Below, piece after piece: positions 1 to 64,000 of a stretch of 64,000 nucleotides of DNA (its first letter is position 1; every line of letters begins with the position of its first letter). Both the position numbers and the translations under genes were made by a program. Source of the DNA: Clostridiales bacterium (lineage in GTDB: Bacteria; Bacillota; Clostridia; Saccharofermentanales; Saccharofermentanaceae); NCBI GenBank assembly GCA_017427465.1, contig JAFRST010000008.1, forward strand, positions 1 through 64,000, in the 5' to 3' direction. The notes under the pieces were generated by a model. That model worked only from the letters and a program-made list of their open reading frames with translations, had not been told where the DNA came from and searched no databases.

Positions 1-906
1 ATCGAGAAGACATTCAATGATGGTGAGATCATCATAAAAGAAGGAGACAGTGGTAATACTTTCTATCAGCTTTTGGAAGGTAAAGTCGGTGTTTACAAGA
101 ATTACGGCAAGGACGACCAGGTCCAGGTAGCCATCCTCGAGCAGGGTCAGTATTTCGGCGAGATGGCCGTAATCGAGAACTATCCCCGCAGCTCCACGGT
201 AGTTGCAGAGGGCGCAGCAAAGGTCATCGAGATCGCAGCTGAAGAACTCAATGACTACATCGCTCAGAATCCCGGCAAGATCTTAGACATCATGACTCTC
301 CTCGCAACCAGAGTTAAGACCATGACAGAAGACTGCAACGAAGCCAAGAAGGTGCTTGACGATCTCCGAAAGGCTAACTCCAGCAAGAATTATGACAGCT
401 TCTTCGCTAACATGATGCAGCAGTCCATCTTCCTCACATCAAAGAACTTCCGTCTTGAGCGCCCGAGCGCTGAGTCTCTCCGCGAAGCAGCAGAGGCAGT
501 CTCCGGCCAGAAGCCTGAAGACGCAGTCACATACAATTACGGCACGATCATCTTCAAGGAAGGCGAAGTCGGCAAGTGCATGTACATCGTTCACAGCGGT
601 AAGGTCGGCGTCTACAAGAACTACGGCGCAGTCGACGAAGTCAAGTTCTCTGAAGTCGTTCCTGTCGCTTGCTTCGGCGAACTCGGCATGCTCACAGGCG
701 ACGCCCGCAACGCAACAGCAGTTGCAGAAGTCGGCGACACCGAAGTCGAGATCATCCGTCCCGAAGACCTCGAGAAGATCTTCCAGAACACACCTAAGAA
801 GATCGAGCTCATCCTCAAGAATCTCTCATTCCGCCTGAGAAACATCACATACGATTATTTCAAGGCATGCAAGGAGATCTACGAGACAAGAGGAAACGAA
901 GACTGA
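1..906 (+). CDS. Cyclic nucleotide-binding (CNB) domain protein, 5' truncated by window edge
   Basis: The reading frame is open from base 1 (I-E-K-T-F-N-D-G-E), so the true start lies upstream; the TTG at 73 is internal. Two CNB/Crp-type beta-roll domains are visible. The first covers about residues 1-85, with the phosphate-binding-cassette-like stretch FGEMAVIENYPRSSTV. The second, near residues 170-270, has FGELGMLTGDARNATA. Each follows a GKVGVYKNYG strand, so the two are internal duplicates. A helical segment with DIMTLLATRVKTM joins them. No helix-turn-helix DNA-binding domain follows the second CNB domain, so a Crp-type regulator is unlikely. A cytosolic ligand-sensing or scaffold protein is more plausible; ligand and partner are unknown. 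Confidence 0.85.
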   Translation: MEKTFNDGEIIIKEGDSGNTFYQLLEGKVGVYKNYGKDDQVQVAILEQGQYFGEMAVIENYPRSSTVVAEGAAKVIEIAAEELNDYIAQNPGKILDIMTLLATRVKTMTEDCNEAKKVLDDLRKANSSKNYDSFFANMMQQSIFLTSKNFRLERPSAESLREAAEAVSGQKPEDAVTYNYGTIIFKEGEVGKCMYIVHSGKVGVYKNYGAVDEVKFSEVVPVACFGELGMLTGDARNATAVAEVGDTEVEIIRPEDLEKIFQNTPKKIELILKNLSFRLRNITYDYFKACKEIYETRGNED

Positions 907-935
907 GTTTTTGTTTGCTTTGATAGTGTTTATCC

Positions 936-964
936 GGGGGCTGCCCAAGTGGCGGCCCCTTTTT
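936..964 (+). terminator. Rho-independent terminator after the CNB gene
   Basis: A GGGGCTGCC / GGCGGCCCC stem with a five-base loop is followed by TTTTT, 30 bases after the CNB stop codon. Confidence 0.8.
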
Positions 965-1052
965 GTGCGGGGGTGTGGTTTCCTTTTTTGCGCGGCGGTT
1001 TCCCTGCTTTTTGCGCGGGTAGTTTTCCTGTTTTTTGCGCGGCTGCGCGGGT

Positions 1053-1403
1053 GACGGGTAAAAATGTGTGAATGGGTTGATTTACCCGTCGTTATTCTTG
1101 CGCGACCGCGCGCATGACGTACTAAATCACGAAAAATGGCTGTTTAGTACGTCGAATTTCCTGTCAGGTAGTATGCATGACGGATAAAAATGCGAAAAAG
1201 GTCGTTTTTACCCGTATTTTTCCTCGTGAAGACGTCTGTAAGACGGGTAAAATCGTGAAAAACGCCTGATTTACCCGTATTTTCCATTTCGAAGGCGCCA
1301 AAACGACGTACTAAATCGCGAAAATCCCCTGTTTAGTACGTCATCTCCACCGTGAGACCAAAAACACTACGGATAAAAACGCGAAAAAAGCGACTTTTAT
1401 CCG
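1053..1403. repeat. Array of six 38-bp-class palindromes with alternating stems
   Basis: Six inverted repeats lie at 1053-1090, 1116-1153, 1179-1215, 1242-1278, 1305-1342 and 1369-1403. Stems are of three kinds: GACGTACTAAA, ACGGATAAAA and ACGGGTAAA, each paired with its reverse complement. Several units are exactly 38 bp, and loops often contain GCGAAAA or TCGTGAAAA. The unit at 1179 is a hybrid with a GGATAA left arm and a TTACCC right arm. No gene is visible from 965 to 1603. The same family recurs at 21621-21847. Confidence 0.9.
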
Positions 1404-1603
1404 ATGCCCTTTCTTTTTCAAACCAAATGCCCCCCAAATGCCCCGCCATGCAGGCCAACTGTCGGCACAAACGCCACCAAAGGCAATTTATCAAGCGCTT
1501 TTACGACATTATCATCAGCTTTTGTGTAAGCATTTTCGCGCACAAAGGGATATTTTTAGGGTATAGCACCGGGCGTAAATGCGCGGAAATAAAGGAGATT
1601 ACT

Positions 1604-2299
1604 ATGAAGAAGATTACGGCGGCGGTTATGGCAGGCGCGATGGTATTGGGCTTGACGGCGTGCGGAGCGAAGGAAACGGACCCGATGGATACGTTCGCTG
1701 AGAATACAATTGCTGAGACGATCATAGAGGCTACGACTACGGAAGCGACGACGGAGGAGAGCGTGGCGCCAACGTTTACGCCGGAACAGCATGCGCAGCT
1801 GATATGCTGGGAAAAGGATAATAACAATGCTGATTTTGCGGGCGATTTTGATTTCGGAAGCAATGCGTCATTTGAGATTTTAAATTTTGACGGCGTTGAT
1901 TGTCCGGCGTATCCGAATTATCCGGCAGGCGAGGATATTGTGATCACTTTCAAGAGCGACAAGGATTTGAAGTGGGGCCAGATTTTAAAATTCGGTTCGG
2001 GCGTTGATCTGTCGATCGATATTTTCAGGGAAGATGCGGACATCATATACATCGCCAGCGACCATGCAAGCCACGAGGCGACCACTGATGAGTGGACATA
2101 CACGACCAACATCAACGAGTTTGTCACTTGCAGCGACGGCGTTTACACGATTACGATTCCGGCTGAGTACGTCACGCCGGAGTACGACTTTTATATAAAG
2201 CTCGCTACGGTGCAGACGACCGGCTGGTACAGCAGTGAAGAAGAGGTTGATTTTGGCGACGGCATCGAGTTCTATGTGCGTTGCTTTCCTGCGCAGTAA
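1604..2299 (+). CDS. Secreted lipoprotein, paralogue of the one at 54157
   Basis: Start chosen at ATG 1604 because AAAGGAG lies nine bases upstream and the next residues form a signal peptide with lipobox (MAGAMVLGLTAC); the frame is open further upstream but without signal. 231 aa. After Cys19 comes a Thr/Glu-rich linker (ATTTEATTEES), then a globular beta-rich domain with ITFKSDKDL and YTITIPAEYV. The lipoprotein at 54157 has the same signal peptide style, linker and matching ITFKSSKPL and YTLTIPANTF stretches, so the two are paralogues. Probably anchored outside the membrane; function unknown. The stretch GGGTATAGCACCG at 1559 upstream is shared with the palindrome at 32335. Confidence 0.85.
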   Translation: MKKITAAVMAGAMVLGLTACGAKETDPMDTFAENTIAETIIEATTTEATTEESVAPTFTPEQHAQLICWEKDNNNADFAGDFDFGSNASFEILNFDGVDCPAYPNYPAGEDIVITFKSDKDLKWGQILKFGSGVDLSIDIFREDADIIYIASDHASHEATTDEWTYTTNINEFVTCSDGVYTITIPAEYVTPEYDFYIKLATVQTTGWYSSEEEVDFGDGIEFYVRCFPAQ

Positions 2300-2328
2300 C
2301 GAAAAAACTGATAAAAGCATTCTTATTC

Positions 2329-2360
2329 CGCCCCTCGCCAAGTGCGCGGGGCGTTTTTTT
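2329..2360 (+). terminator. Rho-independent terminator
   Basis: CGCCCC and GGGGCG arms are separated by 13 bases and followed by seven T residues, 30 bases after the lipoprotein stop. Confidence 0.8.
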
Positions 2361-2386
2361 GAAGTTGTTTGCTCGGAGTGCTTACT

Positions 2387-2497
2387 GTGACGTGAAATGA
2401 CACGTTTTGCCCCTTTTTCGTGTCAGTTTTCGTCACTATTGAGGATATTGCCGGGAAGTGACACGTTTAGGCTTTATTTTGTGTCACTTTTTGTCAC
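2387..2497. repeat. Two nested GTGAC/TGACACG palindromes
   Basis: Unit 1 (2387-2436, 50 bp) has outer arms GTGAC/GTCAC and inner arms TGACACG/CGTGTCA separated by short internal loops. Unit 2 (2458-2497) has GTGACAC/GTGTCAC plus a further GTCAC. They lie at the convergent ends of the lipoprotein and histidine kinase genes; unit 2 runs into the kinase stop codon. Confidence 0.8.
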
Positions 2498-3938
2498 TGG
2501 GACTAGGAATGGAGCTGCGATTAGGAGACAGCCTCGGTAGCATGATCACCAGCGTGAACGAGCCTTCGTCAGACTCGGCTTTGAGCATGCCCTGGCAGTC
2601 TTCGACGGTGCGGCGGACGTTCATGAGGCCGAAGCCGTGGTGGTCTTTGTCTTTCTTGGAGGTGTAGCCGGACGAGCTCAAGAGTTTGCCGATGTCGACC
2701 TTCCCCGCGGCGGAGTTCGTGATCTTCAAAACGAAGAATTTGTCGGTGCGCTTGATGTCGAAGGACACATAGGGGTCTTCGCAGGCAGAGGCGGCTTCGA
2801 TGGCGTTGTCCAGGGCGTTCGCGAAAATACTGCACTTGTCCATCGGCTTGATGTTGAGGCCGCCGTCGACGACGCCGTCAAGCGTGAACTTGATCTTATT
2901 CTCGTCCATGCGGTCGGCCTTCATGGAGATGATGATATCGAGGATCTCGTCGCCGCTGACGTACTGGGGCGACAGGGCGCTGACTTTGCCGAGCATGTTT
3001 TGGATGTGCTCGCGGGCTTCGTCAACGTGGCCCTCTTCGAGCATCATGGAAGTCATGGCGAGGTGGTTTTTGACGTCGTGGCGGAAGGCGCGGGTCTCGG
3101 TCTGCTTGCGCTTATACTGCTCGATGTAGTCGAGCTCGGCGGCGAGATAGGCTTCCTGGGACTTGTTCTTTTCGCGCATTGAGCGTTCGGCGGATGCTAT
3201 GATGACGAAGACAGGCGCGGCGAGACCAAGAGTGACGAGGCCGATGCCGAACATGAAGCTCATTACCTCATATCTTTCCGATAAGGTGTAATAATCGCCG
3301 GACATTGCGGCGGGAATGATCGGGAAGGTGGCAAAAATGATGACCCATATGATAAACAGGATCCTTGAGGGGATGCTGATCACGTAGTATTTCTTTTGTC
3401 TGTAAAAGCCGAAATATCCTACGATGAAGAGTGCCAGGGTGATGAAGAAGCCCATGCCGGAGATCGCCAGCCAGAGGCTGCCTGTCGCGAATTGGTTGAC
3501 AAAGATATCCAGAAAAACTTCTTCTGTTCCGCCCGCGAAATATACCACGGCCAGCTGCGAGAACGTGCCGATGTATGATGTGACCAGGTACAGGCAGATT
3601 GTAGCTTCGATCGCCCTTAATATCCGCTTTTCTTTGAACGCGAAAAAATAGAAGAAAAACGCGTATGCGAATAATAGCAGATTCAGCAGTTGCTCTATGA
3701 GAAGGAGCTGTTCGGTGAGGAACTCCTCGGAAACGAATAAAGCTATGAGAACGTTTGCGATTATGGTTATGACCAGGATGCCCAGTGAAGACAGGGTGAG
3801 CTTTTTGGTCAGCACCACGTAACGTCCCAGGAAACATGCCGCGACGATGACCACCACCAACATCGAGAGAATGAACTGGAAGTTGGTGAGGATCGAAGTT
3901 ATGAGGCTGTTAATGAACATTATGGTTTCTTCATTCAT
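2484..3938 (-). CDS. AgrC-like sensor histidine kinase (GHKL type)
   Basis: Membrane histidine kinase of the peptide-quorum-sensing type. The chosen start (MNEETIMFINSL) sits one base after the stop of the upstream regulator gene; a longer in-frame start would overlap it. 484 aa. The N-terminal ~220 residues form about six hydrophobic helices. The DHp region holds FRHDVKNHLAMTSMMLEEG with the likely phospho-His, then NALDNAIEAA (N box) and HHGFGLMNV (G box), which is the HATPase_c_5 style of AgrC/NatK kinases. It is co-transcribed with the LytTR regulator just upstream. No AgrB or AgrD gene is nearby, so the signal may be encoded elsewhere or may not be a peptide. Confidence 0.9.
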   Translation of the reverse strand: MNEETIMFINSLITSILTNFQFILSMLVVVIVAACFLGRYVVLTKKLTLSSLGILVITIIANVLIALFVSEEFLTEQLLLIEQLLNLLLFAYAFFFYFFAFKEKRILRAIEATICLYLVTSYIGTFSQLAVVYFAGGTEEVFLDIFVNQFATGSLWLAISGMGFFITLALFIVGYFGFYRQKKYYVISIPSRILFIIWVIIFATFPIIPAAMSGDYYTLSERYEVMSFMFGIGLVTLGLAAPVFVIIASAERSMREKNKSQEAYLAAELDYIEQYKRKQTETRAFRHDVKNHLAMTSMMLEEGHVDEAREHIQNMLGKVSALSPQYVSGDEILDIIISMKADRMDENKIKFTLDGVVDGGLNIKPMDKCSIFANALDNAIEAASACEDPYVSFDIKRTDKFFVLKITNSAAGKVDIGKLLSSSGYTSKKDKDHHGFGLMNVRRTVEDCQGMLKAESDEGSFTLVIMLPRLSPNRSSIPSPSDKK

Positions 3939-3939
3939 A

Positions 3940-4641
3940 TCAGAAAGCCGTTCCTTCCACGTACGCGTAAAGCGCATCTTTTAAAGGCTTGACGTTGCTC
4001 CTGCTGACGGGGAGAGCGATATCGCCTTCCATTATGGCATCGTTCTTGGAGAGCTTCTTGACCTTGGACAGCGAGATCAGGTAGCCTCTGTGGATCCTGA
4101 AAAAGCCGTCGTTCTTGAGCTCTTCCTCGAAGTCGCCCATGTTATATCTGATGGTGTGTTCGCCCTTGGTGGTCACGATCCTGACGTTCTGGTTCATGGA
4201 CTCCATGTAGATGACGTCATTGATATCGATAACGATCTCTTCGCCTTCTTCCTTGACGATGATCTGCCTCGCGCTCCCTTGCTTTTCCTGGACATGCCTG
4301 ATGACGTCCTTGAGCTTGTCGATGTCGACGGGCTTGGTGAGGTATCTTAACGCGTTGACCTCGTAGCCTTCGAGCGCGTATTCGATGTGCGAAGTGAGGA
4401 ACACGATGAAAACATCCGCAGATTTGGCGCGGAGCTTCCTGGCGAGGGTGATGCCGTCGACTGCAGGCATCTCGATATCAAGGAACACCAGGTCATACGG
4501 GCACTTGCCGAAGGCCTCGCTTAATATGTTGCCATCCGAAAATGTGTCGATATCGTAATCGACATTTATTAGGAGCTTATCAAGGATGGTCTTGAGCTGC
4601 ACTCTGTATATCTCTTCGTCGTCGCAGATGGCAATACGCAC
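3940..4641 (-). CDS. LytTR-family response regulator (AgrA/VirR-like)
   Basis: Receiver domain with the acidic pocket ICDDEE, phospho-acceptor Asp in LVFLDIEMP, and Lys in YLTKPV, followed by a C-terminal LytTR DNA-binding domain (IYMESMNQNVRIVTTKGEH ... FFRIHRGYLISL). The start is taken at GTG 4641 (MRIAICDDEE) because AGAGAGG lies just upstream; an in-frame ATG at 4665 would add eight residues. 233 aa. It is first in an operon with the kinase and is divergent from the CPBP protease gene at 4881, a common arrangement for regulator and target. Confidence 0.9.
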   Translation of the reverse strand: MRIAICDDEEIYRVQLKTILDKLLINVDYDIDTFSDGNILSEAFGKCPYDLVFLDIEMPAVDGITLARKLRAKSADVFIVFLTSHIEYALEGYEVNALRYLTKPVDIDKLKDVIRHVQEKQGSARQIIVKEEGEEIVIDINDVIYMESMNQNVRIVTTKGEHTIRYNMGDFEEELKNDGFFRIHRGYLISLSKVKKLSKNDAIMEGDIALPVSRSNVKPLKDALYAYVEGTAF

Positions 4642-4880
4642 GGTCGGGGCCCTCTCTAAAAACATAATTTACGGACTCTATAATATACGATTTTCGGCCG
4701 CGGGCAAAATAATGAGTTCAATGGCAACCCTAAGACAGACCGGGGGCAACCCGCTGAGGTGCCGCGGGCAAACCGTTCACGACAAGGTTAATACCATTCG
4801 CGCCAACTTTCAGGACGGGCCCGGTCCCGATGCTACAATCACGGCATCAACAAAAACAGTCAAAAGGATGGTGTCAAAAA

Positions 4881-5804
4881 ATGGCAAAGGAATTATCTAA
4901 TCAGGCAAAGTGGAGACCCTGGAAAGGTGTCGTTTTATTCGTTATCGCTTTCGCATGGCTCATCGCAGGAAGCCTGACGGCGTTCTTCATCGGCACGGCA
5001 TCAACGCTCGTTGTACAGCTTGGCTTCCTCGCTATAGCGATCATTGCATGCCTTATCAACAAAACTCCGCTTAAGGAAGTGTTCCCTTTAAAGAAGCTTA
5101 CTGTAAGGGATTTCTTCGGAACGGTCCTTATGTGGATGGGCTCGCTTCCTCTTGGACTCTGCAGCGCTTTGGCAGTAGGAAAGCTTTTCCCGCAGACATT
5201 TGAGAACGTCGCAAACGGTGTCAGCCAGATCGCTACAGGCACTCTTGTTCTCGGCTTCATCATGACAGTTATCTGCCCTCCGATCTGCGAAGAGGCTATC
5301 ATGAGAGGCGCTGTCTTAAGCAACTTCAGAGGCATCAAGAAGGACTGGATCATCGTGCTCATCGTAGGCGTTATGTTCGGTATCCTTCACACAGATCCGG
5401 TCAGATTCCTTAACACGGCACTCCTCGGCGGATGCATGGCTTACCTCATGGTAAAGCGCAACAACTTCATCCTTCCGATGATGTTCCACTTCATCAACAA
5501 CTTCACGACGATCGGCATCAGCACGCTTTCTTCGATGTTCGCATCACAGGCAGTACAGCAGGCAGAATCATCAGCGATCACATCCGAAGCAGTCACAGCA
5601 TCACTTGACGCAATGCCTTTGTTAATGATCGCATCTTTCCTCTGCCCCATGATCCTCACGATCGGCGCACACCTCATCAAGCGTCAGAAGGAGATCTCCG
5701 ATGGCACAGAGCCCAAGGGCATGAAGCTCGGCGTAAAGATCGGCATATCCGCTATCCCTTGCGTACTTCTTCTTGCAGGCGGCATCCTTCTCATATTTGT
5801 TTAA
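4881..5804 (+). CDS. CPBP-family intramembrane metalloprotease
   Basis: Polytopic membrane protein of the Abi/CAAX-prenyl protease 2 family. Start ATG 4881 (MAKELSNQAKW) follows AAGGATG; the longer frame to 4830 lacks a ribosome binding site. 307 aa with about eight hydrophobic helices. The family motifs are present: EEAIMRG (EExxxR), FGILH (FxxxH) and FHFINN (HxxxN). These residues coordinate the metal in the membrane active site. Family members process prenylated or bacteriocin-like peptides or give self-immunity. Its gene diverges from the AgrA/AgrC-like pair, so it may be a target of that system; this is inference. Confidence 0.88.
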   Translation: MAKELSNQAKWRPWKGVVLFVIAFAWLIAGSLTAFFIGTASTLVVQLGFLAIAIIACLINKTPLKEVFPLKKLTVRDFFGTVLMWMGSLPLGLCSALAVGKLFPQTFENVANGVSQIATGTLVLGFIMTVICPPICEEAIMRGAVLSNFRGIKKDWIIVLIVGVMFGILHTDPVRFLNTALLGGCMAYLMVKRNNFILPMMFHFINNFTTIGISTLSSMFASQAVQQAESSAITSEAVTASLDAMPLLMIASFLCPMILTIGAHLIKRQKEISDGTEPKGMKLGVKIGISAIPCVLLLAGGILLIFV

Positions 5805-5840
5805 GTTTAAGAGTATCCCTTAAACATTGGCATCCCCACA

Positions 5841-5880
5841 GCCGGAAACACCTTGAAGCTCAAGGTTTTCCGGCTTTTTT
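5841..5880 (+). terminator. Rho-independent terminator after the CPBP gene
   Basis: A long stem GCCGGAAAacACCTTGA with its near-complement TCAAGGTTTTCCGGC is followed by six T residues. Confidence 0.85.
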
Positions 5881-6015
5881 ATTGTAGCAGGGGAGATTGC
5901 CGCTGCCTCAGTTTAGCCTTCTTTTTCTCACAATCTTGTTGTCGTTTTGATGCTGATACGAAGTTAATTTGAAAAAACGCCGTACTAACCTGTATACAGA
6001 AAGAGAGGTTACACC

Positions 6016-7164
6016 ATGTGCGACGAGATCTTTAACGGACAGAGCAATTACGAGCAGAGCGATAACAATTGTTGCTTTGATAAGAACGCGACTCTTGTTA
6101 TCAAGCAGGATGCTATCGTACACAACGTAAACTATATTAAAGAGACCACGGGCGCGAAAATGATCGCTGTCCTGAAGGAGAACGGCTACGGCTTAGGCGT
6201 TGCCAATCTTTATCACATCATCAAGGACCAGGACATCTACATGTATGCCGTCACTTCCACATGCGAAGCGATCGCCTTAAGAGAAGAAGGCTGCAAGACT
6301 GATATCCTCATGCTGACGCCAATTGCCGATTTCTGCGAACTGCTCCTCATGGTATCGCACGATGTCGTCATCGCTTTGGGCGACGAGAAGCAGCTCAACG
6401 TCTTAAGAGATATTCACGAGCTCACAGGCAAGCGCCCGAGAGTACATATCCAGATCGATTCGGGCCTCGGAAGATACGGCTTTAATGTCGACAATCTTCC
6501 TGACTTAAAACACTATCAGGATTACATCGCTTTCGAAGGCTGTTTTACGCATCTTGCAGGAAGCGTTAAGAGCGCCTGTGATTATAAGAAAAGCGTCGAA
6601 AAACAGGTCAAGATCTTCAAGCAGGCATTGGGCAAGATCAGGGCAAAAGGCATAGACACAGGGCTCTGCCACATCTCCAATTCCAAGGCTGCAGTGACCT
6701 TTGGCGCGCTGGGTTTTGACGCGGTAAGAGTAGGCAGCGCGATCCTCGGCAAGGTCTGCGTTAAGTGCGGACTCGAAGAGGCAGTCTGGCTCGAGTCAAA
6801 GGTCTTCTCCATCTACAACAGGCAGGAAGGCGAGCACATCGGATACAGGGGAGAGGCAGCGCTCAAAAGAGACAGCAACCTCGCGGTCGTAAGAGTAGGA
6901 ACCGGCTGCGGCATCGGCCTGATCCAGAAGGGCACGGTGGATTACACACTGAGCGCCATGTTCAAGAATATGATAAGAAAGATCAATTCAGCTCCTTCTT
7001 TCTGCGTGTGGATCAACGGTAAGAAGAGCCCCGTCATCGGCCGTATCGGCATCGCGCACATGACCGTCGATGTCACCGAGAACAAGGTCAAGGAAGGCGA
7101 CATCGTGAAGGTCCAGGTCAACCCTTTGTATGTCCATCCTTACATCAGGAGAATGGTTGTCTGA
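6016..7164 (+). CDS. Alanine racemase-family PLP enzyme
   Basis: Fold-type III PLP enzyme. An Alr_N barrel carries the PLP lysine in MIAVLKENGYGLG (usual form VVKADAYGHG), then QIDSGLGRYGF, CHISNSKAA and AVRVGSAILG. The C-terminal domain has VRVGTGCGIGL and a conserved RIGIAHMTVDV region (usually RICMDQxMVD). 382 aa, normal length. A 30-residue N-terminal extension rich in Asn/Gln precedes the barrel; AGAGAGG supports ATG 6016. The altered lysine-loop sequence and the missing MDQ suggest a divergent family member, so D-alanine production is likely but not certain; other amino acids or a structural role are possible. Confidence 0.8.
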   Translation: MCDEIFNGQSNYEQSDNNCCFDKNATLVIKQDAIVHNVNYIKETTGAKMIAVLKENGYGLGVANLYHIIKDQDIYMYAVTSTCEAIALREEGCKTDILMLTPIADFCELLLMVSHDVVIALGDEKQLNVLRDIHELTGKRPRVHIQIDSGLGRYGFNVDNLPDLKHYQDYIAFEGCFTHLAGSVKSACDYKKSVEKQVKIFKQALGKIRAKGIDTGLCHISNSKAAVTFGALGFDAVRVGSAILGKVCVKCGLEEAVWLESKVFSIYNRQEGEHIGYRGEAALKRDSNLAVVRVGTGCGIGLIQKGTVDYTLSAMFKNMIRKINSAPSFCVWINGKKSPVIGRIGIAHMTVDVTENKVKEGDIVKVQVNPLYVHPYIRRMVV

Positions 7165-7349
7165 TAAATTTTCGAGGTAAGTTAACAACATAAGACGCTG
7201 AGTTCATATTTTCGCGGACAAAAAGTCAGAACAAAAGTATTAAACACACTCAAAAGTATTTGTTTTATTATTCTTCTTGTGTGTTAGTATTAATGTGTAT
7301 GTGTTATTGGCCCTGACGAGATGCTCGTAGATATGAATAGGAGCTTCAT

Positions 7350-9914
7350 ATGTTGTACAGCGAAACAAACCTGGTTAAGTCATTCGGAAGATCCATAGTC
7401 AGCAAGTCTGTCGATCCCGCTTTAAATATTGAGGAAACATCTGTCGACGCACTGTTCGAGGATTCGCTTCTTGTGGAGAAGATCCCCGTCATCAAAGACA
7501 TTTTCGCTCCGGGCAAAACGGTCTCTGTCAGCGACAAATTTTTCTGCAAGAGACTCGTTGCTTTCATCCAGGAATTCAACAACGGCAACATTTCCCAGTA
7601 CAGGATGGACAAGCACATCGACAAGCTCAAAGAGGATAAGAGATTAGATTCCGAGTACGAGCAGGTCATCATCCTGATCGAGAAATTAAGCCAGACTTTG
7701 CAGGCAAAATATCTTGCCAGATTCTATCAGTCATATTGGAACGGCGATTACGATTTTGACACGTTCCGCGAGATCGCCGAAGCCAACCAGAAAATGTTCA
7801 CCTGCGACTATGAAGTCCTGCAGTCTATAGCAGGCGATGCTTCTGCCACAGGCAAGGATTCTTCCATGAGCCGTCTGGTATCTCTCGGCCTCATCGTCGA
7901 CCGCAGATCTGCAGGCGAGGGCGTATCCCTCACAGGATTCGGTATCGAATTCGCCAAGGGCCTCGACGCCAAGAAGAAGCCTGCTCGCAAGTCTGCATCA
8001 GGCGCGAAAAAGCCCAGCATCAACGAAGACCTCTTCTCAGGCAGACTGCAGTCTTCCGAGAAGACCGAAGCTCCGCAAGAGACCGCTTCGGCCGCCTCAA
8101 AGCCTGACTTCAATAACATGGACATCGATGAAGCATTCGCATTCCTCGCAGCTGCACCGAGTCCTTTCAAGCCTGTTGATAAAGAGGAGCCGCAGCCCGA
8201 ATCCTTTAAGGCAAAGCCTGTGTTTGAAGCCCCCGAGGCAAAGAACATTCCCGCAGCTCCTTTGAGCATATTCGAATCCGGGGCTAAGGCTGAACCGGAA
8301 GCACCTAAGGCTATGCCCGAAGTTTCTAAGGCTAAAGCCGAGCCGGAAGTATCTAAGGCTAAGGCCGAGCCGGAAGTATCTAAGGCCGAGCAGGAATCAC
8401 CGAAAACAAGGCCCGGCACCTCAAAGTCTAAGTCAGAATCTTCCGCATCCAAGCCGAAGAGCACACCCAAGCCGGCCTTCGATCCGAAGGACACATCCAC
8501 TATGGGTGTTAAGCAGTTAAGACCTATCATCAACACTGAGAAAGATTCGCCTTACGCATCTTCGCCGATGGCATCAGACGGCTCCAGTCCGTTCAAGCCG
8601 GCCAAGTCCAAGAAGATCGAAGCAGATACCCCCAAGACAAAGACTTCAAAGTCCAAGTCCGCTTCTGTAACTGCTGAGATTCCTGACGACAATAATCCTT
8701 TCAGAGCAGCAGCAAATTCCGAGAGCAAGACTCCCAAGTCAGCAGAGAACAGCCCGTTCAAACCGATCGGCGCTCCTGCAGCTCAAGAGACTTCAAGCCC
8801 GTTCAAGCCCGCAGCTTCCACTAAGCCCGAGCCGGCCGCTAAGACAGCCGAGCCCAGTCCGTTTAAGCCCGCTGTTTCCGCTAAGGCTGAGACCGCTAAG
8901 ACAGTTGAGAACAGTCCGTTTAAGCCCGCTGTTTCCAAGCCCGAGCCCGCCGCTCCCAAGGCTGTCGATAACAATCCGTTTAAGCCTTTCGGCAGCACGG
9001 AAATGCCCAAGGCAGCCGAGCCCAGTCCGTTTAAGCCCGCACCCGCAAAAAAGGCTGAACCCGAGCCTGCTAAGGAGCCTGCAAGCTCTAATCCTTTCAG
9101 ACCTATCGGCAGCACAGAAATGCCTAAGGCAGTTGAGCCCAGTCCGTTCAAGCCTCTCGGAGCAGCAAAGACTGAAGCACCTCAAGCTGAGCCCAGTCCG
9201 TTCAAGCCTCTCGGTGCAGCAAAGACTGAAGCACCTGCTGCCGAACCCGGCCCCTTCAAGCCTCTCGGCGCAGCAAAGACTGAAGCACCTGCTGAGCCCA
9301 GTCCGTTCAAGCCGATCACGGCTAAGACAGAACCCGAAGCTCCCAAGGCTGAGCCAGCGAACAACAGTCCGTTCAAGCCTTTCGGCGCAACTAATACAGA
9401 GTCTGCTCCTGCAAGCGAACCCGCAAGCAGCAGCCCGTTCAAGCCTTTCGGCAACATAAATCAGGATCCGCCGGTACACATCGAAGGCGCCAATCCGAAT
9501 ATGTTCAACATGGGTAGCTTGTCTCATCCGAATTCCGACTCGTCTAAGGGCACATCCAAGCTCGGCTCGTTCATGTCCATGGATGACGACGAAGTGCTTC
9601 ACCAGGACAAGGAAACCGGCAAGCTCGGTTCTTACATGTCGATGGACGAAGGCGAGGATACAGGCGAGAGGCTCCCTCAGAGATCCGAGAGCTCGACCAA
9701 TTATTTCGCAATGAGCTCTGCAAGCTCCGCTCCGTCGCCGCTGTCATCTTCTGATGCGAACCCGTTCAAACCCATGAAGCCCGCAAATTCCGGAAGCTCT
9801 TCAAGAGGCGCCAACCCGAGCCCGTTCAAGCCGGCCACACCCGCTAAGTCTGAATCTGATGATTCACCTGCGGCTCCGGCTAATCCGAGTCCCTTCAAGC
9901 CTCTCGGTTCTTAA
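7350..9914 (+). CDS. SPFKP-repeat disordered protein with N-terminal globular domain
   Basis: 854 aa. ATG 7350 follows AGGAG. Residues 1-205 look globular and helical (KLKEDKRLDSEYEQVIILIEKL). From about residue 210 the protein is Pro/Ala/Glu/Lys-rich and almost certainly disordered. The motif S/N/G-P-F-K/R-P occurs 18 times, plus one degenerate NPFRA copy, often followed by LGAAKTEAP, and the last residues of the protein are SPFKPLGS. There is also a short KAKAEPEVS tandem and two GSYMSMD/GSFMSMD boxes (residues ~735-770). No signal peptide or membrane segment is seen. Repeated short linear motifs suggest a multivalent scaffold or docking protein in the cytosol. I do not recognise the family. 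Confidence 0.8.
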   Translation: MLYSETNLVKSFGRSIVSKSVDPALNIEETSVDALFEDSLLVEKIPVIKDIFAPGKTVSVSDKFFCKRLVAFIQEFNNGNISQYRMDKHIDKLKEDKRLDSEYEQVIILIEKLSQTLQAKYLARFYQSYWNGDYDFDTFREIAEANQKMFTCDYEVLQSIAGDASATGKDSSMSRLVSLGLIVDRRSAGEGVSLTGFGIEFAKGLDAKKKPARKSASGAKKPSINEDLFSGRLQSSEKTEAPQETASAASKPDFNNMDIDEAFAFLAAAPSPFKPVDKEEPQPESFKAKPVFEAPEAKNIPAAPLSIFESGAKAEPEAPKAMPEVSKAKAEPEVSKAKAEPEVSKAEQESPKTRPGTSKSKSESSASKPKSTPKPAFDPKDTSTMGVKQLRPIINTEKDSPYASSPMASDGSSPFKPAKSKKIEADTPKTKTSKSKSASVTAEIPDDNNPFRAAANSESKTPKSAENSPFKPIGAPAAQETSSPFKPAASTKPEPAAKTAEPSPFKPAVSAKAETAKTVENSPFKPAVSKPEPAAPKAVDNNPFKPFGSTEMPKAAEPSPFKPAPAKKAEPEPAKEPASSNPFRPIGSTEMPKAVEPSPFKPLGAAKTEAPQAEPSPFKPLGAAKTEAPAAEPGPFKPLGAAKTEAPAEPSPFKPITAKTEPEAPKAEPANNSPFKPFGATNTESAPASEPASSSPFKPFGNINQDPPVHIEGANPNMFNMGSLSHPNSDSSKGTSKLGSFMSMDDDEVLHQDKETGKLGSYMSMDEGEDTGERLPQRSESSTNYFAMSSASSAPSPLSSSDANPFKPMKPANSGSSSRGANPSPFKPATPAKSESDDSPAAPANPSPFKPLGS

Positions 9915-9934
9915 GAGCAGCAACCGGTAATTCT

Positions 9935-10123
9935 GCCTCATTATCGATCCGGCTAAACAAATTTGAGGGTAAACTTGAGGGTGTAGCCTCAAATTTCGCC
10001 TCATTATCGATCCGGCTAAACAAATTTGAGGGTAAACTTGAGGGTGTAGCCTCAAATTCCGCCTCATTTTCGATCCGGCTAAGCAAATTTGAGGGTAAAT
10101 TTGAGGGGGCCGCCTCAAATTCA
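9935..10123 (-). repeat. 63-bp repeat family, three tandem units (locus 1 of 3)
   Basis: Units at 9935-9997, 9998-10060 and 10061-10123 each begin GCCTCATTATCGATCCGG (third: GCCTCATTTTCGATCCGG) and contain TTTGAGG inverted against CCTCAAA. The same family lies in reverse orientation at 51124-51326 and 54949-55295. No gene is visible from 9915 to the promoter at 10431. Confidence 0.9.
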
Positions 10124-10278
10124 CCCGCAATTTTACCTGTATTTTGTTTTTGCTGCGTTTAATCACGCGTCCTCAGTTACGCACGATCTTGTGCACTGAA
10201 GACTGCTTCATGGATTCTTCACGAAAAGTCCTGTTACTGTGACGGATTTCAGCAAATTCTCTTTGTTTTGCAAATTTC

Positions 10279-10386
10279 CTTCACGGAACAACCTGTTTTC
10301 GTGAAGTTTTCAGGAATGGCGGGTACGGTTTTGATCGCAGGGGGTCCGCCTTTGAGCCGGAGGTCGGCGGGTACGGTTTTGATCGC
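10279..10386. repeat. Hairpin and two 48-bp-spaced direct repeats
   Basis: A CTTCACG/CGTGAAG inverted repeat (10279-10306) is followed by two perfect copies of a 21-bp word beginning GGCGGGTACGG, at 10318-10338 and 10366-10386, spaced exactly 48 bp. Confidence 0.75.
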
Positions 10387-10430
10387 GAGAATGCCTCCTT
10401 TCGCCCCCAAGAATTATCAACCCGATTTTA

Positions 10431-10459
10431 TTGACGACCATATCGGATTTTTGTATAAT
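10431..10459 (+). promoter_or_regulatory. Consensus sigma-A promoter for the structured RNA
   Basis: TTGACG at 10431-10436 and TATAAT at 10454-10459 are separated by exactly 17 bases, an almost perfect vegetative promoter. Transcription would begin near 10466. Confidence 0.85.
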
Positions 10460-10465
10460 TCCGTT

Positions 10466-10824
10466 GTTTTTAAAACAAACACATCAAGAATAGACAATGT
10501 TCTGTCAGAGTCTATGGTGATTTACGGGACCACTCCCACAAGGAGTCAAGGCCATACGGACAGCCGGGTCCACTGCCGATGATCGGTCTTCCGATCTATT
10601 GATTGAGTTAAAAGCTCAGTTTTATAAGTTGGTTACTTTATAACCGAAATGCGTAATTTGCGCAGACTTGTGAAATGGTCAATAAGAGTAGTAAAAGTAG
10701 TATTGCTATATAGACTCTGGATACTTGAATTCTTCGCCTGAGGGGGCACGTGTACCTTCCCCGGCGGGGATGACAAAGACTATATTATCAAGGCGCAAGT
10801 TGTGGATTACAGCTTGCGCTTTTT
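10466..10824 (+). ncRNA. Highly structured RNA or leader upstream of the polyamine operon
   Basis: No protein-coding frame of note is seen from the promoter to the terminator. A perfect 10-bp closing helix, CAGAGTCTAT (10506-10515) with ATAGACTCTG (10710-10719), encloses 214 nt. Inside are GGACC/GGTCC enclosing ACTCC-cacaa-GGAGT, then GATCGG-tctt-CCGATC, TGAG-ttaaaa-GCTCA and TGCG/CGCA hairpins. A further GGGG/CCCC stem-loop lies at about 10735-10775 before the terminator. Size, promoter strength and own terminator fit a stand-alone RNA; a raiA-type RNA is one candidate by size only. Its position directly before the polyamine genes also allows a cis-regulatory leader. It lacks the signatures I know for lysine riboswitch, T-box, tmRNA, SRP and RNase P RNAs. 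Confidence 0.65.
10793..10824 (+). terminator. Terminator just before the decarboxylase ribosome binding site
   Basis: GCGCAAG (10793-10799) pairs with CTTGCGC (10813-10819) and is followed by TTTTTG. It ends six bases before the GAGGTGGAG ribosome binding site of the next gene, so read-through at this hairpin would control operon expression. Confidence 0.85.
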
Positions 10825-10838
10825 GTTTGAGGTGGAGT

Positions 10839-12293
10839 ATGGAAAAGACAGAGTTGGATCAGACAAGAGCTCCGATCTATGAAGCGCTCGAAAAGTTCCG
10901 CGAGATGAGAGTCGTTCCTTTTGACGTGCCGGGACATAAGCACGGCAAGGGTAACCCCGAGCTCACGGCGTTCCTGGGCGAGAAGTGCGTAGGCGTTGAC
11001 GTCAACAGCATGAAGCCTCTGGATAACCTTTGCCATCCGGTATCGGTCATCCACGAAGCGGAGATCCTTGCTGCGGATGCTTTCGGCGCGAGTCACGCGT
11101 TCCTAATGGTAGGCGGCACGACAAGCTCGGTGCAGAGCATGGTGCTCTCATGCTGCAAGCAGGGCGATAAGATCATCCTGCCGCGCAACGTTCACAGGAG
11201 CGTTATCAACGCGCTGGTTCTCTGCGGCGCCATCCCTGTCTATGTTAATCCTGACGTTGACCACCGTCTGGGTATCTCTCTTGGCATGAGCCGCGACAAG
11301 GTTAAAGCTTCGATCGATGCCAACCCCGATGCGGTTGCAGTACTGGTCAATAATCCGACTTACTACGGTATCTGCAGCGACTTAAGAGCAATCGTTAAGA
11401 TGGCACACGACGCGGGTATGCTCTGCCTTGCAGACGAGGCACACGGCACGCACTTTTATTTCGGTGAGAACATGCCGGTATCCGCTATGCGCGCAGGCGC
11501 AGATATGGCTGCAGTCTCAATGCATAAGTCGGGCGGAAGCCTTACGCAGTCAAGCCTTCTGCTCATCGGTGAGAACGTGAGCGAGAGGCATGTCAGACAG
11601 ATCATTAACCTTACGCAGACGACATCGGGCAGCTATCTTCTGATGTCGAGCCTGGATATCAGCCGCAGAAATCTTGCGTTAAGAGGCAAGGAAGTTTTCC
11701 GCAAAGTAATTGAGATGGCAGAGTATGCCAGGGAAGAGATCAACGCTGTCGGAGGTTATTACGCTTACGGCAGAGAGCTCATCAACGGCGATTCGATCTT
11801 CGATTTTGATCCCACTAAGCTCAGTGTCCACACGAGGGACATCGGCCTTGCGGGCATCGAAGTCTATGACATCTTAAGAGACGAATACGACATCCAGATC
11901 GAGTTCGGTGATATCGGAAACATCTTGGCATATCTCTCGATTGGCGACAGAATGCAGGAGCTCGAGCGCCTCGTAAGTGCTTTGGCCGAGATCCGCAGAA
12001 GATATAAGAAGGATCCGGATGGTTTGCTCAGTCAGGAGTACATCGATCCCGAGGTCGTATGCAGTCCGCAGGAAGCATTCTATTCCAACAAGAAGAGCGT
12101 TCCGATCGAAGAGAGCGTCGGACAGGTCTGCAGCGAATTCGTTATGTGCTATCCGCCGGGGATCCCGATCCTCGCGCCCGGTGAGAGGATCACATCCAAT
12201 ATTCTGGATTACATTCTCTATGCAAAAGAGAAGGGCTGCTCGATGACCGGCTCTGAGGATCCGGACATCAACAATCTTAACGTTCTGGTATAA
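10839..12293 (+). CDS. speA: Orn/Lys/Arg decarboxylase, aspartate aminotransferase fold (probable arginine decarboxylase)
   Basis: PLP fold-type I decarboxylase. Start ATG 10839 follows GAGGTGGAG; the longer open frame runs back through the terminator and is not real. 484 aa, typical of the short Gram-positive SpeA/Cad family. Landmarks: FDVPGHKHGKG near the N-terminus, HAFLMVGGTTSSVQ, the cofactor Asp in LADEAHGTHF, and the PLP lysine in SMHKSGGSLTQSS. Family members decarboxylate arginine, lysine or ornithine. Arginine is most likely here because an agmatinase-family gene follows two genes downstream, giving arginine to agmatine to putrescine. First gene of a five-gene operon and preceded by the structured RNA. 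Confidence 0.88.
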   Translation: MEKTELDQTRAPIYEALEKFREMRVVPFDVPGHKHGKGNPELTAFLGEKCVGVDVNSMKPLDNLCHPVSVIHEAEILAADAFGASHAFLMVGGTTSSVQSMVLSCCKQGDKIILPRNVHRSVINALVLCGAIPVYVNPDVDHRLGISLGMSRDKVKASIDANPDAVAVLVNNPTYYGICSDLRAIVKMAHDAGMLCLADEAHGTHFYFGENMPVSAMRAGADMAAVSMHKSGGSLTQSSLLLIGENVSERHVRQIINLTQTTSGSYLLMSSLDISRRNLALRGKEVFRKVIEMAEYAREEINAVGGYYAYGRELINGDSIFDFDPTKLSVHTRDIGLAGIEVYDILRDEYDIQIEFGDIGNILAYLSIGDRMQELERLVSALAEIRRRYKKDPDGLLSQEYIDPEVVCSPQEAFYSNKKSVPIEESVGQVCSEFVMCYPPGIPILAPGERITSNILDYILYAKEKGCSMTGSEDPDINNLNVLV

Positions 12294-12307
12294 GGAGGGC
12301 ACCTGGG

Positions 12308-13162
12308 ATGAATTTATGGTTCAGTGAATATCATGCGCCTGACGTAAGGCACAGTCTCCGCGTTACGAGACACCTTTATTCGAGCAAGAGCGATTACCAG
12401 CAGATCGATATTTTCGATACGCCCGAATTCGGCAAGGTATTGGCGCTCGACGGTGACGTCATGCTCACGGAGCGCGACGAGTTTATCTACAACGAGATGA
12501 TCACGCACATCCCGATGTCCGTACATCCCAATGTCCAGGACGTCCTCGTCATCGGCGCGGGCGACGGCGGTGTCGTCAAGGAGCTCACAAGATACGAGAG
12601 CGTCAAGCGCATTGACCTGGTGGAGATGGATCCGCAGGTTATCGAGGCGTGCCGCACATATCTTCCGGAGAACGCGTGCAAATTAGACGATACCCGCGTG
12701 CATATCTACTTCGATAACGCGCTCAGGTTCATAAGAAGATCTTCCGAAGAGTACGACCTCATTATCGTTGACTCCAACGATCCGTTCGGACCTTCCGAGG
12801 GTTACTTCACGAGAGAGTTCTACGGCATCTGCTACAACGCATTAAGAAGCGACGGCATCATGGTAAACCAGCAGGGAAGTCCGTTCTATAAGCACGACGC
12901 TGAGGCGATGCAGAGGAGCCACAAGAGGATCGTAAACACGTTCCCGATAAGCCGCGTTTATCAGGCGCACATCCCGACGTACGCTGCGGGCTACTGGCTT
13001 TTCGGCTTTGCGAGCAAGAAATATCACCCGATCAATGACTTCGATGAAGAGCGTTGGAAGAGCCTTCATCTGAGCACCAAATACTATACGACCAAGCTGC
13101 ACATAGGCTCGTTCTATCTGCCGGCTTATCTCGAAAAGATGCTTATGGAGGTTGAATCGTGA
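12308..13162 (+). CDS. speE: Polyamine aminopropyltransferase (spermidine synthase)
   Basis: Transfers an aminopropyl group from decarboxylated SAM to putrescine. 284 aa, typical length. The nucleotide-binding GAGDGGVVKELTRY, the acidic strand DLVEMDPQV, and the catalytic-loop region IIVDSNDPFGPSEGYF are all present. AAGGAGGGC precedes the ATG, 14 bases after the decarboxylase stop. No SAM decarboxylase gene lies in the cluster, so either it is elsewhere or the main triamine route is the carboxynorspermidine pathway encoded by the last two genes. Confidence 0.92.
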   Translation: MNLWFSEYHAPDVRHSLRVTRHLYSSKSDYQQIDIFDTPEFGKVLALDGDVMLTERDEFIYNEMITHIPMSVHPNVQDVLVIGAGDGGVVKELTRYESVKRIDLVEMDPQVIEACRTYLPENACKLDDTRVHIYFDNALRFIRRSSEEYDLIIVDSNDPFGPSEGYFTREFYGICYNALRSDGIMVNQQGSPFYKHDAEAMQRSHKRIVNTFPISRVYQAHIPTYAAGYWLFGFASKKYHPINDFDEERWKSLHLSTKYYTTKLHIGSFYLPAYLEKMLMEVES

Positions 13163-14013
13163 ACAGGAACGTAGAGACATTTATCGGCTGCGGCAGCGAG
13201 TATTCTGAAGCGAAGATCGCATTGTTCGGCGCGCCTTTTGATTCCACGACGAGTTTTAGACCCGGCGCGAGATTCGGAAGCGCCGCCATCCGCCACGAGA
13301 GCTTCGGGATAGAGACTTACAGCCCTTATCAGGACAAGGATCTGCTTGACACTAAAGTCTTCGACTGCGGCGATCTTGAGCTCAGCTTCGGCTCACCTGA
13401 AGCGGCCCTTGCTGACATCGAGGATCAGACGCGCACGATCTTAAACGACGGCAAGCTCCCCATCATGATCGGCGGCGAGCACCTCGTAACTTTAGGCTCA
13501 TTCAGGGCGGTCTTTGAGAAGTATCCTGATGCTCATATCATTCATTTCGATGCGCACTGCGATCTGAGGGATGATTATCTCGGCGCAAGGCTCAGCCACG
13601 CGTGCGTTTTGAGAAGATGCCATGATCTTGTTGGCGACAATAAGATCCACCAGTTCTGCATCAGGAGCGGCGAGAGGGATGAGTTTGCTTTTGCAAAAGA
13701 GCACACGGACATGCATAAGTTTAATTTCGACGGGCTGAAGGAAGTCTGTGACGAGCTTGCTAAGAGCAACACGCCGGTGTATTTCACGATCGACCTGGAC
13801 TGCATGGATCCGTCCGTCTTCTGCGGTACTGGAACGCCTGAGGCGGGCGGCGTGAGCTTCACGGAATTGCTTAACGCGATCCTTACGGTTGCTAAAACAA
13901 ATATCGTGGGAGCGGACATCAACGAGCTCGCTCCCATGCTCGATCAGAGCGGCGCTTCAACGGCCGTCGCCTGCAAGACATTAAGAGAATTGATCCTTTC
14001 GATTAACGCATAA
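13159..14013 (+). CDS. speB: Agmatinase / ureohydrolase family
   Basis: Hydrolyses agmatine to putrescine and urea with a binuclear Mn2+ centre. 284 aa. Metal-binding motifs GGEHLVTLG, FDAHCDLRDDY and FTIDLDCMDPSVFCGTGTPEAGG are intact. The start is GTG 13159, overlapping the speE stop by four bases (GTGA), with GGAGG just upstream, so translation is coupled. The pairing with the decarboxylase supports agmatine rather than arginine as substrate, although arginase-family sequences cannot be told apart with certainty by eye. Confidence 0.9.
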   Translation: MNRNVETFIGCGSEYSEAKIALFGAPFDSTTSFRPGARFGSAAIRHESFGIETYSPYQDKDLLDTKVFDCGDLELSFGSPEAALADIEDQTRTILNDGKLPIMIGGEHLVTLGSFRAVFEKYPDAHIIHFDAHCDLRDDYLGARLSHACVLRRCHDLVGDNKIHQFCIRSGERDEFAFAKEHTDMHKFNFDGLKEVCDELAKSNTPVYFTIDLDCMDPSVFCGTGTPEAGGVSFTELLNAILTVAKTNIVGADINELAPMLDQSGASTAVACKTLRELILSINA

Positions 14014-14028
14014 ACAGGAGGTGCAAAA

Positions 14029-15288
14029 ATGAGCAGAGTATTAGTTATCGGATGCGGCGGTGTCGCAAGTGTTGCGATCAGAAAGTGCTGTCAGGCAGAT
14101 GAGGTCTTCACGGAGCTTTGCATAGCAAGCCGCACGAAGTCCAAGTGCGACGCGCTCGCAGAAAGCCTTAAGGGCAAGACAAAGACCGTCGTTACGACCG
14201 CGCAGGTCGATGCGGATAAAGTCGATGAAGTCGTTGCGCTTATCAATTCATACAAGCCCGATCTGGTCATGAACATCGCGCTTCCTTACCAGGATCTGAC
14301 CATCATGGACGCATGCCTCATCTGCGGCGTCAATTACATGGACACGGCTAACTACGAGCCCGAGGATACGGACGATCCCGAGTGGCGCGCCATCTACGAG
14401 AAGAGATGCAAGGAGAAGGGGTTCTCCGCTTACTTCGATTACAGCTGGCAATGGGCTTACAAGGAGAAGTTCGAGCAGGCAGGACTTACCGCGCTCTTAG
14501 GCTGTGGCTTCGATCCCGGCGTTACACAGGCTTACTGCGCTTATGCCAAGAAGCATGAGTTCGACACGATCGATACGATTGATATCCTTGACTGCAACGG
14601 CGGCGACCACGGCTATGCTTTCGCGACCAACTTCAATCCCGAAGTCAACCTTAGAGAAGTCTCCGCTCCGGGCAGCTACATCGAGAACGGCAAGTGGGTA
14701 GAGATCCCCGCCATGAGCATCAAGAGAGAGTACGATTTTGACTCAGTCGGCATGAAGGACATGTACCTTCTTCACCACGAGGAGCTCGAGTCGCTCGCTG
14801 TTAACATCCCCGAAGTTAAGCGCATCCGCTTCTTCATGACCTTCGGCCAGAGCTATCTTACGCATATGAAGTGTCTCGAAAACGTCGGCATGCTCTCCAC
14901 AACGCCCATCGAATTTGAGGGTCACGAGATCGTCCCGATCAAGTTCTTAAAGGCCCTGCTGCCTGACCCCGCAAGCCTCGGTCCGCGCACACACGGCAAG
15001 ACAAATATCGGCTGCATCTTCACGGGCAAAAAGGACGGCAAGGACAAGACCTATTACATCTACAATGTCTGCGATCACCAGGAGTGCTACAAGGAAGTCG
15101 AGAGCCAGGCCATAAGCTACACGACCGGCGTTCCCGCAATGTGCGGCGCCATGATGCTCCTCACCGGCAAGTGGACCGACAAGGGCGTTCACACCGTCGA
15201 AGAATTCGATCCCGATCCGTTCCTCGACGCACTCGACAAGTACGGCCTGCCTAAGCGTGAGAACTTTGCGCCCGTATTGGTAGAATGA
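14029..15288 (+). CDS. Carboxynorspermidine synthase (saccharopine dehydrogenase family)
   Basis: NAD(P)H-dependent reductive coupling of aspartate semialdehyde with a diamine to give carboxy(nor)spermidine. 419 aa. An N-terminal Rossmann motif (VLVIGCGGVASVAI) is followed by NIALPYQDLTIMDACLICGVNYMDTANYE and the catalytic domain with LGCGFDPGVTQAYCAYA. AGGAGG precedes the ATG, 15 bases after speB. The adjacent decarboxylase gene fixes the pathway role better than sequence alone, since lysine-pathway saccharopine dehydrogenases share the fold. Confidence 0.9.
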   Translation: MSRVLVIGCGGVASVAIRKCCQADEVFTELCIASRTKSKCDALAESLKGKTKTVVTTAQVDADKVDEVVALINSYKPDLVMNIALPYQDLTIMDACLICGVNYMDTANYEPEDTDDPEWRAIYEKRCKEKGFSAYFDYSWQWAYKEKFEQAGLTALLGCGFDPGVTQAYCAYAKKHEFDTIDTIDILDCNGGDHGYAFATNFNPEVNLREVSAPGSYIENGKWVEIPAMSIKREYDFDSVGMKDMYLLHHEELESLAVNIPEVKRIRFFMTFGQSYLTHMKCLENVGMLSTTPIEFEGHEIVPIKFLKALLPDPASLGPRTHGKTNIGCIFTGKKDGKDKTYYIYNVCDHQECYKEVESQAISYTTGVPAMCGAMMLLTGKWTDKGVHTVEEFDPDPFLDALDKYGLPKRENFAPVLVE

Positions 15289-15292
15289 TGAT

Positions 15293-16525
15293 ATGAACGA
15301 GATTTTTTCCGGGCTCACATCTGTCATAGACGGCGGTGATATCAAGGCTCTGAAGACGCCCTGTTATATTGGCGGCGGCATCGAGGCTCTCAGGACGCCC
15401 TGTTATGTTATCGATGAGAAAAAACTTGTCAGTAACGGCGAGATCCTGGCTTCGGTCGCTTCACGCACCGGCTGCAAGATCCTCCTCGCGCAGAAGGCGT
15501 TCTCCAATTACGACTTCTATCCGCTGCTGTCAGATTATCTTGCCGGCACCGAAGCGAGCGGCCTTTACGAGGCACGCCTCGGCAAAGAAGAAATGCCCTC
15601 AGGCGAGGTTCACGTCTTCAGCGCCGCTTACCGCGACGATGAGTTCGACGAGCTCTTAAAATACGCTGACCACATAGTGTTTAACACTGTTACACAGCTT
15701 AAAAAATACGGCCCGAAGGCCAAATCCTGCGGTAAGAGCGTAGGGCTTCGCATCAACCCCGAATGCTCCACCCAGGAGGGTCACGAGATCTACGATCCGT
15801 GCGCCAGGGGCAGCCGCCTGGGCGTCACACGCGAAGTCTGGGACAAGGAGATGAGTGACGATGCCCTCGCGCTTTTGGACGGTATTCATTTCCACACATT
15901 GTGCGAACAGAACTCGGACGCGCTGGAGATCACCCTGCGTGCCGTAGAGGAGAAGTTCGGCGACGTGCTGCCTTCCATGAAATGGCTCAATATGGGCGGC
16001 GGTCACCACATCACCAAGAGTAATTACGACGTGGCAAAGCTCGAGAGCCTCATCACATACGCGCAGCAAAAGTGGGGCGTCGAGGTCTACTTAGAACCCG
16101 GCGAAGCGGTCGCTTTGAACGCGGGATATCTGCTTACCCACGTTCTCGATGTAGCCTGGAACAACGGCGTGAAGATCGCGATCATGGATGCCAGCGCCGC
16201 ATGCCACATGCCGGACGTCATCGAGATGCCGTACATGCCGCCTCTTCTTGGTGCTTCGAGCGATGACACAAAGCCGTACCGCTACAGGCTCGCAGGCCCC
16301 ACGTGTCTTGCGGGTGACGTCATCGGTGACTACGGTTTTGACAAGGAGCTCGCAGCCGGCGATCTGCTTGTTTTCGGAGACATGGCGATATATACCACAT
16401 GCAAGAACAACACTTTCAACGGCATGCCTCTGCCCGACATCTACAGGCTCAAGCCGGACGGGGCGTTTGAGAGGCTGACAGAGTTCGGGTATAAGGATTT
16501 TAAAAACAGATTAGGTAAGAATTAA
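15293..16525 (+). CDS. nspC: Carboxynorspermidine decarboxylase
   Basis: Fold-type III PLP enzyme releasing CO2 from carboxy(nor)spermidine to give (nor)spermidine, the last step of the alternative polyamine route. 410 aa. The PLP lysine is in LLAQKAFSNYD; HTLCEQNSDALE, NMGGGHHIT, EPGEAVALN and TCLAGDVIGDYGF match the family. The ATG is four bases after the preceding stop. The N-terminus is odd: residues 14-26 and 27-39 are a 13-residue tandem duplication (GGDIKALKTPCYI / GGGIEALRTPCYV) from a 39-bp repeat at 15332-15409. The normal family start is one TPCYV-type strand. Confidence 0.9.
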   Translation: MNEIFSGLTSVIDGGDIKALKTPCYIGGGIEALRTPCYVIDEKKLVSNGEILASVASRTGCKILLAQKAFSNYDFYPLLSDYLAGTEASGLYEARLGKEEMPSGEVHVFSAAYRDDEFDELLKYADHIVFNTVTQLKKYGPKAKSCGKSVGLRINPECSTQEGHEIYDPCARGSRLGVTREVWDKEMSDDALALLDGIHFHTLCEQNSDALEITLRAVEEKFGDVLPSMKWLNMGGGHHITKSNYDVAKLESLITYAQQKWGVEVYLEPGEAVALNAGYLLTHVLDVAWNNGVKIAIMDASAACHMPDVIEMPYMPPLLGASSDDTKPYRYRLAGPTCLAGDVIGDYGFDKELAAGDLLVFGDMAIYTTCKNNTFNGMPLPDIYRLKPDGAFERLTEFGYKDFKNRLGKN

Positions 16526-16529
16526 TTGG

Positions 16530-16556
16530 CAGGGCTCGCGTGAGCCCTGTTTTTTT
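16530..16556 (+). terminator. Terminator closing the polyamine operon
   Basis: CAGGGCTCGCG / TGAGCCCTG hairpin followed by seven T residues, five bases after the nspC stop. Confidence 0.9.
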
Positions 16557-16626
16557 GAGCGCCGATTTAGACCCGGGGGCGGCAGCGACCGTTTTGGTGA
16601 GAGTTTTTTGCGTCCCAAGCCGGCGG

Positions 16627-16736
16627 TGACTTTTTTGATGACCATTTCGGACATATTAGTCATCAGTTTAGTCATTTCCAGCGAGAAATGACTTTTTTGG
16701 TGACCGTTTTGGCCAAAAGAGTCACCGTTTTAGTCA
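16627..16736. repeat. Two 48-bp nested palindromes (TGACT/AGTCA)
   Basis: Units 16627-16674 and 16689-16736 are each 48 bp. Each has outer arms TGACT/AGTCA, an inner stem (TGATGAC/GTCATCA or GGTGAC/GTCACC) and a central loop. The 16557-16901 gap shows no gene; a sigma factor gene with its ribosome binding site follows. Confidence 0.8.
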
Positions 16737-16901
16737 CCAGGGGATTTATGACCTGTCCGCCCCCGCCCTCAAAAACATATAGTTCCAATTGGTTTTCGCG
16801 TGCTAATATAAAAAAGTCGAAAAAATTTTCTCGAACCACCGAATAATTCGCATCGGTTAATTGTTAAGTAAGTAGATGCGGATAGAAAGGAGGCAAAAAA
16901 G

Positions 16902-18635
16902 ATGACCGGCAAGGAACTCGAGCAGATCTATAACGAAGCTTACAAGGCCGTTTACTGGACAGCTATGTCGCTCCTCAAGAATGAGGCTGACGCGGAGGAT
17001 GTTGTCCAGGATACTTTCGTATCTTTTATTGAATCGTATTCCGATCTGACAGATACGAGCAAGGCTACGGCGCTGCTTAAGAAGATTGCTGCCAACAAGA
17101 GTCTTAACCGCATAAAGCTTGCGAAGACTGATGTTGCTGAAGATGAGTTCTTTGATAATGTCGAAGCTGTTCCGGAAGATTTCCTGCCTGATTCGATCGT
17201 CGAATCAGATGAGGCTCGCAAGATCGTCATGGACATCATCAACAATTATTTGTCTGAGGATGTCAGGAGAACGTTGATACTGTTCTACTTTGACGACCTG
17301 AGCACCAAAGAGATCGCGGAGGTATTGGGAGTCCCTCAGGGAACGGTTTTGCGTCGTCTTAACTATGCCAGAAATAAGATCAAGAAGGAGGTCGAGAAGT
17401 ATGAAAAAGATAATGATACGAAGTTGTTCGGTATGGCTATACCGTTCCTGACAAAACTTTTCATAAAAGAATCAGAGCAGGTAGCTTTCAAGCCCATGCC
17501 TGCTTCATTAGCAAATCTGTCCGCATCAGCAGAAGCGCCCTCACAGGGAGCCGGGATCAAGGCTTCGAAAGAAGCTGCAAAGAAAGGGACAGAGATCATG
17601 AAAACCAAGATCATTATTAGCAGCATCGCTGCTGTTATCGCAGTAGGAATCACTGTAGGCGTAATCGTCGCAGTATTAAGCAAAAAGAAGGATCAGAAGC
17701 CTGAGCCGAAGCATGTCGAATCGGCAGAAGGCGAATACGAAGAAGAAGAGGAAGAAACAACCACAACAGAGACCACAAAGGCTATACCTAAGGCAGACAA
17801 GGACCTCTTTAGATGGAGCGACAACACCATTATCGATCTGACAGATGAAGGCCTTCAGGCGGAAGTGCTTGTTATCCCTGCAGAGTGCGATGGCATTGAT
17901 TGCTGCCTTGATAACGGTATCTACACGGAAGTGTATTTCGAGTCTGACAACGATATAAATATCGGAGTTGCTTTCAACGGTTCTCATACTGTCGAGAAGA
18001 TAGTCCTGCCGAAGAATCTTTCATCGCTGGATGTGTATGCTTTTGCAGACTGCAGCGCTTTGAAGGAAATCGAGCTTCCCGAAGGCCTTACCGAGATGGG
18101 TGCCGGTGTTTTCCAGGATTGCGTTTCGTTGAAGAGCATGGAGATCCCTGCAGGCGTTACGGTGCTTCCGAGTTTCCTCTTCTGCGGCTGTACAAATCTT
18201 GAGAGCGTAACGATCAAAGGCGATGTAACCGAGATCGGCGCCGCTTGCTTTATCCAGTGCACGAACCTTAAGAGCATAGAGATACCGTCTACGGTTAAGA
18301 CTATCGGATTTAACTGCTTCGCAGACTGCAAGTCATTAACATCCGTTGACCTGCCTGAAGGCCTCGAAAATCTGGACACTGACATTTTCTCAGGATGCTC
18401 TTCGATGACTTCATTGAGGATCCCTTCATCTGTAAAAGATATCGGTCAGAACATCTTGCTCGGCAGCGGCGTTACTGATGTTTATGTTCCGGCAGATCTT
18501 GAGCTCACCGAATGGGAACACAATTCTTTCTGGAATTCGGAAGAGCACATGAGGATCCACGTAACAGCCGGATCATGGGCAGATGCGAATTTCGATGATG
18601 TGTTCATCGGTTATTTAGAGAAGACCTACGATTAA
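16902..18635 (+). CDS. ECF-type sigma factor fused to a transmembrane helix and extracellular leucine-rich repeats
   Basis: 577 aa; AAAGGAGG precedes ATG 16902. Residues 5-75 form sigma region 2 (YNEAYKAVYWTAMSLLKNEADAEDV split over two helices, ending VVQDTFVSF). Residues 110-165 form region 4 (LSTKEIAEVLGVPQGTVLRRL helix-turn-helix). A ~65-residue linker leads to one hydrophobic helix at about 236-259, then a Lys cluster, an acidic and Thr-rich stretch (EEEEEETTTT), and BspA/LRR_5-type leucine-rich repeats from about 365 to 530 (LPEGLTEMGAGVFQDCVSL). Topology predicted: sigma inside, repeats outside. No separate anti-sigma gene follows, so the tether itself may control it. A lipoprotein gene lies 38 bases downstream. 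Confidence 0.85.
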   Translation: MTGKELEQIYNEAYKAVYWTAMSLLKNEADAEDVVQDTFVSFIESYSDLTDTSKATALLKKIAANKSLNRIKLAKTDVAEDEFFDNVEAVPEDFLPDSIVESDEARKIVMDIINNYLSEDVRRTLILFYFDDLSTKEIAEVLGVPQGTVLRRLNYARNKIKKEVEKYEKDNDTKLFGMAIPFLTKLFIKESEQVAFKPMPASLANLSASAEAPSQGAGIKASKEAAKKGTEIMKTKIIISSIAAVIAVGITVGVIVAVLSKKKDQKPEPKHVESAEGEYEEEEEETTTTETTKAIPKADKDLFRWSDNTIIDLTDEGLQAEVLVIPAECDGIDCCLDNGIYTEVYFESDNDINIGVAFNGSHTVEKIVLPKNLSSLDVYAFADCSALKEIELPEGLTEMGAGVFQDCVSLKSMEIPAGVTVLPSFLFCGCTNLESVTIKGDVTEIGAACFIQCTNLKSIEIPSTVKTIGFNCFADCKSLTSVDLPEGLENLDTDIFSGCSSMTSLRIPSSVKDIGQNILLGSGVTDVYVPADLELTEWEHNSFWNSEEHMRIHVTAGSWADANFDDVFIGYLEKTYD

Positions 18636-18673
18636 GGGATAGTTTTTCGCTGATCAGATAAGGAGATAATTAC

Positions 18674-19492
18674 ATGAAAAAGAAGATTTTGGCCGGTGTT
18701 ATGGCCGGATGTGTATTACTGTGCTTTACAGCATGCAATAAGGATTCTGCTTCCAACGGAAGACCAGACACGCGCGACCGCGCAGATGCGGCAGAAGAGG
18801 CCGAAGATGTTGCAGATGAAGCTGATGAGGCAGAAGACGCAGCACCTGAGACCACCAAAAAGGAAGAAGAAATCTTACACTTCCTCTACGATGTTAATGA
18901 CAAGGATACGCTTAGAGAACTTATCGACGGAGCCATGAAATGCGTGCCTTGCGCAGGCGAGTGCAATGAGGATGTCATGGACAAACTGAACGCTGTTTTC
19001 ACACCCACAGTTGCCAGGTACGGCTGGTATGGTGAAGACTGCCAGATGTATTTCAAATACGACCCTTGCGTTAGCGGTGAGTACGAGGACTGTGACCATG
19101 TCTTATATGTCGGTTACGACGGATATGAGACGGAAGATATCGATGGAGAAGATTACATTGTCTCCTACGAGAAAGTTTACGCTCACGAAGCAAGGCCCGG
19201 CATCACCACCATTTGGATCGAGATCTACGACAAGGACAGGGCCGTCACCTGCTGGAATAACGCGCGTGACATTCTTGCCAATGAAGTTTTCCCAGATGCC
19301 GTGCTCGATACTTCCTGGGAGGACCGCTACCAGCTCATGTACGGCGAAGGAGTTTTCGACTGGTACGCAGTGATCTCCTGCAAACAGGTCAACAACACAA
19401 ACAAGTGGGTAGTCTGTATCGAGATTACTCTGGGTACTCCGGAGTTGATGGTCGCAGAGACTGAGCCCGTGGAGAGCAGTGATGTTAACTGA
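18674..19492 (+). CDS. Secreted lipoprotein downstream of the tethered sigma factor
   Basis: 272 aa. Signal peptide with lipobox (CVLLCFTAC, Cys near residue 21), then a strongly acidic Ala/Glu/Asp linker (ADAAEEAEDVADEADEAEDA) and a globular domain with several Cys (CVPCAGEC, CVSGEYEDC) that could form disulphides. AAGGAG precedes the ATG. It lies 38 bases after the sigma-LRR gene and a terminator follows, so the two probably form one transcription unit. No known domain recognised. Confidence 0.8.
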   Translation: MKKKILAGVMAGCVLLCFTACNKDSASNGRPDTRDRADAAEEAEDVADEADEAEDAAPETTKKEEEILHFLYDVNDKDTLRELIDGAMKCVPCAGECNEDVMDKLNAVFTPTVARYGWYGEDCQMYFKYDPCVSGEYEDCDHVLYVGYDGYETEDIDGEDYIVSYEKVYAHEARPGITTIWIEIYDKDRAVTCWNNARDILANEVFPDAVLDTSWEDRYQLMYGEGVFDWYAVISCKQVNNTNKWVVCIEITLGTPELMVAETEPVESSDVN

Positions 19493-19518
19493 TGAGTCGC
19501 AATAATTGATATTGATGA

Positions 19519-19549
19519 GGACCCGCAGTAAAGAACGGGTCCTTTTATT
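19519..19549 (+). terminator. Rho-independent terminator
   Basis: GGACCCG and CGGGTCC arms with a 10-base loop, followed by TTTTATT. Confidence 0.85.
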
Positions 19550-19597
19550 GTCCCGGTTATGATGATAAAATAATACTGAGTATATACGAGGTATATT

Positions 19598-19879
19598 ATG
19601 ACTTTCGAATGGGATGAAGCAAAGAACAAAACAAACCTCAAGAAACACGGAATCGATTTTGTTGAGGCGCAAACTGTTTTCTATGATGAAAATGGTATTT
19701 TGTTTGATGATCCTGAACATTCCAAAGATGAGGAACGCTTCATCATTATTGGAAAAAGCATTCATTCCAACATATGCCTCGTATGTCACTGTTACAGGCA
19801 AAATGACAAAGTAATAAGAATAATATCGGCAAGGAAAGCTACAAGAAATGAGGTGAACAGGTATGTTAAAGGAATATGA
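19598..19879 (+). CDS. brnT: BrnT-type toxin (RelE-fold RNase)
   Basis: 93 aa. The sequence starts FEWDEAKNKTNLKKHGIDFVEA, the diagnostic BrnT opening, followed by the DDPEHSKDEERFIIIG strand and RIISARKATRNEVNRY at the end. BrnT proteins are RelE-fold endoribonucleases that stop translation. The downstream gene overlaps by 17 bases and encodes the matching antitoxin, in the usual toxin-first BrnTA order. A dyad-like TATATACGAGGTATA just before the ATG may be the autoregulatory operator. Confidence 0.93.
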   Translation: MTFEWDEAKNKTNLKKHGIDFVEAQTVFYDENGILFDDPEHSKDEERFIIIGKSIHSNICLVCHCYRQNDKVIRIISARKATRNEVNRYVKGI

Positions 19880-20096
19880 TATCGACAAGTTGAACCCGAG
19901 GCCCAATCCTTATGCGAAGTCACTTAGAAAACCGGTGTCGATCAAGATGCCGATGGTTGTTATTGAATACTTCAAGACGGAATCGGACAGGACGGGGATA
20001 CCTTATCAGACACTTATAAATCTTTACCTTATGGATTGTGTTAAAGAGAACAAGAAGATAGATACATCCTGGAAAAAGCAGGACGAAGCCTCATGA
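19863..20096 (+). CDS. brnA: BrnA-type antitoxin
   Basis: 77 aa. The C-terminal half (KPVSIKMPMVVIEYFKTESDRTGIPYQTLINLYL) is a ribbon-helix-helix DNA-binding domain as in BrnA, which binds BrnT and represses the operon as a complex. The N-terminal stretch with NPRPNPYAKSLRK is the expected toxin-binding arm. GAGGTG precedes the start inside the toxin gene, and the 17-base overlap indicates translational coupling. Confidence 0.9.
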   Translation: MLKEYDIDKLNPRPNPYAKSLRKPVSIKMPMVVIEYFKTESDRTGIPYQTLINLYLMDCVKENKKIDTSWKKQDEAS

Positions 20097-20097
20097 G

Positions 20098-20138
20098 GCA
20101 GGGCTCAAATTGAGCCTGCATTTCGCGCGTGCTATAAT
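20098..20138 (+). promoter_or_regulatory. Hairpin ending brnTA and -10 box of the next gene
   Basis: GCAGGGCTCA/TGAGCCTGC forms a short hairpin with weak T tract (20098-20123). TATAAT at 20133-20138 is a likely -10 element for the gene at 20202; the -35 is not clear. Confidence 0.55.
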
Positions 20139-20201
20139 ATTCGCTAAGGGATGGCATTAAACACATAGATTCATTGCATTTGCGCGGACGCGCTCATTTC
20201 T

Positions 20202-21596
20202 ATGACGTGGAAAAATGAGGACATCAACATCAACGGTACCAGCTCGGCGAAATGTCCGAACTGTGGCGCGAGCGTCTTTTATAACGAGAAGCTCGGCAAG
20301 CTTTTCTGCGCCATGTGCGGAGGGCTTTACGACCCCGAGAGCATGAAGTCTGCGGGCAGGATCGAGAACCGCGATACCGCTGATGCAGGCAGCGAAGAGG
20401 ACAACAAGCAGGAGTTCGTCTGCGATTCGTGCGGCGCGGCCGTGGTCACCGATTACAATACATCCGCGACGTTCTGCGCATTCTGCGGCTCGCCGACGCT
20501 CATCAACAGGCGCCTGTCGAGAGCTTTTAGGCCTGACGTGCTGATCCCGTTCAAGATAAGTAAAGAAGAGGCGATCGCAAATTATCTTAAGTGGGCGAAA
20601 ACCCAAAAGGGTGTCCCGAAGAAATTCACGTCCGAAGCCGTGCTGTCTAAGATCACGGGCTATTATATTCCGTTCTGGCTCATCGACGCGGACTGCAAGT
20701 CCGAGGTCAGCGGCACGGGCCAGAAATTCAAGGGCGAGAACATCGAGAATTATGAGATCGACAGGACGCTCGTGTACAACGTCAGGCGCGTGCCTTTCGA
20801 CGGGTGCAAAAAGATCAGCAACACGCTGATGGAAGCTATCGAGCCGTATGATTATAAAGAGATCAAAGATTATAACGACATGTACCTGCCGGGCTTTTTC
20901 GCGCAGCGCTACGACCTGTCCGCGCTCGACATGATGGACATCATCCGCATCCGCTTGGACAACTACGCGGAGGGCATCGTCAAGCGCCTCTCTGCCAAGG
21001 AATACGACTACTTCAAGGCCGTCGGCGTCCGCGGCGCTTATTCGGACAATTATGACCAGCTCTATGCGCTCATGCCCGTGTGGTTTTTGAACATCGAATA
21101 CGAAGGCTCGATGTACAGCATCGCAGTCAACGGCCAGACCGGCAAAGCGTCCGGGTCTCTGCCGATCAATAAGCGTCGAGTTCACACCCATGCGCTCGTC
21201 AGCTCCCTGTGGGAGATCACGAAATACATCCTGCTCACAGCACTCGTGCCCGCTCTGGGCGTGGCGTTGCTCATGTTCCTGATCGGCAACAAGGGCGGCG
21301 ACTTTGACTGGTTCTACTGGATGATGTTCTTTGTTTTGTGGGCAGTCGCGCTTCTTTCCGGCCTCATATTCATCGTCCCGCACGTAAGGAAAAAATTCTC
21401 CGACAGCAGCTTCTACGAATCCGTGACGATCGACAAGGCACCAAACATCGACGAGTACATTGACCTTACGAACGGCTTTAAGATGGACATCCGCGACACT
21501 TTCATGTATATGTCTACCAAAGCCGATGACGACAAGAATAAGGAGTTCTCCAAAGAGCCGTTGTCGGTCAAGGTGCTGAACAAGATATTTAAGTGA
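20202..21596 (+). CDS. Zinc-ribbon membrane protein (TFIIB-type zinc finger)
   Basis: 464 aa. Two N-terminal zinc ribbons are visible: CPNCGASVFYNEKLGKLFCAMCG and CDSCGAAVVTDYNTSATFCAFCG (each a pair of CxxC knuckles). A large middle domain carries PFKISKEEAIANYLKWAK and GYYIPFWLIDAD, typical of this family of envelope-associated zinc-ribbon proteins. Two hydrophobic helices lie near residues 345-395 (YILLTALVPALGVALLMFLI and the following WMMFFVLWAVALLSGLIF). No clear ribosome binding site precedes ATG 20202. Function unknown. Confidence 0.8.
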   Translation: MTWKNEDININGTSSAKCPNCGASVFYNEKLGKLFCAMCGGLYDPESMKSAGRIENRDTADAGSEEDNKQEFVCDSCGAAVVTDYNTSATFCAFCGSPTLINRRLSRAFRPDVLIPFKISKEEAIANYLKWAKTQKGVPKKFTSEAVLSKITGYYIPFWLIDADCKSEVSGTGQKFKGENIENYEIDRTLVYNVRRVPFDGCKKISNTLMEAIEPYDYKEIKDYNDMYLPGFFAQRYDLSALDMMDIIRIRLDNYAEGIVKRLSAKEYDYFKAVGVRGAYSDNYDQLYALMPVWFLNIEYEGSMYSIAVNGQTGKASGSLPINKRRVHTHALVSSLWEITKYILLTALVPALGVALLMFLIGNKGGDFDWFYWMMFFVLWAVALLSGLIFIVPHVRKKFSDSSFYESVTIDKAPNIDEYIDLTNGFKMDIRDTFMYMSTKADDDKNKEFSKEPLSVKVLNKIFK

Positions 21597-21620
21597 GTGG
21601 GCGCGCGTGCATGCTCGTGT

Positions 21621-21847
21621 GACGTACTAAAATGCGAAAACTGCCTGTTTAGTACGTCGTATTTCTGCCTCGTAAGCGCGCATGACGTACTAAAATGCGA
21701 AAATGGTCGATTTTATCCGTAGGTTTTTCTTTGAAGATACGTGTGTTACGGATAAAATCGCGAAAACCGCTTGATTTATCCGTAGTTTCATTTTCGAAAA
21801 CTCATTTAAGACGTACTAAAACGCGAAAAGTGGCCATTTAGTACGTC
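21621..21847. repeat. Second array of 38-bp-class palindromes
   Basis: Four units at 21621-21658, 21684-21720, 21748-21783 and 21810-21847. The first and last are GACGTACTAAA/TTTAGTACGTC palindromes of exactly 38 bp, the third uses ACGGATAAA/TTTATCCGT, and the second is a hybrid with a GACGTACTAAAA left arm and a TTTTATCCGT right arm. Same family as 1053-1403. Confidence 0.9.
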
Positions 21848-21854
21848 ATTTCGC

Positions 21855-21935
21855 CCGCGCGCGCAACGAATAAACTGGCCCCCGCGCGAAGAACAAACTG
21901 GCCCGTGCGCGCAAAGAATAAGCGCGCCGCGCGCC
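21855..21935 (+). repeat. Short GC-rich direct repeats
   Basis: Three degenerate ~25-bp units of the form GCGCGCAACGAATAAACTGG follow each other directly between the palindrome array and the ABC transporter promoter region. Confidence 0.65.
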
Positions 21936-22028
21936 CCGCAAACTTTAATGTTACGTTAATGTTCAGCTATCTTGCCGTTAAGATTGGCTTGCTATCATGA
22001 AACCACATCACTAAGGGAGGATAACAGG

Positions 22029-22937
22029 ATGAGTGAAACCATTTTAAAAGTCACGGATCTCACGAAGTCTTATGGCGCGAAAACCGTATTGGACAAAGTG
22101 TCTTTCGAGATCGAGAGAGGAAAGATCTACGGCTTTATCGGAGAGAACGGCGCGGGTAAGACCACTGCCTTGAGGGCGATCACGGGACTCAGCACGGTAA
22201 GGCACGGGAAGATCGAGCTTTTCGGAAAGTCAGATAAGAAGGGCCTTACAGAGGCCAGAAGGAAGATCGGATGCCTTGTCGAGCGCCCGATACTTGAGCT
22301 CAATAAGTCGGCGAAGAAGAACCTTCAGGCGCAGCAGCTCCTGTACGGCAACAGTGACGAGCAGCGCATCGAGCAGGTCCTCGCCAGAGTAGGACTTTCA
22401 GACGTTAAGAATAAGAAGGTCAAGGATTTCTCGCTCGGCATGAAGCAGAGACTGGGGATAGCGATGGCGCTCATAAACAGCCCGGAGCTACTGGTGCTCG
22501 ATGAGCCGGTGAACGGACTTGACCCGATGGGCATGGTCGATGTCAGAGAGCTCCTCTTATCGCTTTGCAGGGATGACGGTATCACCATCGTTATCTCATC
22601 GCACATTCTGGCAGAGCTCTATCAGCTCGCGACGGACTACATTATCATCTCGCACGGACATATTATCTCAACGCTCTCGAAGGAAGAGCTCGATGACCGC
22701 TGCACGACTCACATAACGATGGACACCGAGCACAACGACGAGGCTGTTAAAGTGCTGGCTACGAGCGGCATCCAATCAGTAGACAGTGACAAAGGCGCGA
22801 TCAGGATCTTCGATAACGTCGAGGCAAGAGATGTGGCGCAGCTGATGTACGACAATAAGATCCTCATAACGCACCTGGCAAAGCACGAGAGGACTTTGGA
22901 AGAATACTATATCGAACTCTTGGGGAGGGGCGCATAA
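22029..22937 (+). CDS. ABC transporter ATPase (BcrA/NatA-like exporter)
   Basis: 302 aa. Walker A GENGAGKTT, signature FSLGMKQRLGIAMAL, Walker B LLVLDEPVNGLDP and H-loop SSHIL are all intact. The ~85-residue C-terminal tail is typical of bacitracin/lantibiotic-immunity type ATPases. ATG 22029 (MSETILKVTDL) follows GGGAGG; the longer frame to 21972 has no signal. It is translationally coupled (TAATG) to the permease gene. Confidence 0.92.
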   Translation: MSETILKVTDLTKSYGAKTVLDKVSFEIERGKIYGFIGENGAGKTTALRAITGLSTVRHGKIELFGKSDKKGLTEARRKIGCLVERPILELNKSAKKNLQAQQLLYGNSDEQRIEQVLARVGLSDVKNKKVKDFSLGMKQRLGIAMALINSPELLVLDEPVNGLDPMGMVDVRELLLSLCRDDGITIVISSHILAELYQLATDYIIISHGHIISTLSKEELDDRCTTHITMDTEHNDEAVKVLATSGIQSVDSDKGAIRIFDNVEARDVAQLMYDNKILITHLAKHERTLEEYYIELLGRGA

Positions 22938-23674
22938 TGGGCAACTTATTAAAGTGGGAAATGAAGCAGACTCTGTCTTCAAAATCATTCTGGATATTGG
23001 GCGCGGCGATCGTACTGCTTCCGGCAGCGCTGCTCCTGGCGACGGTCGCTTTTGGCGCGGAAAATACGGGCTTTCAGGCGTTCCTCGAAGGACTTAATAA
23101 CTACAATGCTTTCGTGATCATGCTGATCGGCGTATTCACGGGCATTCACGTAACGGGCGCATTCGAAGGCCGCAGGATCCAGTCGGCAGTCATGGCAGGC
23201 AACAGCAGATTCAGCATCCTCATGGCGAAGTTCATGTCGTTCTCGATCGCCGTTGCGATCTACAGCGTAGCTTCCATTCTCGTAAGCACAGGTATCGCGT
23301 TCGCTTCTTACGGCATCAACGGACTGGACGGCAGCTTTGGCAGAGCGGTCATCGCAAGAACACTGGTATTTATCGTTGTCGAGATCGCATACTCCGCAAC
23401 ATGTTTCCTCGCATCCATGTTAGTAAAACACCTCGGCGGAGCTATCGGCCTTAACCTCGGACTGATGCTGATGATGGACCTTGCAGCGCAGATCGCCCTG
23501 AACTTTGAAGGTGGCGAAAAGATCGTCAGATGCACACCCGTCGGCCAGTCAATGTTCATCTTAACTGACTGCAGCAACGCAAGCTTCGCAGCAGCTCTGA
23601 CCGTTTCAGCCGCTGCCATCGCAGCCGTCATCGCGCTGTCTTTCTTAAAGTTCAGAAGGGAAGAACTCAAGTGA
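22937..23674 (+). CDS. ABC-2 type permease, partner of the preceding ATPase
   Basis: 245 aa with about six hydrophobic helices (SFWILGAAIVLLPAALLLAT, NAFVIMLIGVFTGIHVTGAF, ending AAAIAAVIALSFLKF). The segment HVTGAFEGRRIQSAVMAGNSR after helix 2 is typical of the BcrB/NatB-like ABC-2 fold. The start codon overlaps the ATPase stop. Substrate unknown; peptide antibiotic resistance or Na+ export are the usual roles of such pairs. Confidence 0.85.
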   Translation: MGNLLKWEMKQTLSSKSFWILGAAIVLLPAALLLATVAFGAENTGFQAFLEGLNNYNAFVIMLIGVFTGIHVTGAFEGRRIQSAVMAGNSRFSILMAKFMSFSIAVAIYSVASILVSTGIAFASYGINGLDGSFGRAVIARTLVFIVVEIAYSATCFLASMLVKHLGGAIGLNLGLMLMMDLAAQIALNFEGGEKIVRCTPVGQSMFILTDCSNASFAAALTVSAAAIAAVIALSFLKFRREELK

Positions 23675-23701
23675 TTTCCCCCGACTGATATTACCCCTCG
23701 G

Positions 23702-23731
23702 GCAGGAGCTTAAAAGGCTCCTGCTTTTTTG
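23702..23731 (+). terminator. Rho-independent terminator
   Basis: GCAGGAGC/GGCTCCTGC stem with AAAA-containing loop followed by six T residues. A second weaker GGGAGCC/GGCTTCTGC hairpin with TTTTTT follows at 23736-23765. Confidence 0.88.
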
Positions 23732-23915
23732 TGCGGCGGGAGCCCTCGTGGCTTCTGCTTTTTTGTGTGTAAAACCGCGAAATGTTTTCCGCTCAGTCAG
23801 CCGATCGCAGCGCTCTTTCAGACATGTTATAATTACCTTGTCCGGAAAACGTTTTCGGGCAGTCACAATTACATACACGACTTTAGTTTTATTGCATGTT
23901 GAGGGGGATAAGAAC

Positions 23916-24776
23916 ATGATGATAGAACGACGATTTTATACCCACACCCGTAGATTTTTGAGTGCAGCGTGCGCGGCGATGATGGCTGCGGCGGTTTTTC
24001 TCGGCGGCTGCGCGAAGGAAGATGAGAAGCCGAGAAGGCGCGACAAAGATGATACTGCCAGGACAGATACAACGGCGGGTACAACTGCAGATCCGACGCT
24101 GCATACATCTTTCAATCTTTCGGAGATCAAGGGCGTCGTAAATGGTTATGAATACACACTGACAAAGCCCGAAGAATACGGTCCGGACTTAGACTACGGC
24201 TGGTATATCCGCGATACGGAAGATGAGAAATATGTCTTGATCTGCCATGGCATGGAGTACACCGGCGGATACTTCATTGAAGTCACCGGCATCGAATACG
24301 ACGAGACCACTGACACCGTGGTGATCAGGGTCATGCATACAAGAGACCCGAATATTGTTACCGATGCATATACTCATCCGTGTTGCTATGTAAAATTCAA
24401 AAAGCTCCCGGGCAACATCAAGGTGTATGCCGAAGACGATTCTGAAGTCATGTTCGGAGGCAAGATCATCAAAACACAGGAGTGGGCAGTGGACATCCCG
24501 GTGGATGACGACTACACCGTTATTTTCACGGGCGGCTGGTCCGGACGTGTTTGTTTTACCTACGTTTATCCGAATGCAGATGGCGGGTACAGATATATCA
24601 ATGTCGTGCGTCACGAGGCAGATTCTGACGAGCTGTTTGTCAAAGGCAGCGGCACGGTTATGGACTTGGGCTACATCGAATGGGTTTGCCAAAAGTTCGG
24701 CTCGTGGCAATATGCCATGGTCAAAGGCGACGAGGACAACCTGATCCCCGTTGACGAATACATGAAGACACATTAA
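23916..24776 (+). CDS. Secreted lipoprotein with Arg-rich N-region
   Basis: 286 aa. ATG 23916 follows GAGGGGG. The signal peptide has a long basic n-region (MMIERRFYTHTRRF), a hydrophobic core with AAAVFLGGC as lipobox, then a charged linker (KPRRRDKDDTARTDTT) and a beta-rich domain with many Asp/Tyr residues (YDETTDTVVIRVMHTRDPN). It resembles the other lipoproteins of the window in plan only. Function unknown; gene stands alone before a long repeat array. Confidence 0.8.
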   Translation: MMIERRFYTHTRRFLSAACAAMMAAAVFLGGCAKEDEKPRRRDKDDTARTDTTAGTTADPTLHTSFNLSEIKGVVNGYEYTLTKPEEYGPDLDYGWYIRDTEDEKYVLICHGMEYTGGYFIEVTGIEYDETTDTVVIRVMHTRDPNIVTDAYTHPCCYVKFKKLPGNIKVYAEDDSEVMFGGKIIKTQEWAVDIPVDDDYTVIFTGGWSGRVCFTYVYPNADGGYRYINVVRHEADSDELFVKGSGTVMDLGYIEWVCQKFGSWQYAMVKGDEDNLIPVDEYMKTH

Positions 24777-24839
24777 GAAGCGGCGAAAATATACGCGATC
24801 CGACCGGAGCAGCGGGAAGAAGTTTGCTCTTTTTTCGCA

Positions 24840-25095
24840 AAAAATTAAAAGTGCGATTTTGCGAAAAGAATTATGCTTGGGTTTTTCGCGAAAAATCAAA
24901 AACTCGTTTTTGCGAAAAGAATTATGCATGAGTTTTTCATGAAAAATCAAAAACTCGTTTTTTGTGAAAAGATTTGAGCAAAATCTTTTCGCGAGAATTG
25001 AAAAACGCGATTTTGCGAAAAGAATTCGTTGATTTCTTTTCGCGGATTCGGGAAAAGCTAAATCTGAGAAAAGAATTCAATAAAATCTTTTCGCA
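24840..25095. repeat. Five-copy 51-bp tandem repeat array
   Basis: Units 24840-24890, 24891-24941, 24942-24993 (52 bp), 24994-25044 and 25045-25095. The common core is TTTTGCGAAAAGAATT near the middle and CTTTTCGCG or TTTTTCGCG at the end, so each unit contains a GCGAAAAG/CTTTTCGC inverted pair. The array lies between two convergent genes. Because 51 is divisible by three, 17-residue repeats appear in translation on both strands, but no ribosome binding site supports a gene. The rest of 24777-25253 is GC-rich and shows no gene. Confidence 0.9.
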
Positions 25096-25253
25096 ATATG
25101 AGAAAAAACAAAAATCGCGAAAAACGGCTCGGGCTCCAGCTCGGGTTCCGGCCTAGGCTCACCGCACGCGCGCACTCAGCCGCTCACGCCCCGCGCGCCA
25201 CGCAGAGTACCGCACTCGCAGTCGCTCCCGCAGAGCTCACGCCCCGCGCTCTC

Positions 25254-26879
25254 TTACCTCAGATCCTCCACTCTGAACGTGTACACATGCTCATAGTCGG
25301 TGTCCAGGCAGATCGAGACGGTGAAGTCATCGAGGTTGTAGACGCAGGACCACTCGGTTATGCGGATGCTTACGCTGTCGAGGATCATCATCGCTTCGGA
25401 TTCGGCGACGACGCGCTCGGTGCCAAGGCCGGTGCAGATGGTGTCGATTCTGTTGTCGGGGTCGCCCATGTCGAAGTAGTCGCCGGGAGCGATAACGCTG
25501 TTGGTGCAGGCGGGGTATTCAGTGACGACCATTTCGCCGCCAAGCCATTCGACGACGACGTAACGGCCGGATCTGTCCGTGATGAACAGGTGGTAATTGT
25601 AGCCCAGATCGGACTGGATGTCGTATGACTCGAGCAGCGCGAGTGCTTCGTCGACTGAAGCGCAGTTGTCGAGGATGGCTCTGACGGCACAGAAGATCAG
25701 GAGATCAGGCTTGCCCTGGTCCTGATGGGCCTCGTCGATGTTGAGCTCTAAGATGCCTGCGCCGACGCCTTTCTCGTTCATGCCGTCGACGATTAAGTAA
25801 GGCGTGAGGACCATGACAAATCTGCCCAGAGGCGAGTCAGGATCGAGCGTGCTGGTCTGGCCGACGCTGAAGACAGCGAGATCGGCGCAGCCTATTGATT
25901 CGTAAGCGTCCTTGGGGTGTGAGTGGACGAGCACCATGTCTGTCTCGGGGTAGTCAAAATTGCGGCCGAAGATGTGGTCGCCGTCTGAAGTTGTAGCAGC
26001 AAAAGATGCGCAGCCGATGCTGTAATCGTCCTCGTTGAAGATGAAGTTCGGCATGCCGTACAAGTGCTTATCGAGCATCCAGTCAAGGAACTCGTTAACG
26101 GTGCCCGCGCCGGAATCCATCATGCCCTGCGTATCGGTGCATTCGAGATTCTTCATCGTGTAGAAGCCATCAGCGACCTTCTTGACGGACAGCATCGCTC
26201 TAATGTGATTAAACAGCAGGATCGCGGGAACTATTATCATGAGCCCGAAAACTATCGGCAGCACGATTCTCTTTTTGAGCTTGAAGATGAAGCAGATCTC
26301 GACGATAAAGGCGATCAGGAAAAGTGCCGCGCCGGCGACAGCGAACGGCGTCCAATTGAATGCCTTGACGGATGTGACTTCGATGCAGTAGGGGAGGATG
26401 TTATAAGTCAGCATCTCGTGGAACTGGTCGATCGGGATGCCGGGATCTTCCTTATTTTCATAGATGTAGTCGTAGCGCCTGTAAAGGCTCTCGCAGACTT
26501 CCTGGTATTCGGCGTCATCCACGGCCCTCAGCCTGCCCTCGATGGTGATGTGCTGATAGAACCTCGCGTAATAGATCTTCTTATCTTTTGCAGAGAGCTT
26601 CGAGAAATCGAAAACTAAGAACACGAAGTCCTCGTCATCCATGTCCTCGCCGAAAAACTGCAGATCTTTGTTCTCCAGGTCGAGGCCGTCATAGTAGACC
26701 AGGACGTCAGTCTTAACAGTCTTGCCGAGGCCCTCGGGCTTGATGTTTTTGTAGTCAAAGTCCTTGGACGAGCCGGCGAAGATCCTTCCGCCGAACAGGC
26801 CTGTCAGCACCAGCAGAACGCCTAAGACCATTACAATTGCCGTGATGATTATCGCTTTCTTATTACGTTTTTTCCCCAT
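25254..26879 (-). CDS. Membrane-anchored Ntn-type linear amide C-N hydrolase (choloylglycine hydrolase-like)
   Basis: 541 aa. One N-terminal hydrophobic helix (residues ~8-28), a ~140-residue extracellular region, two further helices near 175-225 (AVAGAALFLIAFIVEICFIF and IVLPIVFGLMIIVPAILLF), then the catalytic domain. The likely nucleophile Cys is in SIGCASFAATTSDG, followed by HIFGRNFDY (Arg/Asp of the family), VDGMNEKGVGAGIL, and NYHLFITDRSGRYVVVEW. Family enzymes hydrolyse bile salts, penicillin V or N-acyl amides. Here the Cys is internal rather than at the processed N-terminus, so either cleavage releases it or the protein is catalytically altered. GAGGTGG precedes the ATG. Confidence 0.82.
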   Translation of the reverse strand: MGKKRNKKAIIITAIVMVLGVLLVLTGLFGGRIFAGSSKDFDYKNIKPEGLGKTVKTDVLVYYDGLDLENKDLQFFGEDMDDEDFVFLVFDFSKLSAKDKKIYYARFYQHITIEGRLRAVDDAEYQEVCESLYRRYDYIYENKEDPGIPIDQFHEMLTYNILPYCIEVTSVKAFNWTPFAVAGAALFLIAFIVEICFIFKLKKRIVLPIVFGLMIIVPAILLFNHIRAMLSVKKVADGFYTMKNLECTDTQGMMDSGAGTVNEFLDWMLDKHLYGMPNFIFNEDDYSIGCASFAATTSDGDHIFGRNFDYPETDMVLVHSHPKDAYESIGCADLAVFSVGQTSTLDPDSPLGRFVMVLTPYLIVDGMNEKGVGAGILELNIDEAHQDQGKPDLLIFCAVRAILDNCASVDEALALLESYDIQSDLGYNYHLFITDRSGRYVVVEWLGGEMVVTEYPACTNSVIAPGDYFDMGDPDNRIDTICTGLGTERVVAESEAMMILDSVSIRITEWSCVYNLDDFTVSICLDTDYEHVYTFRVEDLR

Positions 26880-27130
26880 GGTTAACGCGCCACCTCGAAC
26901 GCGAGCTTAAATTGTTATCCCCAAACGTTACCAGGACAGTTTACTATTAAAGTGCCTAAAAGTATATAAAGCGCTTTAGTGGTGGGAATAAACCCTTTGT
27001 GTCTGAAACGGGGTAAAAAACGATGTTTCAGAAACAACGCGCATCTGCTCAAATTCAAGATGTTATAATACGCATATGTACTTTTGCCATAACACATTGT
27101 TTAGCGGGTGAAATTTAGCGGGTGGACGTT

Positions 27131-27538
27131 ATGAGAACGACTAGGCACAGTCACATTAGAATTATTTCCCTGGTATTGCTTTTGGTGGCAGTCATGAATC
27201 TTGCGGCGTGCGGAAAAAGCACGGACGCGAGGGCGCTCGTCGGGACATGGAAGTACGAGGGAAACTACGGCAATTCGACGACCATGACTTTTAATGCCAA
27301 CGGGTCGTGGGAAAAAGTTTTATACTACGATGACGGGGTGCATTCGATCAAATACACAGGAAAGTATATCCTCGATGATGGCGAGAAGACCATAACAATC
27401 GAGATCGATCCTTTGCCCGATGACCTGCAGTTCACAACGGAAGTGTTCTTCCATTATTTGCTGGTGGGCGACTCGTTGACTTTGTCGGACTACTTCGACA
27501 CAGCGGAGACGGCACTGACGTATAAGAAAATCGCGTAG
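27131..27538 (+). CDS. Small secreted lipoprotein (lipocalin-like DUF)
   Basis: 135 aa from ATG 27131; a GTG at 27122 is possible. Signal peptide with lipobox (LVAVMNLAAC), then LVGTWKYEGNYGNSTTMTFNANGSW and YILDDGEKTITIEI. This LxGTWxxx...xFxxxGxW pattern is that of the lipocalin-like/DUF5640 family of Gram-positive surface lipoproteins. Ligand unknown. GGTGG serves as ribosome binding site. Confidence 0.8.
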   Translation: MRTTRHSHIRIISLVLLLVAVMNLAACGKSTDARALVGTWKYEGNYGNSTTMTFNANGSWEKVLYYDDGVHSIKYTGKYILDDGEKTITIEIDPLPDDLQFTTEVFFHYLLVGDSLTLSDYFDTAETALTYKKIA

Positions 27539-27625
27539 TAAGTAATTCCCGACGCGCCTTCCTTAATGTTCTTACCATGTATACAGATGAGCAGCCGCCT
27601 TAGTTGCAGTTGATTACCGCAACCC

Positions 27626-28300
27626 TCACAAATACTTCAGCACGTCCATCTGCGTGTACACAGGCTCGAACTCTTCAAGCCTCCCGCAGGGGATATGGGG
27701 CTCGTATGCGAGGTGCGCGAAATACAATGCCTGCACGGCTTTCATGCCCGCGTCCCTGGCGGCGAAGAGCTCTTTGGATCCGCCGTCGCCAACATAAAGG
27801 CACTCGTCCGCGCGGACTTTGAGCATCTCGACGGCTCTTCTGAATATCTCGGGATCGGGCTTAATGACACCCTGTTCATAAGACAACACCGGCGCGTCAA
27901 AGAACGGGTAGAGGACGCTCTCTCTGATGGCCCGGGCCTCATCCGAATAGCAGTTGCTTATGAGGCCGATCTTTAGGTTTCTGGCTTTGAGCGCCTGCAG
28001 GAGTTCGACCGACTCTGCCGGCGTGCGCGCGAAAACTCCCTCGAGATTTTCCCTGCGGTTTTTGGCGATCAGCTGAACGGCTTCCTCGCTGTAGCACCCG
28101 AGCTTTTCCGTGCAGGCCTTAATGACTTCGGGTATGGTCATTTGCCCGCTGCTCCTGGCGAAGTTGGTATCGCGCCACACGCTCCTGAATTCATCGACCG
28201 GAACATTCAGGTCTGAAGCGATGTGCTCGCTGAAATAGGTATCTCCCGAGAAGATCGATACCAAAGTCTCAAACATATCGAAAATAACTGCTTTGATCAT
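27626..28300 (-). CDS. HAD-superfamily hydrolase
   Basis: 224 aa. Motif I is FDMFETLVS (normally DxDxT/V; here DMFET, as in many HAD-IA members), motif II ISNC, motif III Lys in GVIKPDPEIF, motif IV VGDGGSKEL with DAGMKAV after it. The cap domain lies between motifs I and II. A phosphatase acting on a small phospho-metabolite is expected. It stands alone, convergent with the lipoprotein at 27131. Confidence 0.85.
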   Translation of the reverse strand: MIKAVIFDMFETLVSIFSGDTYFSEHIASDLNVPVDEFRSVWRDTNFARSSGQMTIPEVIKACTEKLGCYSEEAVQLIAKNRRENLEGVFARTPAESVELLQALKARNLKIGLISNCYSDEARAIRESVLYPFFDAPVLSYEQGVIKPDPEIFRRAVEMLKVRADECLYVGDGGSKELFAARDAGMKAVQALYFAHLAYEPHIPCGRLEEFEPVYTQMDVLKYL

Positions 28301-28468
28301 TTACATTACCCCGCGGATCAATATGATAAGTATAGCAAATGTTTTTGCCGCCGCTGCAATCTGCCAACCGCTTCAATCCGCCGCCAACCGCTTCAATCTG
28401 TATTTATTCACTTAAAATCGTGTCAAAAAATACAGGAAATGCGGTTTTTCTGTATTTTTCGACTACTT

Positions 28469-28636
28469 TTTGCGAGCAAAAATACAGACCGCGTATCAGT
28501 GCGAGGCAGGAGACAATTTGCGAGCAAAAATACAGACCGCGTATCAGTGCGAGGCAGGAGACAATTTGCGAACAAAAATACAGACCGCTCATCAGTGCGA
28601 GGCGGGGAGACCATTTGCGAGCAAAAACTGATATAC
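28469..28636. repeat. 48-bp tandem repeat, three full copies and a partial one
   Basis: Units 28469-28516, 28517-28564 and 28565-28613 begin TTTGCGAGCAAAAATACAG and end GAGGCAGGAGACAA; a partial fourth copy begins at 28614. The first two differ by no base that I can see. Upstream, CTGTATTTTT (28450-28459) is an inverted match of the AAAAATACAG inside the unit. 28301-28751 contains no gene. Confidence 0.9.
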
Positions 28637-28751
28637 TACGTTTGTGGGGGCTACCACCATTATAAGGGTGTCTACTACCCTCATAAGGGCGTCACCCCCT
28701 TACCCCGTCAACATATACTGATATAGCTGTTCCTTTTTTGGGAGGTCACTT

Positions 28752-29534
28752 ATGCAAAAATGCAGCCGGTGCGGTTCGATTATTCCTATTGGTAAAAGAG
28801 TGTGCGAGAAGTGCGGCAAGTCCACTGTTGCTACCAGGGATCCGGGACCGGATGAGAAGATCTGCATGAATTGCGGGAATATAGTCCCCATGAATGCTGT
28901 TTGTTGCAAATTTTGCAAAGCTGATGTTACCGAAACGCCGACCTTCACGTTTGATCCCGGCAACTGCCGCAAATGCGGCAACCATTTAAACGAAGGCGAC
29001 AGGTTCTGCATGAAGTGCGGATTCCCTGTTTCATCGAATAATTCTGCCGGCCACTCTTCCGGAGAGCCTTCCGATACCGGAATCGATTTCAAATCGGTAA
29101 AGGGCGACAGTAAAGCAGCATATTCATTAACCGGCGGTTGGAAATATGCAAATATTTTTACAGTGAGATACGTTGAGCCTGATTTTGTATACGACTGCCT
29201 CAGACAGCTTACCGCCAATTACAATAATTTCCGGCTTAATAAAAGGGTCAACGGCACGATCGTCTGCGCAGCCGGCCTTTTTGATGCGCAGCTGACCAGG
29301 ACCGCGACCAAAGATCAATGCGTATACAGATTTGAATTCACACGTTACAATGCGCCAAAAGGCGTCCCGCTTGATTTTGTCGGCATGGGATATCTGCATA
29401 ACGCGGTCTCGAAAACCTTCACGGCCATTGACCCTAAAGTAACAGTGACAAAAGAACCGGTCAAGTTCCGTCAGGAAAAAGATAATAAGGGCATCATGTT
29501 CAACATCAACTTCCTTGAGAAGGAACAGAGATGA
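28752..29534 (+). CDS. Triple zinc-ribbon protein
   Basis: 260 aa. Three consecutive zinc ribbons: CSRCGSIIPIGKRVCEKCG, CMNCGNIVPMNAVCCKFC and CRKCGNHLNEGDRFCMKCG, within the first ~95 residues. A Ser/Gly-rich linker leads to a C-terminal domain (residues ~115-260, FTVRYVEPDFVYDCLRQL...) without recognised family. No membrane helix. GGGAGG precedes the ATG. It begins a run of small zinc-ribbon and membrane proteins to 33.1 kb. Function unknown. Confidence 0.8.
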   Translation: MQKCSRCGSIIPIGKRVCEKCGKSTVATRDPGPDEKICMNCGNIVPMNAVCCKFCKADVTETPTFTFDPGNCRKCGNHLNEGDRFCMKCGFPVSSNNSAGHSSGEPSDTGIDFKSVKGDSKAAYSLTGGWKYANIFTVRYVEPDFVYDCLRQLTANYNNFRLNKRVNGTIVCAAGLFDAQLTRTATKDQCVYRFEFTRYNAPKGVPLDFVGMGYLHNAVSKTFTAIDPKVTVTKEPVKFRQEKDNKGIMFNINFLEKEQR

Positions 29535-29578
29535 TCTTTAGACACACATAACAGCCGCGAACGGGGGAGAGGCAAATC

Positions 29579-29995
29579 ATGGAAGACGTATACGCTAATG
29601 CAGAGGTAATACTTCGATATATTGTTGAGTTTTCAACGTTGCTCCTGGAATTCTTCGGCATCTGCATCCTCGTTTTTACGGCCATCAAGGCGTTCGTTCT
29701 CTGGATCAAGAGGGATAATTCGATCAGGCTCTGCCTCGCGCAGGGCATTGCGCTGGCGCTTGAGTTCAAGCTCGGAGGCGAGGTCTTGAGGACCGTTGTG
29801 GTCCGTGAGTGGGCTGAGCTCGGTATCCTCGGCGCCATCATCGCGCTCAGAGCCATCCTGACGTTCCTCATTCATTGGGAGATCAAGAACGAGAAAAAGG
29901 CCATTTCTCCGCAGCCTGAGGATGATAAGAATGACGCGAAAAAGACAATCACTCCTCAGCCTGAAGAAGAGAAAAAGGCCGCGAAAGCGGACTAA
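29579..29995 (+). CDS. DUF1622 family membrane protein
   Basis: 138 aa. The first ~100 residues match the DUF1622 pattern: a TM helix (LLEFFGICILVFTAIKAFVLW), RLCLAQGIALALEFKLGGEVLRTVV and LGILGAIIALRAILTFLIHWEI. Three hydrophobic helices. The C-terminal tail has an unusual internal duplication, ISPQPEDDKNDAKK / ITPQPEEEKKAAKA. GGGGGAGAGG precedes the ATG, 44 bases after the zinc-ribbon gene, possibly one transcription unit. Confidence 0.85.
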   Translation: MEDVYANAEVILRYIVEFSTLLLEFFGICILVFTAIKAFVLWIKRDNSIRLCLAQGIALALEFKLGGEVLRTVVVREWAELGILGAIIALRAILTFLIHWEIKNEKKAISPQPEDDKNDAKKTITPQPEEEKKAAKAD

Positions 29996-30078
29996 GATAA
30001 TAACTCCTGAATGGTCATAAAGAAGTCACACGGATAGTTCATAATGGCCTCATTAAGATTTAAGAAGGAGTGATCGAA

Positions 30079-30336
30079 ATGAGAAATCCGGTTGCAAAGG
30101 CATGGTGCTGTGTAGGAATTATGATGCTGGGCGTAGGCCTCATGATGACCTCACTGGCATTTCTGAAAACCCCCGGACTTGTGTATTTATTCCTGATCAT
30201 CGGCATTGCCGTATTCATCGGAGGAATAGTCCTTCACTACGCCATCGTCAGATGCCCGCACTGCGGCTCGCACCTGGGAAGATTATACGGCCCGAGATGC
30301 CCGTTCTGCGGGAAAGAGTATAACAAGGCGGAATAA
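30079..30336 (+). CDS. Small two-helix membrane protein with C-terminal zinc ribbon
   Basis: 85 aa from ATG 30079 (AGGAG ten bases upstream; a GTG at 30070 abuts that site and is unlikely). Two hydrophobic helices (CCVGIMMLGVGLMMTSLAF and VYLFLIIGIAVFIGGIVL) precede a cytosolic zinc ribbon CPHCGSHLGRLYGPRCPFCG. Unknown function; the plan is common for uncharacterised Clostridia proteins. Confidence 0.78.
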   Translation: MRNPVAKAWCCVGIMMLGVGLMMTSLAFLKTPGLVYLFLIIGIAVFIGGIVLHYAIVRCPHCGSHLGRLYGPRCPFCGKEYNKAE

Positions 30337-30430
30337 GAGGCATAGCTACAGCCACCAGCCGGATGCCCCGGCTGGTCAATGGCTTAACGGATGACTTCAT
30401 GAGGGATGCCCCCGGCCTTTGCGCAAGACC

Positions 30431-30751
30431 TTACTCGATGCTTAATCCCACCTGGAATTCAATGAAATCCAAAAGCTTTTTGATCATCTGCTTCTTGTGG
30501 CCTTCTTTGAAGTCAGACTCTTCCAGATCCAGCATCTTAGCGTCCGAAATAGCTATATTGCTGAGGAGTTTATCTGCAGCTTCCTTGTCAAGGCCGTCGA
30601 TCAGGGCCTTTTCAAGGCTTACAGAACTGATCAGCTCATTGAGATATCTCTCGGTTACTTCCAAAAAAGCCTCATAGAGCTCATCCTTGGAATATTTCTC
30701 CGGATGCTCGATAATATTCTCGAGTGTCATGCGAAAATCATCTTCAAACAT
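30431..30751 (-). CDS. Small hypothetical helical protein
   Basis: 106 aa. GGGAGG precedes the ATG. Predicted all-helical and acidic (IEHPEKYSKDELYEAFLEVTERYLNEL). No signal peptide, membrane helix or motif recognised. It stands alone with an opposing small membrane protein gene upstream. Confidence 0.65.
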   Translation of the reverse strand: MFEDDFRMTLENIIEHPEKYSKDELYEAFLEVTERYLNELISSVSLEKALIDGLDKEAADKLLSNIAISDAKMLDLEESDFKEGHKKQMIKKLLDFIEFQVGLSIE

Positions 30752-30941
30752 AATTATGGACCTCCCGGGGTTTTATCTTCTGCTTCTACTATGACAGGTG
30801 AAAGTGAAATATTCAATGCGAGAATGTAACAGTAAAATTAACGCTGCCTCTTAACGCTACCCTTTCGAAAAAAAGGTGATACAATAAATGTATTCAGGTG
30901 CTATTTCCTTTTGACTTGAATAAGAATTCATCGCGCAGTTG

Positions 30942-30966
30942 AGGGATCCGGTAACCGGGTCCCTTG
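30942..30966. terminator. Hairpin in the gap between two leftward genes
   Basis: AGGGATCCGG and CCGGGTCCCT form a hairpin with a TAA-centred loop. The adjoining T run is weak, so it may be a terminator for the gene at 31041 on the minus strand or a protein site. Nothing else is seen in 30752-31040. Confidence 0.45.
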
Positions 30967-31040
30967 ATTGATTTTAGAGGGGAACGGTCAGATAATTGCC
31001 GGGCCGGTTACGCAAAAGCAACTATTCATACCCCTTAAGA

Positions 31041-31406
31041 TTACTGTTTCTTGTATTGCGTGATCTTTCCGGGGAGCGTTGCGTTTACTGTGAATGCTTC
31101 AGGGTTTTCGCGGACGTGCTTGGCTAACTGCTTGGAAAGAGTCAGCTTTTCAGCGCGAGATAAAGCTGACCAGGAGTCTTTCGAAAACAAGTCAGAGATA
31201 ATGAACACTTCGTTGGCTTTCATGCTGTCCAGCTTGAGAATCATATCATTGACCAGAGAAGAGGATTGATTCTTTTTAGAGCGCCCATAAACCTTTGCTA
31301 AAACAGCCATTTTGCAGTAGGCCGAGACAGTCATTCCCGCCTTGTTGGCGGCTGCCTCTATATCACGATATTCATCCTCAGAGTAGTTACTATAAATACG
31401 CTTCAT
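31041..31406 (-). CDS. Ribbon-helix-helix protein with DUF1413-like C-terminus
   Basis: 121 aa. The N-terminus (MKRIYSNYSEDEYRDIEAAANKAGMTVSAYCKMAVL split into strand-helix-helix) is a ribbon-helix-helix DNA-binding domain like those of MobC or CopG. The C-terminal half, FIISDLFSKDSWSALSRAE followed by LTLSKQLAKHVRENPEAF, matches the DUF1413 pattern. Such proteins are common on mobile elements and plasmids, where they act as relaxosome or antitoxin-like factors. AAGGAGG precedes the ATG. It lies at the left side of the accessory region and shares orientation with the nuclease-like gene at 31440. Confidence 0.75.
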   Translation of the reverse strand: MKRIYSNYSEDEYRDIEAAANKAGMTVSAYCKMAVLAKVYGRSKKNQSSSLVNDMILKLDSMKANEVFIISDLFSKDSWSALSRAEKLTLSKQLAKHVRENPEAFTVNATLPGKITQYKKQ

Positions 31407-31439
31407 ATTTTGTCCTCCTTTTATATTATTTTAGCAGAA

Positions 31440-32270
31440 TCAGAACTTAGCTCTTATGCCCTTATGATCAAATCCCTTGTGGGAAAAGAACGTCGCCTCC
31501 ACTGCATCCATATCATATCCCCTGAAGAATGCGTGGTCGTCGTGAGCAGGACCATAGCTGTAATCGTCCTTTTTCTCCTTCATTATTAAGCCAAAGTGCT
31601 GGAGCATTTCAGCACGCAGGATATGCAGATTATAATTTTTCTGTGCCTTCCCGGCATATGCCTCCGGATCGTAGGGTCCATCAAAAGAGCCCAAGAAACG
31701 GGCATTATTCCCATCCATAAAAACTACTGTGCGAGAACATAATACTTGTGTAAGGTCGCGCGCAAGCGCTTCTTCCATCTGTCTGAAGGAGCAAAGCTCG
31801 GCATTATAGACCTTGGGCATTACATTACCGTTTTTGTCTATATAATCGTATGAGGGTATTCGTGCACCGATGATGTTCTCCGGCAACCCGTCAACTTCAA
31901 TTACAACCCTTAAGTAATTTGGCCGGACCACTTCAGTCTCGGATACAGAATTCGCACTGAGGCCCCTCCCGGTAAATTTCTGTGGCCTTACAACCCCGAG
32001 CCCGTTGGTCTTAAGGACTTTAATATTGTTTCTTAATCCGATAATGACCTGATTCTGCCCGGCCCGAACTTCCGCCGTATAAAGAGAATATCCCAAGTCT
32101 TTTGCAAACTCCTCAAAATCTTCGTAGCCTTCAGATTTCTGAGAAGCCTCTACGAATACGAATCCATCGAGCGTTGAGTTTTCCTCATATAAGAGCGACT
32201 TGCAGTCATTAACTGGGAAAGGCTCATTACCACCTTTGCAATTAATGTTTTGGTAAAGCATTTTTATCAT
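31440..32270 (-). CDS. Endonuclease/exonuclease/phosphatase (EEP) family-like protein
   Basis: 276 aa from the ATG giving MIKMLYQNINCKGG, which has AGAGGTG upstream; a longer frame to 32432 runs through the palindrome at 32335 and is rejected. The N-terminus has the first EEP strand with QNI, then FVEASQ (Glu of the metal site), VVFMDGNNARFLG (DGN of the GDxN motif) and DDHAFFRG near the end (DH). These fit the DNase I/EEP fold, but spacing is not canonical. Possible substrate DNA, RNA or phosphoester; no signal peptide. Confidence 0.65.
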   Translation of the reverse strand: MIKMLYQNINCKGGNEPFPVNDCKSLLYEENSTLDGFVFVEASQKSEGYEDFEEFAKDLGYSLYTAEVRAGQNQVIIGLRNNIKVLKTNGLGVVRPQKFTGRGLSANSVSETEVVRPNYLRVVIEVDGLPENIIGARIPSYDYIDKNGNVMPKVYNAELCSFRQMEEALARDLTQVLCSRTVVFMDGNNARFLGSFDGPYDPEAYAGKAQKNYNLHILRAEMLQHFGLIMKEKKDDYSYGPAHDDHAFFRGYDMDAVEATFFSHKGFDHKGIRAKF

Positions 32271-32334
32271 ATCTATCACCTCTTTAAAATATTTAGGAAT
32301 AAGCACTTCGCGCAGATCTGCAGCTCTGGTATAT

Positions 32335-32374
32335 GGTGCTATACCCACAAAAATGGTATCACGGGTATAGCACC
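32335..32374. promoter_or_regulatory. 40-bp perfect-arm palindrome upstream of the EEP gene, possible operator
   Basis: GGTGCTATACCC at 32335-32346 and GGGTATAGCACC at 32363-32374 are perfect 12-bp inverted repeats with a 16-base spacer, 65 bases upstream of the EEP start. The right arm is shared, as TATAGCACCG, with 1562-1571 and 54833-54842. Confidence 0.6.
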
Positions 32375-32569
32375 GTGTCAAGGGGGTGTTCTTGCTCTTT
32401 TTGACCCGGTTCCCTGGATGGTCCCGAATCACAAAGCAAAAAGGATCTTGAGGACAAATGATTCCTCCGCCTGCTCTATTAATAAAAATTTACAGAGCAT
32501 ATAATTATTTGTAATAGCCCAAAGATATAATACATATATATGATTTCAGATTTGGCATGGAGGTGTCTT

Positions 32570-33124
32570 ATGTTTTGTTCGAATTGCGGTAAACCAATAG
32601 CTGATGGATCTAAGTATTGTAATCACTGCGGTGCTCCCCAAAATGTGATTTCAACCGGGGAATCTGCAGCTCAGAATCCGAATACCAATGCGGGAACGGT
32701 TACAACACAAGCTCCCGCTGCGAACATGGCAGATCCTATGCAGCAATACTTAAACGGTCCCCTCCAGTCAGCTACAGGCTTTAACGTACCGCAGAGACCG
32801 CCGGAAGGAATGGCACTGCTCTTTGTAACATGCAGCGGAACGAGCAGCCGTCCGATGGTAAACATTTTGGATAACGGCAAGGCAAAACCGGAACGTTATG
32901 CAAAACCGGGTGTTAACCGCCAGATCGTATTTCATCCGGGCAGCATATTACTTAAATACAATGTCGACCGTGGCCCCGGACTGACGGTAGTTTCAGCCAG
33001 ATATGCAAAGTACGTCAAACCTTTGTACTTCCATCCGAATGAAGTCATTACCATGCAAGTCGTAGTCGGCAGAAATGTTACCCATGTAACATTCCAGAGC
33101 AGCCAGGGATACCCTATCGCATAA
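32570..33124 (+). CDS. Zinc-ribbon protein with Gln/Asn/Ala linker and beta domain
   Basis: 184 aa from ATG 32570, with GGAGGTG upstream. One zinc ribbon (CSNCGKPIADGSKYCNHCG) is followed by a low-complexity linker of Ala, Gln, Asn and Thr, then a beta-rich domain (residues ~85-184) with FVTCSGTSSRPMVNILDNGK and VFHPGSILLKYNVDRGPGL. No membrane helix. Unrecognised family. A terminator follows directly. Confidence 0.75.
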   Translation: MFCSNCGKPIADGSKYCNHCGAPQNVISTGESAAQNPNTNAGTVTTQAPAANMADPMQQYLNGPLQSATGFNVPQRPPEGMALLFVTCSGTSSRPMVNILDNGKAKPERYAKPGVNRQIVFHPGSILLKYNVDRGPGLTVVSARYAKYVKPLYFHPNEVITMQVVVGRNVTHVTFQSSQGYPIA

Positions 33125-33155
33125 AGACTTCAGTACAAGATGATCGAAAATAGAT

Positions 33156-33190
33156 GCCCGCTTCGGAATGACCGAAGTGGGCGTTTTTTA
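33156..33190 (+). terminator. Rho-independent terminator
   Basis: GCCCGCTTCGG and CCGAAGTGGGC arms with AATGA loop followed by six T residues. Confidence 0.9.
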
Positions 33191-33490
33191 TCATGGTGTT
33201 ACCATAAACTTCTTTTGAATGTCAAAACATAAAAGCCAACGGGATGATAAGGGGGATGATACTTTCAGTCCCATTTATGTCACACCTCGCGTGATAGAAT
33301 ACTGACTACCTGAGAAACCCTGATAGATTATTAGTTTTCGAATTTAGTTTTAAGCCTGTAAGTTGTTTTTATACGAATCAAAGCACTGATAGCAAAGATG
33401 TATGAAGCTGTCAGTGAAGTTAACTACACCATCATGAGGCAAAAGGAGAACGCAATCCTCGCAAAATAATCATCTCCTCTAATAGAACAA

Positions 33491-33508
33491 CCGCACCACC
33501 TGGTGCGG
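33491..33508 (+). promoter_or_regulatory. Hairpin upstream of the integrase operon
   Basis: CCGCACC-acct-GGTGCGG is a perfect hairpin 12 bases before the AGAAAGGAG site of the small ORF at 33538. The gap 33191-33537 is otherwise AT-rich with no clear gene. Confidence 0.5.
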
Positions 33509-33537
33509 TCGTATCCATTAGAAAGGAGTTGTTAACA

Positions 33538-33702
33538 ATGAACAAAACGATATCACAAAGTAAAGTAATTTGTGCTTCTGACGTATTTTCACTATACGCT
33601 TTGAGTCTTTGCGATTCAACGGAACCACTAATGAATTTACAAAGTCTCGAAAGTTTTTTACAAACGCTTAATACAGAAATGAGGTGTAGATATGCCGGCT
33701 AA
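33538..33702 (+). CDS. Small 54-residue protein overlapping the integrase start
   Basis: ATG 33538 follows AGAAAGGAG at good spacing; 54 codons end at TAA 33702, overlapping the first 11 bases of the integrase gene. The product (MNKTISQSKVICASDVFSLY...) has no recognised motif. Its position directly before a tyrosine recombinase gene, with translational coupling, suggests an excisionase or regulatory role, but no helix-turn-helix is evident. Confidence 0.6.
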   Translation: MNKTISQSKVICASDVFSLYALSLCDSTEPLMNLQSLESFLQTLNTEMRCRYAG

Positions 33703-34651
33703 ACGCAACAATATCAGCAGTCTGACAAAGCATTACCTGGCTGCCAGACGCCCATTCCTGAAGGAATCTTCCTATGCTCATTACGTTGAACTTGCGGAGC
33801 ATTACATCGAGCCATATGTGGGCAAGCTCAATTTTGAAGACTTGGATAGTAACAAAGCCGGAGAATATGTAAGCCGGCTCAAGACTTGCGGCAAAACTTC
33901 CGGGAAAGGCGGTCTATCAGACAAGACGATCAGAGATATCTGTTCGCTCCTAAAGAGTGTCTACTATTTCGCGGCAGAGAATGGCGATTGCCCATCAGAT
34001 ATCCGCTTCCCAAGACTCACTTTAGCTAAGCCATCTCGTATGAAGTCACAGGTGCTCGCAGCTTCACATCAGAAGCAGCTGGAAGCATATCTCACGGCCA
34101 ACATGAGTCCTGAGAATCTCGGCATTATTCTCTGCCTTTATACAGGCATGCGAATAGGTGAGATCTGCGCTCTTAAGTGGTCTGATGTTGACTTCGAGAG
34201 CTGTCTGGTCAACGTCAACAGGACAGTGCTTCGCATCAGAAACACAGAGAAACGAGGCAAACAGCCTAAGACTGTAATCGTGACAGGCACACCCAAAACT
34301 GAGACATCTCAAAGAGTAATTCCTGTTCCAAAAGCGATCGGGAGGCTTCTGAAATCTGAAGGAAAACAAATGCCCGGTGATTATTATGTAGCCACCTGTT
34401 CAAATCATTTAATGGAGCCCAGACGATATTACGAGAAGTACAAGCAGATACTGAGGAAATGCGGCATCACTACTGATTACACATTCCATGCACTCAGGCA
34501 TACATATGCGACGCGCTGCATTGAGAGCGGTATTGATCCCAAAGTAGTAAGCGAACTTCTGGGGCACTCATCCGTAACTATCACGCTCAACAGATACGTT
34601 CATCCGACCATGGAGCTGAAAAAGCGTTGTGTGGAAAGGCTTTTGAGGTGA
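33692..34651 (+). CDS. Tyrosine-type site-specific integrase
   Basis: 319 aa, normal for a phage or ICE integrase. An N-terminal SAM-like core-binding domain (YAHYVELAEHYIEPYVGKL) is followed by the catalytic domain. The conserved residues are all visible: Arg in LYTGMRIGEICALKWSDVD, the HALRHTYATR box (H-x-x-R), GHSSVTITLNRY with His and the nucleophile Tyr. GAGGTG precedes ATG 33692. Base composition becomes AT-rich downstream. The integrase probably brought in some or all of the block to 40.0 kb; att sites were not identified. Confidence 0.93.
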   Translation: MPAKRNNISSLTKHYLAARRPFLKESSYAHYVELAEHYIEPYVGKLNFEDLDSNKAGEYVSRLKTCGKTSGKGGLSDKTIRDICSLLKSVYYFAAENGDCPSDIRFPRLTLAKPSRMKSQVLAASHQKQLEAYLTANMSPENLGIILCLYTGMRIGEICALKWSDVDFESCLVNVNRTVLRIRNTEKRGKQPKTVIVTGTPKTETSQRVIPVPKAIGRLLKSEGKQMPGDYYVATCSNHLMEPRRYYEKYKQILRKCGITTDYTFHALRHTYATRCIESGIDPKVVSELLGHSSVTITLNRYVHPTMELKKRCVERLLR

Positions 34652-34737
34652 TCCGTCACAAAGTACTTTACTTTAAGTACAAATAGTATCGCTTAAAGAA
34701 TAAGAATTGTTAACAACATTATAAGGAGGGAGTGCCT

Positions 34738-34779
34738 ATGGAAATATCAAATGAAAGGAGATGTCCAAATTGCGGATGA
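34738..34779 (+). CDS. 13-residue leader-like ORF with CPNCG end, coupled to the next gene
   Basis: A strong site (AAGGAGGGAG) precedes ATG 34738, which encodes MEISNERRCPNCG and stops at TGA 34777-34779. The stop overlaps the probable lipoprotein start as ATGA. It may be a coupling leader peptide or the 5' stub of a zinc-ribbon gene lost by rearrangement. Confidence 0.5.
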   Translation: MEISNERRCPNCG

Positions 34780-35405
34780 ACTACATGAAAAATTTAATTG
34801 TTTTTGTTATTTCAATAGCTATTGGTGTAGCAATGTTGTCAGGATGCGCAACAGCAACAAATAATACCAGTACGAGTGAAAACGAAAGAAAAGACTCCAA
34901 AGAGGAGACTACTGAAGAAACGACAACGGAGACAACTACTGAGGCAACAACCAGTTTAACCTATAAAACATATACTTTTCAAAATGTTGAGTTTAAGGTT
35001 CCAGCTGATTGGAATTATGAAATAGATGGGGATTCATTATTTTTTTATCCTGATGACAGCGATGTTGCTTTAGAAGTTTATTATCTTGGTTGCAATAAAA
35101 GTGCAATAGAGAATTTTGAAACTGCTTTTGAAAGCATGGTTGAAGGATTACCTGGATCTGATTATGCAACAGCTACGATAAACAAAAAAGTTACGATGAA
35201 CGATGGTAATTTTAATATAGGCAAAGTTGATTATACGGAAACTTCGTTTGGAATAAGCACACAATACTATTTGCAACTTATGTGCGATATAAAAACAGGT
35301 GATTTTTATGGATTTGGATTTAGTTCACCTGACAGTATAAGTGAAGAACACACACAAATAGTAAATGAGGTCTTTAACAGCATTAGTGCTAATTATGATT
35401 TCTAG
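34776..35405 (+). CDS. Secreted lipoprotein A of a tandem pair
   Basis: 209 aa. Three in-frame starts exist (34761, 34776, 34785); 34776 is chosen because it overlaps the leader stop as ATGA, while 34761 directly abuts the AAAGGAG. Signal peptide with lipobox AMLSGC, then a Glu/Thr linker (EETTEETTTETTTEA), then a ~150-residue domain with YTFQNVEFKVPADWNYE. The next gene is a clear paralogue with YSFKNINITVPNNWYD in the same place. AT-rich relative to the host genes. Exposed on the outer membrane face; function unknown. Confidence 0.82.
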   Translation: MNYMKNLIVFVISIAIGVAMLSGCATATNNTSTSENERKDSKEETTEETTTETTTEATTSLTYKTYTFQNVEFKVPADWNYEIDGDSLFFYPDDSDVALEVYYLGCNKSAIENFETAFESMVEGLPGSDYATATINKKVTMNDGNFNIGKVDYTETSFGISTQYYLQLMCDIKTGDFYGFGFSSPDSISEEHTQIVNEVFNSISANYDF

Positions 35406-35481
35406 TATAACTCGTTTTGGGAATTATTAAGCAATTCTTGAACGATATTTATCGACAGCAACACTTAAGGAGGAAAAATAT

Positions 35482-36084
35482 ATGAAGAAGATATTTGCTT
35501 TGGTTATCACAGTTGCCATTTTTGCAACAATGATATCCGGATGTTCATCGGCAACTGAAAAAACCAACTCAAGCGAAACCATAGAGACAACTACAGAAAC
35601 AACAACTGAAACGACAACCGAAACAACGACTGAGGAAACGACCAGTATCACCTATAAACAATATAGTTTCAAGAATATCAATATCACGGTTCCTAATAAT
35701 TGGTATGATTTGAGTAGCAGTAGTAATCAGGATTATATGACTTTTGCTTCTGATAACTGTTATTTAGAAATGTATTTTATTAATGGAGAAGATGTCGAAC
35801 ATAATTCTTTCGATTCGACTTTTGATTATATGGTGGACTCAATATCCGATTTTGAGCATGGAGCCTTGATATATGTAAATAAAAAGGTATCTATGACAAA
35901 CGATGATTTTTATATAGGGAAAGTTGATTATAACGCTTATACTTATCATAAATACATGGTGTTTTTGATTGATGTTAATACATTAGATTATTATTTGTTG
36001 TTTTTTAATTCTTATAGTGAAGAAATAACTGAAGAACAAACAGAACAATTCAATGAAGTTGTTAACAGTATTAGTAGAAAATAA
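35482..36084 (+). CDS. Secreted lipoprotein B, tandem paralogue of lipoprotein A
   Basis: 200 aa. AAGGAGG precedes the ATG. Signal peptide with lipobox MISGC, linker of TTETTTE repeats, and the same domain as its neighbour: KVSMTNDDFYIGKVDYN here matches KVTMNDGNFNIGKVDYT there, and both end with TEEQTEQFNEVVNSI or THTQIVNEVFNSI type helices. A tandem duplication followed by divergence. The domain resembles surface lipoproteins with a PsbP/DcrB-like fold by pattern (VPxxW), which I cannot confirm. Confidence 0.82.
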   Translation: MKKIFALVITVAIFATMISGCSSATEKTNSSETIETTTETTTETTTETTTEETTSITYKQYSFKNINITVPNNWYDLSSSSNQDYMTFASDNCYLEMYFINGEDVEHNSFDSTFDYMVDSISDFEHGALIYVNKKVSMTNDDFYIGKVDYNAYTYHKYMVFLIDVNTLDYYLLFFNSYSEEITEEQTEQFNEVVNSISRK

Positions 36085-36183
36085 GGATGCAACTAATTGA
36101 TTCTACAGATTTTTGATTACATAGGCATAACAAAGAGACATAGTTTTCTTTTGTTATTACCTCCTAAAATCTTACCAGATACA

Positions 36184-36207
36184 GCCCGGCTGAGAAGCCG
36201 GGTTGTT
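36184..36207 (+). terminator. Rho-independent terminator
   Basis: CCCGGC-tgagaa-GCCGGG hairpin followed by TTGTTT. Confidence 0.75.
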
Positions 36208-36360
36208 TCGTGATAAGAAATCACGTTTGACGATTAGTGGAAAACTCATAGGAATAGGCAGCGAATAGTCCCATTAATGGCGCTCGTTCAAGTCCTGGAG
36301 ATAGTACACTATAGTTGGTAATAACGGCAATAAGGGAAAGATTATATGGAGGTTACCACC

Positions 36361-36708
36361 ATGGAGAACTTAAAAGGTACGCACACATGGCATTACATCA
36401 ATAACGATGAAATGATTGTAGGACCAGTAGAAAACCAGCCGTACATAGTCTGTGTCGAAAACAAATATCCGGCCGAATCAGATTGGCATATGGTCCTGGC
36501 ATACTGGTATGAAGCAGATAGTGAGCTGACACTCAGGGAACCCAACGGTGAACCGCACTTTCACGCAATCAAAAAAGCAGGGTTTTACATAATTCACGAT
36601 ACCGGTGACGACAGATTTTCAAAGATATACAGGCTTAAAGGCGTCCGCTATTGGACAGAAATCGATCCGCCGGAAGTAAGTGCAGAGAATACTTTGACTA
36701 TAGAGTAA
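36361..36708 (+). CDS. Hypothetical 115-residue protein
   Basis: ATG 36361 (MENLKGTHTWHYIN) lies nine bases after GGAGG; the in-frame ATG 36346 overlaps that site. 115 aa, acidic, many aromatic residues (SDWHMVLAYWYEADSEL), no signal peptide or helix. I do not recognise it. GC is nearer the host value than its neighbours. Confidence 0.65.
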   Translation: MENLKGTHTWHYINNDEMIVGPVENQPYIVCVENKYPAESDWHMVLAYWYEADSELTLREPNGEPHFHAIKKAGFYIIHDTGDDRFSKIYRLKGVRYWTEIDPPEVSAENTLTIE

Positions 36709-36857
36709 CTAATGGGTTGTTTTCATTAAGCCTTTCTCGTTTGTTATCTATTGGTTGAGAAGCTGTTAATTAATCATAAATAGTGACTTATCGAACAGAC
36801 GTTGAATAGTGACGGGTGTATAATTAATTTGACATTTTAATAGATGGGAGAACTGTT

Positions 36858-37412
36858 ATGGCAAAGATTAGAATTACTAGCAACCCCTATGACAAGCAGA
36901 TCAAATATGCTCGCTGGAACAGTGATACTGAAGAATGGCAAACAGTTGATTACGCCAACAGTCCTGACAGTCTATTGATCAGTGATGAACTCACCACGAG
37001 TTTTTTCCCTTTTAAAGCTAATAAAATCCTTGATGTCATCATCGATGAATTCAACGATGGCCAAATTGATCTCCTGTTCGCCGGTACGGAAGATGAATAT
37101 AACATGCTGCGATCTATCTGTGACACTGAGAAGTATAGTTCATTTGTCACATTATCTCGTGATTCAAATACATTAGAGAATGCGCGTGATATTCTCCCGG
37201 ACATTGTTGATATTTTTAGAGATATAGATCCTCTTATTACGCAAAGTGTTAAGGACAAGAGCAAGATAGAAGCAGATATAGGCAAGTTCTCTGAAGCCAC
37301 TAACGAGAGTATTCCGATTTGTGTTATTGGTAATGTGAGTGCCGGTAAATCATCCTTCATAAATGCTCTAATTGGTCATGAGATCCTTCCTAGTATTCAA
37401 CAGAACATGTGA
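36858..37412 (+). pseudogene. 5' remnant of a dynamin-like GTPase gene
   Basis: 184 aa, ending soon after the P-loop. GGGAG precedes ATG 36858, so the original start is kept. The N-terminal ~150 residues (MAKIRITSNPYDKQIKYARW...) precede CVIGNVSAGKSSFINALIG, a perfect G1/Walker A of dynamin-type GTPases, then HEILPSIQQNM and a stop. G2, G3 and G4 motifs are missing, so this cannot be a working GTPase. The break coincides with the start of the homologous frame of the next fragment, as expected for a deletion. Bacterial dynamin-like proteins act in membrane remodelling and phage defence. Confidence 0.75.
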
Positions 37413-38658
37413 AACAACTAATGTCTATTTAGCTGTATCAAACACAACTAAGCAAACGAACAATATACGGGTTAACGATCTCATTCAGAGACTGGAGAAT
37501 TCATTGAGAGGAAACTTCCCCGGATCCGTTTGGTCTGACAATATTGGGAAGGGAACGATCCCATGTTTTGATAATGAATACTCTTATTCTGTATCAAGTG
37601 TATCCAATATTCCCGCAGAAAAATCAGAGAAGTTTATAAGCCAGACCATCGAGAAAATACTTGATGGTGTCGTCCCGACTTCCAAAAGTAAAGAATACTC
37701 AATCGTTCTTTTGGCTACACCTATCCAAGATATAGAAGAAAGGAAATTGGTGTTAGCGGATTTCTATTCAGGACTAGCGCCTTACGCATCATGGCAAACC
37801 AACTTTACTTTTGTTGAAAATGATGCCACTTCTTCAATGGCAATATTCGGTGTAAATGCCGGTGTAAGTGCCGGCGTACAAAATGCGCAAAACCAGGCTG
37901 TAACTAACACTGGAACGGTTACTGATTCAACCAACACTACTGATACTAGTTCGACAAATGACACTATAACTGATACAACTGGCCAGACAACTACTGATTC
38001 TACTAGTGGTACAAAAACCTATTCGTCTAGCCAAGCAACAGGCAAAAATTCTAGTTTAACTGTTAATAGAAGCAATACCTCTACTACAGGTACAAATTCA
38101 TCGACAACGACAGGTACCAGTACTAACAGAAGTGACTTGCATCTCCCCAAATTCGGCGATGGTAAGGGTGGAGCAGCAAGTATTTCAGATATGCTATTAC
38201 CTGAGATAGATGAGGTTGCAGGATCCAAGAATATAGGTGAATTCCTCGAAAATATGCAACCAGATGCTTCTATAAATGTGAGTGATTCTTTTGGGACAAA
38301 TCTTTCAAATACGGTAGGTGAGTCTTTCTCTGAAGCAGTTACTTCAGGATCATCTAAAACTATAGGGCATAGTTTGACTAATACAGTTGGAAAATCTGTT
38401 GCTTCAACGGTTGGCCGTTCTGTTGCTGATTCTACAAGCAGATCTGTTGCAAGTGGTGTAGGAAGATCTCTTGCAAAGAGTTTAGGAAGAGCTGTATCAA
38501 CTGCGCTGGCTACCACCGAAGGAATAACCAAAAGTGTGAATTTTGGTGGCAATTTTGGTGCTAATTTTGCGCGTTCTTCAAACATAACAATAAGCGTTGG
38601 TAAAAACGAAGGAATTACGCAATCGTTTGTTAACTATAATATTAAGCATAGAAGATAA
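37372..38658 (+). pseudogene. Internal fragment of a large Ser/Thr-rich protein
   Basis: Open frame of 428 codons with only a TTG at its beginning and no ribosome binding site of its own. About 140 residues of folded domain (KSEKFISQTIEKILDGVV, EYSIVLLATPIQDIEERK, YSGLAPYASWQTNFTF) are followed by FGVNAGVSAGVQ and a long Ser/Thr/Gly-rich tract with TDSTNTTDTSST and GRSVADSTSRSVASGVGRS repeats, then SQSFVNYNIKH-like end and a stop. The plan recalls the N-terminal part of large HerA/VirB4-type ATPases with Ser-rich inserts, which continue after NYNIKH with an ATPase domain that is absent here. That assignment is inference from memory of the pattern. Confidence 0.6.
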
Positions 38659-38662
38659 TTTC

Positions 38663-39022
38663 TTGACATGTTTCAGGTTTATTGAATGTTATTATAAAAG
38701 ATCTACTAATCTTACTGCCAACAAGGATATTATCACGCAGTCCTTATCAGACCATCCTCAAAACATTTCTAGTTTTCATACTCTAGGCACAGATTATATT
38801 GATGAAATAATAGCTTTAAGAAATCAATATGTGCATACGGGTTTTTATCTTAAGAACAATACTCTCGAACATAAGAATCGGCAGGGACAAGTTATAGCTG
38901 TCTATCCCAATATAACAGCCGAGTGGATCTACGAAAGAACTAAACTGTTATATCAGATAGTTATGGATATTATTTTTATAACCATGCTCGGATATAATTT
39001 GTATACTTACGATTATAGGTAG
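38663..39022 (+). pseudogene. 3' part of a HEPN-domain-like protein
   Basis: About 118 residues, beginning in mid-domain (NFLTCFRFIECYYKRS) with no suitable start, and ending at TAG 39020. IIALRNQYVHTGF contains the R-N-x3-H core of HEPN RNase domains, and the surrounding helices (ECYYKRSTNLTANKDII, AEWIYERTKLLYQIVMDII) fit an Apea-like HEPN. The frame is open further upstream through the previous fragment, probably by chance. It is 45 bases before an intact RES-domain gene; HEPN and RES domains are known to occur together in toxin-like proteins. Confidence 0.6.
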
Positions 39023-39067
39023 AGAATGTTGTTACATTGCAAATCTGTATGATGGGAGTTGTATTTT

Positions 39068-39967
39068 ATGACTGTAGTGATTGGTGATAAACCATTTGAT
39101 GCTGTAAGTTCTTTTGTATTAAATAACAATGCATATTTCATTTTTAATAATTTTATGGAACAAGTCAAAAAAAATGGAGTGCGTAATGATGGTAAGAATG
39201 AGTTATTGAATTTAATTGATAAATATGTTTCAAACGATAAAAACAATCGATTTAGAAAGACTATTAACAAAGGAAGTGTCTTCTATAGAGCACGACTAAT
39301 TGACCCAATACATTTGAATTCAAACTACGGGATCAGTATTGAAAGCAAGGAAGACTCTCTTTTGACTAAAGGATTTGATGAAGGCAACTCTCGTGAAGCT
39401 CCTTTAGGCATCAGCGGAGTAGGGAGAAACAACATTGGTGGAGTTTCCTATTTGTATCTCGCTAATCGAGAGACTACGGCTTGTGCGGAAGTTAAGCCGC
39501 ATCTCAATCAGTTGATTTCGTTGGCATCGTTTAAGACCAAGAGAACACTTCATATTATTGATTTCTCGACGAACAAAACTTTTGAGCCTGGTGAAAGCCT
39601 TGATGATAATGTTGCTTTAGGTCGTCTGTTTACATTGGTTATGAGGAAATACTTTGAGCCGGTGACTGACAGTTCAGAGTATAGGGCTACTCAGATAATA
39701 ACAGATTATATTCGCAAGACTGGTATTGATGGAATTGCCTACAGAAGTTTATTTGATGAAAATGGTGTGAACTATACTATATTCAATTCAGATAGAGGTT
39801 CTATTGATTATCAAAGTAGCAAAATAATGATGCTTCAAAGTGCCAGACAAACATTTCTGGATTTTAATGAGCATCGTGTGAAAAGAAGTAAAACGATGGG
39901 AAAAGATTCATACTCTGCAGAAAATGCAACGGAAATGCTCGTAAGCATAAGAGAGGAAATTGAATAA
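39068..39967 (+). CDS. RES-domain protein (NAD+-degrading toxin family)
   Basis: 299 aa; GGGAG precedes ATG 39068 by nine bases. RES-family landmarks: Arg in VFYRARLIDP, GVSYLYLANRETTACAEVKPH with the conserved Glu, and the ATQIITDYIRKTGIDGIAYRS segment with the Ser. RES proteins such as the toxin of Xre-RES pairs degrade NAD+ and stop growth. An N-terminal ~70-residue helical region precedes the RES domain, as in HEPN/RES N-terminal domain proteins. No Xre antitoxin gene is nearby, so it probably worked with the broken HEPN gene upstream. AT-rich like its neighbours. Confidence 0.82.
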   Translation: MTVVIGDKPFDAVSSFVLNNNAYFIFNNFMEQVKKNGVRNDGKNELLNLIDKYVSNDKNNRFRKTINKGSVFYRARLIDPIHLNSNYGISIESKEDSLLTKGFDEGNSREAPLGISGVGRNNIGGVSYLYLANRETTACAEVKPHLNQLISLASFKTKRTLHIIDFSTNKTFEPGESLDDNVALGRLFTLVMRKYFEPVTDSSEYRATQIITDYIRKTGIDGIAYRSLFDENGVNYTIFNSDRGSIDYQSSKIMMLQSARQTFLDFNEHRVKRSKTMGKDSYSAENATEMLVSIREEIE

Positions 39968-40086
39968 AATGAATCAGTAAAGGGCAATATGAATTCTGAT
40001 CCTATTTCAGGGATTATTGTTTTAAAGACTAAGTAGAATGCTGAAGAATTACACATTGATCTTTATGATTGTCCTTCTATCCTTCT

Positions 40087-41199
40087 TTACCTCCCCACCC
40101 CCTCATCAACCTCATCCGCACTCGTAAACACGCCTACGAACTCATCCGTGTTTATGTCGCAGTAGTTTTCGTGATAGACATAGAAGCGGTCGTCCAGGTA
40201 GAAGATCAGGTATTGATCGAGGCCGTAGAAGTACTGGTAGAGTGTGCCGTTCTCGTAAGAAGATGCCTCTTCCCAATGCATGCGGCAGGTCTCGTTAACT
40301 ATCGTGTCGTAATTGATCCGGTAGAAATCCTTCATCGTCTCGAACATGGGCGCGTTGACATAGCCGTATTTGGTGCTGTTAACGAGATACATAGTGGTGG
40401 TGTCGACCTTCATGGCCTGGCCGTCAGTCAGTTCAAAGCCAATCGGCTTGTTCTCAAGCTGCATGTTGAAGAGCGGAGTCCATTTGCTGTTGCCGCCATT
40501 TCTTGAATATGCGTAATAGACATCGCCGATCCTCATTACCCAGCATGACGGGTAGCTGACACTTCCGTAAATAATGTCCTGATCCTCTCCGTATTCGAGG
40601 TAAGCTGCGCAGGCCATGGAGGTGTCGTATTTGCACAGGAGGTTTGCATTGTCATCGTACAGCCTGTACTGGCGCATCGGGTCTCTGCAGAGAAGGTAGT
40701 TCCTGCCATCCTTTTCGAGCAGGCGGGGGCCTTCGAAGGTGCTGATGTCAGGATCGTATGGCTCGATCATGTGGTAATCCGCGACTTCGTCCAAAGTGAG
40801 GAAATACTCGTCTCTTACTTCCTTGATACTCATGCTTCCCCAGTAATGGTCGACGCCGCCATATTTCAGATCGTAATCGGCTTCGACATGCACGAAAGTT
40901 CCTTCTTCGAGCTCGATCGGTAGAGAGTTGTACAGCTCCGTCCACGACGTATTGCCGTCCACGCAGGCATAGTAAAGGATTCCGCATTTATATACCGTCA
41001 TGCCCGCCGTGCCGCCGGGTTTTGTTACTATCTGGTCCGGATAATCGAAGTGGATATCTTCCACCACAACATCCGTATCATCAGCTTCATCAGCGTCAGA
41101 TACCGGGCCTGGTCTGTCGCCTGAAGGTTTTGCAGCAGAAGAGCAGGCGCAGCCGAACATTACGGTCAAGGCTAAAGTAAAGGCCAAAAGTTTTTTCAT
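40087..41199 (-). CDS. Secreted lipoprotein, 370 residues
   Basis: Signal peptide with lipobox (ALTVMFGCAC, two candidate Cys residues), short acidic linker (DADEADDTDVVVED), then a domain with repeated aromatic motifs. The fragments LYYACVDGNTSWTELYNSLPI and VYYAYSRNGGNSKWTPLFNM suggest an internal duplication of a ~130-residue unit, each with Y-Y-A-x and W-T. CGGGGG precedes the ATG. Divergent from the lipoprotein at 41344. GC is back at host level, marking the end of the AT-rich block. Function unknown. Confidence 0.8.
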   Translation of the reverse strand: MKKLLAFTLALTVMFGCACSSAAKPSGDRPGPVSDADEADDTDVVVEDIHFDYPDQIVTKPGGTAGMTVYKCGILYYACVDGNTSWTELYNSLPIELEEGTFVHVEADYDLKYGGVDHYWGSMSIKEVRDEYFLTLDEVADYHMIEPYDPDISTFEGPRLLEKDGRNYLLCRDPMRQYRLYDDNANLLCKYDTSMACAAYLEYGEDQDIIYGSVSYPSCWVMRIGDVYYAYSRNGGNSKWTPLFNMQLENKPIGFELTDGQAMKVDTTTMYLVNSTKYGYVNAPMFETMKDFYRINYDTIVNETCRMHWEEASSYENGTLYQYFYGLDQYLIFYLDDRFYVYHENYCDINTDEFVGVFTSADEVDEGVGR

Positions 41200-41343
41200 G
41201 TATTCCCCCGAGGTTTAAGTAAGTTATTTATCTGTTACTTCTTATACAGATTAATTGCATGAAATGTTGCGTTTGAACGACTGCAACGTTTTTCGGGACG
41301 TGGCTGTATGTATGGCATAGACGTTCAAAAAGGAGTAACGAAA

Positions 41344-41859
41344 ATGAATAGAATGATCAAGAAAATTGCATGCGCCGTAATGGCCTTCACACTTATCGCA
41401 GGTGTCTTCACGGGCTGCAAGACAAACAAGAACTCAAAGTCGGCGCAGACAGTCGCGATGCCCAGCTTCACATCAGTAAAAGACCAGTCTGGCAACCTCG
41501 CCGTGCAAGGCACTGTTGGCGACATGGAATACACTCTCCTGACCGATGAGCAGATGGGCTGCTACAACAAGGACAGAGGCTATTATTTTGACCAGCTCGA
41601 GCAGCTTGACTCACCGCTCTTCATCGTTATCAGCGCCGGAACGCAGACAAGGACCGGCGGCGACCTGACGATCACAGACTTCGGAATGCAGGGCTCAACA
41701 CTCGTCATCATAGTCGAAGAGACAAAGGCTACCGGCGACAAATTCAAGGGCCTTGAGTGCCCCAGCGCCGCACTGGAACTTAAGGGCGCCCCCGCAGATA
41801 TTCAGGTTCAGATCGTGAGCACAGAGGGCGAGGAGTTTGAGCAAATTAAGTTTGCTTAA
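41344..41859 (+). CDS. Small secreted lipoprotein
   Basis: 171 aa. AAAGGAG precedes ATG 41344. Signal peptide with lipobox GVFTGC, short Lys/Asn/Ser linker, then a compact domain (GDMEYTLLTDEQMGCYNKDRGYYFD ... ADIQVQIVSTEGEE). No family recognised. Downstream DNA is repetitive and non-coding. Confidence 0.8.
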   Translation: MNRMIKKIACAVMAFTLIAGVFTGCKTNKNSKSAQTVAMPSFTSVKDQSGNLAVQGTVGDMEYTLLTDEQMGCYNKDRGYYFDQLEQLDSPLFIVISAGTQTRTGGDLTITDFGMQGSTLVIIVEETKATGDKFKGLECPSAALELKGAPADIQVQIVSTEGEEFEQIKFA

Positions 41860-41958
41860 GAAGTGCTTCTCGAGGGCGGTGCGCTAAGCGGCTATGAAGC
41901 GTGGAAGCGGCTGAATGAAGTGCAGAAGCGCTTAAGTGAAGTGCAAAAGAACCGGAAT

Positions 41959-42260
41959 GAACCGCAAATCGACCTGCAGCACTGTGCGTTTGCGGTTCAT
42001 TCGGCTCGAAGCCGACGATTTGTACATGCAAATGTACATGCAGAGCAGAGTATTTGCTGTTCATTTGACCTGAAAACGACGATTTGTACATGCAAATGTA
42101 CATGCAGAGCAGTGCATTTGCTGTTCATTTGACCTACTGAAAGTAAAAATGCCGCTAAATGTGCCGCTTAGCGGCACATTTGCTGGACAAACAGCCCTTA
42201 ATCAGCGTTTTGTGCCGCCATTTGTGCCGCCTAGCGGCACATTTGCTGGACAAAAGCCCT
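41959..42260. repeat. Composite intergenic repeat: GAACCGCAAA hairpin, TACATGCAAATG words and GTGCCGC palindromes
   Basis: 41959-41998 is a GAACCGCAAA/TTTGCGGTTC inverted repeat. Two copies of GACGATTTGTACATGCAAAT follow at about 42014 and 42074, each with TACATGCAGAGCAG. Then come AATGTGCCGC-tta-GCGGCACATT (42158-42180) and GTGCCGC-cta-GCGGCAC (42224-42240), each followed by TTTGCTGGACAAA. The same elements recur at 63811-64000. No gene is seen in 41860-42363. Confidence 0.85.
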
Positions 42261-42363
42261 TAAGTAACTGATTAAGTACTCCCCGATTGTCCTATTAATC
42301 GAACGTATTGTTGCCTCCTTCCGTGCTATAATGACCCGCGTAATACTTTAAGGGAACTTAAAA

Positions 42364-42540
42364 ATGGAACAGTACGAATGGGAGCGGCTTTCTCCCGAAG
42401 AGAAGAAAAAGCAGTTGTATTTGAATCAGAAGCAGACATTGGATGCTTTCCTCGAGCGCGGCGCAATCTCCAGGGCGCAGTACGATAAGAGCCTTGGCGA
42501 TCTTACCGAGAAGATGGGAATGGGCGGCGTACTGGGATGA
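42364..42540 (+). CDS. 58-residue SHOCT-like small protein
   Basis: ATG 42364 to TGA 42540. A TATAAT-type -10 (CTATAATGACC near 42329) lies upstream; the ribosome binding site AGGGAA is modest. The product MEQYEWERLSPEEKKKQLYL continues with LDAFLERGAISRAQYDKSLGDL, a pattern close to the short C-terminal SHOCT oligomerisation motif. The next gene starts 36 bases later. Confidence 0.65.
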   Translation: MEQYEWERLSPEEKKKQLYLNQKQTLDAFLERGAISRAQYDKSLGDLTEKMGMGGVLG

Positions 42541-42576
42541 TATAATTACCCTAAAATAATTGCTTGAGGGATAACA

Positions 42577-43323
42577 ATGGAAGTAATTGACGGCGTATGG
42601 TATATGCAGGGTGTGGACCGGAATGATCCGTCCTGTGTTCACTCGGCCGGAGAACTCCTTGAGGTGATCGAGAAGGTCGGATTCCTGCCGCTCTTCAGTA
42701 ACGAGGTAGACGGCTTCTCCGTTGAGAACATGACAGTCGCGGGCAACTGGTGGTGCGGCGATGCCAAAAAGGACCCGTGGGAGTGGAGAGCTGTCCTTGC
42801 ACGCACGGGCAAAGTCGCGTACGGTAAGTTTTTCCGGGGCAAGGCCGGATTCGTGTCAAAGAAATGGTTTCCAGAGTTTGCCAACTACAGAAGGGACGGC
42901 TACGATTTCGATGCCCGCTACGAGGACGGCAAAGCAGGGTATAAGGAGAAGCTCATAATGGATGTTTTCTGGCCTTCAGAAGGCGAGCTCTGGGATGCTA
43001 CTGATAAGATCGACATGTTCTCGAACGAAGTCAAGGAGAAGGCAGGCTTCGGAAAAGGCGGTGAGAAGGGCTTTGACGGCACATGCACCAAGCTCCAGAT
43101 GGCATCTTACCTGACCGTCAAAGATTTTAGACCACGGCTCAATAAAAAGGGCGAAGAATTCGGCTGGGCTGTCGCTGTCTATACGCTGCCGGAATACCTG
43201 TGGGGATATAAGTTCGTGACAGGGTGCTATAAGGAATCGCCCAAGGACTCTTGTAAGAAGATCGTAGCCCAGGTTAAGAAGCACTTTAAGGCTGATGAGA
43301 AGACGATAAGGAAAGTTGTTTGA
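42577..43323 (+). CDS. AlkZ-related protein
   Basis: 248 aa. GAGGG precedes the ATG. The sequence GNWWCGDAKKDPWEWRAVLARTGKVAYGKFF and KAGFVSKKWFPEFANYRRDGYDFD matches, by recall, a group of gut Firmicutes proteins annotated as AlkZ-related (the YcaQ/AlkZ family of DNA glycosylases with tandem winged helices). It is shorter than AlkZ and the catalytic QxQ motif is not evident, so glycosylase activity is doubtful. No signal peptide. Confidence 0.55.
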   Translation: MEVIDGVWYMQGVDRNDPSCVHSAGELLEVIEKVGFLPLFSNEVDGFSVENMTVAGNWWCGDAKKDPWEWRAVLARTGKVAYGKFFRGKAGFVSKKWFPEFANYRRDGYDFDARYEDGKAGYKEKLIMDVFWPSEGELWDATDKIDMFSNEVKEKAGFGKGGEKGFDGTCTKLQMASYLTVKDFRPRLNKKGEEFGWAVAVYTLPEYLWGYKFVTGCYKESPKDSCKKIVAQVKKHFKADEKTIRKVV

Positions 43324-43482
43324 TTCAAGTTCCTGAGCCTGGTCTTTTCTGAAGGCATCAGTGTCCGTCCCGCGGTCTGGATATTGCTTACTGATGATAT
43401 CGTGGAGAAATGAAGTGTTAATATATTGACAGAAACTTTCCTTTAAGGCCCCGCCGGAAAAGTTAAGAAAGGGATAGTCATT

Positions 43483-44208
43483 ATGAATAAGAAAGTGTTG
43501 ATCAGTGCTGTGGCAGGCGTAGTCGTGGCAGCGGCAATGATAGTAATAGTTTTCCTCGTAGTAAACGGCCTGCGCGACAAGCCGCAGACAGCAACAACTG
43601 TCACGGAGGAAGAAGAGACCTCTTATTACAGGGAAGAGACTGAGATACCGACGACTACGACCAGGGAGACCCAGGGCAGAGACTATTATGAGAACGGCGG
43701 CTTTAAAGGCTGGGACAACTACTACATCATTCAGGATCTGACGGTCGATGACATCGTTGCCGTATACGAGCACTATCACGATCTCGCGCATTCATATGAC
43801 TTCAATGAGCTCAAGTATTTCGACAGGGAGCTCGATCATCCGGCTTATTCCCAGATAGATGCCAGCGATTTCGGCGTGTACATGTTCTACGATCAGATCC
43901 TGGCGGACGAGAAGATCGACCACGTCGAGAGCTTTAATGTAATCGGAAACGAGTCCGACAAAAGCGTCGAGTTCTCCATGAAGATCAAGATCAACGACCA
44001 GGATAAGGCGATGGAGATCTACGATACATTCGTAGAGCGCTACAGTGCAGGCGCCCAGAGCACTGAGTTTTACAACATGATGAACACCTTTAATACCGGC
44101 ATCCGCATCAAGGTGGACGATACCCATGACTGGCTCGTCTGCTACAAGAAGATCAGGGATAAATACGACAACACATACTGGCTGATCTATGTGTCGGAGG
44201 ACTATTAA
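43483..44208 (+). CDS. Single-pass membrane protein with extracellular domain
   Basis: 241 aa. One hydrophobic helix near the N-terminus (VAGVVVAAAMIVIVFLVV) with no lipobox Cys, a Thr/Glu linker (TEEEETSYYREETEIPTTTT), then a soluble acidic domain with VEFSMKIKINDQDKAMEIYD. GAAAGGG precedes the ATG. It runs convergently into the histidine kinase gene with only 16 bases between. Function unknown. Confidence 0.75.
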   Translation: MNKKVLISAVAGVVVAAAMIVIVFLVVNGLRDKPQTATTVTEEEETSYYREETEIPTTTTRETQGRDYYENGGFKGWDNYYIIQDLTVDDIVAVYEHYHDLAHSYDFNELKYFDRELDHPAYSQIDASDFGVYMFYDQILADEKIDHVESFNVIGNESDKSVEFSMKIKINDQDKAMEIYDTFVERYSAGAQSTEFYNMMNTFNTGIRIKVDDTHDWLVCYKKIRDKYDNTYWLIYVSEDY

Positions 44209-44224
44209 TTTAAGCCGGTGCCGC

Positions 44225-45589
44225 TTATATAGTGAACTTTACTGTCGTGCCTTCATTCAGTTTACTCTGAATATCTAACCGTGAGTTGTGGAGTTTTAAT
44301 ATCCTGTCGCAAAGGGCAAGGCCGATGCCGGCGCCGTGAGCTTTTCGGGATCTTGATTTATCGACCATGTAAAATGCTTCAACGACCTTGTTAAGATCCT
44401 CTTCGGGTATTCCGATACCGTAGTCCCTGACGCTGAATGTGTAGCCATCACCGGAAGCTTTGCCTGTTACCTCTATGCGGTCTGTATTTGACTTTAACGC
44501 ATTGTCTATGAGGTTCGTCAGCACGGTCTTTATCAGATCGTATTCCATGGTTATGTATGCATCGTCGTAGTCGAAGGTAAGGGCGATATCGTGGCTGTCA
44601 GATCCGTAAACGTGTTTGAGGTCATCGAAGATCTCTTCTGCGGGAATGCTCTCCATGGTGATCTCGGCTTTATCCATGGCGATGAGGTTCAGAAGATTAA
44701 AGGAGAGCTTCTCGAGCCTTAAGCCTTCGTTGAGGATATAGCCGGATGCGTTATGAATGTCCTCGTCACCGGAGCTGCTCTGGTAGATCATGTCGGCATA
44801 ACCTACGATGCTGGTCAGGGGAGTCTTCATCTCGTGGGAGAAAGCAGCGATGAAGTCATCTCTTTTCCTTACCGAATCTTCAAGCTCAGATATCTTTTCT
44901 TCGATGGTGTCAGCCATTTTGTTGTATGACTCGGACATAGCGGCGAATTCATCTTTTGAATCTATCTTGATGCGCTTTTTATAATCGCCTGATGCCATCG
45001 CTTCGCTCGTTTTCCTGACGTGTTCGGCTTTGGAAGTGACCGTCTTGGAGAACACCAGAGCTATGACAAAGCTTATTGCAAGTGAGATTGCAAGGATGAT
45101 GATGAAGCTAAACCGAAGGCTTTCTGCGTTATCGTAAACAACGGTTACATCTCTTGCGGTCTGAAGGATATATCCGCTTCCGCCCACATCGACGGTGCCT
45201 GTAAAGACGATGATCCTGCGGCCGTCTGACGTGATGCTGTTATATTGGTTTTTCGCCGCATCATCTAAGAATTCCTCAGGTATTGCAAGGTCTATTCCGG
45301 TATACACCGGTTCTTTGGATGAAGTATACAGATTGATGTGGCCGGGATTTGATCTGTCGGCATAAGAAGCTGCAAGGGAGATGGAGTTTTTGTGATCAAG
45401 GCTCGCGATGAAGACATCGTAGGTTTGCGAGAGGATAAGGGAGCTGCTCTGGAAATCCTTTGTGCCGCTGTCGATCTGGTAGTCCAGATTCTTTTTGAAA
45501 TCAACGGATAATATGAGATATCCGAAGATGAGTAATGTGGCAGCCGTGACGCCGAAGATAGCTAAGAACAGTTTGGTGGACAGCTTCAT
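44225..45589 (-). CDS. HAMP-containing sensor histidine kinase (VanS/PhoR type)
   Basis: 454 aa. TM helix at residues ~7-28, extracellular sensor (~130 residues), second TM (FSFIIILAISLAISFVIALVF), HAMP domain (MASGDYKKRIKIDSKDEFAAM), HisKA with phospho-His in AAFSHEMKTPLTSIVGYADM, and HATPase_c with N box LIDNALKSN, G1 DYGIGIPEEDL, and G2 GAGIGLALC. Its start overlaps the response regulator stop. Typical envelope-stress or antibiotic-sensing kinase. Confidence 0.93.
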   Translation of the reverse strand: MKLSTKLFLAIFGVTAATLLIFGYLILSVDFKKNLDYQIDSGTKDFQSSSLILSQTYDVFIASLDHKNSISLAASYADRSNPGHINLYTSSKEPVYTGIDLAIPEEFLDDAAKNQYNSITSDGRRIIVFTGTVDVGGSGYILQTARDVTVVYDNAESLRFSFIIILAISLAISFVIALVFSKTVTSKAEHVRKTSEAMASGDYKKRIKIDSKDEFAAMSESYNKMADTIEEKISELEDSVRKRDDFIAAFSHEMKTPLTSIVGYADMIYQSSSGDEDIHNASGYILNEGLRLEKLSFNLLNLIAMDKAEITMESIPAEEIFDDLKHVYGSDSHDIALTFDYDDAYITMEYDLIKTVLTNLIDNALKSNTDRIEVTGKASGDGYTFSVRDYGIGIPEEDLNKVVEAFYMVDKSRSRKAHGAGIGLALCDRILKLHNSRLDIQSKLNEGTTVKFTI

Positions 45590-46248
45590 TATCTTATGAC
45601 ATCCATTCTGTAGCCGATGCCGTGTACTGTACGGATGAGACCGTCGTAGCCGAGCTTTTTCCTAAGGCTGCTGACGTGATTGTCGATCGTTCTGGTATCG
45701 CCCATTATGGGTTCGTTCCAGACCATCTCATAAAGATTGCTCCTGGATATCGCAACGTTCTTATTCCTGATGAAGGTCTCAAGCAGGTCAAATTCCTTGG
45801 CTGTTAATGTGACGGGCTCGCCTGATCTGGTCACTGTCCTTGAGTCCAGGTTAACTTCGATATCCATGTAAGTGAAGATATTCTCCGCGGTGGAAGTCCG
45901 TCTTAGGAGGGCTTCTACGCGGGCTAAAAGCTCGCCGATCTGGAAGGGCTTGCCGATATAATCGTCAGCGCCCATCTTAAGGCCGCGGATCTTATCGCCG
46001 GTCTGGTTCATGGCGGATATTATGATCACTGGTGTCTTGGAGGGCTTGATATAATCGATAAGCTCAAAGCCGCTTATTCCGGGAAGCATGAGATCCAGGA
46101 GCACAAGATCCCAACTCTTGGAGTCGAACATCTGCTCTCCGGTAAGACCGTCCGGAGCGGTCTCACAGGTATAACCTTCCTTGGTGAGGGCTGACTTCAT
46201 CAGGTTGGAGATTGCATCGTCATCTTCAATTATCAGGATCTTGTGCAT
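45589..46248 (-). CDS. OmpR/PhoB-family response regulator
   Basis: 219 aa. Receiver domain with IIEDDDAI, phospho-Asp in LVLLDLMLPG, Thr/Ser in VIIISAMNQTG and Lys in YIGKPF; winged-helix DNA-binding domain with VTLTAKEFDLLETFIRNKN and DTRTIDNHVSSLRKKLG. It lies between a lipoprotein gene and its kinase gene in one leftward operon. Confidence 0.95.
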   Translation of the reverse strand: MHKILIIEDDDAISNLMKSALTKEGYTCETAPDGLTGEQMFDSKSWDLVLLDLMLPGISGFELIDYIKPSKTPVIIISAMNQTGDKIRGLKMGADDYIGKPFQIGELLARVEALLRRTSTAENIFTYMDIEVNLDSRTVTRSGEPVTLTAKEFDLLETFIRNKNVAISRSNLYEMVWNEPIMGDTRTIDNHVSSLRKKLGYDGLIRTVHGIGYRMDVIR

Positions 46249-46271
46249 TCTATTCCTATCTCCCCGGTATA

Positions 46272-47117
46272 TCAGCCAACTGTATCAGAAGGATCGATCT
46301 TAATTATATAAGCCATTATACCAGTAGAAGGATCATATTCGATCTCGATGTCATTCATATCCTCGCATGTGATATTGATAACACAGAGATCACCTTCTGT
46401 GGTTACGTCAAAATCATATTGCCTGGAAGATTCGATAAGTGTTCTCCTGCTCAATGCATAAACATATGCCTGGAAAAGTTCATCCGTTGCCTTGACCACA
46501 AAACCTGTGGTGGCCAGATTCTCGTTAAAGCTGGCGATATGGTATCCGTTGTTAAAGAAGATATTTCCGACAAGGCGCTCACCGTTATAGGTAATATAAT
46601 TCTCACCCACAACGCTCGTTATGGTGTATCCGTTCTCAATATAAGGAGCCAGGGCCATCTGAAGATCCGGATCTTTTACGTCAATAATATCGATCTGGGT
46701 CTCGCTGTAATCGGATGTCTCGTCGAACCTGACATCCTTAAATCCGACAAGATCCTTACTCTTAGACGAGAGGCTGTCGTAAAAATCCTTCTCACAGCTC
46801 CATATGATCCTGTCATCTCCGCCGATCTGCGGATCGCAGAGCTGATCCAGCTGAACTATCTGCTCATTGCTTAATGCTTCGTAGCCGTTAAAGAGCGAGT
46901 CCTTATCTTTGATAGGTGACACAACGACAGAGCCTGTGATCTGAGTTATGGAAGTCTCCGTCCCGCTTGTTTCTGATTCATTGGTGACGCTCGTTGCTGT
47001 CGTGCCTGATTCGGCGAAAGTCCCTGACACTTCACCGCTGCAGGATGTCAGGATCATTCCCGTACAAAGCAGCGAAAACGCCGTGATCCCTGCCGTGATC
47101 TTTCTTGTAAGTACCAT
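46272..47117 (-). CDS. Secreted lipoprotein of the two-component operon
   Basis: 281 aa from the ATG giving MVLTRKITAGITAFSLLC, with GGAGG 11 bases upstream; longer starts lack a signal. Lipobox LTSC at about residue 22, Ser/Thr/Glu linker, then a globular domain (EALSNEQIVQLDQLCDPQIGGDD ...). It is the first gene before the regulator and kinase genes on the same strand, 23 bases apart, so it may be a ligand-sensing accessory or a target of the system. No known family recognised. Confidence 0.78.
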   Translation of the reverse strand: MVLTRKITAGITAFSLLCTGMILTSCSGEVSGTFAESGTTATSVTNESETSGTETSITQITGSVVVSPIKDKDSLFNGYEALSNEQIVQLDQLCDPQIGGDDRIIWSCEKDFYDSLSSKSKDLVGFKDVRFDETSDYSETQIDIIDVKDPDLQMALAPYIENGYTITSVVGENYITYNGERLVGNIFFNNGYHIASFNENLATTGFVVKATDELFQAYVYALSRRTLIESSRQYDFDVTTEGDLCVINITCEDMNDIEIEYDPSTGIMAYIIKIDPSDTVG

Positions 47118-47247
47118 ATTATTCCTCCATATTGTTTGCATTGTCTGTTCTCGTTGTCTGCGCATGTTTTGCCGGCAGCCTGATAGTACTACGCCGTTGT
47201 AATGCAAACCTACGGTAAATGTACAGGAATTGTAAAATCTTTCCGAA

Positions 47248-47345
47248 CCGGGGAAGTGCTTGTCTTTATCCGTGAAGAATCAATTCCCGGGTATTACCGG
47301 GGAAGTGCCCGTTTTTATCCGTGACGAACCGATTCTCGGGCTTTT
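47248..47345. repeat. 49-bp tandem duplication upstream of the TIR gene
   Basis: Units 47248-47296 and 47297-47345 both read CCGGGGAAGTGC, then TTTATCCGTGA, then GATTC/AATTC CCGGG-type ends. The -10-like TATAAT at about 47358 and a GCTGC/GCAGC hairpin follow before the TIR gene. Confidence 0.8.
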
Positions 47346-47447
47346 CGCGCGCGTGATATAATAACCGCATGAGAGGGGCTGCTTAGGCAGCGGTTAGAGT
47401 GTCCGCTTCGTCAGCAGCTGATTTATTTGCTTTGACAGGTTGAGGGT

Positions 47448-49901
47448 ATGGCAAAGACAGGTAGATATGACGCGTTTATCAGTTACAGGCATTGTGAGCC
47501 GGACAGCGATATAGCGGCCAAGTTGCAGAAGAAGCTGGAAGGTTTCCGCCTTCCGAAGGAAATAGCAAAGAAGTTAGGCAGGACAAAGCTTAACCGGGTC
47601 TTCAGGGATGAGACCGAGTTCGCCGTGTCAGATGATCTGACGCAGGCGATCGATGAGGCACTCGCGAACTCAGATTACCTTATCGCCATTTGTTCGCCCG
47701 AATATCTTAAGTCTCCGTGGTGCAGGAAAGAGATCGAGTCGTTCTTAAGGCTTCATGACAGAAAGCACGTTTTGCTGGTGCTGGCTGATGGCGAGCCCAT
47801 GGAGGCGTTCCCGCCGGAGATCCTCTACGATGACATTTATAAGATCGGAGCGGACGGCAGGCCGTACTGGGCCAAGGTCCCGAGAGAGCCGCTTGCTGCT
47901 GACTGCAGAGGCGAGAATGCGAAGGAAAGAAATCCCAAGATAGAGAAGACAACGCTGCGTCTCATAGCGGCGATCCTGGGGATAAAGTTCGATGACCTGC
48001 AGCAGAGGCACAGGCATGAGCAGTATAAGCACACGAGGAACCGCGTGCTGATAGTTTTCGGGGTTTTGGTAGCATTTTTGGCGCTCTGCGTGGGGTTCTT
48101 ATTCAGGATCGCAGGGCAGAACGTGGAGATATTAAAGCAGAATGAAGAGATAGCGCGGCAGAACGAGATCATAACTCTCAAGTATGCGGACACTCTGGCT
48201 GCGACATCGGACAATCTGTTAAGGGACAGCAAGCGTATGGATGCCGTGTACGCCGCAAGGCTCGCGCTTCCCGATGAGAAGACGGATAACTACAGCGAGC
48301 TCGCGACAAAGGCGCTTGCGAACGCGCTCGGCATTTACGATCTGCCGAATTCTTTCGAATCCGACAGCGACGTCCTGCTGCCGTGCTCGGCGCTCGATGA
48401 GCTGATCGTATCTTCGGACGGCGGATACGCTTCGGTCAGGGATCTTGACCAGGTCAGATATGTTGTCGACCTGAAAACCGGCGCGACGGTCCTGAGTTTT
48501 GAAGAGAATTTGGACAAGAGTTTTGTTTTCGATGGCGAGAAGGGATTCGTATTCAAAAGGCAGAACAATAATTATGCGTATTATGATTTTGCGACCGGGA
48601 TCGAGACGGATCTCGGAATAAGCACGGCGTTTTTATATTCCAATGCCGAAGGTGATGGCTATGCCGTCAGGTCCGGTGATACTCTTACGCTGATGAATGG
48701 CAGCGATATCTTATGGTATATCAACTTTCTTGCCGAGGGATTCTCGGAAGCGGCAAGGCTTGATGTCGTGGTGAATTATATAAACGGTACCAACGAATGC
48801 TGGATCTTGATCGTGGATTATGACACCCATACGACCACTGCATTTATAGTCGACTTGACAAGCGGCAGTTCGCGCAGAATGCACATTGCCGATTCGACGT
48901 GCTTCGACGTCACGACTGACGGGAAGAGCATTGTCTGGAAGCAGTATGTTAACGAAGGATATTATATCTACATCATGGATGCTGCGACCGGAACGACGGA
49001 AAGCAGAGCCGTCGGCGACGCTTACAGACTGGCAGTCCTGGGTGATGATGTGGTCGTCGTATCCGAGTCGGAAGTGACGATACTTGACAGGAATCTGAAT
49101 GAGATAGAACGGTTCAGCGCCGGTGATTACTGCCTGACCTTTATTTCCGGTGATGCGATCTATTTGCTCGATACCTCAGGCAGTTTATTTAAGATAAAGG
49201 ACGGCGGTTATACCCGCTACAGCACAGGTTTTGCGGACGACTTATATTCCTGGATGAAGGTGTTCAAAAACGGGAAGCTCTATGCCTCCATAGTAGGTGA
49301 CAACCACATCTATACATACACGTTCAGACAGTCCGATTACATGACTGTTACTGAGGGTGAGTATGAGGAGATGACATACAATGGCGTTTCCCTCCAGTTT
49401 ATCTATGATGACCCTGCCGCTTCTTCTTTTGTCGATCTTGCTATGCAGAATGAGACCGAGTTCCAGCAAAACAGGATCAAACGTGTCGTTATGTGTCAGA
49501 ACGCCGATGTGGGACTGATCCAGCTCTACGACGGCGCCGTACACATTTACGATTCCAAGACCGGCGAAAAGTATAAGACAGTCTATTCCACCGAAGGCGA
49601 AGTTATGGTGTTCTACTACGACAGCCGCTGCGGGTATTACTATATCAGTGCCTGGAACGTGGATGTATATGATGAGAATTTCAAGAACATCTACAGCATC
49701 AATAACTGCCTGCTCTCGGGCATTGAGAAACAGACCGGCAATCTCGTGGTATACGACCTGACCAACAGCAATACCGACAATCTCTCAGGCCACTATACGG
49801 TCACTCCGGTAACGTACGAGCAGCTGATCGCCATGGCCGATGAATTCCTGTCCGGTTACGAGCCCGATGAGAGAGTCAAGGAGAAGTACAGTTTAGGGTG
49901 A
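47448..49901 (+). CDS. TIR-transmembrane-beta-propeller protein
   Basis: 817 aa. N-terminal TIR domain (residues ~5-130): YDAFISYRHCEPDSDIA, FRDETEFAVSDDLTQAIDEAL, and IAICSPEYLKSPWCRKEIESF, whose SPWCxxE Glu is the usual catalytic position of NAD+-cleaving TIRs. One TM helix near 200-222 (VLIVFGVLVAFLALCVGFLF), a coiled coil (NVEILKQNEEIARQNEIITLK), then ~550 residues of beta-strand repeats with WD40/YVTN-like blades (GGYASVRDLDQVRYVVDLKTGATVLSF split over strands). Predicted topology: TIR inside, propeller outside. GAGGGT precedes the ATG. Proteins of this plan may be signalling receptors rather than phage-defence effectors. Confidence 0.88.
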   Translation: MAKTGRYDAFISYRHCEPDSDIAAKLQKKLEGFRLPKEIAKKLGRTKLNRVFRDETEFAVSDDLTQAIDEALANSDYLIAICSPEYLKSPWCRKEIESFLRLHDRKHVLLVLADGEPMEAFPPEILYDDIYKIGADGRPYWAKVPREPLAADCRGENAKERNPKIEKTTLRLIAAILGIKFDDLQQRHRHEQYKHTRNRVLIVFGVLVAFLALCVGFLFRIAGQNVEILKQNEEIARQNEIITLKYADTLAATSDNLLRDSKRMDAVYAARLALPDEKTDNYSELATKALANALGIYDLPNSFESDSDVLLPCSALDELIVSSDGGYASVRDLDQVRYVVDLKTGATVLSFEENLDKSFVFDGEKGFVFKRQNNNYAYYDFATGIETDLGISTAFLYSNAEGDGYAVRSGDTLTLMNGSDILWYINFLAEGFSEAARLDVVVNYINGTNECWILIVDYDTHTTTAFIVDLTSGSSRRMHIADSTCFDVTTDGKSIVWKQYVNEGYYIYIMDAATGTTESRAVGDAYRLAVLGDDVVVVSESEVTILDRNLNEIERFSAGDYCLTFISGDAIYLLDTSGSLFKIKDGGYTRYSTGFADDLYSWMKVFKNGKLYASIVGDNHIYTYTFRQSDYMTVTEGEYEEMTYNGVSLQFIYDDPAASSFVDLAMQNETEFQQNRIKRVVMCQNADVGLIQLYDGAVHIYDSKTGEKYKTVYSTEGEVMVFYYDSRCGYYYISAWNVDVYDENFKNIYSINNCLLSGIEKQTGNLVVYDLTNSNTDNLSGHYTVTPVTYEQLIAMADEFLSGYEPDERVKEKYSLG

Positions 49902-49977
49902 TTGTTGCGGAAAGCTTACGAAAGGTGCTGTGAGAGACGCTTTGAAAGACGCTTTGAAAGGCGAGGTGCGGGAACTG

Positions 49978-50928
49978 ATGATACTGACTAATGACGAACT
50001 GAAAAAGATATATTTCGGCGCATATGAATTCGAGGAGACTTCTGACGGATACCTTAAGGCAAACCAGTATTCAAGACCTCAGATGGAATATTTTCGCGAT
50101 GCTCTGGATATATGGTATGAGAGATGCGATGCGTCGACGGCAAAGACGATCGAATTGACGACCGCCGCCTCAAAGATCTCTTTTGATTACAAGATCATCT
50201 GGAAAAGCTCTGAGGATTCGATCGAATTATATGTTGACGGCCTGGCCCACAAGATCTTCTATATCAAGGATCTGAAGGAGGAAGGACGCCTCGAATTCGA
50301 TCTGCCGGAAGGCACTCATGACGTGGTGATCTATCTGGCGGCAGACGCCACAGTGGTAATAAAGGATTTTGCGATTGACGCATCTTTTGGCGTCCCCGTG
50401 AAGAGTACCAAAGTCCTTTGGCTCGGCGACTCGATAACGCAGGGCTACGGCCCCCTCCGCTCATCCGAGACTTACGTCAGCATTGCCAACAGGCAGCTCG
50501 GCTACGACATTCTTAACCAGGGCATCGGCGGCTACATCTACGATAAGAGATCCCTCATGAAGATGCCCGGATACACGCCCGACAAGATCATCGTCGCGCT
50601 GGGCACGAACCAGTACGGCACCGAGACGATGAAGGACATCGAGGAATACTACGAGACACTTATTGGGCTTTACGGCACCGTGGTTCCCGTGCTCTGCATC
50701 ACACCCATATGGAGAGGCGATAACATTGATGCCCTTCCCGTGTTCTACAGATTCTGCGCCAACGTGAAGAAGATTGCGGAAAGCTACCCCAACATCAAGG
50801 TGATCGACGGACTCGATCTCGTCCCGCACCTGGAAGAATACTATCTGGATAATCTCCACCCCAATATTCTCGGAACGGAGACATACGCCAAGAATCTCTG
50901 TGAGGAGATCGGAAGGATCGGGTTCTGA
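49978..50928 (+). CDS. SGNH/GDSL-family esterase with N-terminal beta domain
   Basis: 316 aa from ATG 49978 (GAGGTG upstream); a GTG at 49930 would add residues from a 12-bp tandem repeat and is less likely. An N-terminal carbohydrate-esterase-type beta-sandwich (residues ~1-135) precedes the SGNH hydrolase domain: block I WLGDSITQGYG (Ser), block II NQGIGGYI (Gly), block III ALGTNQYG (Asn), block V DNLHPNILG (Asp, His). No signal peptide, so it is probably cytosolic. Family members deacetylate sugars or short acyl esters. Confidence 0.88.
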   Translation: MILTNDELKKIYFGAYEFEETSDGYLKANQYSRPQMEYFRDALDIWYERCDASTAKTIELTTAASKISFDYKIIWKSSEDSIELYVDGLAHKIFYIKDLKEEGRLEFDLPEGTHDVVIYLAADATVVIKDFAIDASFGVPVKSTKVLWLGDSITQGYGPLRSSETYVSIANRQLGYDILNQGIGGYIYDKRSLMKMPGYTPDKIIVALGTNQYGTETMKDIEEYYETLIGLYGTVVPVLCITPIWRGDNIDALPVFYRFCANVKKIAESYPNIKVIDGLDLVPHLEEYYLDNLHPNILGTETYAKNLCEEIGRIGF

Positions 50929-50985
50929 GAGGGGAGCCGGCAAGCGCTCGTGCAAATCGTGCGTTTCTTTCTGAATCCATTTAGC

Positions 50986-51040
50986 TGTTGCGAAAAAAGT
51001 GTAGTTTTCAGGGGTGATTTACTACACTTTTTTAGCAACA
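50986..51040. repeat. Long inverted repeat, 20-bp arms
   Basis: Arms 50986-51005 and 51021-51040 match at 19 of 20 positions around a 15-base loop (AAAAAAGTGTAGT against ACTACACTTTTTT). It follows the esterase gene and could work as a two-way terminator. Confidence 0.8.
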
Positions 51041-51123
51041 CAATAATTGAAGAGTCCCGCTTCCGTGAATGTTTTAGGAATTGTCAGTGCTTCAAAATGC
51101 GGGCGGAATTCATTCAGCGTGAT

Positions 51124-51326
51124 CGATAATGAGGCGGAATTAGCTTAGCCCCTAGCGAAAACGAGGCGGAATTTGAGGCTACACCCTCAAATTTACCCTC
51201 AAATCTGCTTAGCCGGATCGAAAATGAGGCGGAATTTGAGGCGGCCCCCTCAAGTTTAGCCTCAAATCTGCTTGGCTAGATTGAGAACGAGGCGGAATTT
51301 GCTTAGCCCCTAGCGAAAACGAGATG
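51124..51326 (+). repeat. 63-bp repeat family (locus 2 of 3)
   Basis: GAGGCGGAATTTGAGGC units with CCTCAAATCTGCTTAGCCGG, flanked by shorter 32-bp forms ending GCTTAGCCCCTAGCGAAAAC. Reverse orientation to 9935-10123. 51327-51532 also has GTTGCAC/GTGCAAC arms (51393-51420) but no gene. Confidence 0.88.
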
Positions 51327-51532
51327 GATAAATCCAACCGGCTATGGAGTTGTTTTCGAACAGAATTAAATAAAAATGCTTACAAATTTATGTTGCACCG
51401 CGGGGTATGCTCGTGCAACAGTGAAATAGAAATACTGAAGGCGCAAATCTCCTATAGCTGTTGCCTTTTCTCACAAACGCGACTATAATTTGGGAGAAAA
51501 GAAATAGATTTGGGAGAAAGGACTATTATCAG

Positions 51533-52603
51533 ATGAGACAGTTTGATTATTCAAAATTGGCTGACAGAACTTGGGATAACGAGATAATTTCCTATATCTC
51601 GAAGATCCATGAATACAAGGGAAAACAGGAACTTTTCCTTCGCCGGAAGCCGGTTGAACTTGACCGCCTTATAGAGCTTGCCAAAGTGCAGAGTACTGAG
51701 GCATCAAACCGTATTGAAGGCATAATTACCACTAATGCAAGACTGAAACAGTTAGTGGCCGATAAAACAACGCCTAAAAACCGTGACGAGGAAGAGATAC
51801 TCGGCTATCGCAATGTGCTTAATCTGATTCACGAGAGTTATGATTCGATTCCGGTAAGACGGAATTATATTCTTCAGCTTCACAAAGAACTGCTCGATTA
51901 TACGAATTTATCTTATGCCGGTCAGTTTAAGACTACGCCAAATGAGATTGAAATGATAACTGCAGATGGAGAGAAGATAGTCTTATTCAGACCGTTACAA
52001 CCATACGAGACACCGGGTGCGATCGATCAGATATGTGAGAGCTTCCAGAGAGAGCTGGATCTGGAATCAGTAGATCCGCTGATCCTGATATCATGCTTTC
52101 TTCTCGACTTCCTGTGTATCCATCCGTTTAACGACGGAAATGGAAGAATGAGCCGTTTGCTGACACTCCTTCTTCTTAACCGATGCGGATTTCTTGTTGG
52201 TCAATACATAAGTATCGAGAAGGCAATTGCTGACACTAAGGAAGCATACTACGATGCTTTACAGAGAGCAGATAAGGACTGGCACACGGGGAAAAATGAT
52301 CCCAAACCTTTCATAAAATATATGTTGGGGATAATCCTTGCGTGTTATCGTGATTTTGAGAACAGAGTCTTTATTGTTCATAATGCCGGTGCAAAAAGCA
52401 CTTCTTACGACATTGTTAAAGCGTGTGCAGCAGAAAGGATAGGGAAATTCTCCAAGCAGGAGATCCTGGCATTATGTCCGAGCTTAGGCAGTTCTTCAGT
52501 AGAATCTGCATTGAAAAAACTTGTTGATGAAGGATATCTTGTCCGTATCGGATCAGGACGCAAGACGTTGTATGTAAGGGCTGACGCATTCCTTACGACA
52601 TGA
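51533..52603 (+). CDS. Fic-family protein
   Basis: 356 aa from ATG 51533; the longer frame to 51461 has no signal. Domains: N-terminal Fic_N-like helices with an inhibitory-helix-like motif STEASNRIEG (S/TxxxE/NxxxR type, self-inhibited class II), the Fic core with the intact catalytic HPFNDGNGRMSR, and a C-terminal winged helix (SKQEILALCPSLGSSSVESALKKL). These AMPylate or otherwise modify protein hydroxyls; class II forms regulate themselves and need no separate antitoxin. Stands alone. Confidence 0.93.
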   Translation: MRQFDYSKLADRTWDNEIISYISKIHEYKGKQELFLRRKPVELDRLIELAKVQSTEASNRIEGIITTNARLKQLVADKTTPKNRDEEEILGYRNVLNLIHESYDSIPVRRNYILQLHKELLDYTNLSYAGQFKTTPNEIEMITADGEKIVLFRPLQPYETPGAIDQICESFQRELDLESVDPLILISCFLLDFLCIHPFNDGNGRMSRLLTLLLLNRCGFLVGQYISIEKAIADTKEAYYDALQRADKDWHTGKNDPKPFIKYMLGIILACYRDFENRVFIVHNAGAKSTSYDIVKACAAERIGKFSKQEILALCPSLGSSSVESALKKLVDEGYLVRIGSGRKTLYVRADAFLTT

Positions 52604-52694
52604 TGGAATTTACGCTCCTTAACCACCACATGCAACATTAAATCCCATACATCTGTATGAATAGTAAATACTCATACAGAAGGGCAGATGTCAT

Positions 52695-53246
52695 ATGATC
52701 ACGGATAAGATTAAAAGAATTGTTGTTGCCGGGATAATATTGTTGATCGGTTTGTTTTCGATGACCGCGTGCGGCAAAACAAAACCGCAGCAGCGCCAAA
52801 GTAAGAAGCAGAGAGAACCGCTGGATGTAAAGCAGGTCACTTATCTGATCTATTGCGGCGGCTTGCCGGATGTCGAAATGTATGTCATCACATCTGATCT
52901 CAAGGTGACCTATTACAGCATCAGACCTGAAGTCGATAAGCACTACGATTATCTTGCGGGAGAATTGCCGTCTGAGGACTTATATGAGATCAAAGAATAC
53001 GAGATATCTGACAAGGATTGGTCAAACATTGTAAACGTGCTGACCGGAGTGGAGTTCATGGAACTGGAAGAAGACCTGGCAACCAAGGATCTAGTTGACG
53101 ACGGATCAAGCTACTACATTAAGGTCGAGACAAGTGATTCCGAGCATGTCTCAGGCGGATATTGCGCAGGTTATGATGACAATGCCCCAAGCAGAAGATT
53201 TGAGCAATCCAGGGAAATGATAGATAATGCTATAAGGAACAGGTGA
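52695..53246 (+). CDS. Secreted lipoprotein of a four-gene group
   Basis: 183 aa. Signal peptide with lipobox GLFSMTAC, then a Lys/Gln/Arg-rich linker (KTKPQQRQSKKQRE) and a domain with YLIYCGGLPDVEMYVITSDLKVTYYS. GAAGGG precedes the ATG. Overlaps the next start by four bases (GTGA), so they are coupled. Function unknown. Confidence 0.78.
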   Translation: MITDKIKRIVVAGIILLIGLFSMTACGKTKPQQRQSKKQREPLDVKQVTYLIYCGGLPDVEMYVITSDLKVTYYSIRPEVDKHYDYLAGELPSEDLYEIKEYEISDKDWSNIVNVLTGVEFMELEEDLATKDLVDDGSSYYIKVETSDSEHVSGGYCAGYDDNAPSRRFEQSREMIDNAIRNR

Positions 53247-53812
53247 TATCTGATCAAGTCAAAACGGGATGTATGAGTTCTAAACAGATCAACATAAAAA
53301 CAGTGATCGCTGTCATATTTCTGATAGTTGATGTTCTCGCTATATGCGGGTTTGTATATACCCGCACAGAAAATGAGCTGCATCATTACGGGTTATATAT
53401 CGATCGCCCCGATAAGCTGACCTTGAATAAGGACATAACCGAGACGTTCCGCGATGAGACAGTCACGGTACCGGCGGGGACGGTTATTGAGGGTGGACAC
53501 ATTGTGTTAGATACAGTTTATTTCCGGTATTTGGATGAATGGTCATTCAGCGCTTCATACGAAGATTTTGAAGAACAGGATCAGCTCGAGAAACTGCGGC
53601 AGGAGGCTGAGCAGCGATATCACGCTGACCGCGAAAAGGTCATTAAAAAGAATATAGGTCCTGGAATTGCCGCGGTACTTTGCGTCCTGTTAATAGGCTC
53701 GCTTATTACGTTTTTCCTGATAAAGATAGAATGGTATGTGTTGTTGTATGTCCTTGATATAGTGTTTTTATTCGTGTTGTTTTGTGCGCTGAGTCTCGTG
53801 TTGTGTCACTAA
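53243..53812 (+). CDS. Membrane protein with three hydrophobic helices
   Basis: 189 aa from GTG 53243, coupled to the previous stop; an ATG at 53273 is an alternative start. Helices near residues 20-40 (TVIAVIFLIVDVLAICGFVY) and two at the C-terminus (IGPGIAAVLCVLLIGSLITFFLI and YVLLYVLDIVFLFVLFCAL). A soluble loop with a charged coiled coil (EEQDQLEKLRQEAEQRYHADR) lies between. Unrecognised. Confidence 0.7.
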   Translation: MISDQVKTGCMSSKQINIKTVIAVIFLIVDVLAICGFVYTRTENELHHYGLYIDRPDKLTLNKDITETFRDETVTVPAGTVIEGGHIVLDTVYFRYLDEWSFSASYEDFEEQDQLEKLRQEAEQRYHADREKVIKKNIGPGIAAVLCVLLIGSLITFFLIKIEWYVLLYVLDIVFLFVLFCALSLVLCH

Positions 53813-53827
53813 GCACAGAGGAGGACG

Positions 53828-54142
53828 ATGATAAGAGAGTTAAGCAAAGAAGAATTCCTGCAAACCATGGAATCCGGCATGAAAGATATAACACAGGATG
53901 CCGAAGCTGTTGTTGACATATGGGAGTATGCCGGGAGCCTTCTTGCCGAAAACCTGATTTCTCAATATGGATTTGATAACAGGCTGATTGAGGCAGTTTA
54001 TAGTGGAGAAAATGGGCATTATCAGCATGTCTTGTTGTTCACGGCACAGAATAATTGTTATATCGTTATTGTTATCGATACTGAGAAGAGAGTCATTTTA
54101 GGGCATCGTCTTCTTGATCTGAATGAAGAGTATGGTATTTGA
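53828..54142 (+). CDS. Small cytosolic hypothetical protein
   Basis: 104 aa. GAGGAGG precedes the ATG, 15 bases after the membrane protein gene. Acidic; ends with strands QHVLLFTAQNNCYIVIVIDTEKRVILGHRLLDL. The size and fold pattern would fit an immunity-like protein, but nothing in the sequence proves it. Confidence 0.65.
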   Translation: MIRELSKEEFLQTMESGMKDITQDAEAVVDIWEYAGSLLAENLISQYGFDNRLIEAVYSGENGHYQHVLLFTAQNNCYIVIVIDTEKRVILGHRLLDLNEEYGI

Positions 54143-54156
54143 GTGGAGGACATAAA

Positions 54157-54753
54157 ATGAAGAAGTTTTTCGCAACATTTATGGCAGGTGCAATGGTGCT
54201 CGGTATGACAGCATGTGGCGCAAAGCCCGCTGAAACGACTGCAGAGCCTGCAAAAGTTGAAGAAACAACGACCGGAACAACACCCGCAGAGACAACTACT
54301 GTTGAAACGACGGAAGAAACAACCGCTGAGCCTGAATTTACATATGGCTTTTCAGGGCATAACTGGGAAAACTTCATTACTGATATTCAAGTCACAAATA
54401 TTAACTGCAGGATAGTTGATGGAAGTGAGTATGACGAAAGTTTAGCGGGAGTGCCTTGTCCTGTTTGGGAAGCACAGGCAGATCAGGAAATAGTAATTAC
54501 TTTTAAGAGCAGCAAACCGTTAAACCTTCACTTGCTTGATAATACCTCGGGTTATGCAGTAAAGGACGGCCCCACGGTACGTGAAAGCACTTTTGTAAAC
54601 GAAGGAGACACTTACACGCTTACTATTCCTGCCAACACATTTGTCGCCGGTGATGCTTGCTTCATTGAATTCCACACTGATGATTATGCTTTAGATGAAG
54701 ACTTCAATACCATAAGCGGACAAGCGGTAACGACGAACTTTCTGGTGGTATAA
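54157..54753 (+). CDS. Secreted lipoprotein, paralogue of the one at 1604
   Basis: 198 aa. GTGGAGG precedes ATG 54157. Signal peptide MKKFFATFMAGAMVLGMTAC, nearly the same as in the lipoprotein at 1604, then a long Thr/Glu/Pro linker (ETTTGTTPAETTTVETTEETT) and a beta-rich domain with IVITFKSSKPLNL and YTLTIPANTFVAGDACF. Exposed surface lipoprotein of unknown role, last gene of a group of four co-oriented genes. Confidence 0.82.
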   Translation: MKKFFATFMAGAMVLGMTACGAKPAETTAEPAKVEETTTGTTPAETTTVETTEETTAEPEFTYGFSGHNWENFITDIQVTNINCRIVDGSEYDESLAGVPCPVWEAQADQEIVITFKSSKPLNLHLLDNTSGYAVKDGPTVRESTFVNEGDTYTLTIPANTFVAGDACFIEFHTDDYALDEDFNTISGQAVTTNFLVV

Positions 54754-54780
54754 GCTTCGTACTTTTTTCGTGGCCATAAA

Positions 54781-54818
54781 AGCGCCCTGTGAACTGCTCA
54801 CAAGGCGCTATTTTATTG
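54781..54818 (+). terminator. Rho-independent terminator
   Basis: AGCGCCCTGTGA and TCACAAGGCGCT arms with an ACTGC loop, then ATTTTATT. Confidence 0.88.
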
Positions 54819-54885
54819 CGTTCCGGGTGTACTATAGCACCGGACTAATATCGAGTACGTAAATCGTACAATATTTTCGAGCATT

Positions 54886-54935
54886 TACTGTATGAATTAC
54901 GTATTTTTCGCTTAAAATACGTAAACCGTACAGTA
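54886..54935. repeat. 50-bp nested palindrome
   Basis: Outer arms TACTGTA/TACAGTA, 4-base internal loops on each side, inner arms TTACGTATTTT/AAAATACGTAA, and a 6-base loop. Same layout as 2387-2436 and 16627-16736 with unrelated sequence. Confidence 0.8.
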
Positions 54936-54948
54936 TTCGCCCCCTCAA

Positions 54949-55295
54949 ATCTGCTTAGCTAGATTGAGAACGAGGCGGAATTTGAGGCGGCCCCCTCAAG
55001 TTTAGCCTCAAATCTGCTTGGCCGGATCGAAAATGAGGCGGAATTTGAGGCTACACCCTCAAATTTACCCTCAAATCTGCTTAGCCGGATCGAAAATGAG
55101 GCGGAATTTGAGGCGGCCCCCTCAAGTTTAGCCTCAAATCTGCTTAGCTAGATTGAGAATGAGGCGGAATTAGCTTAGCCCCTAGCGAAAACGAGGCGGA
55201 ATTTGAGGCTACACCCTCAAGTTTAGCCTCAAATCTGCTTGGCCAGATTGATAATGAGGCGGAATTAGCTTAGCCCCTAGCGAAAAAGAGATGGA
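54949..55295 (+). repeat. 63-bp repeat family (locus 3 of 3, largest)
   Basis: About five alternating units of GAGGCGGAATTTGAGGC and CCTCAAATCTGCTTAGC with TACA or GGCC centre variants, plus the 32-bp short form with CCCCTAGCGAAAAC. Same orientation as locus 2. No gene in 54819-55411. Confidence 0.9.
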
Positions 55296-55411
55296 ATTTA
55301 TGCGGTAATACTGTCAGAGTTTGTCCGCTGTCCGCGGCGTTGCGCCCGTGCTAACCTATAGTTGTTCGATATGGGTCTCTGTAGGTTTAAGCGCGGCCGG
55401 AGGTTGATACC

Positions 55412-55766
55412 ATGGCAAGTGTTGAAACGGTTTCCTTTAAGAAGATCAAGCGAAAGAGAAGGACGTCCAAAGCTGACATCGCCTTTAATATCTTCCTCGG
55501 TGTGTTTTTCGCGCTGTTTATGATCGTGACGCTCTATCCCATCATCAACACGCTGGCGTATTCGTTCAACGACCGTTTCGACGTCATTGAGAACGGGCCG
55601 GTCCACATTTTCCCGCGCGCCCGGACGCTCGAGAACTATAACTATGCGCTCTCGAACTTCCATTTCAAAGATGGCATCACTATCACTGCTGCCCGTCCTG
55701 ATCGTCTACCCGTTCTTCCAGAAATACTTCATCACGGGCATTCACGTGGGGAAAGTGAAGGCGTGA
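55412..55766 (+). pseudogene. ABC sugar transporter permease relic (LplC/CarB type) with internal deletion
   Basis: ATG 55412 begins a normal permease N-terminus (SKADIAFNIFLGVFFALFMIVTLYPIINTLAYSFND, with one TM helix) up to about residue 90. The sequence then changes frame at about 55684 to the family's C-terminal end, LLPVLIVYPFFQKYFITGI followed by HVGKVKA and a TGA at 55766. Roughly 200 central residues with the other TM helices and the EAA loop are gone. Partner genes (other permease, solute-binding protein) are absent. A transport operon was lost here. Confidence 0.85.
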
Positions 55767-55909
55767 TATTGCGCAGCACCTGATAACGCTTGTAGTTTGA
55801 GATATAAAATGCACGTCCGGAGTTAAGTTTTTAAAGCTTTTCGATACACAAACCAGGGCGAAGAGCTATAATTAGTGGCGTAATTTAGCTAAACGGACGG
55901 AGACTTGTT

Positions 55910-56542
55910 ATGAGCTATAAAAACCAAAAATCCAAAAGCAAACTGCCTATGATCATCACTTTGAGTGTTATAGGTATTGCATTAGTGGGAACGGCGGTAT
56001 TTGCGATCCTAAGACTTTTAAATATATGGAACGATAGGGGTAATACTGCCAATATCATTGAGTATCCTGATGTTAGAGCATACTTTGAGGAGCGTGCCGA
56101 GATCATCTCGGTCACGCCTGTTAAAGACTCGAAAAACACCTTATCTGAACAGGACGCAGTTGAGGAGCTGAGATCGAGAGGCTTTACCCAATATCCGATA
56201 ACGTCAGATTATACAATTGACGGTGAATCAGAAGATGACACTGTTGTTTCCGATGATTCATCCCTGATGCATCCGATATATAGAACCTATTTTATGTCTT
56301 TTGACAATGTATTGTGGTCGATTGCCTTAGTTGACGGAAAGGTGATAGCAACACCGTCATCTTATAATCTGGAGCACACAGGCGGAGTTCCGATCGAAGT
56401 GTCTGAGACAGAAGAAATTGCGAGCTATGACCTTTCTACGAACAGCATCTATTTAACTATACCGTTTGACACCACAATGGATGTCAGGATCGTGGACAGA
56501 ATAGACGCGGAAACGCTTGAATCGTTTGATCTGGAGGGATAA
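55910..56542 (+). CDS. Single-pass membrane protein before the SGNH/DUF6273 protein
   Basis: 210 aa. CGGAGAC precedes ATG 55910. One TM helix (IITLSVIGIALVGTAVFAIL), then an extracellular domain with acidic patches (ESEDDTVVSDDSS). The next gene begins five bases after the stop, so the two are co-transcribed. Function unknown. Confidence 0.75.
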   Translation: MSYKNQKSKSKLPMIITLSVIGIALVGTAVFAILRLLNIWNDRGNTANIIEYPDVRAYFEERAEIISVTPVKDSKNTLSEQDAVEELRSRGFTQYPITSDYTIDGESEDDTVVSDDSSLMHPIYRTYFMSFDNVLWSIALVDGKVIATPSSYNLEHTGGVPIEVSETEEIASYDLSTNSIYLTIPFDTTMDVRIVDRIDAETLESFDLEG

Positions 56543-56546
56543 GTAT

Positions 56547-59500
56547 ATGTTTAAGAAAAAGATCCTGATGAGCCCCATTATCGGATTGTTGATAACCGTT
56601 ATTTTCTATAGCTTCTTTTTACCTGTTGTCTGTTTTGCAGATGAGACTGAACAGAGTGGACAGGAAAACGTTCATACAACTTCTAATCACAAATCCAGCG
56701 GCGTAATTGTTTCCATGGGAGATTCTTATTCTGCCGGGGAAGGAATAGAGCCTTTCTATGGCAGCCGTTATTCCGAAGGTTGGGAATTGAAGGATTGGCT
56801 TGCCCACAGATCCGAAGGCTCATGGGGAGGTCAGTTGAGGCTTCCGGATGTCGGAAGCATGAATTCTTCCAAGTATCCCGAAAACACTAATCCGCACTGG
56901 TACTTTGTTGCCTCATCAGGTGCAGTGACTTGGGATATAACGGGCGGACAGGAAAAAGACTATTATAAATGGGATGAAACCACAAATGGTCCAGTAGTTG
57001 ATACCGAAACGATTGATCCGCAGATAGACATATTCAACGAGACCCAAAGAAGACAGATAGTGCCTGACTATATTACAATAACTTTGGGCGGAAATGACCT
57101 TGGGTTTGTAGATATACTGATAACGGCTGCGGCAAACTGTGTATACATAGATCCGTGTTCTCTGACAAAAAGACTTTCTGAAGCTGTAGATGATCTATCA
57201 AATTTTGAAATTAAGGATGGGATGGTAGAAGAAGTAAAAACTGAGAATAGCGACGAGTCAAATGAACTCCAATCTGATGATAAAGTCAGGGATAGAATTA
57301 AGAAAATCTACTTCAAAATAGATGAAGCAGCAAGTATCGGAGATGACCATCCGTGCATCTTAGTTGCCGGATATCCTCATTTGCTGAAGGAAGAGCTATT
57401 TAAAGACAATAAAAATGCCGGAGACTTTGTAAATGCTCTTACCATTTTCAACCCTTCTGATGCCCAGCAGATCAACATGGCAATTGATATTTATACTAAA
57501 GTATTAAAGAACATTGTTGAGGAGTGCCAAGACGAAGGACTAAGGATCGAGTATGTTGATATAAATGAGAGATTTGACGGGTTTGACGGGTTTGACGGGC
57601 ATGAGGTTAACACTCCCGAGCCGTGGATAAATGGTATTGAATTCAATTCAACAACTCTCGGAGGGATCGGAGTTTTTCCTAAGATTAAAGACTTTATTTC
57701 TAGCGGCACTATATGTGATGCGCTCAAGAGAGTTTTGAGTGACGAAGATTACAAAAAATGCAAAAAAGAACAGGACTTGATGTCTTTGCTGATAGAAGAG
57801 AAAGTTTTTGGCAACCTAACAAATAGTGCAATCAGGGACCTTTTGGGTATCGATTATAATCAAGATCTAACGTATGGATTGATACGCGGCGCTTCTCTAC
57901 ATCCCAATTCCGAAGGTGCGAATGGCTACAAAAAGTGCTTTCAGAGAAAGATCAACGAATTGGAAGGTCTGGCGGAAACACCATCGGATGATCCGCCTCA
58001 AACGGAGACCCGTATCGGTTCAGAGATTACTTTCGGTAAATATGCCGGAGAAGACATTCAGTGGACAATAATGGATGAGACAGATGACAGCTACTTCCTG
58101 TTGGCCAAAAACGCTATTGAGACAAAAGACTTTAACGATACTGATGAGAATACAAACTGGGAAGATTGTTCGTTAAGAGAATGGCTTAACGGAGAATTCT
58201 ATGACAGTGCATTTACCCCGGAAGAGAAGGAAATGATAAAGCTGTCAAATGTTAAGAATCGCGGTAATCCCGGATGGAGTGGTGACGACAAAAAAGACTA
58301 TGAAGATACGCAGGATCATGTTTTCCTTTTAAGCTTTTACGAAGCTAAAACCTTGTTTAAAAACGATGAGGATAGAATGGTTCTGCCTACAGAACATACC
58401 ATTATTAATGGGTCTATTGCCCATACCGATAATACTAACGAGGATATGAACTTCAAGATCTATGCATTATGGTGGCTTAGGTCTCCCGGTATAGACAAAA
58501 ACAAGGCAGCATATGTCAATTACTGGGGAAAGATAGATAACGAAGGTCTAGCTGTCGCTGGTGGCTTTGATGGTATTTGCGGTGTCCGTCCTGCCATGTG
58601 GATTGATAAGAGTATAAAAGCGACTGCGATAGTCGACGTTGATCCTGCAAGTGCTGACAAGGCAACATTAGTTCGTGACGGAGACGTTGTGATTTTCGGG
58701 CAATATGAGCAGGATGGCAATACCGGGAACGGCAAAGAACCGATCGAGTGGGAGATCCTTACTGAGAAAGATGGAAAAATGCTTCTTATCAGTAAATATA
58801 TCCTTGATTGCCAGCCATATAATACCGAGAGTACAGAAGTGACGTGGGAGACATGCAGCTTGCGGCAGTGGCTCAATAATGATTTTTATAACACTGCATT
58901 CAATGAGTCAGACCGGAAGCTGATAGAGACTACCACACTTTCCAACCCTGATAATCCGTTTGGCGGAAAAGGCGGAAACAGTACTGATGATAAGGTGTTC
59001 TGCCTAAGCATGGAGGAAGTGTACAGTTATTTGGATATCTTGTATGAGACTGATAATCCATACGGCGGTGACTTCTGTTTTAGTTTAGATTTCCTTAGGG
59101 AAGTAACGCAATATGCGCGCGACCGTGGTGTAGTAGATCGCGAAATAGATGCAGGTTATTTTGATTTCACCGAGGTTCCCGTAGATGAATCAGATCTGAT
59201 CGGGAAGGATTTAGGAAACTGGTGGCTCAGATCTCCCGCGAATTCCAACGACCGGGCGTGTGTGGTATTTTTATCCGGACAAGCCGGCTATGAAATAGAA
59301 GAGTTCGTGCATGTTGCTGCTGAAGGTGTCCGTCCCGCTATGTGGGTAAACTGTAATGATGTCAAAGACCCATCGTCTGAAAATTCCGCCCCGGTTCCGG
59401 ACGAAGTGAAGGCTGCATATCTTGATGTAGTGAATAACGTTTCGTACGAAGATTTTAAGTCTGAATACTATGGCGTTCCCTCATCAGGTAAATTCAGCTA

Positions 59501-59972
59501 TGACCTTGTGTACGTAGATAATGACGATATTCCCGAATTGCTGGTCTGCCTTACGGTAAGCGGTGGTCTTAATGGTGATGAGGTTTTCGCGAATCTGTAC
59601 ACCATCGGTAATGATAAAAAAGCTGTACAGCTGTTCCAACGTTGGGCGGCAGACCGCTTTGATGCGAATACCGTTTACTATCCGCGCGAAAACATGGTCA
59701 GAGAATTCTTCCGCAGCGGTGCAAGCGACTGCTTTATCGACGTTGTAAGTATTGATGCAACAAGCAGGCAACCCAAGTTCTCCTACTATGAACAGATCTA
59801 CGATGTGGATGATTCGAGCATTGTGAATTACTACATATATGACAACAAAAATCATAAGACTATCGCGGAGATCACAAAGCTGGAATATGAAGCCTTAACA
59901 ACATGTCCCGGCGACCCTGTCCCGTTGGTTGCAGGCCGGACCTTGCAGGAGATCAAAGACGTGCTGAAGTAA
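56547..59972 (+). CDS. Large secreted SGNH hydrolase with two DUF6273 domains
   Basis: 1141 aa. CTGGAGGG precedes ATG 56547. Signal-type N-terminus (IIGLLITVIFYSFFLPVVCFA) ending near residue 32 without lipobox. Residues ~50-470 are an SGNH hydrolase: SMGDSYSAGEG (Ser), ITLGGNDLGF (Asn), and LHPNSEGANGY (His). Residues ~487-690 and ~709-945 are two DUF6273 modules, each with WTIMDE or WEILTE, W-x-x-CSLRxWLN, and WWLRSP. The C-terminal ~150 residues carry YVDNDDIPELLVCL, a pattern of extracellular calcium-like domains. Likely acts on cell-surface or dietary esters. Confidence 0.85.
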   Translation: MFKKKILMSPIIGLLITVIFYSFFLPVVCFADETEQSGQENVHTTSNHKSSGVIVSMGDSYSAGEGIEPFYGSRYSEGWELKDWLAHRSEGSWGGQLRLPDVGSMNSSKYPENTNPHWYFVASSGAVTWDITGGQEKDYYKWDETTNGPVVDTETIDPQIDIFNETQRRQIVPDYITITLGGNDLGFVDILITAAANCVYIDPCSLTKRLSEAVDDLSNFEIKDGMVEEVKTENSDESNELQSDDKVRDRIKKIYFKIDEAASIGDDHPCILVAGYPHLLKEELFKDNKNAGDFVNALTIFNPSDAQQINMAIDIYTKVLKNIVEECQDEGLRIEYVDINERFDGFDGFDGHEVNTPEPWINGIEFNSTTLGGIGVFPKIKDFISSGTICDALKRVLSDEDYKKCKKEQDLMSLLIEEKVFGNLTNSAIRDLLGIDYNQDLTYGLIRGASLHPNSEGANGYKKCFQRKINELEGLAETPSDDPPQTETRIGSEITFGKYAGEDIQWTIMDETDDSYFLLAKNAIETKDFNDTDENTNWEDCSLREWLNGEFYDSAFTPEEKEMIKLSNVKNRGNPGWSGDDKKDYEDTQDHVFLLSFYEAKTLFKNDEDRMVLPTEHTIINGSIAHTDNTNEDMNFKIYALWWLRSPGIDKNKAAYVNYWGKIDNEGLAVAGGFDGICGVRPAMWIDKSIKATAIVDVDPASADKATLVRDGDVVIFGQYEQDGNTGNGKEPIEWEILTEKDGKMLLISKYILDCQPYNTESTEVTWETCSLRQWLNNDFYNTAFNESDRKLIETTTLSNPDNPFGGKGGNSTDDKVFCLSMEEVYSYLDILYETDNPYGGDFCFSLDFLREVTQYARDRGVVDREIDAGYFDFTEVPVDESDLIGKDLGNWWLRSPANSNDRACVVFLSGQAGYEIEEFVHVAAEGVRPAMWVNCNDVKDPSSENSAPVPDEVKAAYLDVVNNVSYEDFKSEYYGVPSSGKFSYDLVYVDNDDIPELLVCLTVSGGLNGDEVFANLYTIGNDKKAVQLFQRWAADRFDANTVYYPRENMVREFFRSGASDCFIDVVSIDATSRQPKFSYYEQIYDVDDSSIVNYYIYDNKNHKTIAEITKLEYEALTTCPGDPVPLVAGRTLQEIKDVLK

Positions 59973-60127
59973 AGCAAATCCGGCCGTGGGCCTCCGGCCC
60001 CGCCCTTGATTAGCCATTGCTAACAAATATTTTCGCATATTTACGCGATATGCAGGCAATTTGACAGAAATCTTTTTCCGAGGTTGACAGGCTCGGAAGG
60101 CGTGTGCTATTTTCGGAGTGTAATTCC

Positions 60128-60211
60128 CATGGGGGAGTAGCAAGCGCTAATGCGTAGCAAGTCAACATCCTGACGTAACAGTCTGGCTTGTTTTAAATTG
60201 CGAGACTCATG
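60128..60211 (+). promoter_or_regulatory. yybP-ykoY (Mn2+) riboswitch aptamer
   Basis: Conserved features of the manganese riboswitch are present: P1 CATGGG (60128-60133) pairs with CTCATG (60206-60211); the L1 sequence GGAGTAGC follows the 5' strand and GCGAGA precedes the 3' strand; the second leg is closed by GCAAG/CTTGT and carries GTCAACATCC with TGG in the opposing strand. The element lies about 125 bases before the ABC transporter start. Confidence 0.85.
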
Positions 60212-60233
60212 TATAGCTGATGAACTATACATG
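60208..60233 (+). promoter_or_regulatory. Hairpin that competes with riboswitch P1
   Basis: CATGTATAG (60208-60216) pairs with CTATACATG (60225-60233). Its first four bases are also the 3' strand of P1, so aptamer closure and this hairpin exclude each other. Confidence 0.65.
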
Positions 60234-60252
60234 ACGTTATTTAGTTTTTAAT

Positions 60253-60290
60253 GACCCAAGTGTAGTTCGCTATGCTTGGGTCTTTTGTTT
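60253..60290 (+). terminator. Terminator between the riboswitch and the ABC genes
   Basis: GACCCAAG (60253-60260) pairs with CTTGGGTC (60275-60282), followed by TTTTG. It sits about 45 bases before the ATPase start. Confidence 0.8.
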
Positions 60291-60335
60291 GGAAAGATCC
60301 GGGAGTTAATAAAATTACTCGGAGGCATGATGAGA

Positions 60336-61043
60336 ATGAAAGAGGAATTTTTGGTGATCTCAGATCTGAAGAAGAGTTTCGGATCGGGAGAAGCGAGGCA
60401 GGAAGTGCTGCGGGGCATGGATTTCACGGTCAAAAGAGGCGAGTTCTGCGTTTTGCTCGGACCCTCGGGATCCGGCAAATCGACACTCCTGAACATTATC
60501 GGAGGCATCGATACACCGGATTCGGGATTTGTCAGCATCAACGGGGACAAGCTCGAAGACATGGACGAGAAGCAGCTTACGATCTATCGAAGGAAGCATC
60601 TCGGGTATGTTTTCCAGATGTACAACCTGATACCGAATCTTAACGTCAAGGAGAATATCGAGGTCGGGGCGTATCTGTCGGATAAGCCGCTCGATGTGGA
60701 GGAGGTAATAACGACACTGGGGCTTCAGGACCATAAATACAAGTATCCCAATCAATTGTCCGGAGGACAGCAGCAGAGAGTTTCCATAGGAAGAGCTGTA
60801 GTCAAGAATCCGGACATTCTTATGTGTGATGAGCCCACCGGCGCGCTGGATTACAAGACTTCGAAAGAGATCTTAGCGCTCATCGAAGACTGCAACAGGA
60901 AGTACGGAAGCACCATAATAATGGTAACTCACAACGAAGCCATCAAGTACATGGCAGACCATGTGATCAAGTTAAGAGACGGTGTCGTCCGCCATAACGA
61001 CATCAACGACAAGAAGATACCGGCTTCCGAGCTCGAGTGGTAA
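60336..61043 (+). CDS. ABC transporter ATPase (MacB/LolD type)
   Basis: 235 aa from ATG 60336 (GGAGG ten bases upstream; ATGs at 60327 and 60330 are closer and less well spaced). Walker A GPSGSGKST, Q-loop QMYNLIPNLN, signature LSGGQQQRVSIGRA, Walker B ILMCDEPTGALD and H-loop VTHN are intact. The FtsX-type permease gene follows after 12 bases. MacB/LolD-like pairs export peptides, lipoproteins or siderophores or signal mechanically. A Mn2+ riboswitch upstream suggests metal-linked control. Confidence 0.93.
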   Translation: MKEEFLVISDLKKSFGSGEARQEVLRGMDFTVKRGEFCVLLGPSGSGKSTLLNIIGGIDTPDSGFVSINGDKLEDMDEKQLTIYRRKHLGYVFQMYNLIPNLNVKENIEVGAYLSDKPLDVEEVITTLGLQDHKYKYPNQLSGGQQQRVSIGRAVVKNPDILMCDEPTGALDYKTSKEILALIEDCNRKYGSTIIMVTHNEAIKYMADHVIKLRDGVVRHNDINDKKIPASELEW

Positions 61044-61055
61044 GGAGGCGCGAAA

Positions 61056-63749
61056 ATGAGAAACCCTCTTGTAAAGCGGATCCCCAAAGAGCTCGCTTCT
61101 GATTGGCATAAGTATCTTGTAATTATCATCTTCATGGTGATCATGATAGGTGTTATATCAGGCATGTATGTAGGCCACGACAGCATGCTCGCCTCGATCG
61201 ACAGGGGCAGGGAAGACTTAAAGCTTGAAGACGGTTCTTTCGAGCTCAAAGAAAAGGCTTCGGAAGAATTGCTTGATGCTATAAGCACCGGCAAGATGGC
61301 CGACGTAAGGCAGTATTTCATTGACGAAGGATTCAGGGAAGCAGACGAAGAAGTCGAAAAGGCGATAGAGGAAGAACTTGAGAAGCAGGTGACTTCCGCG
61401 ATCGAAGAAAACGTCCGCGCACAGTGTCTGGCCATGGGGATCACCGATGAAGACATGATAAAAGCCCAGATCGATTCCGTCATGGAAGAGAGCTATGAAG
61501 ATGCTCTTAAAGAGGCCCGAGGATCTGATGAGTTCAAGGAAGCTTCTGACAAAGCATATAAGGAAGCCCATGATGCCGTCATCGAGGCAGTCGATGAGGA
61601 ATGGGAAGAGATATCCGAGAAATACAATCTGAACGATAAAGGGTTCATGCCGGTACCGGTGACCGTCTACGAAGACTTCTACAGGAATGAACCTGAAGAC
61701 AACGATAATGACGGCACCGAGGACGCGACTGTAAGGATCTTCTCCGGTGATGCGGAAATCAACCTGGCATCGTTTAATGAAGGCCGCGCGCCAGAGGCTG
61801 ATACCGAGATCGCGATAGACAGGATGCACGCCGATAACGCCGGTGTAAAGGTAGGCGACAAGATCACTGTCGGCGGCAAGGAATTCAAAGTCGTAGGCCT
61901 GCTGTCTTACGTTAACTACTTAACGCTCCACGAATCAAATACGGATCTCATGTTTGACGCGTTCGGCTTTGACGTAGCAATGGTGACGCCAGATGCGTTC
62001 GCTTCATTTAATTCGCGTGTTCATTACAACTATTCGTTCGTGTACGAAGCAGAGCCTGCAGATAAGATCGAGAAGGCAGACTTTTCTGAGAGGTTCCTTA
62101 AGTCGCTCATTACCCAGACGCTCGTGCACGATAACGAGATCGATGATTACCTTCCCGAATATTTAAGGCAGGCGAGCAACTTTGCCCGTGCAGATATCGA
62201 CGGCGACTCGACCGGCACCAGTATTTTCTGCTACATCCTCATCGCTGTAATAGCTTTTATTTTCGCGATCACGATAAGCAATACCATCGATAAAGAAGCT
62301 TCCGTTATCGGTACTCTCAGAGCCTCCGGATACAGCAGAAGAGAGCTCATTGTTCACTATATGTCGATGCCTCTGATAGTCACTCTCATAGGTGCCGTCA
62401 TCGGAAATATACTGGGCTACACTGTGTTCCGCAATGCGGCCGTGGCCCTTTATTACAACAGCTACAGCCTGCCCGAATGCCACCTCGTGTGGAGCCGGAC
62501 GGCGCTCATCAAGACTACGGTCATACCGCTTCTTCTGATGTTCTTTATCAACCTGTTCGTTATCGCGCGCAAACTGCAGCTGAGCCCCTTAAAGTTCTTA
62601 AGGCACGATCTTACAAAGTCAAGAAGCACGAAAGCCAGAAGGCTGCCTTCATGGTCTTTCCTAAGAAGATTCAGGCTGAGGATACTGTTCCAGAATATGC
62701 CGAACTATGCAGTCCTCGTATTCGGCGTGATCTTTATCGAGCTCATGATGTGCTTTGCGTTCGGCCTGCCGGATTCGCTTAATCACTACGGTGACAGGGC
62801 GCCCGAGATGGTTTTCGCAGACTATCAGTATATGCTGATGGGATATAAGGACTCTGACGGAAATGTCATTGAGACATCTGAAGCGAGTGCTGAAAAGTTC
62901 AGCTCCAGGACTTTGATGTATCCGAAAAATGTCGGGTCATTCCGTGAGGGAATGGGCAGCGGCGGTGACGAGAGCGTGACCGTATACGGCATCTCAGAAG
63001 GCAGCAGCTATATCTCGCTCCCTTCAGGAATTGAGGACGGTCATGTATATGTTTCCACCGCCTTCAGCGAAAAGTTCAACATCAAGGAAGGCTCTGTCAT
63101 CACCCTCAATGAAGAGTATGAGAATAAGTCCTATGACTTTACGGTCGACGGCGTGATCGATTACGAAGGCGGCATTGCAGCCTTTATGGGCAACGACAGC
63201 TTTAACTCAGTATTCGGCATGAAGACCGGCGAGTTCTCCGGCTACTTCTCAAGAAATGAGATCAAAGATATCGACGAGCAGGATATCGCCGCGGTCATTA
63301 CGTCTGAAGACATCTCCAAGGTCACGAATCAGCTGATGCATTCCATGGGCAGATTCATAGACATGTTCAAGTATGCCCTTATCGTGCTCGCGGCAGCGCT
63401 CATATACCTTCTTGCTAAGATAATAATCGAGCGAAATGAACGCCCGATATCGATGGTAAAGATACTTGGCTTCAAAAACGGCGAGATTGGCTCTCTTTAT
63501 ATCGTCCCGACTGCAATAGTTGTAAGTATTTGCTCGCTGATTGGATTCGTTGGCGGATACTTCCTGATGATATGGATATTTAAGGCCTTCATGCTGCAGA
63601 TGGACGGATATTTCGCGTTCTTCATGAAGCCTTCCTCGATGGTCCTGTCCGTGGTCTACCTGCTTGTCGGCTACCTGTTCGTATCTTTCATCGACTACAT
63701 GAGGATAAAGAAGATACCTATGGATGAGGCGCTGAAAAACGTGGAGTAA
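61056..63749 (+). CDS. Large FtsX-family ABC permease
   Basis: 897 aa; AAGGAGG precedes the ATG. TM helix at ~20-42, then a ~330-residue extracellular part whose first section is a charged coiled coil (residues ~70-190, EEVEKAIEEELEKQVTSAIEEN). First FtsX domain with TM helices near 390-510 (FCYILIAVIAFIFAITISNTI); a TM helix near 545-570; a second extracellular domain; second FtsX domain 780-890 ending MRIKKIPMDEALKNVE. Two FtsX units in one chain make it a half-plus-half permease like those of BceB/YtrF types. Works with the ATPase just upstream. Confidence 0.9.
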   Translation: MRNPLVKRIPKELASDWHKYLVIIIFMVIMIGVISGMYVGHDSMLASIDRGREDLKLEDGSFELKEKASEELLDAISTGKMADVRQYFIDEGFREADEEVEKAIEEELEKQVTSAIEENVRAQCLAMGITDEDMIKAQIDSVMEESYEDALKEARGSDEFKEASDKAYKEAHDAVIEAVDEEWEEISEKYNLNDKGFMPVPVTVYEDFYRNEPEDNDNDGTEDATVRIFSGDAEINLASFNEGRAPEADTEIAIDRMHADNAGVKVGDKITVGGKEFKVVGLLSYVNYLTLHESNTDLMFDAFGFDVAMVTPDAFASFNSRVHYNYSFVYEAEPADKIEKADFSERFLKSLITQTLVHDNEIDDYLPEYLRQASNFARADIDGDSTGTSIFCYILIAVIAFIFAITISNTIDKEASVIGTLRASGYSRRELIVHYMSMPLIVTLIGAVIGNILGYTVFRNAAVALYYNSYSLPECHLVWSRTALIKTTVIPLLLMFFINLFVIARKLQLSPLKFLRHDLTKSRSTKARRLPSWSFLRRFRLRILFQNMPNYAVLVFGVIFIELMMCFAFGLPDSLNHYGDRAPEMVFADYQYMLMGYKDSDGNVIETSEASAEKFSSRTLMYPKNVGSFREGMGSGGDESVTVYGISEGSSYISLPSGIEDGHVYVSTAFSEKFNIKEGSVITLNEEYENKSYDFTVDGVIDYEGGIAAFMGNDSFNSVFGMKTGEFSGYFSRNEIKDIDEQDIAAVITSEDISKVTNQLMHSMGRFIDMFKYALIVLAAALIYLLAKIIIERNERPISMVKILGFKNGEIGSLYIVPTAIVVSICSLIGFVGGYFLMIWIFKAFMLQMDGYFAFFMKPSSMVLSVVYLLVGYLFVSFIDYMRIKKIPMDEALKNVE

Positions 63750-63810
63750 GAAGGGTATTTTCGGGTCACAGCGCTTGTGCAAACTGATCCCCGGAACTGA
63801 TTTATTCAGC

Positions 63811-64000
63811 AAATGTGCCGCTATGCGGCACAAACAGCGGCACAAAATGCTATTTTCGAACCGTTTGTCCAGCAAATGTGCCGCTATGCGGGACATTTAG
63901 CGGCACTTTTATCCGATTCCGGCGAAAATGAACCGCAAATTGATCTGCAGAGCTGTGCATTTGCTGTTCATCTGGCTCGAAAACGACGATTTGTACATGC
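63811..64000. repeat. Second copy of the composite repeat of 41959-42260, cut by the window end
   Basis: AAATGTGCCGC-tat-GCGGCACA lies at 63811-63832, a second GTGCCGC palindrome at 63875-63905, and GAACCGCAAAT ... GACGATTTGTACATGC runs from about 63930 to the end. GTTTGTCCAGCAAA near 63862 is the reverse complement of the TTTGCTGGACAAA of the other locus. Confidence 0.85.

Follow-up and report, generated by a model that had tools for sequence, protein, structure and literature searches.

Polyamines are among the commonest cations of the cell, and to our knowledge only one polyamine riboswitch class is accepted, and it is rare. The known spermidine riboswitch is a variant of the SAM-I riboswitch with 13 aligned representatives (Salvail et al. 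2023, PMC10853860), and its authors state that further polyamine riboswitch classes must exist. The odc1 and potE motifs have also been described as candidate RNA elements near polyamine genes (PMC8632094). Rfam lists, as RF02440, a 54-nt Streptococcus sRNA to which no regulatory function is assigned. Here we analysed a leader in a 64,000-nt stretch of a Clostridiales genome (contig JAFRST010000008.1, positions 1 to 64,000), hereafter called the window. On balance, comparison of homologous sequences suggests that this leader would represent a new spermidine riboswitch class of ~200 nt, unrelated to the SAM-I-derived one, which is widespread in the Bacillota and has been filed as a 54-nt sRNA.

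Organization of the leader and its operon

The leader is located between a near-consensus promoter and five polyamine genes:

10431-10459, + strand: promoter, TTGACG-17 nt-TATAAT, 11 of 12 consensus matches
10506-10719, + strand: complete structured RNA, with P1 as its outer closing helix (sequence pairing and minimum free energy (MFE) fold)
10790-10828, + strand: intrinsic terminator, stem 10790-10822 and U tract, with the 5' arm 10793-10804 forming one antiterminator half (sequence and fold)
10830-10835, + strand: Shine-Dalgarno sequence of speA, AGGTGG (sequence), with the speA ATG at 10839
10839-12293, + strand: speA, Orn/Lys/Arg decarboxylase (PF01276, E 4e-70)
12308-13162, + strand: speE, spermidine synthase (NCBIfam PRK00811/TIGR00417, above cut-off)
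13159-14013, + strand: speB, agmatinase (TIGR01230, above cut-off)
14029-15288, + strand: carboxynorspermidine synthase/dehydrogenase, CASDH (NF043000, E 5e-121, under its own cut-off; PF16653, PF03435)
15293-16525, + strand: nspC, carboxynorspermidine decarboxylase (TIGR01047, above cut-off)

The promoter, the 10-bp closing helix around 214 nt, the terminator and the speA ribosome binding site had been proposed in an earlier note on this DNA, and sequence and fold place all of them where it had put them. P1 is formed by CAGAGUCUAU (10506-10515) pairing with AUAGACUCUG (10710-10719); its 10 bp enclose an RNA of 214 nt end to end and are present in the MFE structure. The 373-nt leader folds with an MFE of -122.6 kcal/mol, as compared to -96.7 ± 6.7 kcal/mol for dinucleotide shuffles (z = -3.86), and none of the 100 shuffles reached equal stability. 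An upstream promoter matching at least 10 of the 12 consensus positions is likewise found in 90 of 112 non-redundant homologues, as compared to 6 of 112 shuffled sequences. The genome of the window carries a single copy of the RNA. Given that the operon comprises speA, speE, speB, CASDH and nspC, both routes from putrescine to spermidine, through SpeE and through CASDH/NspC, are present.

Several neighbouring features were also observed. The gene at 7350-9914 encodes an 854-aa protein without a Pfam match, which is rich in NPFKP/SPFKP repeats, and several tandem arrays lie within the gene. Between this gene and the leader promoter, a 63-base tandem repeat occurs three times with 93% matching (9929-10122). 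Downstream of the operon, 16902-18635 encodes an N-terminal ECF sigma factor (regions 2 and 4) fused to a likely membrane span and C-terminal BspA-type leucine-rich repeats (LRR_5), an unusual sigma factor, possibly with an outward-facing sensor.

Relationship to Rfam families

The covariance search against Rfam that the earlier note had called for returned one strong match in the leader:

10527-10579, + strand: RF02440 "Streptococcus sRNA SpF59 (ldcC RNA)", 69.4 bits, gathering score 37.2, full length of the model (1-54)

The RNA is therefore already known in part, since Rfam has about a quarter of it (54 nt). A high-scoring match to a known family was the result that the earlier note had set against its own proposal. 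Since RF02440 is a 54-nt fragment without a named function, the match alters the novelty of the RNA and leaves the interpretation intact. We found no function for the SpF59/ldcC RNA in the open-access literature, and an earlier report in subscription papers or preprints is possible.

At E values up to 5, the leader matched no other Rfam family beyond two chance-level hits, MIR1878 and Atu_C9, which lie far under their gathering scores. The lysine riboswitch, the T-box and the SAM-I variant were discarded as identities of the RNA, with no match in the leader even at E 5, and the earlier remark that signatures of the first two were absent is thus correct. For SAM-I, the whole window also lacks a match at the gathering score. 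The raiA model appears neither among the Rfam matches of the window nor in the leader with relaxed thresholds.

Conserved structure of the RNA

About 190 loci were gathered by Rfam score or by an exact 22-nt core pattern, with gene context ignored. Conservation runs well beyond the 54-nt model and covers ~165 nt, or ~215 nt with the outer helix. We built a covariance model of 165 positions, R1, from a 40-sequence alignment (A3) and a hand-drawn structure. The conserved elements in the window are as follows:

10528-10689, + strand: conserved 165-position RNA with both domains (R1, 164.5 bits, E 2e-44, the window's own row being one of the 40 in the model alignment)
10528-10570, + strand: helix P2 (10528-10531/10567-10570) and hairpin P2b (10532-10536/10542-10546), both-side changes in P2 and P2b
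10550-10565, + strand: helix P3, GGC 10550-10552/GCC 10563-10565 (covariation)
10557-10578, + strand: possible pseudoknot, CGG 10557-10559/CCG 10576-10578 (98% of cells paired, invariant)
10581-10596, + strand: hairpin P4, all four main pairs changing on both sides
10597-10684, + strand: P5 (10597-10602/10679-10684), closing the 3' multibranch domain, 99-100% paired; P6 (10605-10617), covarying
10620-10675, + strand: P7 (10620-10629/10666-10675); P8 (10631-10635/10641-10645), covarying; P9 (10650-10654/10660-10664), from the fold

R1 matches end to end in all 100 loci chosen, and the structured region is conserved far above chance. In A3, 95.4% of cells are paired, whereas sliding the partners by 1-3 columns leaves 30-45% paired; changes on both sides occur in 18 pairs, as compared to 6.7 ± 1.8 in shuffles. 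The 100-locus alignment gave 96.6% paired cells against 26-45% when slid, and both-side changes in 28 of 42 pairs, the shuffles giving 10.5 ± 1.9, although this alignment was fitted to R1 and leans towards the model, whereas A3 was aligned independently. Both alignments thus reveal the conserved, covarying aptamer expected of a riboswitch.

In P3, the GGC/GCC helix becomes GCC/GGC in seven sequences, Streptococcus included, and AGC/GCU in two. An RNAalifold pairing of columns 41-43 with 48-50 was rejected, as two sequences break it (GG) whereas P3 covaries. P7 is 99% paired and changes mainly between G-U and A-U; P5 and P7 hardly vary, and their support comes from pairing and not from covariation. 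The core is an almost invariant AAGGCCAUACGGACAGCCGGGUC, with AAGGCCAUACGGACAGCC as a core stretch of the conserved RNA. Here, the CGG/CCG pseudoknot is a possible pairing that we propose from the sequence; being invariant, it gains no support from covariation. The sequence of P1 varies among loci, and its 5' and 3' flanks nevertheless match within a locus (-22.8 kcal/mol, as compared to -17.7 ± 0.32 kcal/mol when swapped between loci; 0/3000).

Two conserved stretches recur at all of the loci, AGAGU downstream of P5 and AGACUCU upstream of the 3' strand of P1, which could pair with each other or, alternatively, with the P1 5' strand; one of these pairings may be the real one, or both may be switch states. 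In one locus from the window's genus (L002, the same locus as L040), the 5' domain is intact and the 3' domain begins normally, but the ACTTGTGAAA...TCAATAA strand is absent; terminator and speA are still present, and the locus is either a broken switch or an assembly error.

An arrested leader peptide would be another way for such a leader to sense polyamines, by stalling of the ribosome on a short ORF that runs through the core, and an open frame at 10268-10582 does cross the core in the window. Among 117 homologues, however, a start codon with a Shine-Dalgarno sequence before the core was found once in each of two frames, no frame is kept, and the varying stem lengths break any frame. We therefore regard leader-peptide arrest as scarcely credible.

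Distribution and linkage to polyamine genes

Of 115 genomes in the family of the window, 49 carry the RNA. Wider sampling found it in 41 of 391 genomes at class level (29 of 222 genera) and in 18 of 398 at phylum level. The exact 22-nt core pattern occurs in at least 118 DNA stretches in named records; the matches listed include Paenibacillus, Bacillus, Neobacillus, Blautia, Faecalibacterium, Flavonifractor, Acidaminococcus and Phascolarctobacterium, as well as bins whose record titles read Spirochaetes and Synergistaceae. The RF02440 gathering score is exceeded by the window and by nearly all of the loci collected with Rfam. The restriction to Streptococcus in the family's name does not hold, with strong matches across Clostridia and Bacilli that score higher than those in Streptococcus; these matches correct Rfam's description and not the family membership. 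In Streptococcus itself, 6 of 98 species carry the RNA, in a divergent form that scores 34-42 bits with RF02440 and 73-124 bits with R1. R1 also detects copies that RF02440 misses (G276, G585). None of the phages searched contained the RNA, and the plasmids searched yielded one copy, on a Paenibacillus megaplasmid. In this 2.7-Mb replicon of Paenibacillus cellulosilyticus, filed as a plasmid (NZ_CP054613.1), the RNA precedes a CASDH gene; the replicon suggests a second chromosome or chromid.

At all 176 loci with a readable downstream gene, the next gene was polyamine-related: SpeA (arginine decarboxylase) in 73, SpeD (SAM decarboxylase) in 48, CASDH in 30 and PotA (polyamine importer) in 25. 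Seven further loci stop at a contig end. The genes were named by phmmer similarity to named members, with Pfam in addition for SpeD and the ABC ATPases. The earlier note had asked whether the RNA is always linked to speA; the link is to polyamine genes at all 176 readable loci, and to SpeA itself at 73 of them. Longer stretches contain operons such as speD-speA-speE-speB-CASDH-nspC, and some loci have only speA or only import genes. In five of the six Streptococcus loci, the RNA and its terminator precede speA, and the remaining sequence (L214) is not long enough to reveal the gene. Copies before other genes or standing alone were absent among the loci read. The RNA thus holds the consistent position upstream of one pathway's genes that is expected of a riboswitch.

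Expression platform

The terminator 5' arm has a complementary partner inside the aptamer:

10652-10670, + strand: antiterminator half within the aptamer, P9 and the P9/P7 3' strand (duplex and swap test)

In the window, the antiterminator is a 12-bp duplex between 10652-10663 and 10793-10804 (-14.9 kcal/mol). Of 176 homologous leaders, 169 have a strong hairpin and a U tract downstream of the RNA, and the terminator was detected in 110 of 113 non-redundant loci, as compared to 34 of 113 shuffled controls. When the 5' arm of the terminator was compared with the whole RNA, the P9/P7 3' strand was in most cases its best partner (median rank 1%). The arm pairs with P9/P7 of its own locus at -13.9 kcal/mol, as compared to -11.1 ± 0.23 kcal/mol when swapped (0/5000 permutations), and the result was 0/5000 both within gene classes and on 32 distinct targets, but weak in the CASDH class alone (96/3000); these swap tests lessen the effect of relatedness and do not remove it. 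By computation, the leaders thus possess a mutually exclusive pairing platform, another hallmark expected of a riboswitch.

When only the terminator 5' arm of the window has been made, the state with P5 and P7 forced (-98.8 kcal/mol) and that with the antiterminator forced (-98.0 kcal/mol) are nearly equal. Over the full leader, the terminator state is favoured over the antiterminator state by 11 kcal/mol, and switching must therefore be kinetic. Near-equal states followed by a winning terminator would be the balance expected of a co-transcriptional OFF switch. Terminators linked to PotA (for example at L046, L065 and L110) often have a distinct 5' arm of the GUGAUAUGC type. Since the arms, taken as a class, continue to match the P9/P7 strands of their own loci, the platform has changed along with the aptamer.

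The leader anatomy and the gene linkage argue for action in cis over the trans-acting role implied by the sRNA label of RF02440, and as far as sequence can tell, the RNA would almost certainly be a cis-acting attenuator of polyamine genes. The proposal of a new cis-regulator of polyamine synthesis made in the earlier note is strongly supported by the synthesis or import genes found at every readable locus, the terminator and the matched antiterminator. Its other reading, an independent raiA-like RNA, is not supported, given the lack of a raiA match, the invariable linkage and the attenuator anatomy. More generally, a trans-acting or structural RNA that lies before the operon by chance is very unlikely: it would account for the RNA's own promoter and terminator and for the filing of SpF59 as an sRNA, but a terminated leader would look identical, and chance would leave unexplained the 176/176 linkage over four operon types, the match between terminator arm and aptamer within each locus, the absence of other-gene or stand-alone copies and the single copy in the window's genome.

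A cis-acting attenuator could also be read by an RNA-binding protein, as with PyrR or TRAP. The structural and linkage evidence fits a protein sensor equally well, and the almost invariant stretches could be a protein site. However, no partner protein gene accompanies the RNA at the loci read, the two domains of ~165-215 nt are far above the usual size of a protein site, and the protein would be needed throughout Bacilli, Clostridia, Negativicutes and the bins labelled Spirochaetes and Synergistaceae. We consider a protein sensor rather unlikely.

Proposed mechanism and ligand

We therefore return to direct sensing by the RNA. The leader is probably a polyamine-responsive transcription attenuator, most likely an OFF riboswitch for spermidine, although its assignment is drawn from sequence comparison. 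In this mechanism, the strong promoter would start the ~373-nt leader, and 10506-10719 would fold into a two-domain aptamer, consisting of P2/P3 with the AAGGCCAUACGGACAGCCGGGUC core and the P5-P9 multibranch domain. When polyamine is scarce, the terminator 5' arm (GCGCAAGUUGUGG) would pair with the aptamer in its P9/P7 region; this antiterminator pairing would block the terminator and allow transcription of speA-speE-speB-CASDH-nspC. When polyamine is plentiful, it would hold the aptamer closed, the terminator arm would be free, and transcription would halt directly before the speA ribosome binding site. We infer the direct action of a ligand on the RNA, spermidine as this ligand and the OFF sign.

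SpeA, SpeD, CASDH/NspC and Pot have no common substrate, and all of them raise cellular spermidine. As more spermidine is the sole result that they have in common, spermidine is the most likely ligand. A spermidine OFF switch would explain all four gene types, while putrescine, agmatine, SAM and arginine would not. The same riboswitch anatomy might serve a ligand other than spermidine, for example putrescine, agmatine, cadaverine, a carboxylated intermediate or a signal that is not a polyamine. The linked genes do also control putrescine and agmatine, and at some loci only speA or only import is regulated. Putrescine, however, is consumed by CASDH/NspC and SpeD/SpeE, so that putrescine feedback leaves these genes unexplained, and the common outcome of the four gene types is spermidine; a different ligand is thus improbable.

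Published expression data bear on the spermidine OFF switch. In a Streptococcus pneumoniae potABCD deletion with lowered polyamines, speA (SP_0916) rose 16.9-fold and speE 14.4-fold by qRT-PCR (PMC8540371), but the rise was absent from the RNA-seq of the same study, and the link of the RNA to speA was seen at the level of the genus, SP_0916 itself not being among the identified loci. SP_0916, the former "lysine decarboxylase", is an arginine decarboxylase (PMC7531197), and the alias ldcC probably stems from this former name.

Comparison with known systems

If the proposal is true, a widespread polyamine riboswitch would act over four operon types in many Bacillota from gut and soil, and an orphan Rfam entry would become a testable regulator. 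It would also offer a way for polyamines to control speA in streptococci, in which capsule formation is affected by polyamine synthesis and transport (PMC7531197).

The RNA shares the size and multibranch appearance of the lysine riboswitch, the T-box and raiA RNA, but none of these matched in the leader. Judged from the text descriptions (PMC8632094), it differs from odc1, a hairpin with a pseudoknot and an unusual uORF-type element, and from potE, in which covariation is weak and an expression platform is lacking. With the SAM-I-variant spermidine riboswitch it shares the proposed role, OFF control of transcription into polyamine genes (speB, speE and ldcC in that class), but the Rfam search gave no SAM-I match for it, and its fold is different and larger. 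RF02440 has the same core sequence and P2 hairpin, and its alias ldcC points to the decarboxylase gene. Unlike the 54-nt Streptococcus entry, the conserved RNA spans ~165-215 nt, occurs across the Bacillota and is the leader of polyamine genes. Riboswitches as a kind and the RF02440 fragment were already known; what is new is probably a riboswitch class hidden in an orphan family.
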